From: Pegea sp. RAD2-039
Lineage: Eukaryota > Chordata > Thaliacea > Salpida > Salpidae
Assembly: GCA_034620365.1 (NCBI GenBank)
Contig: JAQGEQ010000380.1
Coordinates: 4,203,587-4,267,586, forward strand
Reading direction: 5' to 3'
Length of the DNA stretch: 64,000 bases
Position 1 is the first letter of the stretch, and each line of letters opens with the position of its first letter. Of the stretch, positions 1 through 64,000 are shown piece by piece. A model generated the notes under the pieces. That model was not told where the DNA came from. It did no database searches and saw only the letters and a program-made list of their open reading frames with translations. The position numbers were made by a program, and so were the translations under genes.

Positions 1-2774
1 CTCTGCATTTCACTGTATTTTGCTTTGTTCTTAACTACACCTCTTGAGCACAACCAGCACAGTCTTTCTCAACCGAAGCAGGCTATTTATTATTATTTAA
101 GAAAGTATTTCAGATATTTAAATAAATGATGGAAACATCAAGGCCCTTTTGAGTATAATTTAGAAGATTTAAATAAAAAATATATAAGGAGGCAAGTCAT
201 TTTACATTGATACTAGAATAAGAAACTTTAAATTTAAATTTTTTGGTTGGAATTTATTAATATTATAAAAAAGAGTTCAAAAATAATATTCCATTTCTGG
301 ATCAACTTTATTATCAGCAAACAAATTTATTTAAAAGTTGAATTAACTCTTAGTATTCGACAGACGCCATTTTTTATTAGCTTTTTATTTCAAATTACTT
401 TGAAAACTGATTTTATTTTTCATTTAGTGACGATATACTTTGATTATTATAATAGATTATTTTATATAAAAAATAAAATAAAAAGCAAATATCTAATTGT
501 TTTTTTTTAACTTCATTTGCTTTTATTTGCATGCTCAGTATCGTATTATCTATATTTCTTAATATTGATATCGCTTTCAATTATAAAACGTTCTTCAAGT
601 ATTACTCAGGTGTTTTTTTTATTAAAATATTGAAATAATAGAAATATATATATGTTTATGTAGATACTTACTTATATACTTCAAAAGTTTGAAGTTTACT
701 AAAGCTTTGCAGGTCTCTGAAGTTTTGATTATACCAAATTTTATTGTTAAACATTTTTGAAATCATTATCACCTGAATTTGACGTAAGTGTAGAAAATTA
801 GTTTATAATTCACAAAGAAAATTTGAAAAAAAAACTTAACTTTTTATTTTATTATAAACTATTTTTCTCTAAGCTGAACTAAACAAACATTTCCAAATTC
901 AGTTAGTAGAAGCTTATATTCAAATAGTATTGATTATTGCGGTTGGTCGATCTTTTTAAACTACTAATTAATTTTAATTTCATGAAAGGATTGTGATGAT
1001 TAATCACGTTCTTAAAATATTCTTCTATCAAACCTGTTGGTTCTTTAAAATCTTTTGTTTCCAGTATCCAAGTGTTGATCAAAGATTAGCGATAGGAGAC
1101 ACATATCTCTACTAGACTATTTTTTATTGAGTCTTAACCGCCTATTTTAAAGAATGACTTTTTAGTTGGAAAATTTTAGCAGTTTATATACCAGTTAGGA
1201 GATTATTTGTAAAGCATACACGCTACTAATGAGGTATCTACTTTGCTGGTGGTAATTAAGCGCGTCTGTGCCATAAATATATAATTTGTTCATCAAAACA
1301 TGCTTGTTATTTTCCTGGCTTAGTCTTGTCGACGGTTCTTTACAAAGTGCCAGTTTAACTCAACCAGCTTCATGATAATTGTTTTACTTTGTGTGTGATT
1401 TGAGCAGATCAAAGTTCAATGATTTCCAAATTTAGTAATTCTTAAAATAAAGAAGCAATTTTTTTGTTTAGTCTGTTTTGAATGTTTACATTATATAACA
1501 TTTTTTCAATGAAGCAAATAGTTGATTGTGTTCTCTACTGCTAATATTTACTAAGAGATGTTTACTCTACATCACAAACAAACATGTAAAAGAATAAACG
1601 CACTTGGCCTATTAGTGAGTAAAAACTTTGTTGTTGTCGCACAAAGAATGAGTGTTTGCAAAAGGATAAAATGTGTTTAAAAACGGAAAATAATTAACTT
1701 TATTTTGAGCTCTAATTTTCAAAACCAAATTTAAAATTTTATCAACAATTTATCAATCTTTATAAGAAGTAATATTACTTTTATCCAAAATTTAGGACTA
1801 TTGTAATATTCCAACAGATATAGCAGTAAACAAGAACACATTTGTTATTAGTTTATTTGCATAAAACGAGCCTCTTTCAATACAGCAAGTCGATAAAATT
1901 TGCTCAAATATATTTCTTTCTTTTTTGCTTTTACTCTTAGGGGGCGCTCATAACCTTGCAATCAAATAAAAGAAGAAAAAAGAAGCAAGAAATCACCGAT
2001 GTGGCAATCCTTAGTGTTAATACTAGGCAATCTTCTGGTCATTGAATTTCCGCTAATTTTTCATTATCATAAAAAACGTTTAGTAAAACTGTTTTAATAT
2101 CCAGTTGGTCTAGAAAAGTTTTAGATAGACAAAAGACTGGAGTTTGAATAATTTTTGTTGTTTTGTTGGTTTTATTTACCTTTTGCTGTGTGCTTTATAC
2201 TTTTTTGATTAAAGTTTTTGAAATTAAGATTTTTTTGAAGTGTTGTCAATAAAGTTTGGAGAATAGGAAAAATATGAAATTAGATGCTTATTTTGATGCT
2301 TATTAATAAAACAAAAACAAGAAAGTTTTAGATTAATAAACGAGACTAAATAATCTAATTAAGTTTTAAAATCATAGCTTTTCGTGCAAGGTCTATTTGA
2401 AAATATTAGTTTGGTGGACTGAGCAACTTCTAGTAAAACTTTTTGCAAAATTTGGCTCTGTAAGAATTTTTTTAAACATAATTTGTACTGGTTGATAAAA
2501 AGCGATATCAATTTAACTGCTGCAGTTTAGAGCAAATAAACAAATTTAATGAACAGTTTTAAAGTTCCTAGCATTAGTTTGAATTCTTGTCTTTGTGTTG
2601 ATATAAAACAAAAGGTTTTCTGTCATAAAACCTTTTACTAGTATGTCTATATCTTTAAAGGAATACTTTTGGTAAACAACTTAAATTATAAAACATTTAT
2701 CACTTTATTTGTTAAACGTTAAATAGAAAAAAGCTTTCAACTTGATTTTGAGAAACAATGAAGAATCTACGACC
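1..2774. other. 5' flank, no gene recognised
   Basis: AT-rich sequence with only short chance open frames. No splice-bounded frame resembling a protein was found. It is presumably upstream sequence of the nuclear receptor gene and may hold its 5' UTR exons and promoter, which I cannot locate. Confidence 0.5.
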
Positions 2775-5700
2775 ATGCAAAAATCATTAAGCTCAAAGAA
2801 GAAGCTCATATCTTTATATGTTGATGAAATATGTCCTGTTTGTGGTGATGAGGTATATCGATTTTATCTATATTTTAAATATTTCCTTATTTTATCACTT
2901 ACTGATTATCTATTTAAATTAACTGCAGTTCTATTTAATGTAATATTCTCAAAACTTCAAAGGTATTTATAAAACAAAATTGAAATCATTGTTTTACCTT
3001 ATTTAGGTATGTTATTAATATGTGTTTGTAAAATTGGTAACTTTAAAAGCTACTTGTCAATCAAAACTTTTGTATCTTAATAATCTTTTGAAAAAGGTTT
3101 GCAAAAACTCATAAACTTTTTAAAGTATATATTTTTATAATGTTCTTAATGTTTCCAAGAACTTTATTTCCTATTTTATTATATTGATGTTTATTTCTTC
3201 TTACCAAGAAATTATTTCTAGTGATTCTACATTGCAGTTATTCAAAAATTTAATTGGAAATAATTATATAAAAGTTTTATTAAAAACTTTTCAAACCTTT
3301 CTGTGTTTCTGTTTTTTGAAATTTAAGAAGTATATCTAAATATAAAATCAATTAAAGCTCATAAGCTGATATTACCATTAATACAAAATTCTTAAGAATA
3401 GTTGTATTAAATAGTTGGTTTATTTATGAAATTAAAGCAATTTTTAGAATTCCTTTCATTAAAAATATTTTAACAGGTAAGTGAAAGATATGTTTGTTCT
3501 CAAATGTAACTAAATCTTCTTAACACTTTTACTAAATTACTTTGTCAATATTTTATAATCTAACTTTGGCACAATTCAATTTAAGTATTTAAATGAGATT
3601 TATTTTTCTATCGTTCAATGTAAGCTTAAAAATAAACAATATTTCAGCTTAATAAATTGTAATGATGATGACTCTTTATATCGAGCTTTATTCACATTTG
3701 TAATAAACCAACTAATAACAATGATAATCATACCAATGGTACACGATACCCACAGCACAGTGTATTACCGAATAACCCAGGACATAAGATAATGACAAAT
3801 ACCATATTTACGTCAGCGGCAAAATACCACACAGCCCCTGTACGAGCTTTACACAGGATTGAAATTAGATTATTCTATCATTGATACTTTAATGACAACA
3901 ATAAATGGAATTTGATTAGAACTTTTTAATACACAATTGAAGCACTTTCTAATCGGAAAAAAAAAGTTTGTTTATGCGATCAACATACAAATATAATTTA
4001 GATGATTCAATTGAGAATTAAAGATTTGTTGTAAAAATAGTTCTTTCACTGGTTGATGTAGATTTATATAAAAATGATAATGAAATGTCTAATAAGATGC
4101 TTAGTTCTAAAATCTTAATTTAAAAATCTTAGTTTTAAAACTTTTAAATTGTTTTTTTATTATTTGAAAATTTGACATTCATTTGAGATATGCAACTAAT
4201 AGTTTTTGATAACAACAGATTACTGTAATTACTAAAATCAATTATCTCACGAAAAAATGAAGGTAATTGTTAAGAACTAGTTTCCAGCTTTAATTCAAAT
4301 CTACTAAATGTTTTATTAATTTCACAAATACTCAGAATTTAATCAAATTGAATTACTTGATAATAAAAGCAAACTTAATCTAATTATGGACTGCAACAAA
4401 AATTAGGCTTTAATAGCTCTTTGCAAATATCTAAATTACACTCTGAAGCATAACAAGCCTGGAGCATTTGCAAGAATTCTGATTTTTTTATCTTTTAATT
4501 ATTTTCTTATCAAGTCCCGTTTTAGCTAAAGATCTGCAAAAAAATGATGGTTTTTATTGTAAGTTACTTGCAATTGATTTTATTTTCATTATAGGTTTCA
4601 GGATACCACTACGGACTCTTGACATGTGAAAGTTGTAAAGGATTTTTCAAGAGAACTGTTCAAAGTAATAAGCAATACTTTTGTACCTTTGAAAGCCGCT
4701 GTCATATTGATAAAACTTGTCGAAGATGTTGTCAATATTGCAGATATAAGAAATGCATTGAGGTTGGAATGAAAGTTCAAGGTAAAGCTTGATTTATACA
4801 AGTTTGTTTTAACTTTTTATAATAAATTCCATCTATCTGCAGTAGCTTATAGAAATTAATTTATTAAATAACTTTTAGCATTACAAAAAGTTGCTCCGAT
4901 AAAAATCACTAAAATTACTTGAAAAAAAAGTTTAGCAGTGAGATACAAGATTTATAATATTTTAAGTATCGAAACCTTTTCGATTTCAACGAAGATGATA
5001 ATATTCACAAAAAAAGAGTTGATATACTATCTTCAATCAAATAAATCATCTTAAAACAATAATTCAAGAAAATTTGTCTTACACACAAATTAAGTTGCCC
5101 CTAAGACAAAATCCTGCTCCATTAGTAAGCGACAAGATAATTGTTAGCATATTTTCTGCAAATTCACACAAGACAAAATCCTTTGTATCCAACATTTCAA
5201 ACTTTCAATATCTGATTGATTACTTAAAAACAAAATAAATTTTATAGATTATTTCTATCAGAGTTTTTGTTTAGCATATAAACTAAATTTGATTAACTTT
5301 TTCCTATATTTGAAGATTACAAGCTGTTTCTAGGAATTAATATTTGAGGTAAACTCTGTCTGGTTTCTGAAAAACATTTTTCAAGGAAATATTGTCAATT
5401 ATCTTGTATGTTGCATCATAAGCCCCCCAACTTTAGAATATAATATTTTTAGTGTTTATACTTTGTTTTTTAATATTTCTTTATTTCATAAATCAACTTA
5501 AAAACAACTTTATGTTAACCAATTTAATTTAAGTTTATTTTAACATATTTCAAGTCATATAGTTGATTGTTAGAACAAAACTTTGCAAGTATTTTCAGCA
5601 CTTATTTCAGATTCCTATAAACTTGTAAATCCAGTTTGAACCGTGCAAAACAACTTTGAGCGTTTGAGTTTTTTTCTTGTTTTGTAAAAAAGCTTTGCTC

Positions 5701-8700
5701 AATAATAAACTAGCTTAGACTCTAAAACTTTCATGTTTACGAAATAATAAGTAATTTTTCTTTGAGTATAAGATTACATTATTTTCAAGTATTTTTATTA
5801 AAAAAGGTTTTGCATAATTTTTCAAATATAATGTTTGTAATTAAAACGTTTTTAAAAACTTTATACATATTATTTACAATTATGATTTCATTATAATCTG
5901 ATTCATTTTGCTAAAAATCTAATTTTAAACAATAAACTACTAACTATATGTACCAAATTTGATTTTAATACTATTTCGCATATAAAAGAAAGAAATAGTT
6001 TAAACAAGTAGAATAAAAAGTTTTGGTGGAAAGTAAATATGTTTTAAATTTCTTCTAGAAGCTTATAAGCAATATTTTGTTCAAACTATTTTGAGCTTGC
6101 TGAGTTTTCAACATAACACCAGCTCCATAATAAAAACACATATCAAATTTAATAGCTGTAAGAAGAGATAGAGTTAGAGGAGGCCGCAATTCACTGGGAC
6201 CTTATTACAAAAAGGATCGAGAAAAGAAGAGACTTTTATTGTCAAAACGTCTAAGTCATGCAAACAACGGCTTAGATTCATATCATAGAAATATTTGTCA
6301 GTTTTCAAAACTAAAGGTAAGTTTCTAGAAAAAATGTCTATAGTAGGTTAACATTTTACATTTTTTTATTATTAGATTTAAACAAAAAAAATAGAACTTG
6401 ATTGAAAATTAGATTTTCTTAAAAAGTTTTTTCAGCTTTCAACCCAAATAATGAAGCTTCATAATCTGAAAGCTCTGTATTATAAAGTTTTCTTTTTGCC
6501 TAAAAATACAAGGAATCTGCAATTTGATATTTACAAAGTCGCCACAGAATGACTGCTTTAAAACAGCTGTAATTGTCAATTAACTTTATAATTTAATTCT
6601 AAAAAATTAAACGCAATTTTGAGATATTAGTAAAGGTTAAATCGTTTCTATTGTTTAGCAACCAATTTTTAAAAAGTGTTTAAAGATAAGAATGCTATCA
6701 CGTTTTTAGCTTTGCATTTTTACTTTATCTATACCTGCCAATTTTCAACTTTTAGTTACAATGGTTTGATATTTTAGTAATAGTTTGATATCTTAGTAGT
6801 TGTTTGTTGAAACTTAAACATTCTTTGCATATACTGCATTTTAAGATTTATAAAACTTCTTACTTAAGAAACGCTACAAGCAAAATACCAACAATTATTC
6901 ACTTTACAAATTTTATTTTCCTTTGAAATCATAGAATGACAAATGGTGTAAAGTTCTTTTAATTATTGTTAATTTAATGATTTGCTTTAATTTTTTGCAA
7001 GTTTTTAATTTCAAAGTTATCAAAAATAAACAAATCTTTAACAAAATTAAAGTAATTTCCATAAATTTTCAATTTTCTTTACAATTATACTTTGTAACTT
7101 TTAACTATTCTTTATTGTACTTTTGTAGCAAATCAGTCACCAAAAAACACAAGGCTCTGCATCACTTCAAGAAGAGCTGCCAAATTGCTACAGTAAACAA
7201 CAAACTTTCTCATCAAATGCATCTCCAACCATGACCAAGGCATTATCTTCATTCACCCAAAACATCAAGCCTGTGTTTCCAACAATTCCGTTAAACAACA
7301 AAGTCATTACTTGCCCCAATCATGAGGGCCTAGAAAATACTTCTTACATAGAAACACCAATTGCAATTAATATCAAAACAGGGAAACATTTTTGTAAAGA
7401 ACCTGAAAAGAGCTGTAAAACAAATCAATTTACAATTGATTGCTTAGATGTTTACTTGAAAGCTTTAGAGATGGAAACTAATAAAAGAGTAGTATTGCAT
7501 TATAATAGAGAAAATAAAAACTCTATGGATGATTACCCTCTTTTAAGTGAACTTTCGAACTTTGCTTTATTGGAAAATGAAGTCAAGGTAAAATTATTTT
7601 TTTCTTATTTTCAGTTTTTTTTTTCAGAAAACCTCAAATTAGTTTATTTTTTGTCTCTTGTCGAACTTATTTGCGTTATTTTTGTTAAAATTAATAAAAG
7701 TAGATAAATATTAGGCTAACTGAAAAGTTCTTAGAAAACAATTGTAATAGTGATAATATTCACGCTTTTTTAATAGTTAAGACTTTGTTTATCATTTAAG
7801 CAGCCTTTATTGGAATAAACATATACTTAAACAATTTTGTTAAGCTAATTTGATTTGAAAAATTAATAGATTGGCAATTTCTACTACCGCCGTATATGCA
7901 TAAGTAAACATGACTAGTAAATGTCAAAAATTTCTAATTTTTTAGTCACTACCAAACGATATAAGCTTGTCAAAGAGCGCTATTTCGCTAAATATTCATT
8001 TTCAAACTTTACGTTTAATAAATAATTAGATTTATAAAGTATTACATTTAAGTTGCTGATTTTTAAAATTTCTTAAAATGGGATAATGTAATAGATGAAC
8101 TCAACATTTCAAATTGGTAATCCAAATATCAAGTAAAATATTAAAACAGAAAATAAATAATTTGTTATTTAGATATAAGCAGATCATCCACAAAATACAG
8201 CATTGTACGAAACAATCTTTTGTAGATTGACATATAAGTGAAATTTTATAACATTAAGATATTCGAAGATTTCTGCCTCATAAAGTTATTTCTTAAACTA
8301 AACTCTGTATTTAACCTCTGAGTATAAATAAAAGATTATTCTATAAAAATGTATTTTAGAAGTACGTCATTAAAATTAAGCTGATTATTTATCAAACGTA
8401 GTATTATTTTTACAACGCCTTACATTTATAATATCTGATTAAAATAAATGATCTCTAATATTTGATCATTGATTGTAAAGTAATTTTAAGAGCAATTATA
8501 AGTTGTTTAACAGTTACATAGTGTTGAAAAGTTAAATCATTCACTCACAGTATCTGAATAACCTTTGAAAGCTCAGTTATAGAGCTACTTCAAATGGTTT
8601 ATAGTAATAGCAAAAATTGTAGTCAGTTAAAGAAACTCAAAATGTAAATGATATTTAAATTCTATTTTCGATTAATAACTGTTTTTTAGAAGCATACAAG

Positions 8701-11700
8701 CTTTTCTTTCCAACAACCGATGATTCCACAACCTTTGATTCGACTTTACCAATTAGCAGATCATTCACTTTATACAATTGTAGGAAGAGCAAAAAAGTTG
8801 AAGATGTTTTCACAGCTACAAGTAGGTTGAACAGTTTCCTGACTTTCCCTCTGAAATTCGTGAAATGACAACTTCTATTTTTATACCGTCATCAGATGAT
8901 GTGATCAAATAGATTAAAGTTTACTTGACCATAAAAAAATTTCTTTGTAGTAAAAAATTTAAGTGCGTGCTAACGATAAATCAATTTAAAGCTTGACTAT
9001 TTGAGAGTCTAACTCTTTAGATAATCAGTAAAAAAGTCATAGTTCTTACAAAATTTTGAAGAAAAACTTCTTTTGTATTGATTAAAGCTTAAAGTTCTTA
9101 TTAGAAATAATGTAAAGCTTTGAAAAGTAGTTAGTCGTTCAGAATACTAAAAGGATAAAAGTTTTACTTCAGATGTGTCTTTTGGTTTGGTTCTTAACAT
9201 CGGAGTTAAAAATGATAATGATGAATATTTTCTATATTAACTTTAATTAAAAATGAATAGGACTCCATGTATTAAGAGATCAACACTTTTAGATCAAAAG
9301 CTAGAGAAGCCTTGAACCATAGAATTTCGAAACAATTTAAGTCAGATTTTTAAATTTTTTGAAACTGTTTTAAAATAAAAATGAACTTTTATTAAAAACC
9401 GATAAGTCGAAATACGGTTAAGGAATTCTTTATTAATCTAAATTAACTTTCTTTGTTCGATATTATAAAACTTTAAAACTAAAGTTCATATTTTCTATTT
9501 TAGATAAACCAACAGATGCTTTTACTCTACGATTCATGGATTGACAGTTTGATTTTTGATCATTTACAACGACAGGTTATTTCAACATTTATAATTTTAC
9601 ATCTTCATCTTTCTGTATTGTTTTATATCAAGCAAATATTTGTATTATTATTATTATTCTTTTACAGTTTAATTTATTTTTTTTTAAATCGTTTGTAAAG
9701 TTAATTAACTATATTTTTAGCTTTTGTATAATGATGGAAGTCAATATCTTTATCTTCCAAATGGAGAAAAATTACCAAAAAGTCTTTCATTACTTCCAGT
9801 GGATTTACTTCCGGTCGTAGATATATTTAACAAAACAGCTGAGCTTGAAATGAATCTTCGATTAATGAAAATGGACCGATTTGAACGAGGAGCTATGGCC
9901 AGTCTAATTCTATTTTGCTCAGGTAAAATGCTAAGAAACTTTCAACAATTTCAAAATCATATTAAAACTTTTAAAAAACTTGTTTTTCTACTTAACGTTG
10001 AAATTTTGAGTAAATTACGATTCTAGAGTGGATGTCAAACAGTAACTTTAAAGTTGGTGGTTTTTAGAGGTTCTATATTTAAATTTGTTGATCACGCTAT
10101 TAGGATTTCCCGTCCAAATTGTAGCGCAAACTATTTACAGATTAGTTTTAAAACTCATTTTTTTTCAAGCATTGTGGAAGAATCAATATTAAGAAAACAT
10201 TAATCTTTAAAAACCCAAAAACATGTTTTGATTAATTTTGTTTATTTTTGTGACTAATTTTTAACGAATGAATTAGTATATTAAATGGTTGAAAATTTGG
10301 ACTATAATTAAAAATAAGAACAAAATTAATGTTAACAAATTTTAAACAAAATTTTTTAAAACAAAATATTTTAAGCTGTAACACATTATGAATATAACAG
10401 ATCATAAGATAAAGCTGGTACGAATTGTTTGAACTCCTTTAAGTCAAAAGTAATTTGTTTTATCTTAATTATAACAAAATATATTAAAATCAGTTTTTTC
10501 GATCATTTTTTATCGCTATAATCAAGTTATTTTACTTAAAACGTTTTTGTATCTTATCTAATTTCAGCTAAACACTCACTTAATGTTTTTAATGACTTTT
10601 AAAAAGTGTTTAAACTGTCATAAGTTGTTATTATGATAATTTGTTTCATATTTTAAAACTCGGCTATTTTTTTATTGCTTTAAATTCTTGAAATATTTAA
10701 TTAACCAATGAAAAATTGCTATATTTAATAAAAATATTTTGCTCATATTTATAAAATAGATAATGATTTAACTAAAAATAAACATAAAAAGCTGATCAGT
10801 TAAATATAAACAACTAAATTAAGTAAACATGCTTTTTACTATCGAATATTACCAGGCTTTAGTTTTTGATAAACAAATAACTGAAATAGAAAGTCATTAA
10901 CTATCAATTAACTTTGTTATCATTTGAACATAAAAAAGCAATTCAATAAAATTATAACTTAGAAATTATATTGTAAGTCAAGCCGATAAAACTATCCATG
11001 AAATGTATTAATACCATTTTTAGAATTACTTTTAGCTTCACTTAATAATATTTTATATTAACATAAATTCTGCTTCATACTTTTAATTGTGATTATCAAA
11101 TAGTACAATCTAAACATTGACACAAAATCAAATTGTTTATTAATTTTCCAATTGGTAATTACTGGTATCGGATAATAGGTCTCTTTTATAACAACCGTTT
11201 GTATAAATATTTTTCATTTTATTTTTAAATTGTATTTTAATTACTTCCAAAAATGAACAAATTTATATCTTCCATAGAATTCTAAAAGACTTTGTAGCCA
11301 CTAATTTTATGTAATATTTAATGTAACTTGGGAAATTAAATTTAACTTTTTCTTATTACTGACTGCCAAAACGTTCACTGAATGTTTGAAATTTTATTTA
11401 AAGTTTTATTTCAAATCAAAATATGTCTGGACAAAATTGTCATTACTTTCATCCTTTTATTGCTAATGATTATTTATTATTTCTAATAAACTGTTTTATG
11501 TGCAAAACTAATAGTAGAATTCTATTCAATAAAAGTTTGATTTGATTTAAATTATCTTTTAGTTAAATAAGTTAGCATTGAAAGCATTTAAAAACTTTTA
11601 TTAATTTTTAAGTTTTTTTACCGTTTCTTTTTTCCAAAAACTTTTCAAGTCAGCTGTTAGATACAACTGGTAGATAGTTTAACTTTTAAATACTTGAATC

Positions 11701-12383
11701 TTTTAGATGTGAACTTGAAGAATTGTCACCAAACTAATCAACAAATTAAAAATAGTTTACAACAATATGAGCTCACTAGGCACGGATCGCAACCTCAAAG
11801 GTTTGAATACACTTTCCTAAATCAAACACAATATGTAGCAGTAAAAATATTCCTAGATATTCATAAGTATATTTATACAAATTTATTTTCTTAACTTTTC
11901 TTAATGCTCAAGCTTAAGTTAAACATGTTTGATTTTAATTTTGAAGTAATTTTACCAAAATAAGTTATGTTAAAGCTCAACCGTTTAAGATGTTTGTCTA
12001 ATTTTCAATCTGTACTGCATGTTTTGAATTTTTTGTATTCTTGTTTTGTTACAGCTTTAATAAAACAGATGGTATTTAATCATAACTAACTTAACTTTAT
12101 CAATATTTTCATAGCAGTATGAGCGTGAATAAGAAATTAAGTTGGATATTTATTTTACTTTTTCAGATTAAATAAGATCTTATTGCATATACAAGATATT
12201 CAAGAAATTGGTCAACAACTGCTAACATTTCTGAAAAAATTAGATGAAAACAACGAAATACCTCATGATACCTTATTGGCTGAAATGCATAGATCTATAA
12301 GATATAACTCTTCAAACGATGCTTCAATCATTCAATCAAACACTTGTTGCTCTAACTACATGAATGAGTTTGAAAATATGTAA
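2775..12383 (+). CDS. ftz-f1: FTZ-F1 / NR5-family nuclear receptor, 9 coding exons
   Basis: A nuclear transcription factor; family members bind DNA as monomers at TCAAGGTCA-like half sites. Exons: 2775-2852, 4595-4781, 6156-6316, 7129-7587, 8690-8821, 9504-9575, 9721-9922, 11707-11800, 12167-12383; 533 aa. The DNA-binding domain is residues 20-85: zinc finger 1 C20, C23, C37, C40, P-box CESCKGFF; zinc finger 2 C56, C62, C72, C75. The NR5 hallmark follows: an FTZ-F1 box with RGGRN at 96-100. The hinge is about 150 residues. The ligand-binding domain (about 280-504) carries the helix 3-5 signature [22 protein letters not shown]-like segment (first residues of exon 6 onward) and an AF-2 helix LLAEM (498-502), followed by a 30-residue tail. 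ATG 2775 is the first in-frame ATG after a stop at 2724; a further 5' exon cannot be excluded. The ligand-binding domain is divergent, so the family call rests on the DNA-binding domain, FTZ-F1 box and AF-2. Confidence 0.93.
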
Positions 12384-15300
12384 CCAGGATAGAACACTAC
12401 TTAAAATGTCACTTTTAAATTTTGAGTGACATCCAGTACCAACAACAATTATAACATAGATTTAAATTTATTATCAATGTTTTAACTGATGTCTTACATT
12501 TTATAAGTTGTTAAATGATGAAAATTGAAGTAATAAGCAATTTATATTTATTTGTGGATAGATAATTCTGAATTAAACTGATTGATTGGTTGATTAGAAA
12601 ACTTAAGTTACAAGAAAAGCAATTACAAAATTTCGGTTCGTTTAAATTTATTTTCTGATATAATTCTTTTTTTAATCTCTGCTTTCAAATTTCTTGCAAA
12701 CAGGCTACAAATAAAACATCTAAATGCTTACTTTAACTTGTTTATGAGTTCATTACTCATAAAAAAGATTTGTAACTTTAAAAATTCAACTGAATATATA
12801 TGAATTATATATTTTTTCATCACATCATTATTAAGAAGTTTTAGTTATTAAACAGAATTGTTTAAATCTAAATTCCCTATTTTACAAACTCTGATAGCTA
12901 CAACTTTAAAGGAAAATTTGTATACTGCTAATAATCAATTATGGTCTTACGAAAGCAAAGAAATATATTTAGTAACATCATTTAAACACTGTTTAATATT
13001 TTATTGTAATAAACTAGGAACAAAATTCTTAATATTAGAACTAGTAGGTTTACTTGACTAAACATTTAATGTTAGTTTTCATTCTGTTTTTTGTGTAAAT
13101 ATTTAATTTCTCTTTAATTAGTAATTCAAACCATTATATATAAAATAGCACAAAAAAAACTAATTGTAAAAGGCAGATATTAAGTCAAACTGATCAAAGG
13201 AATTTTTAATTGGAATTTATTTATGTTAAATAATATAATATGATAAGGCAAACGACTTTAGCTCATTCATTGCTTACAAAAAAATCATGTAAGCCATCTA
13301 AAGAATTAAAATGGTTCTAGTGATGCTTTGTTCTAAGCTAACTAGTAACATGCAACTTCAAACAGTCTGTTAAAAACAATCATATTGGTAAAATTGATTT
13401 TATAAAAATATGTTATTAGAAAAAATTTATATTTAGCAAATTTAAAATAGTATTCAAACAGACATATTATGCTTAAAACATAGAAATTTATTTAAGTGAC
13501 TTAACATCTTTTCTTAATTTATTTTACTGTGCAAACACAATAGAATTTCAGTTTAAAGATAAAGCATAATTTTTCATAGTTTGTTCTCAATTCTCATTAA
13601 CGATAGCAAAAAATAAGAAATAAAAAGCATCTTCACTTATTATGTAACACTTAATAGAACAATTATTTACTTTGATGATAATATTTAACTTTGGTGGTCA
13701 CAATTTTTGTCACTTATAAAACTATTTTAACTAAAACCTTTCATGATGTTAGTAATCAAACTTATTAACTAATTTAAAAACTAATCATGAAGACATATAT
13801 ACTGTTGCTATAAATTTAAGTATCATTAAGCTCAATTAAAAATGGATCTATTATTATTCTTTATTAGAAGCATAACTGAAACAATTATGTGAAATAGTAT
13901 AATGTTAAGTTTTTTTAACGGTCGTCTGTCCAGTAAATTAATTAAATCAAAATAGTTTCAATGAAATAAAATTTTTATATATTTTCAAAAAATGAAACAA
14001 ATTTTGAGTCAAAGTTTTACTAGTAAGTAGTTTTTTTCGAAAATTAATTTTTTAAAATCGATAACTTGCTTTATTGACCTGTTAAAGATTTTAGGCATAA
14101 ATCTAAACAGAATAGATAATGGAAAAATCCTTATCTTAGATCCTCAACAAATAATAAAAGCTTACTTTTGAATTTTCAAAAGTTACTTATTGTTCCTAAA
14201 ACTAGAAAATAAAGCTAAATTATTGAGTTAACATTGTAATGTTGTTTCTAAGTGTTATTCAAATCAAGGTTTTAATATTTCTTCTGTGATTTACAGCTTA
14301 ACTTAATCTAATTTAATATGGTTTATCGCCGAGTATTGTATTGATTAAGCAAATAAAAGCAAAACTGTCTTTGTTTTTGTTTACTTTTATTAAAATATAA
14401 TATTTTAAGCTGATTTACTGAACACAAAACCTAAATTTAGTCAGAATTAAGAGTTTTTCATTAAATTACTAGTTTTGTGAAGTTGAATGAATTTAAAAAC
14501 TTTTTTTTGAAAATAAACATCAGTTTGTAAGATTATTTGAAATTGTATGTTTTATAAATAGCTCATCTCTTTTCACCAGTATTGTTTCATAATATGAAAA
14601 GTGTTTGTATTCTTAGCTAGGTATAACAAATTTATAGAATAAGTACTTATTGGTTGATGTCACACATTTGGATCTATGATGTAATCACTCAAGTGATTAT
14701 TTAAACTTTTTTTTATAAACTAAAAAAAGTATATAGCAAAAAGTATAAATTGGTTCATCCTAATTATAATAGCCTTTGATCTTCTTTTTTTAGCAGCAGA
14801 CTTATTTTAAACTCTTCAAACGATTGCAAACTATTTATTAGATCAATTTATTAAACTCGTCTTCTTGTTTTTTGTAACAAGTTGCGTAAGCTTAGCTCTC
14901 TACTCACAAAGAATTACTTTTGTCGGTCACTTACAAGTATAAATATACAAAGTTATTCTCTTTTATTTAAATTTATCTTTAAAAACTAGTATCATTATCC
15001 AAACAAAACCAATAATATTAACAAATACTTTGCTTATAATGAATAATTTTTAGTCATTCTAAACCTCATATGCAATTTTTTTTTAAAGTTAGCTTTCAAA
15101 TTGGATGATCAAGTCTTTTAATATTTATAAATTATTAAATGACTGTTAAGTGTTATAAGTTTGGACTTGATTAATTTTTTTTGTAATAACTATTCAAAAT
15201 TATGATATTTTTGTAATTTTGATTAGCAGTATACAAAACTTGAACGTTTTGCACTTATATATTTCATATTTTGAGCAAAACGAGAAAACTATTTAAGTTG

Positions 15301-16078
15301 TTACAAGTTTATTGAAACAAAAAGTTTGTACATGCAGCTTAACTAATTCTAAAATTGGAATTTTTACAAATATTCAAAAACACTTTCATTTAATAGACCT
15401 TGAAATCCTAGAAATCAATAAAAGTGTCTATATGAAAGTAACCGAAATTAAAATTCGACCATGAACTTTTTCCATAAAGAAAATTAATAATTAACTATAA
15501 TGAAAACTTACATAAAGTTGAACAAATAAAAATGGATTTAGTTTTATTCATGAAAGTTAAAAATTTATTCTTAAAGTTCTTATTTAGTAAGCTTTAAGAA
15601 AAAGGACAGTGCTTTGAAATAACTTTTTCAAATAGTTTTAAACTTTTATGTTTAAGTTGATATCAAGAAGTTTCAATTATTTTTATTTCAATAAGTGTTA
15701 AATGTTCTTTTCTCTTGCTTTGATTTGTAAACTTTAAAAAAATCTTTAATTGTTGTAAATTAAAATCAATATTTTACATTTTATAGAGTTGATCTGTTTT
15801 TCTTGTAAGCTATACAGAAAGGGTCAAGGTAACTTTGTAAAATACTCTTAGATTTTAAATATATAGCAATTTAATTACAAGAATTAGGAAACTAATCTTT
15901 AATAATAACTTTCATAAAGTAAAATTATAATAGAAAGTTTCAATTGTTTCTCCTACTTACTAGTTTGATAATTTACTGATTAGAAAGTTGTCAACCATCA
16001 ATTGAAATATCATTTTCTGTTTATTTACTTATTAAAAGTATTTTTATACCAAGCTAAAGTAGCTAATTATTTTTATAG
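12384..16078. other. Intergenic, no gene recognised
   Basis: Low-complexity AT-rich DNA between the receptor and the actin-like gene. The open frames here are short, low-complexity and not bounded by convincing splice sites. It presumably holds the receptor's 3' UTR and the actin-like gene's promoter. Confidence 0.5.
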
Positions 16079-16099
16079 GTTTTAATAAGAATACAGTTG

Positions 16100-17606
16100 A
16101 TGATGGCAAATAGTCAAGCAATCGTGGTCGATAATGGCACATTTGAGACAAGAGTCGGACTTGGAGGTGACAGTAGTCCTAAATCAGTGTACAGGAGCGT
16201 CTTAGATGGAACTTTATACGGAGAAAGTGCTATTCAAAAAGATGAAGATGTAAGAAGTCCATATTCAGATGATTCTACAAATTGGCAAGATTTCGAATCA
16301 TTGTTAAAGTTTGGTGTTGAAGATCAACTAAAGCTTAAAGACTTACAAAGTCGAAAGATGTTGATGACATACTCATCATCTCAAACTAAAGTTGATCTTG
16401 CTAAGATGTTTGAAGTTTTATTTGAAAAATTTGGAGTTGAGTCTGCTTATACTACAATGCAACCAGTACTAGCCATGTATGCTTCTGGGCGTACAACAGG
16501 CCTCGCCGTAAACATTGGTCATAGCTACACTAGTGTAGTTCCAATCTATGAAGGTTTTCCTTACCCAGAAGCAAATGTGAACCTTAATTACTCAGGAAAG
16601 AATCTAACTGATTACATCATTAAGTCACTGAACAAGAATGAAGACACAAGTTTTTTTTTGTACGATCAATATGATAACATCAAGAAAAATTATTGTTATG
16701 TTGCAAGCAATTATACAGAAGAAATCAAAACCGTTGAAGAGAAATCCTATCAGCTGCCCGGAGGAGAGGTTTGTTGTCAAAAGTTTTATTATTTTTTTTA
16801 ATATTATGTTTTTATTATTTGTGAGAATGTGTATTAGCGAGAGGTGCTCTTTTCAGGTACCCTCCTTTGCATTTATTTAAATAAATAAAATAAATAAATA
16901 TGGTTTATTAAAAAGCAAGTAATAAACAAAAAGTTAGTTTACTTTGTTCTTAAAAGAAGCTAACTATATAACTAATCAATAAATATCTTGAAAAACTTAA
17001 GTATAAAAGTGGAACAAATAATGTTGTTACTAACCTTTGCTTCATCTTGGAGTAAAGTTTTAAAACAGAGCAATTATTAAGAACTACATTTTTGCAAAAA
17101 GCTAAAGATAAATGATCTCAAAATGAGATGAAAGTTTTTTACTTTAAAATCCATCAAAAAGCTTTTATTTTTATAAAATCATTTTGCAACTTTCAACATT
17201 GTTCTGTTACTTTCAGGAAGTCCACATCAAAGAAGATCGAATAAAAGCTCCTGAAATACTTTTCAATCCGTCTTTGATTGGTCTTGACGCTCAACAATCA
17301 CTACATGAAGCTTGTAACTGGAGTTTACGTCATTGTGATGTTGACATCATCAAACCGTTAGTTGAAAATATCAAACTTTGTGGTGGAAGCTCTCTCATTA
17401 CTAATCTATCAGAAAGATTGAAAAGTCTTATACTCCCAGATCGAAATTTAAAAACAGATATTATTCCAACCAAATCAACAGAAGAGGTTTGGATTGGAGG
17501 ATCAATTCTTGCTTCTTACAATGATTTTCAAAAACATTGGATCACTTCTGATGTATATAAAGAGCTTGGAGCTCTAAGGGTTAGCAACAAATTCTTGAAA
17601 ACTTAA
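16100..17606 (+). CDS. Divergent actin-like protein with degenerate ATP site
   Basis: Two exons, 16100-16768 and 17217-17606 (phase 0), encode 352 aa against 375 for actin. Actin-fold landmarks are clear: VVDNG at 9-13, MYASGRTTG at 126-134, VPIYEG after 146, LCGGSSL, and WIGGSILAS near the C-terminus. Aligned to actin, the first phosphate loop reads DNGTFETR instead of DNGSGMCK, so Gly15 is Phe and Lys18 is Arg. The second phosphate loop reads NIGHSYTS, losing the Asp154 and Asp157 equivalents (N138, H141). About 17 residues spanning the DNase-I loop are missing, and the tail ends NKFLKT instead of HRKCF. A splice acceptor ends at 16078, 21 bases before the ATG. It is not one of the conserved ARP classes that I can recognise; I read it as a lineage-specific actin paralogue unlikely to hydrolyse ATP or polymerise normally. 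Confidence 0.85.
16814..16901 (+). mobile_element. LINE 3' tail or SINE copy in actin-like intron
   Basis: About 88 bases matching the 3' end of the LINE at 46.75-48.47 kb: a GTGAGAATGTGT core, a GCGAGAGGTGCTCT block, then CCTCCTTTGCAT and an (AAATA)n-type tail. It lies in the single intron of the actin-like gene, in the gene's orientation. Only the tail is present, so it is either a severely 5'-truncated LINE copy or a SINE sharing the LINE tail. Confidence 0.75.
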
Positions 17607-18099
17607 GATCTTCAAACCTAACTATGCTTTTCACTCAGTAATAAATTTGCTTGCATTACTAATAACTCAAATACAGTTTCTTAAATGTTCATTATTCAAT
17701 AGTTGTGTAAATAAAATCGCTTTTACAAATCAAGTTTGATGAGTTTAGTTTTAAAATGTGCAAAGTCATTGCAGCAATTCCTGGTTAATTATGAAAAATT
17801 ATAAATACGAGTCAATTGTAAGAAAACTTACAAAAAGATTCCAGATTATTGTTTGAAAAGATTGCCACTATTGTATTGTGATCGAGAAAGTCCTATCCAT
17901 TTTCAGTTAATTAAAGTTTTTTATATCTTATTTAAACTCAGGCAAGCTTAGAATGCAGAGCTTTCAAATATTTACTAAAAACAAACTTTTCGAAAAAATA
18001 GCTGAGACTTGTTAGATATAACTTTTTGAATAAATATATTAGTTTTTTTTTTGCTGTAACGAAGTTTTTTCGTTTATCAAAAAATTAATTGACAGTTGA

Positions 18100-18960
18100 A
18101 ACTAGGAAAGACCCAAATAGCAGGTCAGCAGTTATGGAGCGGCGTCACTGGAAGAAACATTAACCATTTTCTTAGACAAGTGTGTGACAAATGGAAATGA
18201 TTAGAACAAATGGGATGCGCTTGTTACTTGTGCAGCCCCAGAAGTGTACCAACATTTTGAAAGTTGTCAGACTTATGTAGAAGCTGAAGTGACGCTGAAC
18301 GGTTAAATACGAAGAAACCAAATGAACTTTTCGCGTGTCATCTGCTACGTACAGAAGAGCAGAAATCAAGTCATTCACTAGAAGACCTTTGGTATACTTT
18401 AAAATGTTAAAAGTTTCACGACAGCAGAACACAGAGATGGTATGATCAGAGATTCATTTATAGATGGATTATCATCATCAGATATAAGGCAAAGATTGTC
18501 AAAATATCGAATATTTAGGTTAGCTTTTAACCAAGTGGTGATATACTGGAGGATGATGGGCGGAACAATCAATCTTTTGGAGCCAGCAGATTAATCAAAG
18601 CTGCAAGAAGTCTGTTCTAATGGATTTCAATGAAGAGGGGTTAAGTGGAAGCGACAGTGACGGATCATCTTAAAAGCTGGATCAAATAAATGTTTCAAAT
18701 ACGGCAAAAGGGGATATTATTGCCTGGCACCTTCAGAAAAGGTCAAACAAGAAACAGTCAAGTGGAAGAAGATATGGGAGAACCGCAATGGCTGTCTAAG
18801 AGTTTGAAGTACAAGGGGCATCCAGGAAGTAGCCACGGAGGAAAAGGGAAGATAAGGGAAGGGCTGTGATGCCTACCCAGGCCGGAGCTGAGTATTCAGC
18901 TTAAGAACATCTTGAGGCTCTAATTTTAATGGAATAGAAAAGCTAAATAAGGAAAATGAA
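18100..18960 (+). mobile_element. Decayed Gypsy-like gag fragment
   Basis: The stretch is richer in G and C than its surroundings and reads, with frameshifts and stops, as an LTR-retrotransposon Gag. A capsid-type segment containing TTAEHRDGMIRDSFIDGL is at about 18418-18480. Next is a frame-shifted block with NNQSFGASRLIKAARSLF near 18566-18615, then a degenerate zinc knuckle (CFKYGKRGYYC) near 18690-18725. No pol domain follows and no LTR was recognised. A related Gag segment lies on the other strand at 32679-32876. Confidence 0.7.
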
Positions 18961-19740
18961 AAAAGTGTGCTGCTTCTCAAGTTAGAAAGAATTTGGAAGT
19001 TCAAGGAGGCCTAAACTTTCTTGCTGAATATTTCACCGCATACGTAAAAGTGTTCTGGAGTTTTGCTTAATCGCTGCGTATATTACGAGTTCATTCAGGA
19101 AATGATCGTGGTGTTGCTCGCTGTTATTACTCGCCCTTTACAGATTAATAGAGCTCTCTAAAGAGTTTTTATATTTAGTTGAAAAAATATTGCAGAAGTT
19201 CCATGTAATATGACTCGTGACAAAATAAGTTTTCTCTCAAAACACATCTTAACTCATCAGAAGTTAAATCAAGAAAACTGGTAATTTGTCAGTTAAAATC
19301 CACCAATAATTCTAAGACCTCAACTAATGACTTAGAAGATGAAGTAATTATATCGCTGAATCTACACATCAGAACTGAGGTTAATTTGATGGGACTTCAA
19401 AGTCTCTATTTAATGATCTTCTCAAATTATTAATGGAGAGTCTAGTAGAAATCAAAATAAAGTGCTAGTCTTAAAAGTGAATCTTGAAATCAATCAGTTT
19501 GAAGTTTATTTTTGCTTCATGTATTCATGATCACATTCTACATTTCAAAATTTACTAAATTTAAAAACATCAACAAATATAAGACTTTAGCATGCAACTG
19601 AGCTTAAAAAAGAATAAATTTAAAAAGAAGCTAAATTCTTAAAGTTCTGGGATATTTGCTAAAGTTTGTAGAACACATTCAGTTCAAAATATTCAAAATA
19701 TTTTATTTGTTGAACTGTATAAGATATTTCAGCCAAAACT

Positions 19741-22700
19741 TTAACCTGTGAAAAAGTTCATTTTTAAAATACTTGTTGGTTTCAATAAACAAATTAAATC
19801 AAGAAAAAAAAGAGAAATGTAGAAACCTTTCAATGTAGCCATGCCAGCTCTCATCATTTCATCAACTAAGAGGACATTAGAGGCAATAATACAACTGGAA
19901 AAAGGACAGATTTTTAAGATGAAGTTTGTATCAAAAACTCACCTAGAGTTAATAATTTGCTTCATGACACAATGATTATCAACGATTCCATCACTAACAG
20001 GAAGAATGACATCACCTAAAATAAAATCAGTTTTTAAGTATCAGCTACAAATTTATCATTTTACAAAACTAAAAATTGGGAAATTATTAAAAGTTCTTTT
20101 TCTGAAGACTACCATCAACAAGCCAACAAGTATTATCTTGTAATCCTTCAAAACTTCAAACTGCACTACACACTGTAGAAAACTGGTCTACGAACCGCAA
20201 GCTCAGAAACCAACTCACAAAGTCTGAACTTATAACTTTCTCTCGTAGACCAGCTGCAAATTGCTCACTCAAAATACCAACCAGCTTTGTTGGTTTACAA
20301 ATCAAAGTTTGTCGTGTAGCCAATCGCGTCATGAACTTACCGGTCTTCAGTTCAACTCCAACAGGAACTGATGATGAAGCAAACTCTTGTTTCAACTTCA
20401 CGATGGTTTCTTGTGGATCAAGACCGGAGTTTTGGGCAAGAGTTTTTGGTATGACCATGAGAGCGTCAGCAAAAGCCTGAAAATAGATTAAAACCATCGT
20501 GAAGCAATAAAGTATGACTCTACTTATTTTTAGAGTTTGATTAAAACCATCAAGTACCTGGACACCGAGTTGAGCTCGTCCTTTTACGCTCGATTTGAAC
20601 TTCATTAGAGCATCATGAGCAGCAACTTGGAAACCACCAGCTCCAGGAACCACACAATCTAGAAAAACCATATTTGCAAGAAGTAGAAGAAACACTAGAA
20701 GGAATTACGAACCATCATCGATGGCATTCTTTACAGCTCTTAAACCATCACGAACAGCATCTTTGATTTGAGCGATCGTGTGTTTGTTAGGTCCTTTTAC
20801 GAGGATTGTAACACTTTGAGGGTTTTGGCATTGCTCAACAAAAGTATACTTCGATTCACCCTGATTACAAAGATTTGTTCAGATTTCAATCAATTAACAG
20901 TTTGTAATTTGATAGTTGACGATGTTAGCTGAAACTAGTATGGATGGCAGAGTAGAAGCAAGATCGTCTCAGAGAGTTGATCATCTCAGAGAGTCTGGTT
21001 TCGAGTGGAAATTGTTTGATAAATGGAGTAGACAAAATTCTACGGAGAACTATGGGGCTTATAAGATTTCTATTGTAAGCTGTTAGAAGCAACTAGAAGT
21101 AGGCATCTTCTAAGCACCTTCGACCACTAAGCGCAAGGTTTGATTGCATGATAAGTTTTTTGGGGATTTGATTTTCTTAGCTGAAAAGTTCATTCAGATC
21201 AAGGTGGTAAAATGGCTTTTTACTAAATTTGCTTTTGGTACTTGAGATTGGAGTCATGGTCAGGTAGTTTACGAGCTCAATTAGAAAATGGTTAACAACA
21301 AAATGAATGAGATTGTAGCATCTTCAACATACCAGCACGTGTTCATACACTAAACCAGCTTTCCCAAGACACTCGGGTGTAAGTTCATCGACTGAGTTCA
21401 TCGCAGTTCCCCCACAAGCTAATACAAGTCTCTCCATGTTGCGTCTTTTAGCTCTTCGCAAAGCGACAATTCCATTTTTGGCTAACATATCAAGTGACAT
21501 TGGGTCGATTCCCTAAAATAAACAATTATGTTTGCAAATGTCAAAGATAAAACGACGAAATACCTTCTGATTGATCAGTACAAAGCCTACGTCACTGTCA
21601 CCACTGGAGTTGCAAACCTGTAACAGCAACAAGTTGAAGTAAAGAGCTGACGAAGAAGTGGAAGACTCACTTGTTTCTTCAACTCAATCACTTTGTTCAC
21701 TTTATCATTTGTAAAGCTTCGTTCAGCTTCCACTAACTTCTCTCGCTCTTCGGCAGATTTATAGAAGAATCCGGAATTGACCTCACTGAAAATCATCAAC
21801 ATCTTCATTTATTCATCTGATTTCAACAATTTCAAAAGAAAAAATATCAAAAAGCTACAAACCTTTTCTCATACTCCATTGAGACATTACAAGTAAGAAT
21901 AAAAGCGTTTTCAACTCGCTTCTTCATATCAGGATGTCTAGCTCCATGATCCATGACAATTCCATTAATCAAACTGTTAAAAAATAAATAAACAAGTGTC
22001 AACAGCAAAACGACAATTTTAATATTTGATAACAGCTTCTTATACATCAAAAAAATTGTCAGGTAAAAAAGTTGAAGACAAAAGATATTTTGCTGTGGAT
22101 GGTCAAGTTTTCAATTTTCACGAAAATTCATCACCTTGTATCACAGTCTAGTTTATGTTGCATGTCCATAATCTCAACCATATGAAGATTGATCTCTTCA
22201 TCATCTTTTTTAACAGCAAGAACTGCATCAACTACTATCTCAGTTAGTTGATCAGCTAACTTATGATGGACTTTAGTATTTAAAGAAGTTTTAGCAACAT
22301 CTAGTAATCTTTGTCTAGTAGGTTTAAGATCAACTTTAATTGAGTCTAAAACTTGTAAAGCTTTTTCACGGGCAAGTTCAAATCCTTCGGTAATAATGCG
22401 AGGATGGACGCCCTACAAAATCAACGTTTGTTTGAAAATTAGTGTTGAGATGTATCAAGTTAGAAAAATTGAAATTTATTTAGATTATAAAAACTTTTAT
22501 TATAGAAGCATACACTAATTTTAAAGTGATTCTTTGTTAGATCTTTTAGAAGTTGATAAGTTCTCAGCACCTTTAAGCACACGATTTATATAAGTATTAA
22601 CTTTTTTTGGCCAAGGAGTTTTGTTACATCATTCCAAGCGAGTACTTGAAGAGCTTTAAGTTATTACTTATGAGCAAATTAATTAATTATTGATGAAAAT

Positions 22701-23403
22701 TTGACACAAAATTATAATTAATAATCTATAAAAAAATAAACTTAACACTTTTTTAAGTAGGAAAAAGCAAAAAGTTAAACAAATTACCTCCTCAACATAC
22801 AAATCAGCCTGTTTCAAAAGCTCACCAATAATCAATACAATTGAGGTTGTGCCATCTCCAGTGATATCATCTTGAGCAGTAGCAACCTATTACATCAGGC
22901 TTTTTAAGTTTTCATGATAATACTTTAGCAAATAAAATTTATTAAAACAAATTAGGTTTTCTAAAACTTAAAATAGTAAACTATAATTGTTGGTGATAAT
23001 TGAATACTGAATAAAAATTTCATGATAAAACCTTAGCTATAAGGCTTGCTGTTGGATGTTGAATTTGCATTTCATGTAACAGTACATTTCCATCTTTGGT
23101 GAGTTTTATGTCACCAGCACCTGATACTAACCTTGAATAAAAAATATAAATACATAATTTAGTTTTAAGCCTGTTTATACTTTACAAAATACAAGCAAAA
23201 ATTAAATAAATCTATCAACTTTAGAATGGGTTATGATTAATTTAATAAGCCAAAAAGTATTTTTACATTTTCATGGTTCCTTTTGGTCCAAGATTTGTCT
23301 TTAAAACATCTTGTAAGCCACGAGCAGCACTGATATTAATTGCTAGTGCCTGAGTAGATCTAGCCACTTCAGCTTTTGGATTTAAAGATTTAATAGCGGC
23401 CAT
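19741..23403 (-). CDS. cct6: CCT6, T-complex chaperonin zeta subunit, 14 coding exons
   Basis: One of eight subunits of the cytosolic CCT/TRiC ring that folds actin, tubulin and other proteins using ATP. Exons, 5' to 3': 23403-23267, 23131-23032, 22886-22788, 22412-22135, 21973-21863, 21785-21671, 21617-21564, 21512-21333, 20860-20713, 20658-20558, 20476-20341, 20015-19943, 19894-19827, 19745-19741. They give 534 aa (human CCT6A is 531). Visible landmarks: [20 protein letters not shown] and [16 protein letters not shown] near the N-terminus, the nucleotide motif GDGTT, zeta-typical [15 protein letters not shown] and [29 protein letters not shown]-type sequence, [14 protein letters not shown], and the end [10 protein letters not shown]. 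The last two coding bases plus stop are reached by an 81-base final intron (19746-19826). That intron is a multiple of three and open, so retention would add 27 residues and use the same stop. A splice acceptor lies 4 bases before the ATG. Confidence 0.96.
20129..20257 (+). mobile_element. Reverse-transcriptase fragment of LINE, antisense in cct6 intron 11
   Basis: About 130 bases closely matching the LINE at 47448-47580: the block just after the YADD motif, including TCCTTCAAAACTTCAAACTG and CACTGTAGAAAACTGGTCTAC. Only a handful of differences are seen. The fragment lacks the LINE 3' end, so it is not a simple 5'-truncated insertion. It sits between the exons ending at 20341 and beginning at 20015, opposite to cct6. 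Confidence 0.85.
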
Positions 23404-26400
23404 TATACTAAATATAAATTTATATAATAAAATCCTAAAAGTGAAGCAAGAAAAAATTACTTGACAGCAAAAATAATTAGATTTGCAAAAAAATAAAAAA
23501 TGTTTATTTTAGTTAAAGTTCAAATAAAAACATATAAATTCTCATTAGTATAATTATTTCAATCATTTTAAAAATATTATCTCTAAGCTCTTGATATAAA
23601 AACTTTACTCTACTAACTTTTGATATAAAAAGTTTAAAATAATTAAAAGATAAAAACAATAATACAAAAAAATAAAGAACATCAGAAAACTAACTAATAT
23701 TGGGACAAAAAAGTTTTTTTTTAGTTTATATGGCTAATATTTAAACATTTTTAATTATCATTTAATATCTATCATATATATCAACAAAAAATTTCCAAAT
23801 CAAACTCTTGAAGTCAAGTTTAAAAAAACAGAAATTATAATTCTAAATAGAATATTTTTTAACCTTGAAGTCAAGGTCTGAAAAACTTTAAATAAAGGTT
23901 CATATTTTGGTTTCTATATAAAAAATTAAGTACAAATTTAAATAAGTTAAAAATACTCGTCAGAAAACCTTAAAATTTAAATTCTAGTCATAATCTTGTG
24001 AATATTCAAAATGAAAAAAGTTTAAAAATATATACAATAAGAAATTAAGTGAAAGCTTTTTAAACTTTTACATCTAAGCAAGTTTTAAAATTTTTGTGAT
24101 TTAATCTTCCTAGCAGGATAGTATAGATATGAAGTAAGAAAATATTGAATAACAAATATCAGTCGGTTTAAAAAGAAATAAAAATTTGAAATTCAAATTA
24201 TTTACTGAGCTAAGAACATCAAATTTAGCTTTTAGTTAAAATGCTGTCAAAGCTTCTAGAAAAATCAAAAGAAGCGCCACCTATTGGTCAAACTTAAGGA
24301 AACAAATTTCAACGGTTTCTCAAGTTTATACAAAGAAAGCTCTTTAAAAAGTAAATCATATAAACTAATTAAAAGATATATTTTACACATTATAATGCCA
24401 AGTATACTCGACAGCTTCAAGTTTAATAAGTTATAACTACAATAATTTTTTCAAAAATCTTCTGTTAGTTGAAAGTGTGTTAAAAGCATAAATTAATCAG
24501 AAATTAAGGCAGTTCTTAATTGGATATCACTTTTTTATTTAAAAAAACCTTAAGAAAAAAATAACATAGTAGAATGAAATTGGTAATGTGTTTTTATACA
24601 ATCATAGTATTGCTGTTAGTTAAAAGCTGAATATTAACAAAAAGTGACTGGGTCTAACAAACTTATTGAGTTTAAATATACTTACAATATCAAAATAATT
24701 AGGGCATTGATCATAGATAAAAAATATATATTAATGAAGCGTGATAAATGCCTTCTTGTTGACTTACAACATATTATAAGGTCATTACAAGCAAAATGAT
24801 GTACCTATTACAAGAATTTTAATTCATCAAATAACAGAAACCACCAATAAAAAAAGTTAACGAAAATATTTTTAAAAATAAGCAATATACAAGAGATACA
24901 CAACGAATAACAAACAACAATAATTTAATCAGACTGCCTTAAAATTCAAAATTAGTTTATTAACTATTGGCTTAGAAACTAATTCCTTCAGTATTAGCTG
25001 AAACAAGTATATTGTTTATAGCACCGGGAATTGTGCACCGGTAATATAGCTACTGAGAGGTTTGAGATAATAAACGGTTTGGAGCTCTGTACGCTATGTT
25101 GCACGGAAATCTCTTCAGCTTAGTAGTATGTCTGCTAGTCACCATCTTTACCAACTATAGATACATATTACTACTACCTAGTGGCTCTTCCGGAAGAAAG
25201 GCAAATACTGTGAGAGTAAATCCAACCTGAAAACTTATAGTTCTACATTAGTGCTAAAAAGATATCATCAGTTATATGATAAAAGTATTTAGCAAATAGT
25301 TTTTATTCTTCCCAAAACTTAGAAAGTATTCTAAGCCCTATACATATTCTATTTCAGGAGAATCTTTTTATAAATAACTTTTCTACTGGTTTAACCACCT
25401 ATACAAAACATTGAAATTCGGTCATGATAAACAGTAACTGAAATTTCTTTAATCAGTTTCCATTTAATTATACGGAGAAACTGAAAGTTTAGATTATTCT
25501 TTATAAAATCTGACTTTTAGAAACTTACATCAATTTCTAATAACTGTTGTATGACTTTTTGTGAAAACTAACTATTAGATTTATTCTAGAATTATTTTTT
25601 AAGTACTAAATTTTAACATCGATTAGTAAAATTTAACAATACATTCAAGCAAGTTTAAACAGAAAATTTATAGTTTTTGTAATGAAGCAAAATCTTTCTT
25701 ATATGTAATTAATCAAATCAATAAAAGGTAATCACTATTTTGATTATTAAGTAGTTAAAATACACTTATAAAATTAAAAGTTATAACACGGCAAAAACAT
25801 ACATTGTAATTTTATGTTAATGATGCAATATTTAGACCTGTCAAATTTTGTATTCTTTTTTTAAGCGTATTAAAGTATGCATTATAATTTTCTAGTAAAA
25901 CTTGGTGTTTAATAATTTACTGTTTTGTGTTAACATTGGTGTAACTAAATCAAATCTGCAGCGACCAAAATTATTTCAAATAAAACAAACATTTTGTTAA
26001 ATTGAGTTCTACTTTTGTTTATAAGCGAACTATACTTTGTGTTATTATTTGATATTATACCTTTTTTGCTTTGTGCTGTTCTGAAAAAAATCCAGTTTAG
26101 CTAGTGTTGACGTTTATATAAAAAATGCAAAAGCAACATATTCATGTACATTAGTTTTTCAAAGCCTTATATTTATTTTAGCTTTACAAATTACAAGTTT
26201 AGGCTTTATTTATATCCATTATGTTTATTATTTTTTTTTGAAATAGCTTTGGTAACTTATATTGTTCATAACAGATTAAAGTAATAAATAATTGACTTTA
26301 AATTATATGTTATATCAAATTATTATTTATTGACTTGTTAAAGACTCATTGTTACTTTTTAAGTTTAATATAAATTTTAAGTGTTGTTGTCTACTCAACA

Positions 26401-26608
26401 AGTCAAAATATAATTTTATTCATAGATACTATATTATTATATTATATTAGTTATCAGGTATTATATTATTAGAGTAAACTTATGTATTACTAATTTATTT
26501 TAGATATATATTTTTTTAATGTTGACTTCTTGATACTTTTATCTATAGTAATAAAAAAAGACTATTAATGATTTATTTTTATAGATCTTCTATGTGAGCT
26601 TTTAATAG
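23404..26608. other. Intergenic between divergent cct6 and kish
   Basis: About 3.2 kb of AT-rich DNA separating two divergently transcribed genes; it must contain both promoters unless they lie further away. Positions 25010-25230 are noticeably less AT-rich, but I find no open frame, tRNA box or match to other repeats in the window. Confidence 0.5.
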
Positions 26609-26642
26609 AAGTTTTGTTTATATTTTCACTGATATAAACATC

Positions 26643-27285
26643 ATGGTAAGTTTTTGTTATAAATCTATTTTAACAATCAATAGGTTGTTAAAAAGTTCAG
26701 TTTATTTCATTTCTTTAAATCTAGCATTAACATTTTTCTAAAGTTTCATTTTACATGTAGACAGTATGTTTGAAATTTAATATAATTTAATAATATATAA
26801 AATGTTTTATATTAGTTATTTTAAAATATTAATTAAGAATTTAAAGCTTAAAGTTTTGTAAATACTTCAATTATAATGTGCCTACTTTTCAACGATTTCA
26901 AGTTATTAATATTAAATTTTATATCTATTTATTTGTTTAAAAAGTTTAACTTAAGTTTAAACTATTGGTAGTCATGTAAACTCATATTTTGTGAATTATA
27001 TTTTGAAGGTTGCCATTTTCAACTTTCAAAGCATGTTGACAATAATTTTATTGTTAATATGCACCTGTGCTTATGTAAGAGCAATTGCTCCTAGCATTTT
27101 AGACAAAAACAAAAGTGGATTTCTAGGAATATTTTGGAAATTTGCTCGGATAGGTAAAATGTTCATGATTTAATTTGTATTCCTCTCTTTTACTATTAAT
27201 TTTTTTGCTCTTTTTAGGTGAAAGACTAAGTCCATATGTAGCTATATGTTGTGTTGCTATGGCTATAAGTGTATTGGTTTGGTGA
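26643..27285 (+). CDS. kish: Kish / TMEM167-family Golgi membrane protein
   Basis: A tiny conserved membrane protein of the early secretory pathway (Golgi). Exons: 26643-26645, 27009-27153, 27218-27285; 71 aa, against 72 for human TMEM167A. The sequence starts [11 protein letters not shown] and contains [24 protein letters not shown]-like [14 protein letters not shown] and [14 protein letters not shown]. The two hydrophobic segments are at about 9-25 and 52-70. The first coding exon holds only the ATG: the donor GTAAGT begins at the next base. The junction ATG/GTT restores the conserved start. Acceptors lie upstream at 26584 and 26608. Confidence 0.95.
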
Positions 27286-28048
27286 TTGACTTTATGAAGA
27301 TGCCTCATACATTTTTAAAAACCTAATAATCTTCTTGAAATATACTACCTTGTTTATTTGTTTAACTTTCAGAGCATTTCAACTCAACAAATTTTTTGAA
27401 TTAATCTTTGTTTTAGATTGTGTTTCTCGTTTCTGTATACTACTTTTATGCTCAGTCTAAACAAGTAATAAAAATAAATTCTCAAGTTAAATAATAATGA
27501 ACAAAGCAAATAGAGATGTTGATATATTTATAAAAGACATTATGACAGATTCTTTAGGTACTAAACCTTTTTTTAGATTAATTAGTTTGGTTTAACAGAT
27601 TTTTTCTGAAATTAGACTTTAGTATCAAATGATTATACTAATTTATAAATTCCATGTTTTTATTATTGATATTAACGACTTTATTTGACAAACATTTATC
27701 AAAACAGGTTAAAAACATTTTTTTAAATTGTTTATTTGTAATTCATCATTATAATAAAATGTAAAAAGTTATATAAGCATGATTATATGTGCTTAACATT
27801 TTTGGTTTAGATTTTGATTAAGATAAATTAAAAGTATTTCATTTTATTTACAAATTTATTAGTCTGGCTATTTTAATAAACTTGAACATAAATCTCTTTA
27901 CAGCCAGCTTAAAACTTTTTAAAATCAAAATAAAACCCTCCTTTGAAAAAAGACTTTGATTTATTAAAACAAATTTTTAAAAAGATTACATGAATCAGAA
28001 GAATATCTGCAAAACATGCATAATTTACTTGCAAGATAGTGAAGATTG
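27286..28048. other. 3' flanks of convergent kish and COX18
   Basis: Contains the 3' ends of two convergent genes. Several AATAAA-like stretches occur on both strands, too many in such AT-rich DNA to choose one. No further coding sequence seen. Confidence 0.5.
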
Positions 28049-29074
28049 TTATTTTAATGGAGGGTCCATTTTAGTAATCTTCAATTTATAGTTCCCTATA
28101 AATTTCTTTATAAAAGAAGATCTCAGCAAAAGAGCTTGTAGCAAACCAAAAGAACTAGAACAAAACCAATATAATGCAACAGCACTGGGTAATTGTGATG
28201 CTATGGGTATCAAACATACACATAAAGCTCTAGATATATTAGCTAACCAAAAATTACTTTTTGGTAATCCATGCATTTCAACAATAGCTAAGTTGATGAT
28301 GCAAGTCAAAATTGGTAAAATATAAAAGGAGTCTGGTTGACACAAATCAGTAAACCAAAAAAGACCTTCAGTGGAAAGTTGATTGTATATATTTAACATT
28401 TCTGTTGTAATGGAAGACCGTTGAAGAAACAAAGTTAAATCTCTTATAGCAAAAGACATACTGACCCAAATAGGTACTTGAAACCAGATTACCATATAAC
28501 GTTTAAAGAAGCCAGGCGGACTCATTTTTAATTTAAGTTCTCTCTTATGACGTTCTAAATTAAGCAAAAACTGGGTTTTTTCAGTCGTAGAATCCCAGTT
28601 ATTCTTAATACTTTCTTTTCTTAGTTCTTTTTGTAGACTTGCATTCAGTAAAGTCAATGTTTGATAATAAGGTACCATCTTTGCTTGATTTTTTCGGGTA
28701 TAAATCATTAATGGAAATGTAATAAGAGAACGCAGAGAAATAGTAACTAAACTTATTGTAGCCCACCAGGGTAGCCCTAAGTCATGAGTAGAGATTAGAG
28801 ATGTTTCAATACTTTGAAGAAATGATGAATCAATAAATTTTTGTAAAAAAATATCAGAAAAATCTTCATTACAATGTTTTCCATATTCCGGGAGAGATTT
28901 AGGATCAATAGAAGAGCAGATCACATTACTAGTATGAATCTGATTCTTTTGAAACACAGCAATACATGGAACTTTTGTGATTTGTTTATGTATAGACCAA
29001 CTTTGTTTATAAGTAATGAAGTTACTATATATAGATAAATATTTAGATGTTAACAATTTTTGACAACGAAACAT
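28049..29074 (-). CDS. cox18: COX18, mitochondrial YidC/Oxa1-family insertase
   Basis: Inserts the C-terminal domain of COX2 into the mitochondrial inner membrane. One intronless frame of 341 aa. Residues 1-60 are rich in K, S, T and R with few acidic residues, as expected of a mitochondrial presequence. The YidC/Oxa1 core runs from about 95: LPWWATI and the first membrane segment with ITFPLMIYTRKNQAKM, a coiled KELRKES-NNW hairpin, then MVIWFQVPIWVSMSFAIRDL, GLFWFTDLCQPDSFYILPIL, and the last segments IPIASQLPSAVALYWFCSS and LLQALLLR. The core order and spacing match COX18 rather than OXA1L. It lies 330 bases downstream of SDF2 on the same strand. A splice acceptor is placed 38 bases before the ATG. 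Confidence 0.92.
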   Translation of the reverse strand: MFRCQKLLTSKYLSIYSNFITYKQSWSIHKQITKVPCIAVFQKNQIHTSNVICSSIDPKSLPEYGKHCNEDFSDIFLQKFIDSSFLQSIETSLISTHDLGLPWWATISLVTISLRSLITFPLMIYTRKNQAKMVPYYQTLTLLNASLQKELRKESIKNNWDSTTEKTQFLLNLERHKRELKLKMSPPGFFKRYMVIWFQVPIWVSMSFAIRDLTLFLQRSSITTEMLNIYNQLSTEGLFWFTDLCQPDSFYILPILTCIINLAIVEMHGLPKSNFWLANISRALCVCLIPIASQLPSAVALYWFCSSSFGLLQALLLRSSFIKKFIGNYKLKITKMDPPLK

Positions 29075-29111
29075 TTCAAATTAAATAGATTTAAGTTTTA
29101 TAGAAATTGAA

Positions 29112-29156
29112 GCTGTAATGACAAATAAAATCACATTAGTTGTTTAAACTTTTATT
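29112..29156 (-). promoter_or_regulatory. Poly(A) signal of SDF2 followed by COX18 splice acceptor
   Basis: On the minus strand an AATAAA (29156-29151) is followed 38 bases later by the acceptor CATTACAG, with the exon starting at 29112. No matching donor or upstream exon for COX18 was found between the two genes. This poly(A)-then-acceptor order is the layout of an operon resolved by spliced-leader trans-splicing. Confidence 0.5.
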
Positions 29157-29403
29157 TAACAAATAAAACCAGAAAATCAGCAAGTAGATTATTTCAAAAA
29201 TATAAATTTTTAAATTTACTTTTAAAAATAGTAAAAGTGAAGTTTACTAGTAGAAGAAAATAGATTTTTAGAACAATTTTAGTTAAGTTTAAATTATAAA
29301 TCTCAGTTATACAACAAAACATAAAAAAGATTTAATTCAATTAAATAGATTGATTAAATGTGTATAAATCTTTTCAATATTTCTAATGAAATGTCAAAAA
29401 CAC

Positions 29404-30057
29404 TTATACTTCATCATCAGATGGCTTCATGAAAACTCCTTCGACAGTTTTCCATTTTTCATTATTACCAGATCCATCTAAGGTTACTATTTCATGTTGA
29501 CCAGGAATAGGTCTTCCAAAAACTTGGTTAGTACAAGATAAATGTAGATTAGTTTCATCATGTTTCAAATATACAAATTGATCTCTACGCCAATGATCAC
29601 CAGAGCATTCAACTACCCAATTATCTAGGTGGTCACCTTCTCCATTCTCCCCAAAACAGCTGACTTCAAAACCATTACTTAATGGAGCACTGAAATGATG
29701 ACTGTGTAAGTTGCTCTGGGTGTTAAGATGAGTCAAACGGATTTTTTGGCCACATTTGATTGGTGTACCACGAACTAAAACCTCATCTGTAGGAGATCTA
29801 ACTTGCCAATAACTGTTTCCATCTTCTTTTTTCTTCATTCCAGTAACAGATTGCTGACCACTACCAGATCCATACTTCACCTCATGAGAATGAAGTCTAG
29901 CCCCAGAAGCTTTGTTTAAAAGTTTAAAAGAAGATCCAACAGTGACTAAATCATAATGAAAAGCTGAAGTTGGTAGAAACGCATTGTTAATAAACACCAA
30001 GTAAAAGAAAAGTATTTTTAGAAGATATGATGTAAACTTCCCTAATGTAAAGGCCAT
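29404..30057 (-). CDS. sdf2: SDF2 / SDF2L1, ER MIR-domain protein
   Basis: An ER-lumen chaperone component working with ERdj3 and BiP. One intronless frame, 217 aa. A hydrophobic signal segment is at about 8-32 (KILFFYLVFINNAFLP). Three MIR repeats follow, with the family motifs VTVGSSFKLLN, LHSHEVKYGSGSGQQSVTG, SYWQVR, LTHLNTQSNLHSH, EVSCFGENGEGDHLDNW, WRRDQFVYLKH and the end EKWKTVEGVFMKPS. The protein ends DDEV with no KDEL-type retrieval signal. The codons at the stop (GAA GTATAAGTG) could also be a splice donor to an undetected last exon. An acceptor ends 8 bases before the ATG. Confidence 0.95.
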   Translation of the reverse strand: MAFTLGKFTSYLLKILFFYLVFINNAFLPTSAFHYDLVTVGSSFKLLNKASGARLHSHEVKYGSGSGQQSVTGMKKKEDGNSYWQVRSPTDEVLVRGTPIKCGQKIRLTHLNTQSNLHSHHFSAPLSNGFEVSCFGENGEGDHLDNWVVECSGDHWRRDQFVYLKHDETNLHLSCTNQVFGRPIPGQHEIVTLDGSGNNEKWKTVEGVFMKPSDDEV

Positions 30058-30065
30058 TTTTCAAC

Positions 30066-31395
30066 CTAAAATTTAAAAAAATAAAATCTTACAGATACTT
30101 AAACAAACAAGTATTTAAATAATAAAAATATTGCACTAATAAATCTTTTTAAATAAACAATAAATTAATTAAAAATATTATTTAATTTAAAAATAAGTTC
30201 ATAATTATTTTAATTAGAAATTTTAAAATCAAATATTATTTTATAAATTAAGAGTTTTATAACCTATATTATCTTATCACAACATTATTATTTATTTTTA
30301 ATTAGTTTATAGCAAAATGATTAAAAAGTTGAATAATAAAAATAATTTTTATCAGTGCAAACTTTTGTTATTATTCTAAAAAAGTATGTTCACTATAACT
30401 AAAGGCTGAGATAATAATAAATAAAATATGTAATATCTTAAACAATCAATTTATCATTTAAAATTAATTTTATAAACTTAAAATTTTTTTTTAAATACTA
30501 TGAAGTATCACAAAATCGTCGCATTTAGATTTAATAAAGGATTAAAATATAAAGAAAAATCAAATCAAAACTACTTTTTATTTCAAAAGATTATGAGACC
30601 ACAGATTTATAGAAAAAAAAATTAATATTATTGCCAAGAAATTAGAAGCCGACAAAAGTTTGAAAGCTTAGCTATGACGTATAACGATAGTTGTTGAGAT
30701 TCGTGTCCTTAAACAATTTGTTCAAATTCTATTTAAACCAAAAATCTATTGGACGATCTTTATTAATAACGATATTTTAAAATAGTAATTAAAACAAATT
30801 TATGAAATAATAAAAATTCTAGAATAAATATTCTAGTTTTTGTTAAGATTAAGTGAAATAAATTTTTGAATATACAATTACTTTTATGTCATATAAATAT
30901 GGTTGTCTCAAACCTTATAGAAATATAGTAGAAGTAGTTCCATTATAATTAAAACTTTTGAAAAAATGTTACAAAAGGAAAATGATTAATCTTTTATTAA
31001 ATATAAACAGTTACGCCAGCAAAATAATATCACAACATAGAAAACAATTGTGTCAATAACATAAGTCAAAATTACTTTATTGAACTATATGATATTTAAA
31101 GTTTATATTTTAAAACTTATACATACCTTGTACATCGATTTTTTAATTAAATAATTACTTTTCGAAACTTGATTCTTCTTTATAAAATTAATAACCTAAA
31201 TCGATTACAAAACTGATAGTTTTTAAAATCATATTTCAAGCCATACGTATAATAGCTTTTATGCATCTGTTCTGATAATAAATCTTTAAGAGAGCAATAT
31301 TCGATTGTTAAACGCGGCTGATAGCAACAGTAAGCAACGACAAACAACTTAACGGCCAGCTTATCAAACCTTCTAAAGTATCTTGCTTACGTATA
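30066..31395. other. Intergenic, no gene recognised
   Basis: AT-rich upstream region of the SDF2-COX18 pair up to the decayed retroelement. It should contain their promoter. No coding or RNA feature seen. Confidence 0.5.
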
Positions 31396-32876
31396 TCACA
31401 TTATTCTCAACCAGCTAACTGAATCGTAATAGCGAAGACTGTACGTTGTACCACGATTACAATCAACGCCCATTGGTCCCATCCGGTGCACTTTGGAGAT
31501 GCTATTTTTAGATGATCTAATTGGCCACCAAACTTTTACACCACTGTTTCTAAAACTCTTCGGATTGACGTCACAGCTCCTGGTACTCAGAGGATCAAAG
31601 CTGTCCGTTACTTCTTTATGGAGTCTATCCAGCCTTTCATCCTCTTTCTTTACCATCATCATGTATTCGTCTGGATTATCACCCACTTTGATCGGTGAAG
31701 ATGTTTAAGGACTATCCTCTTTAACACTTCTTACAAAAAATCCCCCATCAGTATTTGGGTATCTAGCTAGATCTCTCATTGGACTCCATCCAGATAGTGG
31801 ATACTTATATCATATATTGGGTTAGCTCGCAGCAATTAAACCTTCTTTAAACTCTCATTAACCCTGCTCCTGCGTACAAAGTTTAGTAAAAGTTAGGTGT
31901 TCTTCGACTGATGCCAAATCTTGAGTGAGAAGTTTTGTTTGCCGATTTACTCACCGAAGACCTCATAGCACTTGACACCTCTGGTAACACCTTCTCTCAA
32001 TCTTTAGTCGGTAGTTTTTTGGACCTCAGAGCACACATGCCCTTCAGACTACTCTGTTATATCTTTCTTACTTCTTAAAGAAAATCTAAAAGATTACGAA
32101 TCCATCTTGAAAAGTAAGCAAAAGCCCCATTGCTTTGTGCCATGACTTTGGACTTGTTGAGGCTAAGGTTTCAAACGTTCTGGACCAAAACGCTCCATTT
32201 GATTATTACCTTGTGAGTGGTACGGAGATGTCCCACAAAAAGTTGCTGACCAATGAAAAGAAAAATACGGAATACCATGATATAATAGAAAGTAAATTCA
32301 AGCGTGAAAAGGCTTGTGTTTATATAGCGTCTGTCCAACAGTGACAATGTATCGGGCTTTTGTTACAAATTTGTTCCACTGTCGTCTCTTCCTTCGTGGT
32401 TGTAAGGACCTCTATGGAATTCACTGCTTTTCTTTAAAAAAAACCCTCAATACTTATTCAGTCGCAGTTTGTGATTGTTTCTGCCTTCGTCTTCGTCGCA
32501 GATATTAAATCTCTTTATTGATCCATGACTGGAGTCTAAATTCTTTTTTACTTTTCAGCTCGTTAAGTAGCAATCTTTTTCGATTTTCTTCTTCTACTGA
32601 AGCTCTATTTTCTAAATTATTGGCCGTTCCGGTGGCCATTCTTAAGTGTCACTGTATGACGAAAAGCTTTTTATAATATTAAATTTGTATGTTGTGATAA
32701 CTTTGCCTTATTTCTGATGATAATAATCCATCTATTATTGAAGCCCTGATCATACTATCCCTGTGTTCTGCTGTCGTGACACTCTTAAACCACAGCTCTT
32801 GGCTAGACGTACTAAAGTGCTTCGAAAGTCTTCTAGAAATTGACATGGCTTCTGCTTCTCTGTGCGTTTCTTCCAA
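31396..32876 (-). mobile_element. Decayed, internally deleted Gypsy-like retrotransposon
   Basis: Read on the minus strand, a Gag-like segment (32876-32679, with TTAEHRDSMIRASIIDGL) comes first. After a scrambled middle, an integrase C-terminal-like frame (31686-31396) follows, with KVHRMGPMGV and DSVSWLRI, where the integrase GPY/F-type module is expected. Between them, around 31900-32000, a frame contains SSAMRSSVSKSANKTSHS, resembling the end of an integrase core. Protease, reverse transcriptase and RNase H are missing or unrecognisable. No LTRs or target-site duplication were identified. The plus-strand open frames over this stretch are shadows. Confidence 0.6.
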
Positions 32877-35800
32877 GTTCCATTTTCAATTTATTTCTAC
32901 AATCTAAAATAAAGTAATTAAAATCATTTGGGCTGTATCAGCAAAATACAAAGTTTTCTAGCAAATGTTGATGCTATTATTATATTTTCTTAAAGTTTAC
33001 TGTAATAACTTTCATCGAACCAGTACGTCATAAAACTGTGGTTAGGAACGTTTTGAAAAGTCTGCAAGATATCAAAATCATAGAGCGATAATAAAAAGGT
33101 TATCTTCCTTTACAATTTTTCTATAATTTACTTAATCAATTATAGATAAATCACTTTTTTCAAGTACACCAATAAAAGAATCAGCTTAGCAAAAGTTTTA
33201 ATTGAAACTGTTTTCAAAACTTAGATTTTATCTCAAGAAGGCTTTAGGTTTTATTTGGTTCTGATAAACATTTTTATTTGATTTGCCATTTGTTTATTTT
33301 AATCATTTTACCATTTTCTAGTTTCAAGGTTTAGCAAGTTTGCATAAATTTGATCAAATGTTTTAAGATAAACATAAAAAAAATTTCTTGAATATTTTAG
33401 TAAAAGCGTGAGAAATAAATAAACTTAAAAGATATTTAACTAAGCAAAAAGAAACAGACTTCTTAAAAGAAAAAACTTGTGCTGTTATGTTCATTTACTA
33501 AAATATACTATTTTTCATGAATACGTCTGTAGAGGGTGGATGAGAATTTTTAGTAAAAATGTTTTAGGAAATTAATTAACTTGAAAAGTACTTAGAAACA
33601 GAGAGTTAGTTGTCTGCAAAGCATCTCATACAATTCGTACTATATTCTATCTTATTTTAAAATGTTTTCATGAATTCTTAAAGGTAACATTAAGTAGTAT
33701 CAATAATTAATGCCGTTATCTAACCTAATATATTATGTATTATATTGCAATAACTAATTGACTATAATGTGTAAATAATGATATTGAGTATTTCAATCAG
33801 GTATCAAAACAAGACAGTTAAAAGAACAATTTTGTTTTTAATGCCTTTTAATTTGTAAAAACTGATAAATTTGACAACTAATTTGAAAGGCAAATGTTTT
33901 ATATAAATGTTTGTTTACAAATTTAGAAGTTGTTCTTTAAAAAATTAAAATTAGCGTTGAAATTTAGCTTAAAAAATGGAATAAAATTCTGATAAAAAAA
34001 CGTGCAAACAATTAAAAGTGTAGCTAGATCTTTTGCTGACATTGGATCGATAATTTTCAACGATTTCCTTTTAATATACTCATCTACACTATTGTGATTC
34101 ACTAAAGCAACAATTCTCATTCAATCTGCAAAGCTGAAATGTATGTTTACTAAAATAAGATTATTGTCTGCTTTGACAAAGCTACAGAAAGCTGAAAATA
34201 CTTCTAAAAGAAATTAGTCATTTTTCATTACTATTAGAGATTTTTTCATGTTTTAAAACAATTTTAAAGAAAACTTATCGATATTTGTTTAAAATAAAAC
34301 TAAAAACCACTTAAGTTCTACTTTAAGGTTTTCAGCTAAACTTTGTAAGTCATATTTAACATAATATAGTTTAAGTTTAATTTGTTAAAAAAAGTAAAAA
34401 TAGAATATTTAGATTTAGACTTATAAGTTTATTTGTAAATGCTGAATAAAGGGATCAAGTCGAGATAAAGCTTCTTGCTCCTGATAAAATTTGTGTAGCT
34501 TGGTGCTAATTAAATTCTTGTTCCAATAAAATGTCACTTTAAATTAAATCAAAATGTTTTTAAAATTTTGGTAAAAGTATACAAGCCCAATATACTAAAT
34601 AATACATACATGCTAATTGAGATTTGATCTTTGTAAACCTAGAAATATATTATGACTAAAATGTTTACTTTAATCGAGTTTATTGAAATTATGCAAGGAT
34701 GAAAATATTTTCAGATGATTTATTTATGAGCGTTTAGCTTAAATGAGTTGCAAAAAGTCTGAAAATAAAGATAAGATACATTTTAGTATAGCAAAATTTA
34801 TTTGATATCATACAATCAACTTCTAAACTAGGATGTAGCATTTTCACCAATGAATAAAAAATACTTAGAAAAATGTTGGTAAGATGGAAAGTTACATTTA
34901 AAGTTTAAAAAATATTAAAAATTAAGATGCCTCAAATAGGATGGCTAGCAAGTCGTTTGAAAAAGCGAAAGTATAAAAATCTATTTTTTGCGACTTTCAA
35001 CTTTACTACTGGTAGAAAGTCAGCTCTTGCCTAAATGACAAAAATACTATTAACAATTGAAGTAAAATACTTTGTGACAAATAGTCACTAAGATATACTT
35101 TAAAAATGAAGATAGTAAGAAATGTTTTTAAGTAGTTGGCTTTGTACTTAAAAGATGCTTTATAAACATCTTAAGATTAAATGTTCAATTGAAATTACAA
35201 AAAGTCATTTTTTGAGAAAAGTAAAAGTATTTTCTTTGAGTGAACTTACATAATGAGAAACTAATTTACAAGTTTTGACTTTACATAAAACTAAATTTAG
35301 GTTATTCCTTCCCAGAGACTGCTAAAATGATTAATATATTAAAGTTCAAAGTTATTTTAGCTCGTTCAGCCTTTTCTATTATCTTTCGCTTTTTTTCTAT
35401 TTTGTAAATTTCTAATAATAATTTGCTGCATATAAATTCCTTTGAATCTATTTTTATTTGTGCATTACAATATAAATTTGTAGAAGTAGTCTGTTTATTT
35501 TTTTTTTGCCTTGTGTTAAAATTGATGTTATTTCTAGTCTTCTAAGAGAATACTATTAAATAAAGACTTGACATATACGATTAAATACATTCAATTTCGT
35601 CAAACTTTTTAATTATGCTTATAAATGAATACAGATTATACATTTTTCGAACAGTTACTCAGTGAGCAAAAATATAAAAAATTGATACATAGTGCGGTTA
35701 CTTTTAAAAAGCTTTCTTTTTAACTCACAAATTTGTGTTTTCAGTTTTGTAAAAAGTCAGAAGTTTTCTAGCTTGTATATGACTCTACTGAAAATACTGT

Positions 35801-37961
35801 AGTTAAAGATTTTTTAGTGAATTTAAATCATTTTATTTAGTTGGAAAGTTTAATTTTTGTGTTTTTAAACACATTTTTGTCTTTATTTGACATTTGTAAT
35901 AAACATCTCGTTTATTATGTTAAAAAAATAATATTTGAACTGTTTACATCAAATTTTATTTTTCATTGATTATTCTAAGTGAGTTTTAGAAAAATGTAAA
36001 AATAACATTAATTTAATTCATCTATAACAAATTTAAATAGTCATGATTTTATTTAAATATTTGATTCTGAAGAATAAAAAGCTGTCATTAAAAGTGAAAG
36101 AATATTATTAGAAATAATTATCATAAAGATCTCAACAATAATTTAAAGTATAAAAAAGTATTAAAATAAAATGTAGTGGCAATCAGTAACCAGCTTTCCT
36201 GTAAATTGAGAATAAAATCAAAAAAATCATTTTTAATTAACATTTAATATAGTATTAAATACTATTGTGCATTTATCTTGTTTATACTTGATTATTACAA
36301 TAAAGTTTCTTACAGTGATAAATTTTAAGTTATTTTAAGAAAATATGTAACCAGTTGAAGAAATATACGAACAAATGAAGAAGTTATCAAAAGTCACAGT
36401 AAGCAGCGTTTCATTTTTTAATCTTTGATAATAAATGCTAATTCCTACTAAATTATTCATTTTAGTGATTAAAACTCAAAAGTTTCCAAATTAGCCGTTT
36501 TCAGGATGTTCAGTATACTAAACAGTTGAATGTAAAAGCTAAAATTTGAAGAACTCCTTAAACTGCAGATAAATAGAAAACATAAATTGTATAATTAAAG
36601 TTATGCTATCTGAATATTATATCAATATGTTAAGAAACTGAAATAAATTTCATCTTATTGCTAAGTTTTGTTTAGTTTTTACCACTTTTAGTAATTTGCA
36701 ATTTACCAAACTTTTTCTACAAACTTTCTCTTTTTTCTTTTTTTATTCTCAACATTTCATAAGTAGGTCACTGCACTAGGCTTCATAATGCAAAAATAAA
36801 TGAACCAAAAAAGTTTTCAGAAAGATTACTAAAATGAGATATATGTGAAATTATCTAGAGAAAAATATTCATTTTTACAATGAGTTAGAATTTCAAGAAA
36901 GAACTTTTTTTACTCATTATTTATAGCTTCGATAGGAATAATTACAAAAAGAATTTAGACAAAATGATTTTGACAACACGATTTAAAGTTTGCAAGTATT
37001 TTTCATAACAATTATTTACTTTATTTACTCAAACTAATCAAAATTGTTGAATAATTATCAGAACTAATTTTGAAAAATCATTGTTTAAGCTATTACAAGA
37101 AAAAATTTTATTTAAGATAATGATTTTTAAAGAAAATTAAAAGATTTTGAAGTTAAAACTTATCATTTATTTTCCTCAAAATCTAATTATTTTAAACTTT
37201 TTATTTAATTTCTTTTTATAAGATTGAAATGACTGTAAGATAATTAATTTTGATGCTTTAAATATAGTTTGAAAATAATCCAATTCTTATCATTTTAATT
37301 TAAATGTTCGTTGAGAGTTTAGAGTTAAAATTAATTTGATTATTCCATAATTGGAAATCTAATTGAAAAGATAAATTTATTTAAAATTTATTTAAAATTT
37401 ATTTAAAATATCGACTTTAAATAATGTGATTAATTTCATCACCCAACAAAGGATTAAATTTCTAAAAATTTTATCGATTTTAACAGCAACATTTTGGTTA
37501 AAATCCAAATTAAGCTAATAGGTTTCTAACTATATTTATCCAAATATTGTTACTGATATGATTCGGTAAAAAATAATTTCAATTGTATATTTATTTTATT
37601 TACAAGTATTTACTCCAATCTCAATAAAAAATAATTTTGTTTAAGTTTCAACAGTAGATTATAAATTTCAGTGATTATTTATTATTATCATAATAATTAA
37701 TATTAAATTTTCTGATATGTTACCCACTTGCTTACTTATAGATCAATACAGATTAAATAAAAGTAATTGTTAATTTTTGAATAAAATTTATGTTAAAAAG
37801 ATGAAAATTTATACAAATAATGCAAAATTGTTATTCGTCAAATGCTGTTTAATTCATTTGCAAATGCTGTTGTTATTATTAAGGAAGAATCAATCAAAAA
37901 AACCTGTTTGGTGGTAGGAATAATGAAGAGTTTTTCTTGTTATTACATAATCTTCTAAAAT
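32877..37961. other. Long AT-rich intergenic stretch
   Basis: Mostly low-complexity DNA. Two weak coding-like islands occur: a splice-bounded minus-strand frame at 34421-34536 (listed separately) and a plus-strand 35-codon frame starting at 34924-34926 with a basic stretch SRLKKRKYK. A minus-strand frame at 33923-34120 has a protein-like first half and a low-complexity second half. A short triplicated ATTTAAAATTT unit is at about 37378-37408. None is enough for a gene. Confidence 0.45.
34421..34536 (-). other. Possible orphan terminal exon
   Basis: A minus-strand frame preceded by an acceptor (AAAG at 34540-34537) and ending in TAA at 34421. Entered in phase 2 it gives 37 residues with a well-mixed composition, including STKLHKFYQEQEALSRLDPF. 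I found no upstream exon to join it to and do not recognise it. It may be the last exon of an unseen minus-strand gene, a relic, or chance. Confidence 0.2.
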
Positions 37962-40866
37962 ATGAATGAAGAAAATAATAGTTTTAAAGCAAAAAGAAAT
38001 TTTAAAAAAGATGTTAACTTTTTTACCCGGGTTTTGGATATAAAACGGAGATCTTCTCTTCCTGAGAGAAATCTAAAAAAGGCTTCTATATCTGAAAGTC
38101 TTACTGATGAGGTAATCATCAAAAATAGAAAATGACTAAAAACAAAATTCAATTAAACTAAAATTGTTAGCATTAGAAAACAGGTTACTCGCTCGCTTTT
38201 AAGACAAAACATTGCGGAGTTAGAAAAATAGTTTTTATTGATTTCTATTTTGTAAGTTTATTTTAAAGTTTAGATTTTGTGACTTTTTCTCACAATCAAT
38301 TTTCTAGCTAAGTATTATGATATATTATACTTACTTCAAACAGAATAAAGTGTTTTGTTCTTGAAAAATATTAAACATAAATAGACTTGCTAATGTAAAG
38401 GTATTACTTAACAAGTTTTCTAAAAATTATTTATAGTAACAATAAAAGAATCATTAGATAGAATTAGAAAATATAAAAATATCAAAGAATATATTTGTTT
38501 AAAAAATCCTGAAAAAATATGGTTTTTACCTATTATTAGCAGATTGTTTCTAGAAACTCATTTTTTCATAAGTTATAAATCTTCCAATTTATTGTAAAAA
38601 ATTTTTAAAGTAATTATTAAAAATAGTAATTGCTGTAAAATTTTGTAAAAAATAATTTAAAGACACTTTTTCTAATCTTTTTAACATTTTCAAATAAACG
38701 AGAACTGAACATTTTTTAACCTCTTACTATTGAACTAACCTGAAATAAAATATTCAAATTGTTTCAAAACAGAATAAAAAATCGAATTTTTATCCTTTGA
38801 ATATTTTGTTTCGTTTATTTCTTTAGCTTTTATATTTGATATCTCAGATGGTAACGCCTTATTCATTAATCAACATAAAATGTTTACTTTAAAAGTATAC
38901 AAAAACCAAATCTTCTTCCCACTTTATAAATTTTCAATTTTATTTTAAGAGGCTAAAAGGTTGTTTGAATTTTAACAGTTTATTTTAAATATAGTTTTTT
39001 AAAGGTCTTAAAGCTAGCAGAGATCATCAATCTTTCAGATAATCATCTAACCTGAGTAAAAGTTAACGTGTTTAGTTGAAACAAAAACCCAAAGTAGTAA
39101 AAAAAGACTGCTTTCATGAAAATAATTTTTAGTTTTGAGTTGTAAACTATTTAATACTATTAAAGTTCACTATTTGTAATTCTCATTAATATCATTTTCT
39201 ATTTACAAAGCTTCGGAAGCGAAAATCAACATCGAATGTAAGAAGACAAAGCTGCCAAACCTCAAGAATGGAACAAAACTTCCAAGATAACGAATACAGA
39301 GTAATATTATTTGGAGGTGGAAGCGTCGGTAAAAGCTCGTTAGTTTGGAGGTTCTTATGTAATACTTTTAAAGAAACATACACAGCAACTATAGAAGATA
39401 CTTATACTCATGTAAGCGCCTTCCAATTTTACAGTTTTTCGATTTTTTTTTCATTTTAGCAGAATTGTTGCAAAGTGAATTTTGTTTGTTTTTATTGATT
39501 TGAAAAGATTTTTTTTAAAGCGTCGAAAAATCCAATTTAAAAAAAATAATCATATTTCAGGTTCCCAGAAGGTTTGAAATTGCCTTAGTTGAGTTTTTTT
39601 TTTATAATTGCAAGATTTTAACAATCAAACTTTTTTTAGAAATAAATGAACTTATAAAAAAACTTTCCTTAAAAAGATGTCCTTTATAAAACCGGGACAA
39701 TTAGATACAAATTTTCAAAGAAAAAGCTTAAAGTAATTAATATTTACATGCTACATATAGATTTTTTCATGGTTAATTATTGATTAAACTAACTCTAAGA
39801 CGCACTAAAAAACATAAATTATATTTTTAGTATTAACATAATACATCATAACTTCTTATCTTTTCAAACTAAACAAATAACCAAAAAGTAGAAAATAAAT
39901 TCTAAAACTGTTTGCGTATTATCTGCTTCATCTTTTTTCTTATTTAATCAATTATTAAAAACTTTGATTACATTTTTATAAACGTTTGTTTTAGATGTAA
40001 ACATGACAGTTTAGTTGAATATATTTTTTACTTTTTAACGTTTTGTAGCCAAATTTTACAACTCAAACAAGCTATTAAATAAATATTTAGCAAACTCAGC
40101 AAGTAACCTTTACCTAAGAATTTGGTGAAATTATTGTGATAAACAAGTTTTATTTAGTTTAAGTTTGAATATTTAAAGGTTATCAACTGTGGAAGAAATG
40201 TGTGTACATTACTAATAACAGACACAAGCGGAACTTATTCCTTTCCAGCGATGAGAAAGCTTGCCATAAGCAGAGGAAATGCTTTTCTTATCGTTTACTC
40301 AATATCAAGCAGAAGCACATTTGACGATGCCATAAAAATATATGACCAAGTTAGTCACTAATAAAAATAACGTATTTTCAAATACCAAAGCTGCTGAGTT
40401 TGAAACTTTGTAAACTAAAATAAACTTTAAATAGTTATCATTGTTTTTAAAGCACTTAAACAATCTCACCTACTATTATTTGTTGAATAACTTTAACGTA
40501 TATATTGTTGTTATTTTGAATGTATAAAGTTAACTATAAACAAATTTGATCAACGACAAACATGTTTGTTTCTCTAAACAGATGAAGAAAGAAAGAGGTA
40601 ACTTGGAAAACGTTCCTCTGTACCTAGTCGGAAATAAAAGTGATGAAGACGAACGAAAAGTTACTTTTACCGAAGGTGAAAATCTATCTAAAAGCTGGAA
40701 TTGTGGTTTTATTGAAACTTCAGCAAAAACGAACTCTAATGTAGATGAGCTGTTTAAAAAACTTTTAGCTCTTGAAAGTGCGCGATCTATATCCCTTGAA
40801 AAAGCTTGTGACAGTCATTTAGTTAAAAATGATAACTCGTTTTATAAACAATGTTTAATCATGTAA
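37962..40866 (+). CDS. diras: Di-Ras-type small GTPase with N-terminal extension
   Basis: A Ras-superfamily GTPase. Exons: 37962-38111, 39211-39411, 40179-40349, 40582-40866; 268 aa. The GTPase core starts at about 75: G1 GGGSVGKSS, effector TATIEDTY, G3 DTSGT (the Gln61 position is Thr; Di-Ras also lacks Gln there), [21 protein letters not shown]4 NKSD, G5 ETSAK, and a C-terminal CAAX box CLIM for prenylation. Core resemblance is strongest to DIRAS1/2 (198 aa). The extra 69 N-terminal residues come from exon 1 and the first 19 codons of exon 2. They are open across a phase-0 junction and rich in R, K and S ([29 protein letters not shown]). If translation instead starts at 39268 the protein is 199 aa, the usual length; alternative starts are possible. 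Confidence 0.88.
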
Positions 40867-43800
40867 CTAATACAAGTTCAATTATAATATTTACTACTAA
40901 CAACTATTTTTCTTATTCAGTTGCGTTTTTTAATTTTTTATTTTGTGCCTCTTTTAAACTAGTATCCAGATAGAAGTAGTTCAAACAAATTGACGAAATG
41001 CTGAAAAAGCGTGGGGACTTGCTGTACATTACTCAGACTTTTATAAAATTGAATTATTACCTAACTTCCTGAAGAATTAAAATAAATAAATGTATTTTTT
41101 TGTCTAATAAGGCTCTAATTAAATTGGTTAATTTGTTGATTCTAATAAAAACATTAGACAACTTCATACTTTTGCTGGTTGTTCTTGTATCTGTATTCTA
41201 ATGCTATTCTTTCTTTTACTAGTTGTTTTTCTCTTTAGTTTACTACCAATCAATAATTCATGCTATTGAAAGATAAATTTAATCTTAATATCACACAATA
41301 AACCTCATATAAATGCATAAACTTATTTGAAGTTTAAAAAAACTTTATTTAAAGCCACATAAATAGGTTTAACCTTATACATAAAACAAGTACTACTAAA
41401 TAAGCATGAACCATAAAGGGTAAATGTTTTAGGAAAAATAATTGAAATTTGGTGTTATGGTAAGTCAAGAAGACTACTTTAGCGAAAGATTCGGAGTGGT
41501 TAGTATGTCGAGTTTTAGGTAACAACAAATCAGCTACTTTTTCTTAATCGTTTCATAAAGACAAAAAAGAAAACTTATTTTTTCAAATCAACAAAATAAT
41601 GACGTTTAGTGAAATAAGAATTGTTGTCGTGAAAATAGATAGATCTAAGTAAAAGTGGTTTGAACATAAAATATCGATTTGTAAATTTTTTACAGTAAAT
41701 TGAATCGAGAACAAAATTGGTGATTCAATGATGTATCCCCTTAAAATTTTACATACATGTAACAAATTGATTTAATTTTACAATTTCAACAACAAAATTT
41801 TTTTCAAAGATTGTAACAAACTCTGAAAGATTAAACCATAACAGTCCTTTTATTTAAATTTAATATTTTCTAAATTTAAATATGTTTTGCATTTTAGATT
41901 ATATAATTTATCTCACTGAAAAATACAATATTCCCTTAAAATAGAATGAATTTACTTGAAGTCAGTTTTACTATTCATAATATTATTGACTTAAATTAAA
42001 TTCAGAAAGTAATTTATTCTAGAATGCTGTGAATAATTCAAACAGTTTCTTCTTTTCCGATCTTTCGAATAAAAATTATTTCTTAAATAAGCTAGTTGAT
42101 TATTTTCCTTTTAATTTCCCGATATTTTGTTTGCTTTTATCATAAAGATTTAATAAGACGTTTGCATTACTAGTTGTAATTGACGAGTACCTTGCCTACC
42201 TTCAGTAATAATTAAAAACGTTTAAACTCAGTTACCCTGACAACTAGCTGGTACTTCTAATTTTTCACTGAACTTTTCTAAATAACAAAATTTAGGGCTC
42301 AATCTTTTTTTGGTAGATAAATTTATTAAAATAGATCGTTTTTTGATAGAATAAGCGAATAACTTTTTATTTCATTTAAAAATTATTGTAAAAATGAAAT
42401 TATTATTAGCTTTTTAGTTTTAGAATTATTAAGAATTATAGAAAATCATATGGATAACGTTCTCACAAACTTAATTTTCAATGTAACCAGCTTAGCTATA
42501 GTCTTATTATATTACGATTTAATCCATATATTTGTAGAGGATACTTTAAGCATTGGTTGAAAATGTAGTAACTAATAATAACAAGTAAAGTGTTTTAAGC
42601 TTCAATCAAGTGACATATTATATTTCTATAAACAAATTTAAATGGTCTTACAAAAGAAAACTTGAAAACAATAATAGTTTATCACATGAAACTGTTAGAC
42701 ATTTACAAACACCATTTGAAAAATTATTGTTCCTTTTTGTCTGAATCGCTTAGGTTTAAAAGCTTAAGTGCGGTTGAAGATTTAATGGGAATATTTATCT
42801 TATTGCAATAAATTCAATAAATGAAATTCCTTTCATAAATATTGCTGATGCTAGCTTAACTAAGCAAACTTTAATTGTAAGTTAATAAACTGAAATTATT
42901 TATAATTGATGTTGCTTAAAGTTTATTTAAACGTTAATTAGAAAACATTTCTAAAAAGCCGTTTGTTACTTTAAGTAGATTTTGCGAGAATATTTTATTT
43001 AATTAAAAAACAGTTTTACTGAAACATCTTGTTATAGAGGATTCTAATCTAATTTCGAAATTACAACCATTTTAACAAAAACTTAATTCTGAACACCAAA
43101 GAAAATTAGAAGATGTTTTGCTCAGTTGCTGGATTTTAATTAATCTAAATAAAATTTACTAACTGATAGTTAAGCTTAAAAAAGGTTTTAAAATAAGTTT
43201 TTTATTCATTTTTGGAACATGCTTTCTACTCATAAAATTTTATTGACCGAAAGTTTAACCTAATTTTGGAGACAGAATAAATTGTGATAGAGTCCGCTAA
43301 ACCATTTACATTAACCTTAAATCAAATTACTAAATCGATTTTACAATTTGAACACTACCTTATGCAACTTCTTATAAAAATGTTAATAAAGTTGTTTTTA
43401 TAAAAAAAACGGTTAAAAGCTGAAATTAGAATCTTTTATTGCAAGTTTCTGTTTAGTTTTCAAAATATTGAAGCTTTTAAATATTTTCAAGCGAGATTTG
43501 AAATCAAAGAATATTTTCTCAAAACAAAAATTAAATCAACAATTTTGAAAGAAAATGATGAAAAGTTTCAGCAAATAAACTTTACTCGGATACTTTTACT
43601 GAAACTCTCTACGAAAAAAGTCACTTTTGGGTTAAGACCCATGTTTTGAGAAACACTAATTGCTATTCTTTTTCTCGATCTGTAAACATTGAAATTCGTC
43701 GACTTTTAGAAGTGTTTTGACGAGAAGATACAAGAAGAGTAAAAGCAAGAATTTATTTAAATTAAACATTAAACGATCAACTCAAAGTTCTTTTCTGCAG

Positions 43801-43920
43801 CGATCTTGAAGGAAAATTTTTTACAAATTCTGATTAGTAATACAAGTTCTTTAAGCAAAAAGTTTCCTAAAAATCAATTAAACGCATGATCATAATAATC
43901 TTGTTCAATTCCAAAGAGCA
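40867..43920. other. Intergenic, no gene recognised
   Basis: 3' flanks of the convergent Di-Ras and aminotransferase genes plus AT-rich DNA. No splice-bounded coding frame or repeat match seen. Confidence 0.5.
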
Positions 43921-45744
43921 TTAAAGATTAGAAGAGGTTTTGATGACACATTCAACAGCGCGACAAAACCTTTCCGCTCCTTCAACTAATTCATCTGCTT
44001 CATAATAAGCGATGCTCAATCGGATATAATTTGCAAAATTTCCAACCAAAGAAGTTCTACAGAAAGATTTGAAAGCTTGAAATGATCATTTAAAAAACAA
44101 AATACCTGATGCCAGGTACAAAAGTGACTTTTTCGTTGACTTTCGAATATTCTAACACTTGACCGCCTGTAACTTGTTCTGGAAGTTTAACCCACAGGAA
44201 GTATCCACCATCTGGTCGTGAGATAGTCACACCATACTTACCAAGTCTATTTTCAACACAAGAAATGACAATTTCCATTCGTTTCTAAAAACCTTGATTA
44301 GAAATTGTACATCAAGATGGCTACAACATTACTTTATGCTTCAATTGAAGCTCGTGAATATGAGAATCCAAATCTTTACTTTTAAGTAAACCACTAAAAA
44401 TATGGGATAGGTAGTAGGACATACCGCCACCACTGATTGAAATGTACGACAAACTGTTGATATGGTCGATGACACGTTGAGGTGCTTCAAACCAGCCACA
44501 CCTCAAACCAGGGGCAGCAATTTTGGAAAAAGTTCCATTTGAAATAACATTTCCTGTTGAAGAGGTAATGATAGAGATCAGTTTGTAATTTGATTAGCAA
44601 TTGACCTTTATAGCCAACATCACTTTTGTTGTCGTAAGTAAAGAGTCTCGCTGGAGATGATTCAAAAGCATCTTCTTTTCCAGGTAAGGTTTTATAAGTG
44701 AGTAAATTGTAAATATCATCAGCTATCACCAAGAGGTCATATTGTCGGGCAAGTTCTACCAACTTCTTACATTTTTCTGTAAATACAGGAAATAAAAAAT
44801 TGAAATTATTTGAAGATTAGTGAATGTACCAGAAGAGTAACAAATTCCAGTTGGATTATGGTAAACCGGGATCACATAAACTGCAGCTTTAAAAGGATGT
44901 CTTTCAGTAAGTGGTTTATCTGGTAGCAGTTTCAGTTTCGCTTCAAGAACTTCTAAGTTGATCCCATCATCTTCAAGAGGAACAGCATCACCCTTCATCT
45001 AGAGAACAAGTCATGATAAAATCTTATTCTTAAAATTTATAGTCAGCGTTTCAACTACTAACTAGAAGAAAGATATGTTTTCAATACCAATAGAACTTAC
45101 AAAAAATCCATTTTTTAGAAAATCAGGAACTAGCAAATAAGATGGGTCCTCCACAAACATCACATGATCATTAGTAAAAAAATGAGTGAGAATATGTTGT
45201 AGAGCAGCAGTTGCTCCACAAGTGATAAATATATCATTCCTATAAATTATAATTCACTTTAATGAAATATTACAAATATATGAAGAAATTCTATTTATAA
45301 AGTATTAAAAATAGTTTATCAGTTTAATAATTAATTTACTAGTTCCAGATAAACATACTTATCAACTGGAAGCTTATATCCTCTTGATAAAAACTTGGCA
45401 ACTTCATCTCTAACCAACTCACCACCAACATCACATCCATACTGAAGACTTTGTTCATATCCTTCTATTGATTCAAACTGTGTAGTTGATTTCTACATTT
45501 TAAGAAAAACAATTAGATAAATTTGAAAAGTAAATTTGAAAAATATTACTTTTAAATAAGCAGCAATTTTTTGAAGTGATGTATGATTTGGTGCACCAAC
45601 TTGAAGACTGAAACTATCAGATTGAAGAAGGCCATGGCTATCAAAATAATTAAAAGATGTGGACGCCATTCTTGAATCTGAGGTTTTTACTATTTGCTTT
45701 AAAGAAAAAGATGTATATTGCCAAATTTTTGCAAGATGTCTCAT
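43921..45744 (-). CDS. PLP-dependent class I/II aminotransferase, 8 exons
   Basis: Exons 5' to 3': 45744-45550, 45492-45359, 45239-45101, 44998-44830, 44776-44606, 44553-44333, 44284-44106, 44056-43921; 447 aa. Fold-type I features: QVGAPNHTSL and a QYGCDVGGELVRDEVAKFL segment at the N-terminus, GATAALQHIL (cofactor phosphate region), YHNPTG with N204, IADDIY with D232 (pyridine-nitrogen Asp) and Y235, Schiff-base K280 in SNGTFSKIAAPGLRCGW, GYFLWVKLP, and R415 (substrate carboxylate) in NYIRLS. The pattern resembles the 2-aminoadipate/kynurenine aminotransferase group, especially the yeast YER152C-like and MocR-like branch; the substrate cannot be assigned. The first 30 residues are basic with hydroxylated residues and could be a mitochondrial presequence; Met30 (MASTS) could be an alternative start. 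A splice acceptor lies one base before the ATG. Confidence 0.92.
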
Positions 45745-46749
45745 ACTAAATAATTGAAGATTATTCACAAACTTTACTTAGATAAATATGTTGTGAAAAG
45801 CCAAATTAATTGATTGAAAATTAAAAAAGCAAATTAAAAAGTGCACACCATCCACAAAGAAAACATAAAATGTATTTCTAAAACAACTGAAATAAACAAA
45901 ACAATTTTTATTTCATAATTATTTATGAATATTTTTTAAGAAACTTTTAATAACTGAAAGTTGAATTAAATGTTCATCAATCTAAACAAAACTATTAGGA
46001 CATGTGACAATAAAAAGTTTTTATAAGATGGTTTGTATTATGAGGATTGAAAACAAACATATTGTAAATCAGACAAAAATATTTTGAAGATTTTAAAAAT
46101 ATATTTAAACCCAATTTTTATTTTTTTCAGTTTTTAGATAATTTAAAATAGAAATAACTTTATTAACTTTCTACTTAATGAATAAGTAATATATCTGATT
46201 CAATAATATTTATTATATAGGAATATGTATACACTTATACATACATGTGTTTAGTAAGTTTTCAGTTAAAAAACTGACCGCATAAATGTAAAATTATGAT
46301 TTTACATTAAGTTAGTTTACCTGACAATTAGCTTTAAACGCTTGCAAACGGCTATCAATTGTTGAACCGTGTCATTACAGAGTACAATAACAAACACGAC
46401 GATAATGTTTCTAAACTAACTTTTTTAAATTTATAAATGTCCCTTTTGTCTTGATAACTTTTGAAAATTAGTTTACTTGTTTAATACAACTTAGCTGTGT
46501 CTTGATATAAATGATTACATAGCTTATCTTAATTGTTAATATATTATGTTTAAAGCTTTGACTTTACGATTTACGCCTAGATTTCTTTCTATAGTCAAAT
46601 ATATATAAAAAATATATAAAAATAAATGTAAAAAAATAAATGCGTAATAACCAAATATAAGCCCTTTAAGAAAATGTAAACAACAAATTGCTTTTAATAT
46701 AATGTAGGAGAAACTTTATGTGTGGAATTGAACACCTGTTGACATAAAA
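45745..46749. other. Intergenic, no gene recognised
   Basis: AT-rich DNA between the aminotransferase start and the LINE, expected to include the aminotransferase promoter. No coding frame seen. Confidence 0.5.
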
Positions 46750-48466
46750 AGCTTGCATTTACAAGTAAACACCCCAGATCAGATCCCAGCTTTCTTTTTA
46801 AGAAAAACTACTTCTTCCTTATTTTAAAAACCTTTATCGCCTTTCTTTAACATGACTATGAGGTGAGGAAGAGTTCCACAAATTTGGAAAAAAGCTATTA
46901 TTACTCCAATTCATAAAAAGGGTCACAGAAACACCACACTTAACTACAGACCAGTTTTGCTGACTTCACTTATCTGCAGAACTCAAGAGCATATCATTTA
47001 CAATCATATGACCAGTCATTTGATGGAGCACCATCTAATATCTGATGTTCAGCATGGGTTTGTGAAACGGAGATCTTCCCTGACTCAACATCTTACTTTT
47101 CTTAATGAGCTTACAGCCCACTATGAAAGTAATACTCCTTGTGACATCAAATATCTCGATTTCGCTAAAGCATTTGATTCTGTCCCACACACTAAGCTCG
47201 TTACTGTATTGAAAAACTTCAAAATCAACATCTTTATCTTACAATAGATTGAAGATAACTTATCAGGTAGAACCCAACAAACTCGTGTAGAAAGACCTTT
47301 ATCTACTTCTAGTCAAATCACTAGTGGTGTTCCTCAGGGTTCTGTTCTGGGTCCCCTTCACTTTTTAGTTTTCATCGAAGACCTCATCAGAAGACTAGTA
47401 GCAGTAGATGATATCAGTGTGTTTGTGTATGCAGATGATATCAAGCTATTATCTTGTAATCCTTCAAAACTTCAAACTGCACTACACACTGTAGAAAACT
47501 GGTCTACAAATCCTCCCCCAAGCTCAGAATCCAGCCCACAAAGTCTGAACTTATAACTTTTTTTTCGTAAACCAGCGGTAAGTTCCTTGAACCAATACTC
47601 CATCAATGGATTTATTATTCAACGAGTATCTTCGGTCCTAAACCTTGGCATTACTTTATCATCTGACTTTAAATGGCGCAATTATGATTCCAAAATCTTT
47701 GAAAAATCAATCAACCTTGTCTTCCTTATTATAAAGACCTTTAATTCTAAGGACCCATGCTTTTTTATCAATCTTTTCAAATTGTACGTACGTTCAATTC
47801 TTGAATACAATGTCAGTGCATAGATGCCATACCAAGTTAGTGATATCAAAAAAATCAAATCTGTTCAGGCCACATTTACGAAATTAGTATGTAGGAAACT
47901 TAATATTAAATATGATAGTTATAAACATCGTCTCAGTTTATTCAATTTAGATACTTTGGAAATCCAACGGATTAAATACGTCTTAATTCTTATTTTAAAA
48001 ATTATCTACAATTTAATTGACCTTCAGTTTGAAGATTTCTTTTCCATTAGTCCTTCCCTCAAGTTATATCACCTCAGACGACACACATTTCACCTTACTA
48101 AGCCTATATCACCTAGAACATTGGTCAGAGCAAATTTTTTCTCATACCGCACAGTTAATGCATAGAACCAGCTGCCATCAGACATTACCATGTCGAAGTC
48201 ACTCGCGTTGTTCAAAAAGAAGTTGAACCGTTATAACATCGCCAACATTGTCATTTCTAAACTGTAATTTTTTCTCTATTTTATATTATTAACATTCCAT
48301 GTAATTGTTCACTGTTAAATGCTTTGAGTGCTATAGAAATGCCCATGTGTTACATCTTTTGCTTTCTATATTTTTGACTAAATGGATGTTATTTGTGAGA
48401 ATGTGTGTTAGCGAGAAGTGCTCTCTTCAAGTAACCTCCTTCGCATGCATTATAATAAATAAATAA
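46750..48466 (+). mobile_element. Broken non-LTR retrotransposon (LINE) with reverse transcriptase
   Basis: The 5' end is truncated within ORF2. The reverse-transcriptase fingers begin near 46770 (TPDQIPAFFL), then WKKAIITPIHKKG, NYRPV, LISDVQHGFVKRRSSLTQ, palm motif YLDFAKAFDSVPH (47150-47190), GVPQGSVLGPL (about 47324-47356) and YADDIKLL (47428-47451). The thumb and C-terminal part, in a shifted frame, runs to about 48265 with the typical LGITLSSDFKW and YVRSILEYN. Stops at 47245 and 47821 and a frameshift between about 47500 and 47590 inactivate it. The 3' UTR ends in a conserved box (48388-48450) and an (AATA)n tail. Motif spacing suits the CR1/Jockey-like group. Confidence 0.9.
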
Positions 48467-48649
48467 CTTGAGCAAGTTAGTAAATATCATTTAAAAAATG
48501 TTGAGCTAAATACTAATCAAAGATCAATATATTTTCTTTGAAGTAGTTAACTTTTTGATAGTACTTTAAGCAATTTGGCTGCCTGCAAGAAAGTTAAAAG
48601 TTAACATTGAATACTTTTTTTAATGTGAAAATCTAATTAAATAAACCTC

Positions 48650-48725
48650 AATATTTGTGAGAATATGTGTTAGCGGTAGGTTCTCTTATCAAGCACCCTC
48701 CTTTGCATTTATTGAAATAAATTCA
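48650..48725 (+). mobile_element. Second isolated LINE 3' tail or SINE copy
   Basis: About 75 bases matching the LINE 3' end: ATTTGTGAGAATATGTGTTA, then a diverged middle, CACCCTCCTTTGCATTTATT and a short A-rich end. It lies 180 bases downstream of the LINE, in the same orientation, and has no body. Confidence 0.75.
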
Positions 48726-49792
48726 AGTACTGTAGATAGTTGACTTTAGTTTAATTTCAGTTGTGTATAACATTAAAAAAATGTTTAATAGCTTAACTAA
48801 GATGTACTATTCAAAAGAGTATAAACTTTCAGAATGAAATTAAACTTCATATAATGAAAATAAGAATGCAATAAGCATTTGATTTAATAAATGGATTCTG
48901 ATAAACTAAAATACATACAAACTTACATCTAACTGAAATATTAAGAAAACATCTTTCTCAATTAAATTGGTTTAATATATCCTTACAAAAACTTAAATTT
49001 AATTTATAATCGGTAGATGTACAATCTACGATATTTGTTTTTAACCTACAAAAATATGTTAAGCCTCAAAACTTTTTTCTAAAGCTCATAACTTTCGAAA
49101 CCAAATTAAAAAGCTGAAATAAAAATATATTCTGAGAATTTTTATTATTTTTTTCCAAATTTATTTATAAATAAATCACTTAAATGCAAAAAATCTTTAA
49201 AAATTTGAGATTGCCCACATAGAATATCTTGGTGATTGAATTGTTTGATACAAACTAACATGAAATATATATTTACTTGGTTGTATTTGAAATTACATTA
49301 CAATCAGAAACAAACAAGCTTGTTGAAGAAGTTTACATACATCAAAATCGTATTTATCGAAAGTTCAAATTAAAGAAAGTTTGTATAATCTGTAGCTGCT
49401 TTCTAAATATTAGAAAAAATATCAAAAAAAAGATTATTTAATTTTCATAGTTAAAAAATTCTAAAAGTATAAAACAACTTGAACAGAATAAATTTTAGAA
49501 ACAAGTTTTCAAAGAATAAAGAAGTTATTTAGATAAATAGAGGAAGTAATATTTTTACAATTGTAGAGATTTAAAGCATAAAAGTAGATAGCTTAAACAG
49601 AAATAAAACAAAATAAGAAAAGAATATAGCAGGTATCTAACGAGTGGTTAGTTTCCAAATAACCAGTATACTGCGCTTATGTAAATTCAAACAAGCAAAT
49701 AGTTGAACTTGAAGCTGGGAACTTCCATAAACCCAACATCAACATTATAATGGAGTAGTTAATAGAGGCAATGACTGATGATTGTGATTGTG
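48726..49792. other. Intergenic, no gene recognised
   Basis: AT-rich DNA between the LINE tail and the Rab8 stop codon; the 3' UTR of Rab8 lies at its right end. Nothing else seen. Confidence 0.5.
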
Positions 49793-51896
49793 TCATAATA
49801 CAGAACACCATTTGTTAAGAAAGCCAGACTTTCTCTCAGATGATTTGATATTTACTTTATCACCAGATTTTGGTTGAGAATCCTGAAAAAGATAAGAATT
49901 AAAAAAGTCTTTAATTTTTTTTTATGATTCCACAGTATCTACATAAATATTTTTTTTGATATATAAATAATCGAACCATTTTATTTTCCATTTTTGCTTT
50001 AATGTCTCTAGCCATTGTGAAAAAAGCCTGCAAAGATTAAATCAAATTTTAAACATTTTCAGGTGATAGAGGAGCAGAAATGAAAAAGATAAAAACCTTT
50101 TCAATATTATTTCCAGCTTTAGCACTAGTTTCCAAGAATTTGATTCCATATTCTAAAGCCAGCTGAAAATAATAATCAAAAGATATAAAATATCATCGAT
50201 TCACAGAAGTTTGATGATGAAAATTGAGTAAGATTTGTAGCAACTTAGTCTTGTTAAACATTTTCATCAAATATTTTCTAAGGATATTTATTTTGCAATG
50301 AATTGAAGGACGTCACGAATACGTGTGATTTAAATTCATGATTGAATATCGTTGGTGTAAGTTGTAGAAATTTATTTGATTGAATTCCAAATATCAATTA
50401 ATTGATGATCAACTTTACTAGTTTAGTCATTAAATATTAGAATTTAATAATATTTATCTGAGGTTAAGATGAAATATTATCTGTATCAGCAGTTCTTGTA
50501 AACTAAAAACTTGCAAGTTTTCTCAATGACAAGGTAATAACAATATCTTTACCATCTGACCCTTATCTTCAGACACGATCCGTTTGTCTTCCATATCACA
50601 TTTATTTCCTAGAATCATTTTTTCTACATCACCAGAAGCATGCTACAAAACAATTGAGATGTTTTTTAGATGTTACATGTTTCGATTACCTCGTTGAAAC
50701 ATATTAAATTGATGAAATACCTCTTCAATGTTACGAATCCAATTTTTGATGTTATCAAACGACTTGCTGTTTGTAATATCATACACCAGCATAATTCCCT
50801 AAAAAAATATTGAAAATGATTTCAAATGTTTTGATAAGGTGTTAAAAGCTTTCGTAGAAATCATTGTAAAGATGATTCATCTAAAAATAGTTAAAAGCAA
50901 AAAACTGAGTGAAATTTTTCAAACTTAAAAATTATTAAGTATTTCTGTAGATTAGTACGACTAATAATAGTTTTAATTATCGCTATCATATAAAATAATA
51001 AGCTGATTTAGTTATTATAATCCTGATAGTATTGGCAATATAAGAAATAAACTTTGATACCATTGCCCCTCTGTAATAAGCTGTAGTGATGGTTCGAAAA
51101 CGTTCTTGGCCTGCGGTATCCCTTAAAAATTAAACAAGATAAAATTTAACTTAAGCTCTTAAAAAGCATTTATGAATAAGAATTCTCTAAATGCTGCCAA
51201 AATTATATCATATTTATAAGACCAATAAATACATAGTTAAAAAAAGTTCAGTAATATTTTCAAGAAACGAAATCTTTCTTAAAAGTTTATCTTTTGTTAA
51301 ATAATTTCCTATCAAGAAAAATTAGCTCTGAAAGATTTTTATTTAATGAATGTCAAAGTTTAGTTTAAAAGGTTATTAATAAAAAAATTGTCATTATAAG
51401 CTTTTCATCAGCTAAAATTGTTTATTTTATGGAAAATATTTCGAATATTATTTCTCACCATATTTGTAGCTTCACTTTTTTGCCTTCAAGTTCAATTGTT
51501 CGGATTTTAAAATCAATTCCTAAAAACAAATATAACAATTGAAGATTGATAACATGTAAGTCAAGTCATATAGGAAATAATTCAAATTGTTTTAGGGCAA
51601 TTCTCATAAAATTAAAAGATTTATAAAAGTTTAAACATAGCTAAACACTAGTAATAAAAGATATAATAAAATTGTAGCCATAAAAGTAATTCAAACAGAT
51701 TTAAAGCTTCTAATATAAATGGTTCAAGTTGATTTCTGAGAATTAAATTAAAAGAACACAAACCAATTGTGGAGATAAATGTTGAATTGAATTGGTCTTC
51801 TGAAAAACGAAATAAGACACAAGTCTTTCCAACACCACTATCCCCAATCAACAACAGTTTAAATAAATAGTCATAAGTTTTACCACCACTTGCCAT
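49793..51896 (-). CDS. rab8: Rab8-family GTPase, 8 exons
   Basis: Directs post-Golgi vesicles to the plasma membrane and cilium. Exons 5' to 3': 51896-51764, 51519-51459, 51121-51061, 50798-50721, 50642-50553, 50162-50097, 50027-49977, 49882-49793; 209 aa. Landmarks: [20 protein letters not shown] (P-loop), [18 protein letters not shown] (switch I and the Rab8/10 effector region), [19 protein letters not shown] (switch II with catalytic Gln), GNKCD, ETSAKAG, and a C-terminal CSVL geranylgeranylation box as in Rab8. ARDIKAKM favours Rab8 over Rab10. The hypervariable tail is acidic then basic. A plausible acceptor lies 24 bases before the ATG. Confidence 0.96.
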
Positions 51897-51921
51897 TTTT
51901 CAAACTACTACTAATTTACAA

Positions 51922-54900
51922 CTATACAAATAATTTATTTTTATTAATCATAAAAATTCATGAGGACAATTAGCTGATATAATACTGATTTCCAGAATTA
52001 ATTTGAAGTATAATTTTAGCAAAAAATCAAAACTTGACTAGATAAGTATTTTTTACTTCATGATTTATCAAAGTTTTAATATATATTAAAAAAGTTAACC
52101 ATAAGCAAATCAAACTGGATAAGTTTTAAAGTGATAAAATAAAACATACACAATAAAACTACTCATTTAAAAGTAATTAAAGGAGCAATATAAATTGCCT
52201 TAACTAACATAAGATAATTTTTTAGAGAAGAAATAATAAAACAGTTATAGAAATAGTTAACTATCTTTAACAATATAATATGTAAAACCTAAAAGATGTA
52301 ACAATGTAAAATTTTTATAATGATTTTGACTGCTATAGTAAATAATTAGGAAATTATAAAAGTGATAAACAGGTTTATTAAATATGCATAACATATGATC
52401 AAAATTAGGAACATATACAATCTAATTTCATTATACTAAACTCTTTAACTTACATTTTTGAAAAAGGAATGAATATGATAAAAAATCTTAAAATATTTGT
52501 TTAAAAACCCATAAGCAAATAAAAAGCTAAAAAATAAACAAAGCTTATGAAACAATTTGTCTAGAAAATCAATCATAATACTAGTCAATATTTTATAAAA
52601 CTAAATTATGAAAAATGGTAGACTATATAATAATTTATATAATATAACTTTTATAAAAATATGTTTTTACATAATACATAACCAATGAGAAAACTAAAAA
52701 CATAAAAAGTAATATTTATAAGTAGAAATTTTATTCATCATATGATGACCTGTAAGAAAAATTTGAAAATCTATAAATATAATTTAATTTAAATAAATAT
52801 AATCTATAAATATTTAGTTTAAGCCATAAATAATTTCTAAAAAAAGTTTACATATAAAATCTTTACATATTTCACTTAATTTATTATATAATATAAATTT
52901 ACTATGAAGTTACTATAGAATACTATCATGAAAGAAATTGATTTTTATCTTCAATTTTAGTAAACAGTAAGTAACAAAAAAAACCTTTTACTACAATAAG
53001 TATTTCTAACATTGAAACTGAATCTACTTTTAAAACTAAAATTCATAATTTTCCTTTTAAACACTTTTATTATAATTGTAATAAGCAGAAATCAAAATTT
53101 GATTATCAAATTTAATTTTTAAGCAGTCTTAAGTATTTTGCTTACTTTAAATGACCAAAAACAACATTTTCAAATACCATTAAATATTCTTACTACACAA
53201 TTTTATAAGGAGGTGATAATTGTTTTAAATATATTTTTTCTAATCAAAAAACACTTTTAATACATATTAGTTAAATGCATATTTATTTTTGTCTCTTTAT
53301 CTCACAAACAGTTAAATAATTTAACACAGTTAAGTTATTCTAAGAATCTTAAATAAGTTAAAGTAAAGTATAAAAGTAATACAGGCAAATAAATAAGAAA
53401 TGTTAGACTTTTTAATAAAAATTCAATAAGAAATAAAACCTTCAAAAAATAATTTAAAAAAATTTTAAATAAGATTTTTAATAAAAATCAGAAAAGTTAT
53501 AAAATAATTTTAAACTAAATTATTCAAACAAAAAAAATTTTTAACAAAAAACTGACTAATATTCATTTTAATAATTAAATACACTAAGATATTAAGAGTA
53601 AAAATCAAAAACTAAAAGATAAATATTTAAGAATAAAAAGTTATATAGAAGAAACTTAATAAATATGAAGCAAATTAGATAGTAATAAAAATAAAACTTT
53701 TATATTTTTCAATAGATTATAAAGAATCAATTATTACAATTTTATTACAAAATATTTTAATAAGAAGAAAATCATTTTAAATCAACATTTCAAGATCTAC
53801 TTTTTTAGCAATAAAAATAATTACTAAACTAAAATTAATAATGTATAAAGTTAGTAAGAATTTCAAAAAAAAATCCATAAGAGATTAGATTTAAAAAAAA
53901 GATTAATTTTTCAAGCTATGGCATAAAGAAACTGAATAACTAAATATCCCAAAGATCAAACACAATATAGTAAATAAAAATTACTTTTATTAAATAGTCT
54001 AGATTTAGCAAATATAATCAAAAAATTTAATTAAACAAAAATATAAAATTAATAAATTTAAAACATTCAAGTTAGTTATCAAAATCAGATATACAAGACA
54101 GATATCAATAATTAAATATTATTTGTTATCTAAGTGAAGTTTACATTGGTGGTAAGTAGCAAACTAATAAGTAGCAAAAGTTACTATAACATTAAACTAA
54201 GTTTAAGCTAAACTACTAATTAAATCATAGATGTTAAGAAAAAAACAATAACATAAAAGTAAAAAGTTTATTTTGACATTATTGTTAAATAAAAGTTTAA
54301 AAACATGAATTATAGTATTAAAAAATTGAAATAAAAGGTTTTTTTCGTATCTGGCGTTTTTTTTTCTAACTGAAAAACGCAAATTTATGAATATTTTTTG
54401 TTCTGGTAATCTAAAATGTATCTGTGATTACATGGCACTTAAACTAATTCAGAAATTAATCATTATATTTTTAAATTATATCATATTATATTGCTTTGAT
54501 TTTAAAAAACCCAAAATAAATATTGCAACAGAAGTTCTACTATTTTTAACCCTTTGCAAGTTATCAACTCTAGTAAGTAATAGCTGCTCAACAAATTTTA
54601 TAACAAAAAGCCTTAAAAAATAGTTTAATCGTATAAATAGAACTGACATTATTCAAAAATGAAATTCCCATATAATTTGCTATTTAGAACTATTATCTAA
54701 CAACTTTTTTAAGTTTCGTTCTATCAGCTGCATTAAAGTTTAAAAAACTCTAATCTGTTTTGTAATAGAAAAAAGATACACTTTAAAGTGAACATGTTTT
54801 GGTTTGAATGTTATATAGAATTTTTATAAAAGCAAAAAAAAACATAATGACACCTTTGTATATGGTTGTAATCAAATTAATTTGTTATTGTAGGTTAGGT

Positions 54901-56332
54901 AATTTTGTTTGTGTCGCGCTTTTGTACAAAAATAAAGAAAACCAAACTATCAAAAGTAATCTGTCAACAAACAAACTGAAATCTGTTAGATTATCATTAA
55001 TGATTAGTCTAGTATTATAGTAACGTAAAATTTGAGCTTTATCAGAATAAACGAATCAAAAAAATGTATTCTGTTTTTTGATGAGAAATATATTAAAGTA
55101 ACACCAAACTATAAGTAAAAGCAACTTTCAATAATAGTTCATCTAGAACTAAACTCTGCTTGTTCGATTTAGTAATTACCTGAGTATATTAATTCTTACT
55201 TCAACTAAACATTTGACTTTATTTATACCAACATGAATAAAGCATATAGCTGTAACAATTTTGCACATGAAAACTTCACATATAATTTTTCATTTGGTAA
55301 GTTTAAATGATTATTTTGACTTCATCGGCTTCAGTTTATCTTCAATTTAATAACACCATAACCACATCAGTATAAAGCTCTGCACTAAATTTATTATTAT
55401 TCGACTTTATTTATAGCTCTGTAAAAGCATTTTATAAACTCCATTTGCTTTGTAACACAGCATACCAGTAGTTGAACTAATGAGTACTAAATGACTTTGC
55501 TACGTAACTGTTGCATATAAGCTCCACAAGAAATTTCTTCTTTTGTACAAAATCATAGCATAATTACAACATAAGTATATCCGTTTTAATTGCATCATCA
55601 TATTTGTTTATGTTTACTAGTTGTACTCATCACACAACAAAATTATTAAAAACTTTTTTTTTCTTTTATGTTTTTATTCCTTTTTTTATATTTTCAATGT
55701 ATGTTGGAAAACAACTTTTAGCTTAAAAAAAATTATTATTTTACCTCTTTAAAATAGCTGCTAAGCGTCTACTGTTGGAAGCATTAAAAGAGTTTATAAC
55801 AACAGGATAACTTTTGCAATAAACTGTTTGTTTGCTATTTAGAACATTTTTCGTTTTTGCAGAATTTTCAGATAAGTATGATGAAAACATCTATTTTGTT
55901 TTCTAGCGTGATTCAAACTTTGACCTTTATGCAACGACACATGCTCGAAGCCAACACAGAGTACAAAGTTTAGTAGAAATATATTTGGGTCGACTAAACT
56001 TCTTCACTTGTAAACATTTCAGCCAACGATTGTAAAATGAGAAAAAGTATATTTAAATAATCTTCAGTTTAATTTGGGTGCTTACAAATTTTGCAACGAA
56101 ACACTATGCCTTTCATAAATCTCAGATTCTCTAAAATTTAAAATGTTATTAATTTGAGCTACAAACTCTAAGCTCTTCTGTAACCATATAGAATAACTCA
56201 TTTACAAAATTCCAAAAACGGTCGAATTTAATATAGTATTTTAATTACAAATATATAACTGAAAAGATTAACTTTGATTGGGGCAACATAAATTAAAAAT
56301 TATTAGTTTTGATAAAAGTTAGTTTAAATCAT
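51922..56332. other. Extremely AT-rich intergenic stretch
   Basis: The longest gene-poor interval, with very A-rich plus-strand sequence at 52-54.3 kb. Open frames at 54387-54623 and 54808-55020 are low-complexity and not splice-bounded. No RNA gene or repeat match seen. It should include the Rab8 promoter and the ferritin 3' UTR. Confidence 0.5.
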
Positions 56333-57771
56333 TTAGAAATTTTTATCAAACAAATAGTGTCCAAGTGAATCATTCTCAGATTTATCCAGGTTTTCAAGTG
56401 TTTTCACATAATTAGCAAGCTCCTTAGTATCAATCATTTGATGTCCCAAAAATTCATGAGAAATCATCTCCGCAAGCTGCAAAGAGTGAGGATTCAAAAA
56501 TGTTGTCATAAAATGCTTGTTATCTCTCTAAGATACTACAAAGACTTAGATGATGCAGAACTTTACTATTTACAAAACAATTTTTGATAAATTTTTGATA
56601 AATCAAAAACTTCTGTTAAAAAGAAATTTTCTCACTTCAACATATTCAAATGATTCGGAACAGTCTGTTTCTTCATCGGTCAGATATTCATTAATAGTAA
56701 CTTTAGAACCACCGCTTACAGTGATTAAGATTGGTTGGCTCTTTGACAACGAATTTAGTGTCCTCGTTGTAGTTCCGGTTGTTGGCACTTTCATAGCATT
56801 ACTAGAAATGAAATTATCAATCAGCAAAGCTATTTAAAATTCATTTTTTTAATAACTGCAGCTGATAAAACATTTTTTTGATAGTTACTTCATTAGTTGA
56901 GTTAGACTTTTAGTGATAAAAATTTCCACTTGTTTGGCACATTGAAAAGCTTTTGTGATATTGTCGATACTTCCTGCGCATTTATTTTGTTTGTATACCT
57001 GCATACCAGGGTAAAATTGCTTGTTAAAATCAGATACTAAAAAGTATTCGTATGAACAGGTATATGTAGGCTAGTTAAAAGTTCAACTGTTTAAAAAATA
57101 CTGTTGAAAGTCATAATTTTTTGAGGCCAGATGTAAATGGAGGTTAAAAGATTAAACTTAATTAAAATGATAATAACTTCAATAAAGCTCAAAACGTTTC
57201 AATTTTGATTTAGAAATACATTTGTAAATACCGTAACACTGGAAGGTACATAGTTTCCCCCTCGTTGATTCTGGTATTGGATGAAACGCTCAGCATGTTC
57301 CATTTCTTCATCAGATTTTGCTCGAAAAAATTGAGATACTTTGGGGTAATACGATTTGTAATCGTTGAAAAGATAAGACTATAAGACAAAGTAATATTTG
57401 TTAAAAAAATGGTAATTTAAAAGGTTATTAAAAATACCAGCTTCAAATAAGTGTAATGAGCTTGGAGCTCCAGTTTGATCTGATTATTGAGAAGATCATT
57501 CATTTTTTCGTCAACTTTTTGAAAGCATGCTGTCTAAAGTAGAATTATACCAGTTAAGCAGAAGATGTTATTGATGGAGTAGTAAAGATTGTTATTAAAA
57601 ACACTTAACATCTTAGCACTTAATTCGTAATTTATAGTTCAAAGTCTGATTAAACTGATTTTAGTTGCTTTAACGAGGTTAGTTCCCGAAATTATTACCT
57701 ACTTTTGTAATACATTCAACTTCCTGGTTTATTCCGATCAATAGAATACTTAGAATAATAAAAGACTTCAT
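56333..57771 (-). CDS. Secreted ferritin with enlarged helix C-D loop, 6 exons
   Basis: Exons 5' to 3': 57771-57703, 57533-57438, 57378-57232, 56998-56889, 56801-56636, 56476-56333; 243 aa (typical subunit about 175-230). A signal peptide is visible at 1-20 (MKSFIILSILLIGINQEVEC). Ferroxidase residues are kept: E45 and Y52 (E27/Y34 of human H chain), E80 and H83 in SDEEMEHAERF (E62/H65), E129 in AKQVE (E107), and Q209 in FLGHQ (Q141). So this is an H-type, catalytically plausible chain sent to the secretory pathway. Exon 5 encodes about 55 residues (142-196), rich in T and S, where other ferritins have about 20. No CAGUG iron-responsive loop is seen in the short region upstream of the ATG. 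Confidence 0.9.
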
Positions 57772-59940
57772 TTTTAACCAATTAAAAATTTAACCTTAAG
57801 TTTAGTAAATCGAAAAAATAATATTTTTAAATAAAAAATCTTTTTTAAATTGAAAAATTTTCTGATTATTACGTTGATTACATCTTAAAATAGTTTCTAC
57901 ATAAAATTTTTGCCTACATATCATTTACTAAAATGAATGATTATATACTTATAATTGACATAAGATTTTTAAATAAATTGTCTACATAAACCTTAATAGT
58001 CAAAACTAAATAAAGAAATGTTAGACATAGAAACAACTTCATTTAAAAGATAAATCCTAAACTTGCATTTTCATCTTTAAATCATCATATGATTTTGTCT
58101 AACTTTTTATAATCTTATATACTACCACTCTTCGTATGTCAGCATAAACATCCATGGGTTCAAAGGTCATTATTCGTTTCTAAAGTCTTAATGTGTTTTT
58201 AGTCTTAGAGCTTTTAATTTCAAAACAAACTTGAGCTTAGTTTATTTTATTTAAAAATGTTAAACGTTTTTTAAATATATATTTGATCAAAACTTTAGAC
58301 TCATTTTTAGAACATCAATCACAGACAAATTAATTTACTGCATAACCTCTGAAAGGTAGCTTACAGGGAAATAAATGATTTCAAATAACGAAAAATTACT
58401 TTTTCTATTTAGATAAAAAATGGGCAAATAAATTGTACTGTTATAGTTTATATTTTACAAAAACTGGAAAGTATTCAGATACCAACTTGCACAAATTTAA
58501 ACTGTACAATGATGATGTTAGGTTTTTTAAATTAGGTTAATTTTTGACCCAAATTGTGATAGAAGGATAAAATAATGTATTTTTTAAAAACGGTCTGATA
58601 ATATTTAATCAAACTTTTAAACTTAAAAGTATGAGAAGTAATAATACAAAAGCTATATAATAATATGATAATAATATAATAATGGCTTTGTGAAAATAAA
58701 GATGTTTTTTTGCCAACAAGATTAAGATTATTTTGTAGAACTCATTTGTAGCCAATCAAAATCTTTCTATAAGCAGTTTAAAAATTGAAGCTTTTAAAGT
58801 TTAGTTTTATAGATCTCTATTTTCAGCTGTGATAAGCTCATAATAGAATAAGGATCTAAATCTAGATTAAAAGAAATTAAATCACTTAACAACTTCATAT
58901 TTATTTTTCATAAATTATTTAACTATAACTCGTCATTCTGAGATTAATTTTATTAGTAGAACATAAAGCTCTATTTACAAACGAATAGTTTCAGTGAATC
59001 TGATTGCGTTAACTACTAACAGTCAAATATTTCAACTCCAGCTCTTAATTAGTTCATAAGTAGATTTCTCTAACATTTACATTCTAAAATTAAAAAGCTT
59101 AAAGTATTGTGGTCAACAACTTTCTTGTTGTTTTAGCTTGTATTAAAAACTGCAAAATAATCGTACATTGCTATGTACTTTAAAACTGTTTCCTGAAATT
59201 AATCTTGTAATAAATCAAGATTACCTAGACTATAAAACCTCAAATCATATTTCATCATTGATTTTTTAGCCTGAAATTTGAGCTCGGAAAATATTTTTTA
59301 AAGATTTTTAATAATGTGAGTTTGGAATTTTCGAAGAATTATTCATTTTTTAAAATAATCACTCGACTGATTCTGCTACATTACGGTTTTTCAAACTCCC
59401 TATTTTCCATCAGGAAAATTTCAACTCCACCTTTTTCATTCCCTATACTCTGTATCATCATTTAATAAAGTTAGTTCGAGGACTATCTTTGATGTCGTTT
59501 TATCACCTCTATTTTTGAGTGTCCTATAACAACTGAATAATTTGTGATTTCCGAAGATGCGTTAGATAAAATAAATATTCATGTCACTATCTGGGTTACT
59601 TTAAAAGTTTCTGTTTTATTAATTAGTTGGAAATTATTCTAGAGCAGAGATAATAATCATATTTGAAAGAATAATTGAAATTTAAACTTTATAAAACAAC
59701 GTTTATGCATTTTACAAACTTCTCAGTAACCATATAATTTCTAAATATCTAGTAACGTTAACCAACTTATCTCAGTAAGTTTATGGTTAGAAAAGTTTTC
59801 AGATTGTTTCAAAACACAAAATTTCATTATTAGTTTTATTATTGTAGATTATTATAAACATTTACATCTTTGAAAATACTTTTATAAAGTTCATGTCTTT
59901 TTTAATCACTTTATCATAAAAACAGTCTGCTCTTTCTAAA
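57772..59940. other. Intergenic, no gene recognised
   Basis: Upstream region of ferritin and AT-rich DNA up to the repeat cluster. Positions 59370-59530 are less AT-rich but have no coding frame that I can support. Confidence 0.5.
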
Positions 59941-60035
59941 AACGCCTTACACCAAACTACAGATAAATCACACAAATTTTTACAATTTAATAATTTATTG
60001 CATTTTAAAGGATATTTTACTTTTAAAAAGAGTTA
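59941..60035 (-). repeat. Direct copy of the secreted-protein gene's 3' end
   Basis: About 95 bases matching 62079-62170 in the same orientation (TTACACCAAACTACAGATAA, then a TTTTACAATTTAAT block and TTATTGCATTTTAAAG), with roughly one difference in eight by eye. In the gene copy this segment holds the poly(A) signal, so this looks like the 3' end of a lost minus-strand paralogue. Confidence 0.8.
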
Positions 60036-60048
60036 CAATTCAAGTTTT

Positions 60049-60288
60049 CACAACACTTGAAGAACGTTCACGTCTAAACTACGGAAGAAGATTAAATAAA
60101 ACTTAAAAGCTTTTAATTAAAACTACTTGTACTTCTGTGACGATCACCTCTTTATTATCTCAAGTTATATCACTTAGCATGAAGTTAAATCCTTTATATA
60201 GCTCAAACTTTCTAACTGTTTTTAACAACGTGATAATAATTAAAAGTAATTTGAATTCTTGCTTTATATATAGTTATCAAATTTATTT
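60049..60288 (+). repeat. Inverted copy of the secreted-protein gene's promoter
   Basis: A 240-base segment that is the reverse complement of 63406-63645, with about a dozen differences by eye (about 95 percent identity). It contains the same TATA-like TTTATATAG (60192-60200) and the CGTTCACGTCTAAACTACGG block. It is oriented to drive transcription rightwards. The match stops just before the splice acceptor and ATG of the gene copy. Confidence 0.9.
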
Positions 60289-60727
60289 GAGTTGCTAACG
60301 CTAAGAAGCTTGTATCTGACCTAACTAAAAAATATCCAGTTCGAGGATAAGGTTTGTAGCAAATTTCAAGTTTCTTCAAACTTACTTTTGAACATTGTTT
60401 TTAACTATGAGTTGTAAACGATAAAAATACTTCAAATCTTATAAAATTTTGAAAAATAAATTGAAACCATGACTTTTAAACTAAACTTTTACTCAAAAGC
60501 TTTGAACTACGACTATTTGCACTGAATTTAAGATATTTCTTTCAACTATCAGTGATATTTGCTGAAATTATATTCTTTAGAAATGAATTTCTCAAACTCA
60601 TCAATAGAACAAACTGAAGAAAAAGTTCACAAACTATTTTTATTTTGTTGCTGGTTTAGCATAAGCAAAGATGAAGTTCATGGTGTAAGCTCAGTTAGAA
60701 GCTAAATACAATCTCAATAGAAATGGT

Positions 60728-61386
60728 ATGACTGTTAGCATTAATGCTGTACTATTCTTACTGATTTTGAGATACATGTGATTAATTTATTTTTTTATTA
60801 TACTGGTAAAAACATTTTATGCCAAGAAAGTCTTATTGACATTATATATCAAAAAACATGTTTAATTTTTCGTTATAAATCAAAGTTTTACTTTCGGTAG
60901 TAAATTGGGTTGAAGCAAATACCCTAAACTATCACAAGTTGAATTTCTTGTTGATGCCGACTATATCGAACTGATAAAGATTCACTACAGTCCTATTATT
61001 AGGCCGTGTTAATAGTTTTAAACAATTTTCTGATCTTATTTCTAAATTGAGTTATTTGTAGGAGGGAAGAAACGTATTCCTTGATGACAAAGAACAACTT
61101 GCTGATTTAGCATTTGGTTGATATTACAAAACGCATCTTTTATTCATAAAATAGTTATTATAAGAAAAGAATGAGTAAATATACCATGAGTCACTTACAT
61201 AGTATTGGCTTTAATTACAAAAAATAATTTTTATAAAAACTACAACTTACTCTGGAAAAACGACAAAGAGACAAACAATACAATAGACTGGAAGATCTTT
61301 TAGGTGTATCAAATGCTAAGCAGAAACTTGGTCGACGAGCTCAAACGTCTTATAAGCGAGATAGATTTGTCCATCCTGCATTTTAA
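60728..61386 (+). CDS. Speculative two-exon short secreted peptide
   Basis: Possible exons 60728-60777 and 61287-61386 (phase 2) give 49 aa. The first exon encodes a signal-like MTVSINAVLFLLIL. The second encodes a well-mixed frame with LEDLLGVSNAKQKLGRRAQ, SYKRDRFVHPAF and a stop. A GRR sequence (amidation plus dibasic cleavage pattern) is present, as in the neighbouring gene. It lies downstream of the rightward promoter copy. Both splice sites are weak (GTGATT; pyrimidine-poor AATAG). Other splice-bounded frames at 61063-61122 (EGRNVFLDDKEQLADLAFG) and 61412-61543 (starting ESLDVQKDFGMNKELQ) compete, so the true exon structure, if any, is unresolved. Confidence 0.2.
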
Positions 61387-62078
61387 AGTTTGTATAATAT
61401 TACTATCATAGGAATCTCTCGACGTGCAAAAAGATTTTGGGATGAACAAAGAGCTTCAAAGTAAATATCGGTTTTTGAAGCTGATATCTCTGAGGAAATA
61501 TCTCAATTTGACAGCAAATGCTCAAAAGATTGAATATTTAGTTTGAAATAAAAAAGTGAATCAATTTTCAGTAGAATAATCAAAATGATAAATCAATATC
61601 TCAGGTGATTTAGTGAAAAATATCTTGAACAGTTTTTGCAAACTGTATTTTGTATCAATTCACCTGACCTAATTAACAGCTTTACACTGATATGGGTAAA
61701 AGCTTTTATATAATTCAACATTCGTATCTCTTTGAGCAATTCCTTAAAAACAAATGAATTGAAAAAAATCCATGAAGATAAAAGCAAGTATTAAGTTTTT
61801 AGTGTAAGAAATCTTAATTAGTTAATCAAATCCGAGTAAGCATTAAATATAAAGCTTCCATGATGTTTTTACTACTTATTTGAAACTTTCTTGAAACCTA
61901 AGATGAAACTAAAGTTTGATAACTTGTAGTCTATATATAATACTAGACTACTAATATGAAAATAAATGGAATTTTAACAGATTAGGTAATTGATTATTTC
62001 AAGTACTAATAATACTATTATAATATTAGGCTGCATCTTGAAACTTGTAACTATTGTCAAAAAACAATATACTGGCTT

Positions 62079-62170
62079 GTAAACTACTTTACACCAAACT
62101 ACAGATAAATGACAAAAAGTTTTACAATTTAATATTTTATTGCATTTTAAAGATATTTTACTTTTAATCG
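62079..62170 (-). repeat. 3' end of secreted-protein gene, repeated at 59941-60035
   Basis: Contains a minus-strand AATAAA (62141-62136) about 140 bases after the stop codon, a good poly(A) signal. The segment is duplicated in the same orientation about 2.1 kb away. Confidence 0.75.
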
Positions 62171-62279
62171 AATCAGAAAGAATTTAAACAAATCTTGAAA
62201 TGTGAGTTTCCTTAATAAAATTTTGACAAAATACCAAGACATCTATGGTTTTTTGGAAATACTTTTTTCATCTGATAAT

Positions 62280-63390
62280 CTAGTTGTCAATTTCAGAGTC
62301 TAGTTCATCGACTGCTTCTTCATCTTCAAAACCATCACTCATATGATTAGCTGTTAAAGAAATTAAAAATGTTTAAACTGACAGATTTCTTATTAAATGT
62401 AATCAGACAACAATAAGTTTAGACTAAACATAAATAAAACTATAATTTTGTTTAGAGATTGAATTAAAATAAATAAAATCAGAAGTAATTTTTATTAAGT
62501 ATTACCTTCTGATGATTTGATGAAGCTGTCTATATCTGTTATCATCGTTTGAGCTTTATTTTCACCAAATTGGTCCTTTATGTTATTATACAAAGACGCC
62601 AAAGTATCTCCATACTCATCCTGATCAAGTGAGCTCTAAAATAAATAAACTTGCTATTTAGTGACAGATTGTCTTAACTGAAGATTATAACAAAGATTTT
62701 GGAAAGTTTTGTTGCTGAAACATAGCTTATCCTTCTGCTGATTTTTTATTTCAACCAAGTAACTTACATCTTCTAGTTGCTTATTTTTATCCCCAAGAAC
62801 CACTCTCATAAAATGATGAATACTAGGCTTTGTTCTTCTTCGACCTTTGAAAAGTCTTCTGATGCTGTTAAGAGATAAAACAATTATTAAAAAAACAAAT
62901 TTAAAACATCAAGGTTATTTTTAAAAGAAATTCAAACCAGTGTATTTGAAAATTTAAAATGGCTTCAAAACTTTATACAAGTTTTTAAAGCAGGTGAAAT
63001 TTAGCTACCTTAAGTAAAAATTGCTAGTTTTTTTGGAAAAGACTAAACACCGCCACCAATAAAAGTAGTTTGCTTAGCACAGTTTTATCAGCAAGGTTAG
63101 AATTTGTTCACATGATAAGTTTTCATAGACTTAAACTATTTCATTTAGTACTGCAGTTCATGACTCTAATATAATAGAACTCCTTTTTAATCAAACTTTG
63201 TTTTGTAGATTGGAACCTGACCCAGGATCAGTTGTTGCTTGAAAATCATAGATTTATAGAATTGTCAGACCAGCACTTAGTCATAAACGATCAAAATAAT
63301 ATAAAGAACTTACAAGGCAGAACTCCAATCGGCATCACAAGTTGAAATCAGACCCACAGCAACCAATAAGATGATTGTTTTGTAATTCAT
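62280..63390 (-). CDS. Small secreted protein, basic N-part and acidic C-part
   Basis: Exons 5' to 3': 63390-63314, 62864-62768, 62635-62506, 62350-62280; 124 aa, all junctions in frame with good donors (GTAAGT, GTAAGT, GTAATA). A signal peptide at 1-20 (MNYKTIILLVAVGLISTCDA) is followed by DWSSAFIRRLFKGRRRTK (21-38). That segment is strongly basic and has Gly-Arg-Arg-Arg at 33-36, the pattern used for prohormone cleavage and C-terminal amidation. Residues 59-100 are neutral to acidic; the tail 107-124 is very acidic (GFEDEEAVDELDSEID). There are no cysteines in the mature part. I recognise no family. It could be a peptide-hormone or cationic-peptide precursor with an acidic pro-region, or a secreted structural protein. 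A TATA-like element is about 107 bases upstream and an acceptor ends 12 bases before the ATG. Confidence 0.75.
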
Positions 63391-63405
63391 TTTCGGTGAT
63401 TGCTG

Positions 63406-63645
63406 AAAAAATAAATTTGATAAATATATATAAAAGAAGAATTCAAATTACTTTTAATTATTATCACGTTGGTAAAAACAGTTAGAAAGTTTGAGCTATA
63501 TAAAGGATTTAACTTCATGCTAAGTGATATAAGTTGAGATAATAGGGAAGTGATCGTCACAGAAGTACAAGTAGTTTTAATTAAATGATTTTAAGTTTTA
63601 TTTAATCTTCTTCCGTAGTTTAGACGTGAACGTTCTTCAAGTGTT
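63406..63645 (-). repeat. Promoter region of secreted-protein gene, inverted repeat arm
   Basis: The right arm of the inverted duplication with 60049-60288. It spans from the TATA-like element and upstream blocks to the base before the acceptor of the first coding exon. Confidence 0.9.
63497..63504 (-). promoter_or_regulatory. TATA-like element of secreted-protein gene
   Basis: Reads TTTATATA on the minus strand, about 107 bases before the ATG at 63390. It is conserved in the inverted copy (60192-60199), and the surrounding 50 bases are unchanged between copies. Placement suits a start site near 63470, not verified. Confidence 0.5.
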
Positions 63646-64000
63646 TTGAAATAAGAAATACATTTGACTAATCATAAACTATGAAAGATGGTTTTTCTAT
63701 CAAGAAAAAATCTAAAGAAATTTTACTTAGTTAATGATTTTTGAATTGATTCAAATTTTTGAATATCTTTTTAAATTATGGACTACATAAAACGTTAAAG
63801 TCTAATTAGGGACAAATGTGGTGTAGAGTGCTAACAGTGTCCAAATATTCATATTCTGACCAAAATCATCAGAGGTGACATAATTGTTCAATTAAAAAAA
63901 TTGTCTGATTGAAATTAAAAGCTTCCGTTTAGTATTTATATTTCTTCCGTACTTTAGGCTTGCGTATTTCAATCAAGCAAACTATTTAACTAGACAATTA
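63646..64000. other. Right flank, no gene recognised
   Basis: AT-rich. A weak echo of the promoter block occurs at 63944-63968 (CTTCCGTACTTTAGGCTTGCG versus CTTCCGTAGTTTAGACGTGA-type at 63610-63632), in the same orientation. Confidence 0.4.

Follow-up and report, generated by a model that had tools for sequence, protein, structure and literature searches.

What is a second copy of a promoter doing in a genome when it points backwards and has left its gene behind? The question is raised by the far end of the window, the whole 64,000-base stretch of DNA analysed here, which takes in the final 64,000 bases of the 4,267,586-base contig C6, so that the end of the window is also the end of the contig. 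Two inverted arms of 243 nt, at 60046-60288 and 63409-63651, align without gaps at 232 of 243 positions (95.5%), as found with a repeat finder and BLASTN, and lie 3,120 bases apart. Positions 59901-64000 contain 277 inverted 14-mer matches, whereas 100 mononucleotide shuffles gave 2.6 on average and never more than 12, which excludes chance for the arm pair. The outer flanks of the pair are the remnant of a gene's 3' end (E3rem) on one side and an upstream block (U) on the other.

The initial annotation had placed the arms a few bases off, at 60049-60288 and 63406-63645, and had described the inverted copy as a promoter duplicated up to the splice acceptor of the first coding exon. The copy is real, and in the alignment it halts a few bases short of the TTTCAG acceptor. 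With 95.5% identity, the arms are also well above the 90% below which the case for a recent event was said to weaken. The direct repeat of the gene's 3' end that had been noted beside the copy is real as well (75 of 80 bases identical between 59947-60026 and 62089-62167) but shorter than the 59941-60035 first given. It is better regarded as an older remnant than as a duplicate of the end of this particular gene, since it matches each of the six 3' ends of the gene family about equally well (74-76 of 80). The spare backwards promoter copy is most readily understood as what duplication, inversion and deletion have left behind in a small gene family.

This family was traced through a search of the 105.7-Mb assembly (387 contigs) with the 240-base arm at E values up to 0.001, in which repeat counts are lower bounds. 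The arm occurs at at least eight places that are clustered with one gene family and not dispersed, which answers the whole-genome search proposed in the initial annotation. Two of the places are in the window, three on contig C44 (4039, 687066 and 688696) and three elsewhere on C6 (2218994, 2231716 and 2243567). A complete gene of the family (family 1) follows the arm at six of the eight, the exceptions being the copy at the left of the window pair, P', and C44:688696-688898. The 243-base arm is, as far as can be read from its sequence context, the promoter and leader region of family 1. The three C6 genes near 2.2 Mb all point in the same direction and are 12.7 and 11.9 kb apart. N makes up 601 of the 20,000 bases compared near C44:0.69 Mb and 1,751 of the 40,000 compared near C6:2.2 Mb.

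P' is not the only truncated promoter. One of 204 bases at C44:688696 keeps its TATA core, while a ninth piece, 41 bases long at C44:6184-6224, has lost the TATA part. Both face the 3' end of a family gene.

Table 1. Features of the window that bear on the inverted promoter copy, followed by other coding stretches.
Feature	Position	Strand	Evidence or remark
G1, family-1 gene	62280..63390	-	Intact frame in 6/6 copies, shared GT/AG sites
G1 coding exons	63390-63314, 62864-62768, 62635-62506, 62350-62280	-	124 aa in total
G1 3' end block	62089-62167	-	
P1, putative promoter and leader of G1	63409..63651	-	Same block precedes 6/6 gene copies
E3rem, remnant 3' end of a leftward family-1 gene	59947..60026	-	75/80 to 62089-62167; 74-76/80 to five other 3' ends
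P', putative orphan promoter and leader, rightward, without coding part	60046..60288	+	232/243 to 63409-63651; TATATA core kept
Fragment of family-2 last coding exon and following bases, joined mid-exon to P'	60289..60369	+	Matches at 14 other places
X, mosaic filler without long open frame	60289..62019	.	Partial matches; longest unspliced ATG frame 40 codons
U, upstream block	63669..64000	.	Orientation to P1 the reverse of that in six other copies; reaches the contig end
Stretch common to window and C44:1-3994	56012..60005	.	Differences: substitution at 59944; gap of one base at 60003, at the junction
3,994 bases missing from the C44 version	60006..63999	.	Junction comparison; 2-base TT ambiguity, either side
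Actin-related coding stretch	16079-16801	+	
CCT-zeta-like coding stretch	20156-20704	-	
OXA1L-like coding stretch	28049-29080	-	
MIR-domain coding stretch	29404-30060	-	

All six family-1 copies, G1 in the window and five others, have four coding exons, use the same GT/AG sites and keep a frame of 124 residues intact, and it is on this identity of open frame and splice sites that the model of G1 is based. By eye, all six proteins begin with a signal-peptide-like stretch. The promoter and transcript start would be marked by a TATATA, also placed by eye, that is conserved some 100 bases ahead of the acceptor. A Pfam search of the family-1 protein returned no family over the cut-off and two weak rows far under it (E 0.056 and 0.13), and the best row in a search of solved structures had an E value of only 0.3. 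Distant relatives are found on C83, where nine stretches match a by-eye query at 34-38% identity.

The exons of family 1 are conserved relative to the introns: among the six copies, 15 of 375 coding sites vary, compared with 111 of 735 in the introns and 36 of 290 in the 5' region. Ten of the 14 variable codons alter the residue, and the pattern within the exons is by itself no proof of selection on the protein. Third codon positions vary at 6 of 125 sites versus 111 of 735 in the introns (Fisher p = 0.001); for fourfold sites alone (2 of 36 variable), the difference is not significant (p = 0.15). The exons may have been homogenised or constrained at the DNA level.

The window has a GC content of about 26%, taken as the mean of 16 blocks over its whole length, and an Rfam search of it found no family. 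Its introns and its OXA1L-like and CCT-zeta-like coding stretches point to a eukaryote. A search for the COX1 family returned no match, and two spliced-leader patterns, bdelloid rotifer and nematode SL1, were likewise without a match. A broken LINE-like reverse transcriptase lies at 46867-48162 on the forward strand, with Pfam RVT_1 pieces at 46867-47244 and 47248-47553, and stretches related to it adjoin the gene family on C44 (6787-8149) and on C6 (2215245-2216884).

The end of C6 falls at the edge of U, a block that occurs at full length at seven places in the genome (82-100%) and as ten further short partial matches. All six of the other full-length copies run, from the side that corresponds to position 64000, into the promoter flank. 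The join takes the form AATTA-ACTCACC, with single-base differences just before it in two of the copies (C6c1 and C44b2), and the U of the window ends in AATTA with its last base at 64000. The flank itself, an exact 17-base sequence (AACTCACCGCTGTTGAA), has seven genomic occurrences, six of them adjoining U and the seventh at C44:3995. Conversely, six of the seven full-length copies of U adjoin this flank, and the seventh is the end of C6. There is thus one U end without a partner, on C6, and one flank without a partner, on C44, and the two open ends fit together. The reversed orientation of U relative to P1 would be due to its belonging to the next promoter, P2.

U is not a uniform block. Weak relatives of the part at 63675-63852, ten in all and each only partial (70-82% over about 60-150 bases), are found on ten other contigs; U therefore does not belong exclusively to the family and may contain older dispersed sequence. 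The 120 bases at 63881-64000 have 35-base inverted ends that are 77% complementary, and they are conserved at 92-95% compared with 82-87% for U as a whole. This smaller block was considered as a miniature inverted-repeat element and rejected, since all seven of its places adjoin a family promoter or promoter piece; it is a possible upstream control element.

At its other end, the affected region is bounded by a stretch that the window shares with the beginning of C44. After this stretch, C44 carries AACTCACCGCTGTTGAA, followed by a full promoter and a gene, G2. Base 3995 of C44 matches the base at window position 64000 and is followed by the U-to-promoter junction seen with all six other copies of U. 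Further on, C44:4013-5662 aligns with window positions 63671-62020 at 1,589 of 1,653 positions (96.1%). C6 and C44 thus have a flank in common that is nearly identical, and the broken end fits exactly; most probably they represent one locus in two versions, a long one and a short one. On the simplest reading, C6 would run on into C44:3996. The long version would then consist of E3rem (pointing left), P' (right), the filler X, G1 (left), U and G2 (right), and G1 and G2 would stand head to head around U as an imperfect palindrome with 1.65-kb arms of 96.1% identity. In the window, E3rem has 21 further family-like bases (60006-60026) that are absent from C44, and because the remnant extends further into family sequence on C6, C44 would be the deleted form.

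The overlap might also be explained by a recent segmental or tandem duplication of 56012-60005, so that the tail of C6 and the head of C44 would be separate places. This would account for there being one substitution in 3,994 bases and for the presence of both copies in the assembly. However, each overlap is situated at the end of a contig, and C6 breaks off at the very base where the promoter flank of C44 begins, a pattern better accounted for by two paths through an assembly graph than by two full loci. Separate places are consequently considered unlikely, and such a duplication would leave the orphan promoter a scar of the gene family all the same. There is less to be said for a misassembly of the last 4 kb of C6. 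Their position at a contig end within a repeated gene family invites such a suspicion, but some substitutions in P' are absent from all other copies in the alignment, and parts of X have no match in the genome search. The tail of C6 has therefore not simply been stitched together from other assembled copies, and the probability of a misassembly appears low.

P' itself is 95.5% identical to P1 and 95.9% to P2, compared with 89.2-93.5% for the five other copies, and its sequence suggests that it arose within the local branch of the family. What follows it is foreign. Beginning with its very first base, X matches the last coding exon of another gene family (family 2) at 14 of 18 non-self places, on C10 and C6. 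In the six loci inspected, of ten compared, it is family-2 exon, not promoter, that lies to the left of the junction, which places the join to P' within the exon. The filler from 60289 to 61990 has partial matches on C10, C44, C6, C5 and C42, while other parts of it are matchless.

Family 2 is a multi-copy family of small secreted-protein-like genes (...VANAKKLVxDLTKKYPVQG) located on C10 (0.48-0.66 Mb) and C6 (3.04-3.55 Mb). By eye, its last coding exon is similar to exon 3 of family 1. In Pfam, the peptide of this family-2 exon yielded a single below-cut-off row, to DUF659 (E 0.0031, 17.7 bits versus 34.7).

Could P' nevertheless still be active? An antisense transcript directed toward the 3' end of G1, about 1.8 kb away, would then tune or silence the family in the same cells. 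This is quite improbable, but if true, leftover promoters could provide a recurrent form of antisense control with the same pattern of expression, and one absent from chromosomes that carry the short version. The initial annotation had also raised a capture of the promoter, by which a second, rightward gene would have acquired the same regulation. P' does retain its TATA core and most of its leader, and the exon sequence of the other family follows directly. However, what follows is an internal piece of exon joined in the middle of the last coding exon, positions 60216-60406 contain no ATG, and no unspliced ATG frame starting in 60216-62020, before the next gene, exceeds 40 codons. Since P' also stops ahead of the acceptor, no second gene is visible, and the suggestion has to be given up as very improbable indeed.

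The third suggestion, a foldback or other transposable element with long terminal inverted repeats, agrees with the 243-base inverted arms and their spacing and with the weak relatives of part of U at ten other places, but is scarcely credible given that no dispersed copies of the arm were found: it is the promoter region of conserved genes, present at the eight places found, all in the clusters of one family and six of them at intact genes, while the 120-base block with inverted ends likewise keeps to family promoters and their pieces at all seven of its places. A flip-flop inversion by way of the two arms, which would make C44 the flipped form, was rejected: a counterpart of X was not found in C44:1-20000, the gene on C44 has 96% rather than about 100% identity to that of the window, and one deletion explains the junction.

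It is probable, then, that the locus is a rearrangement scar in a small secreted-protein family, with C6 and C44 representing two versions of it and P' an orphan relic. This agrees with the recombination scar of a tandem gene family that was among the first suggestions, and it is borne out by the eight arm matches in family clusters and by the two additional truncated promoters. The repeated block belongs to a family of six intact genes, and truncated copies of it are joined to unrelated sequence. In the proposed course of events, an earlier breakage of a rightward gene copy would have left P' as an orphan, and a single end-joining deletion that removed P', the filler, G1 and P1 would have produced the C44 version. 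The paired arms would have no function as a pair, and the orphan P' is probably inert.

Some observations sit uneasily with a scar of this kind. E3rem is joined to P' in the window and to the promoter flank on C44, and on E3 no more than about 20 bases separate these two joins, a coincidence that independent events would leave unexplained. A misassembly might account for one or other version, or a very recent duplication, in place of two alleles, for the 4 kb that they share, and the weak relatives of part of U at ten other places also count against it.

Read as a scar, the locus shows how such a family turns over: copies are inverted, promoters orphaned and a stretch lost by end-joining deletion, with both versions apparently present in one assembly. 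In practical terms, the fit of the open ends suggests that C6 and C44 adjoin, and a copied promoter alone is no ground for annotating a second gene.

Structural heterozygosity in long-read assemblies gives rise to overlaps at contig ends, for which read depth is the usual proof. The present case appears to be like such overlaps in that the ends of two contigs are nearly identical base for base up to a structural difference, where the contigs diverge.

The VCY palindromes of the human Y chromosome are described as gene-bearing and as having high rates of structural variation (PMC6790999). They resemble the present arrangement in having near-identical gene copies in inverted order, but the arms here are 1.65 kb long and 96% identical, and a different contig supplies the presumed second arm. 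Foldback priming at double-strand breaks is described as leading to inverted duplications (PMC10622511). It is a proposed route to inverted copies; at the present locus, the analysis covered junction sequences. Gene palindromes and inverted duplications are of a known kind, and the locus is a case of ordinary genome dynamics.
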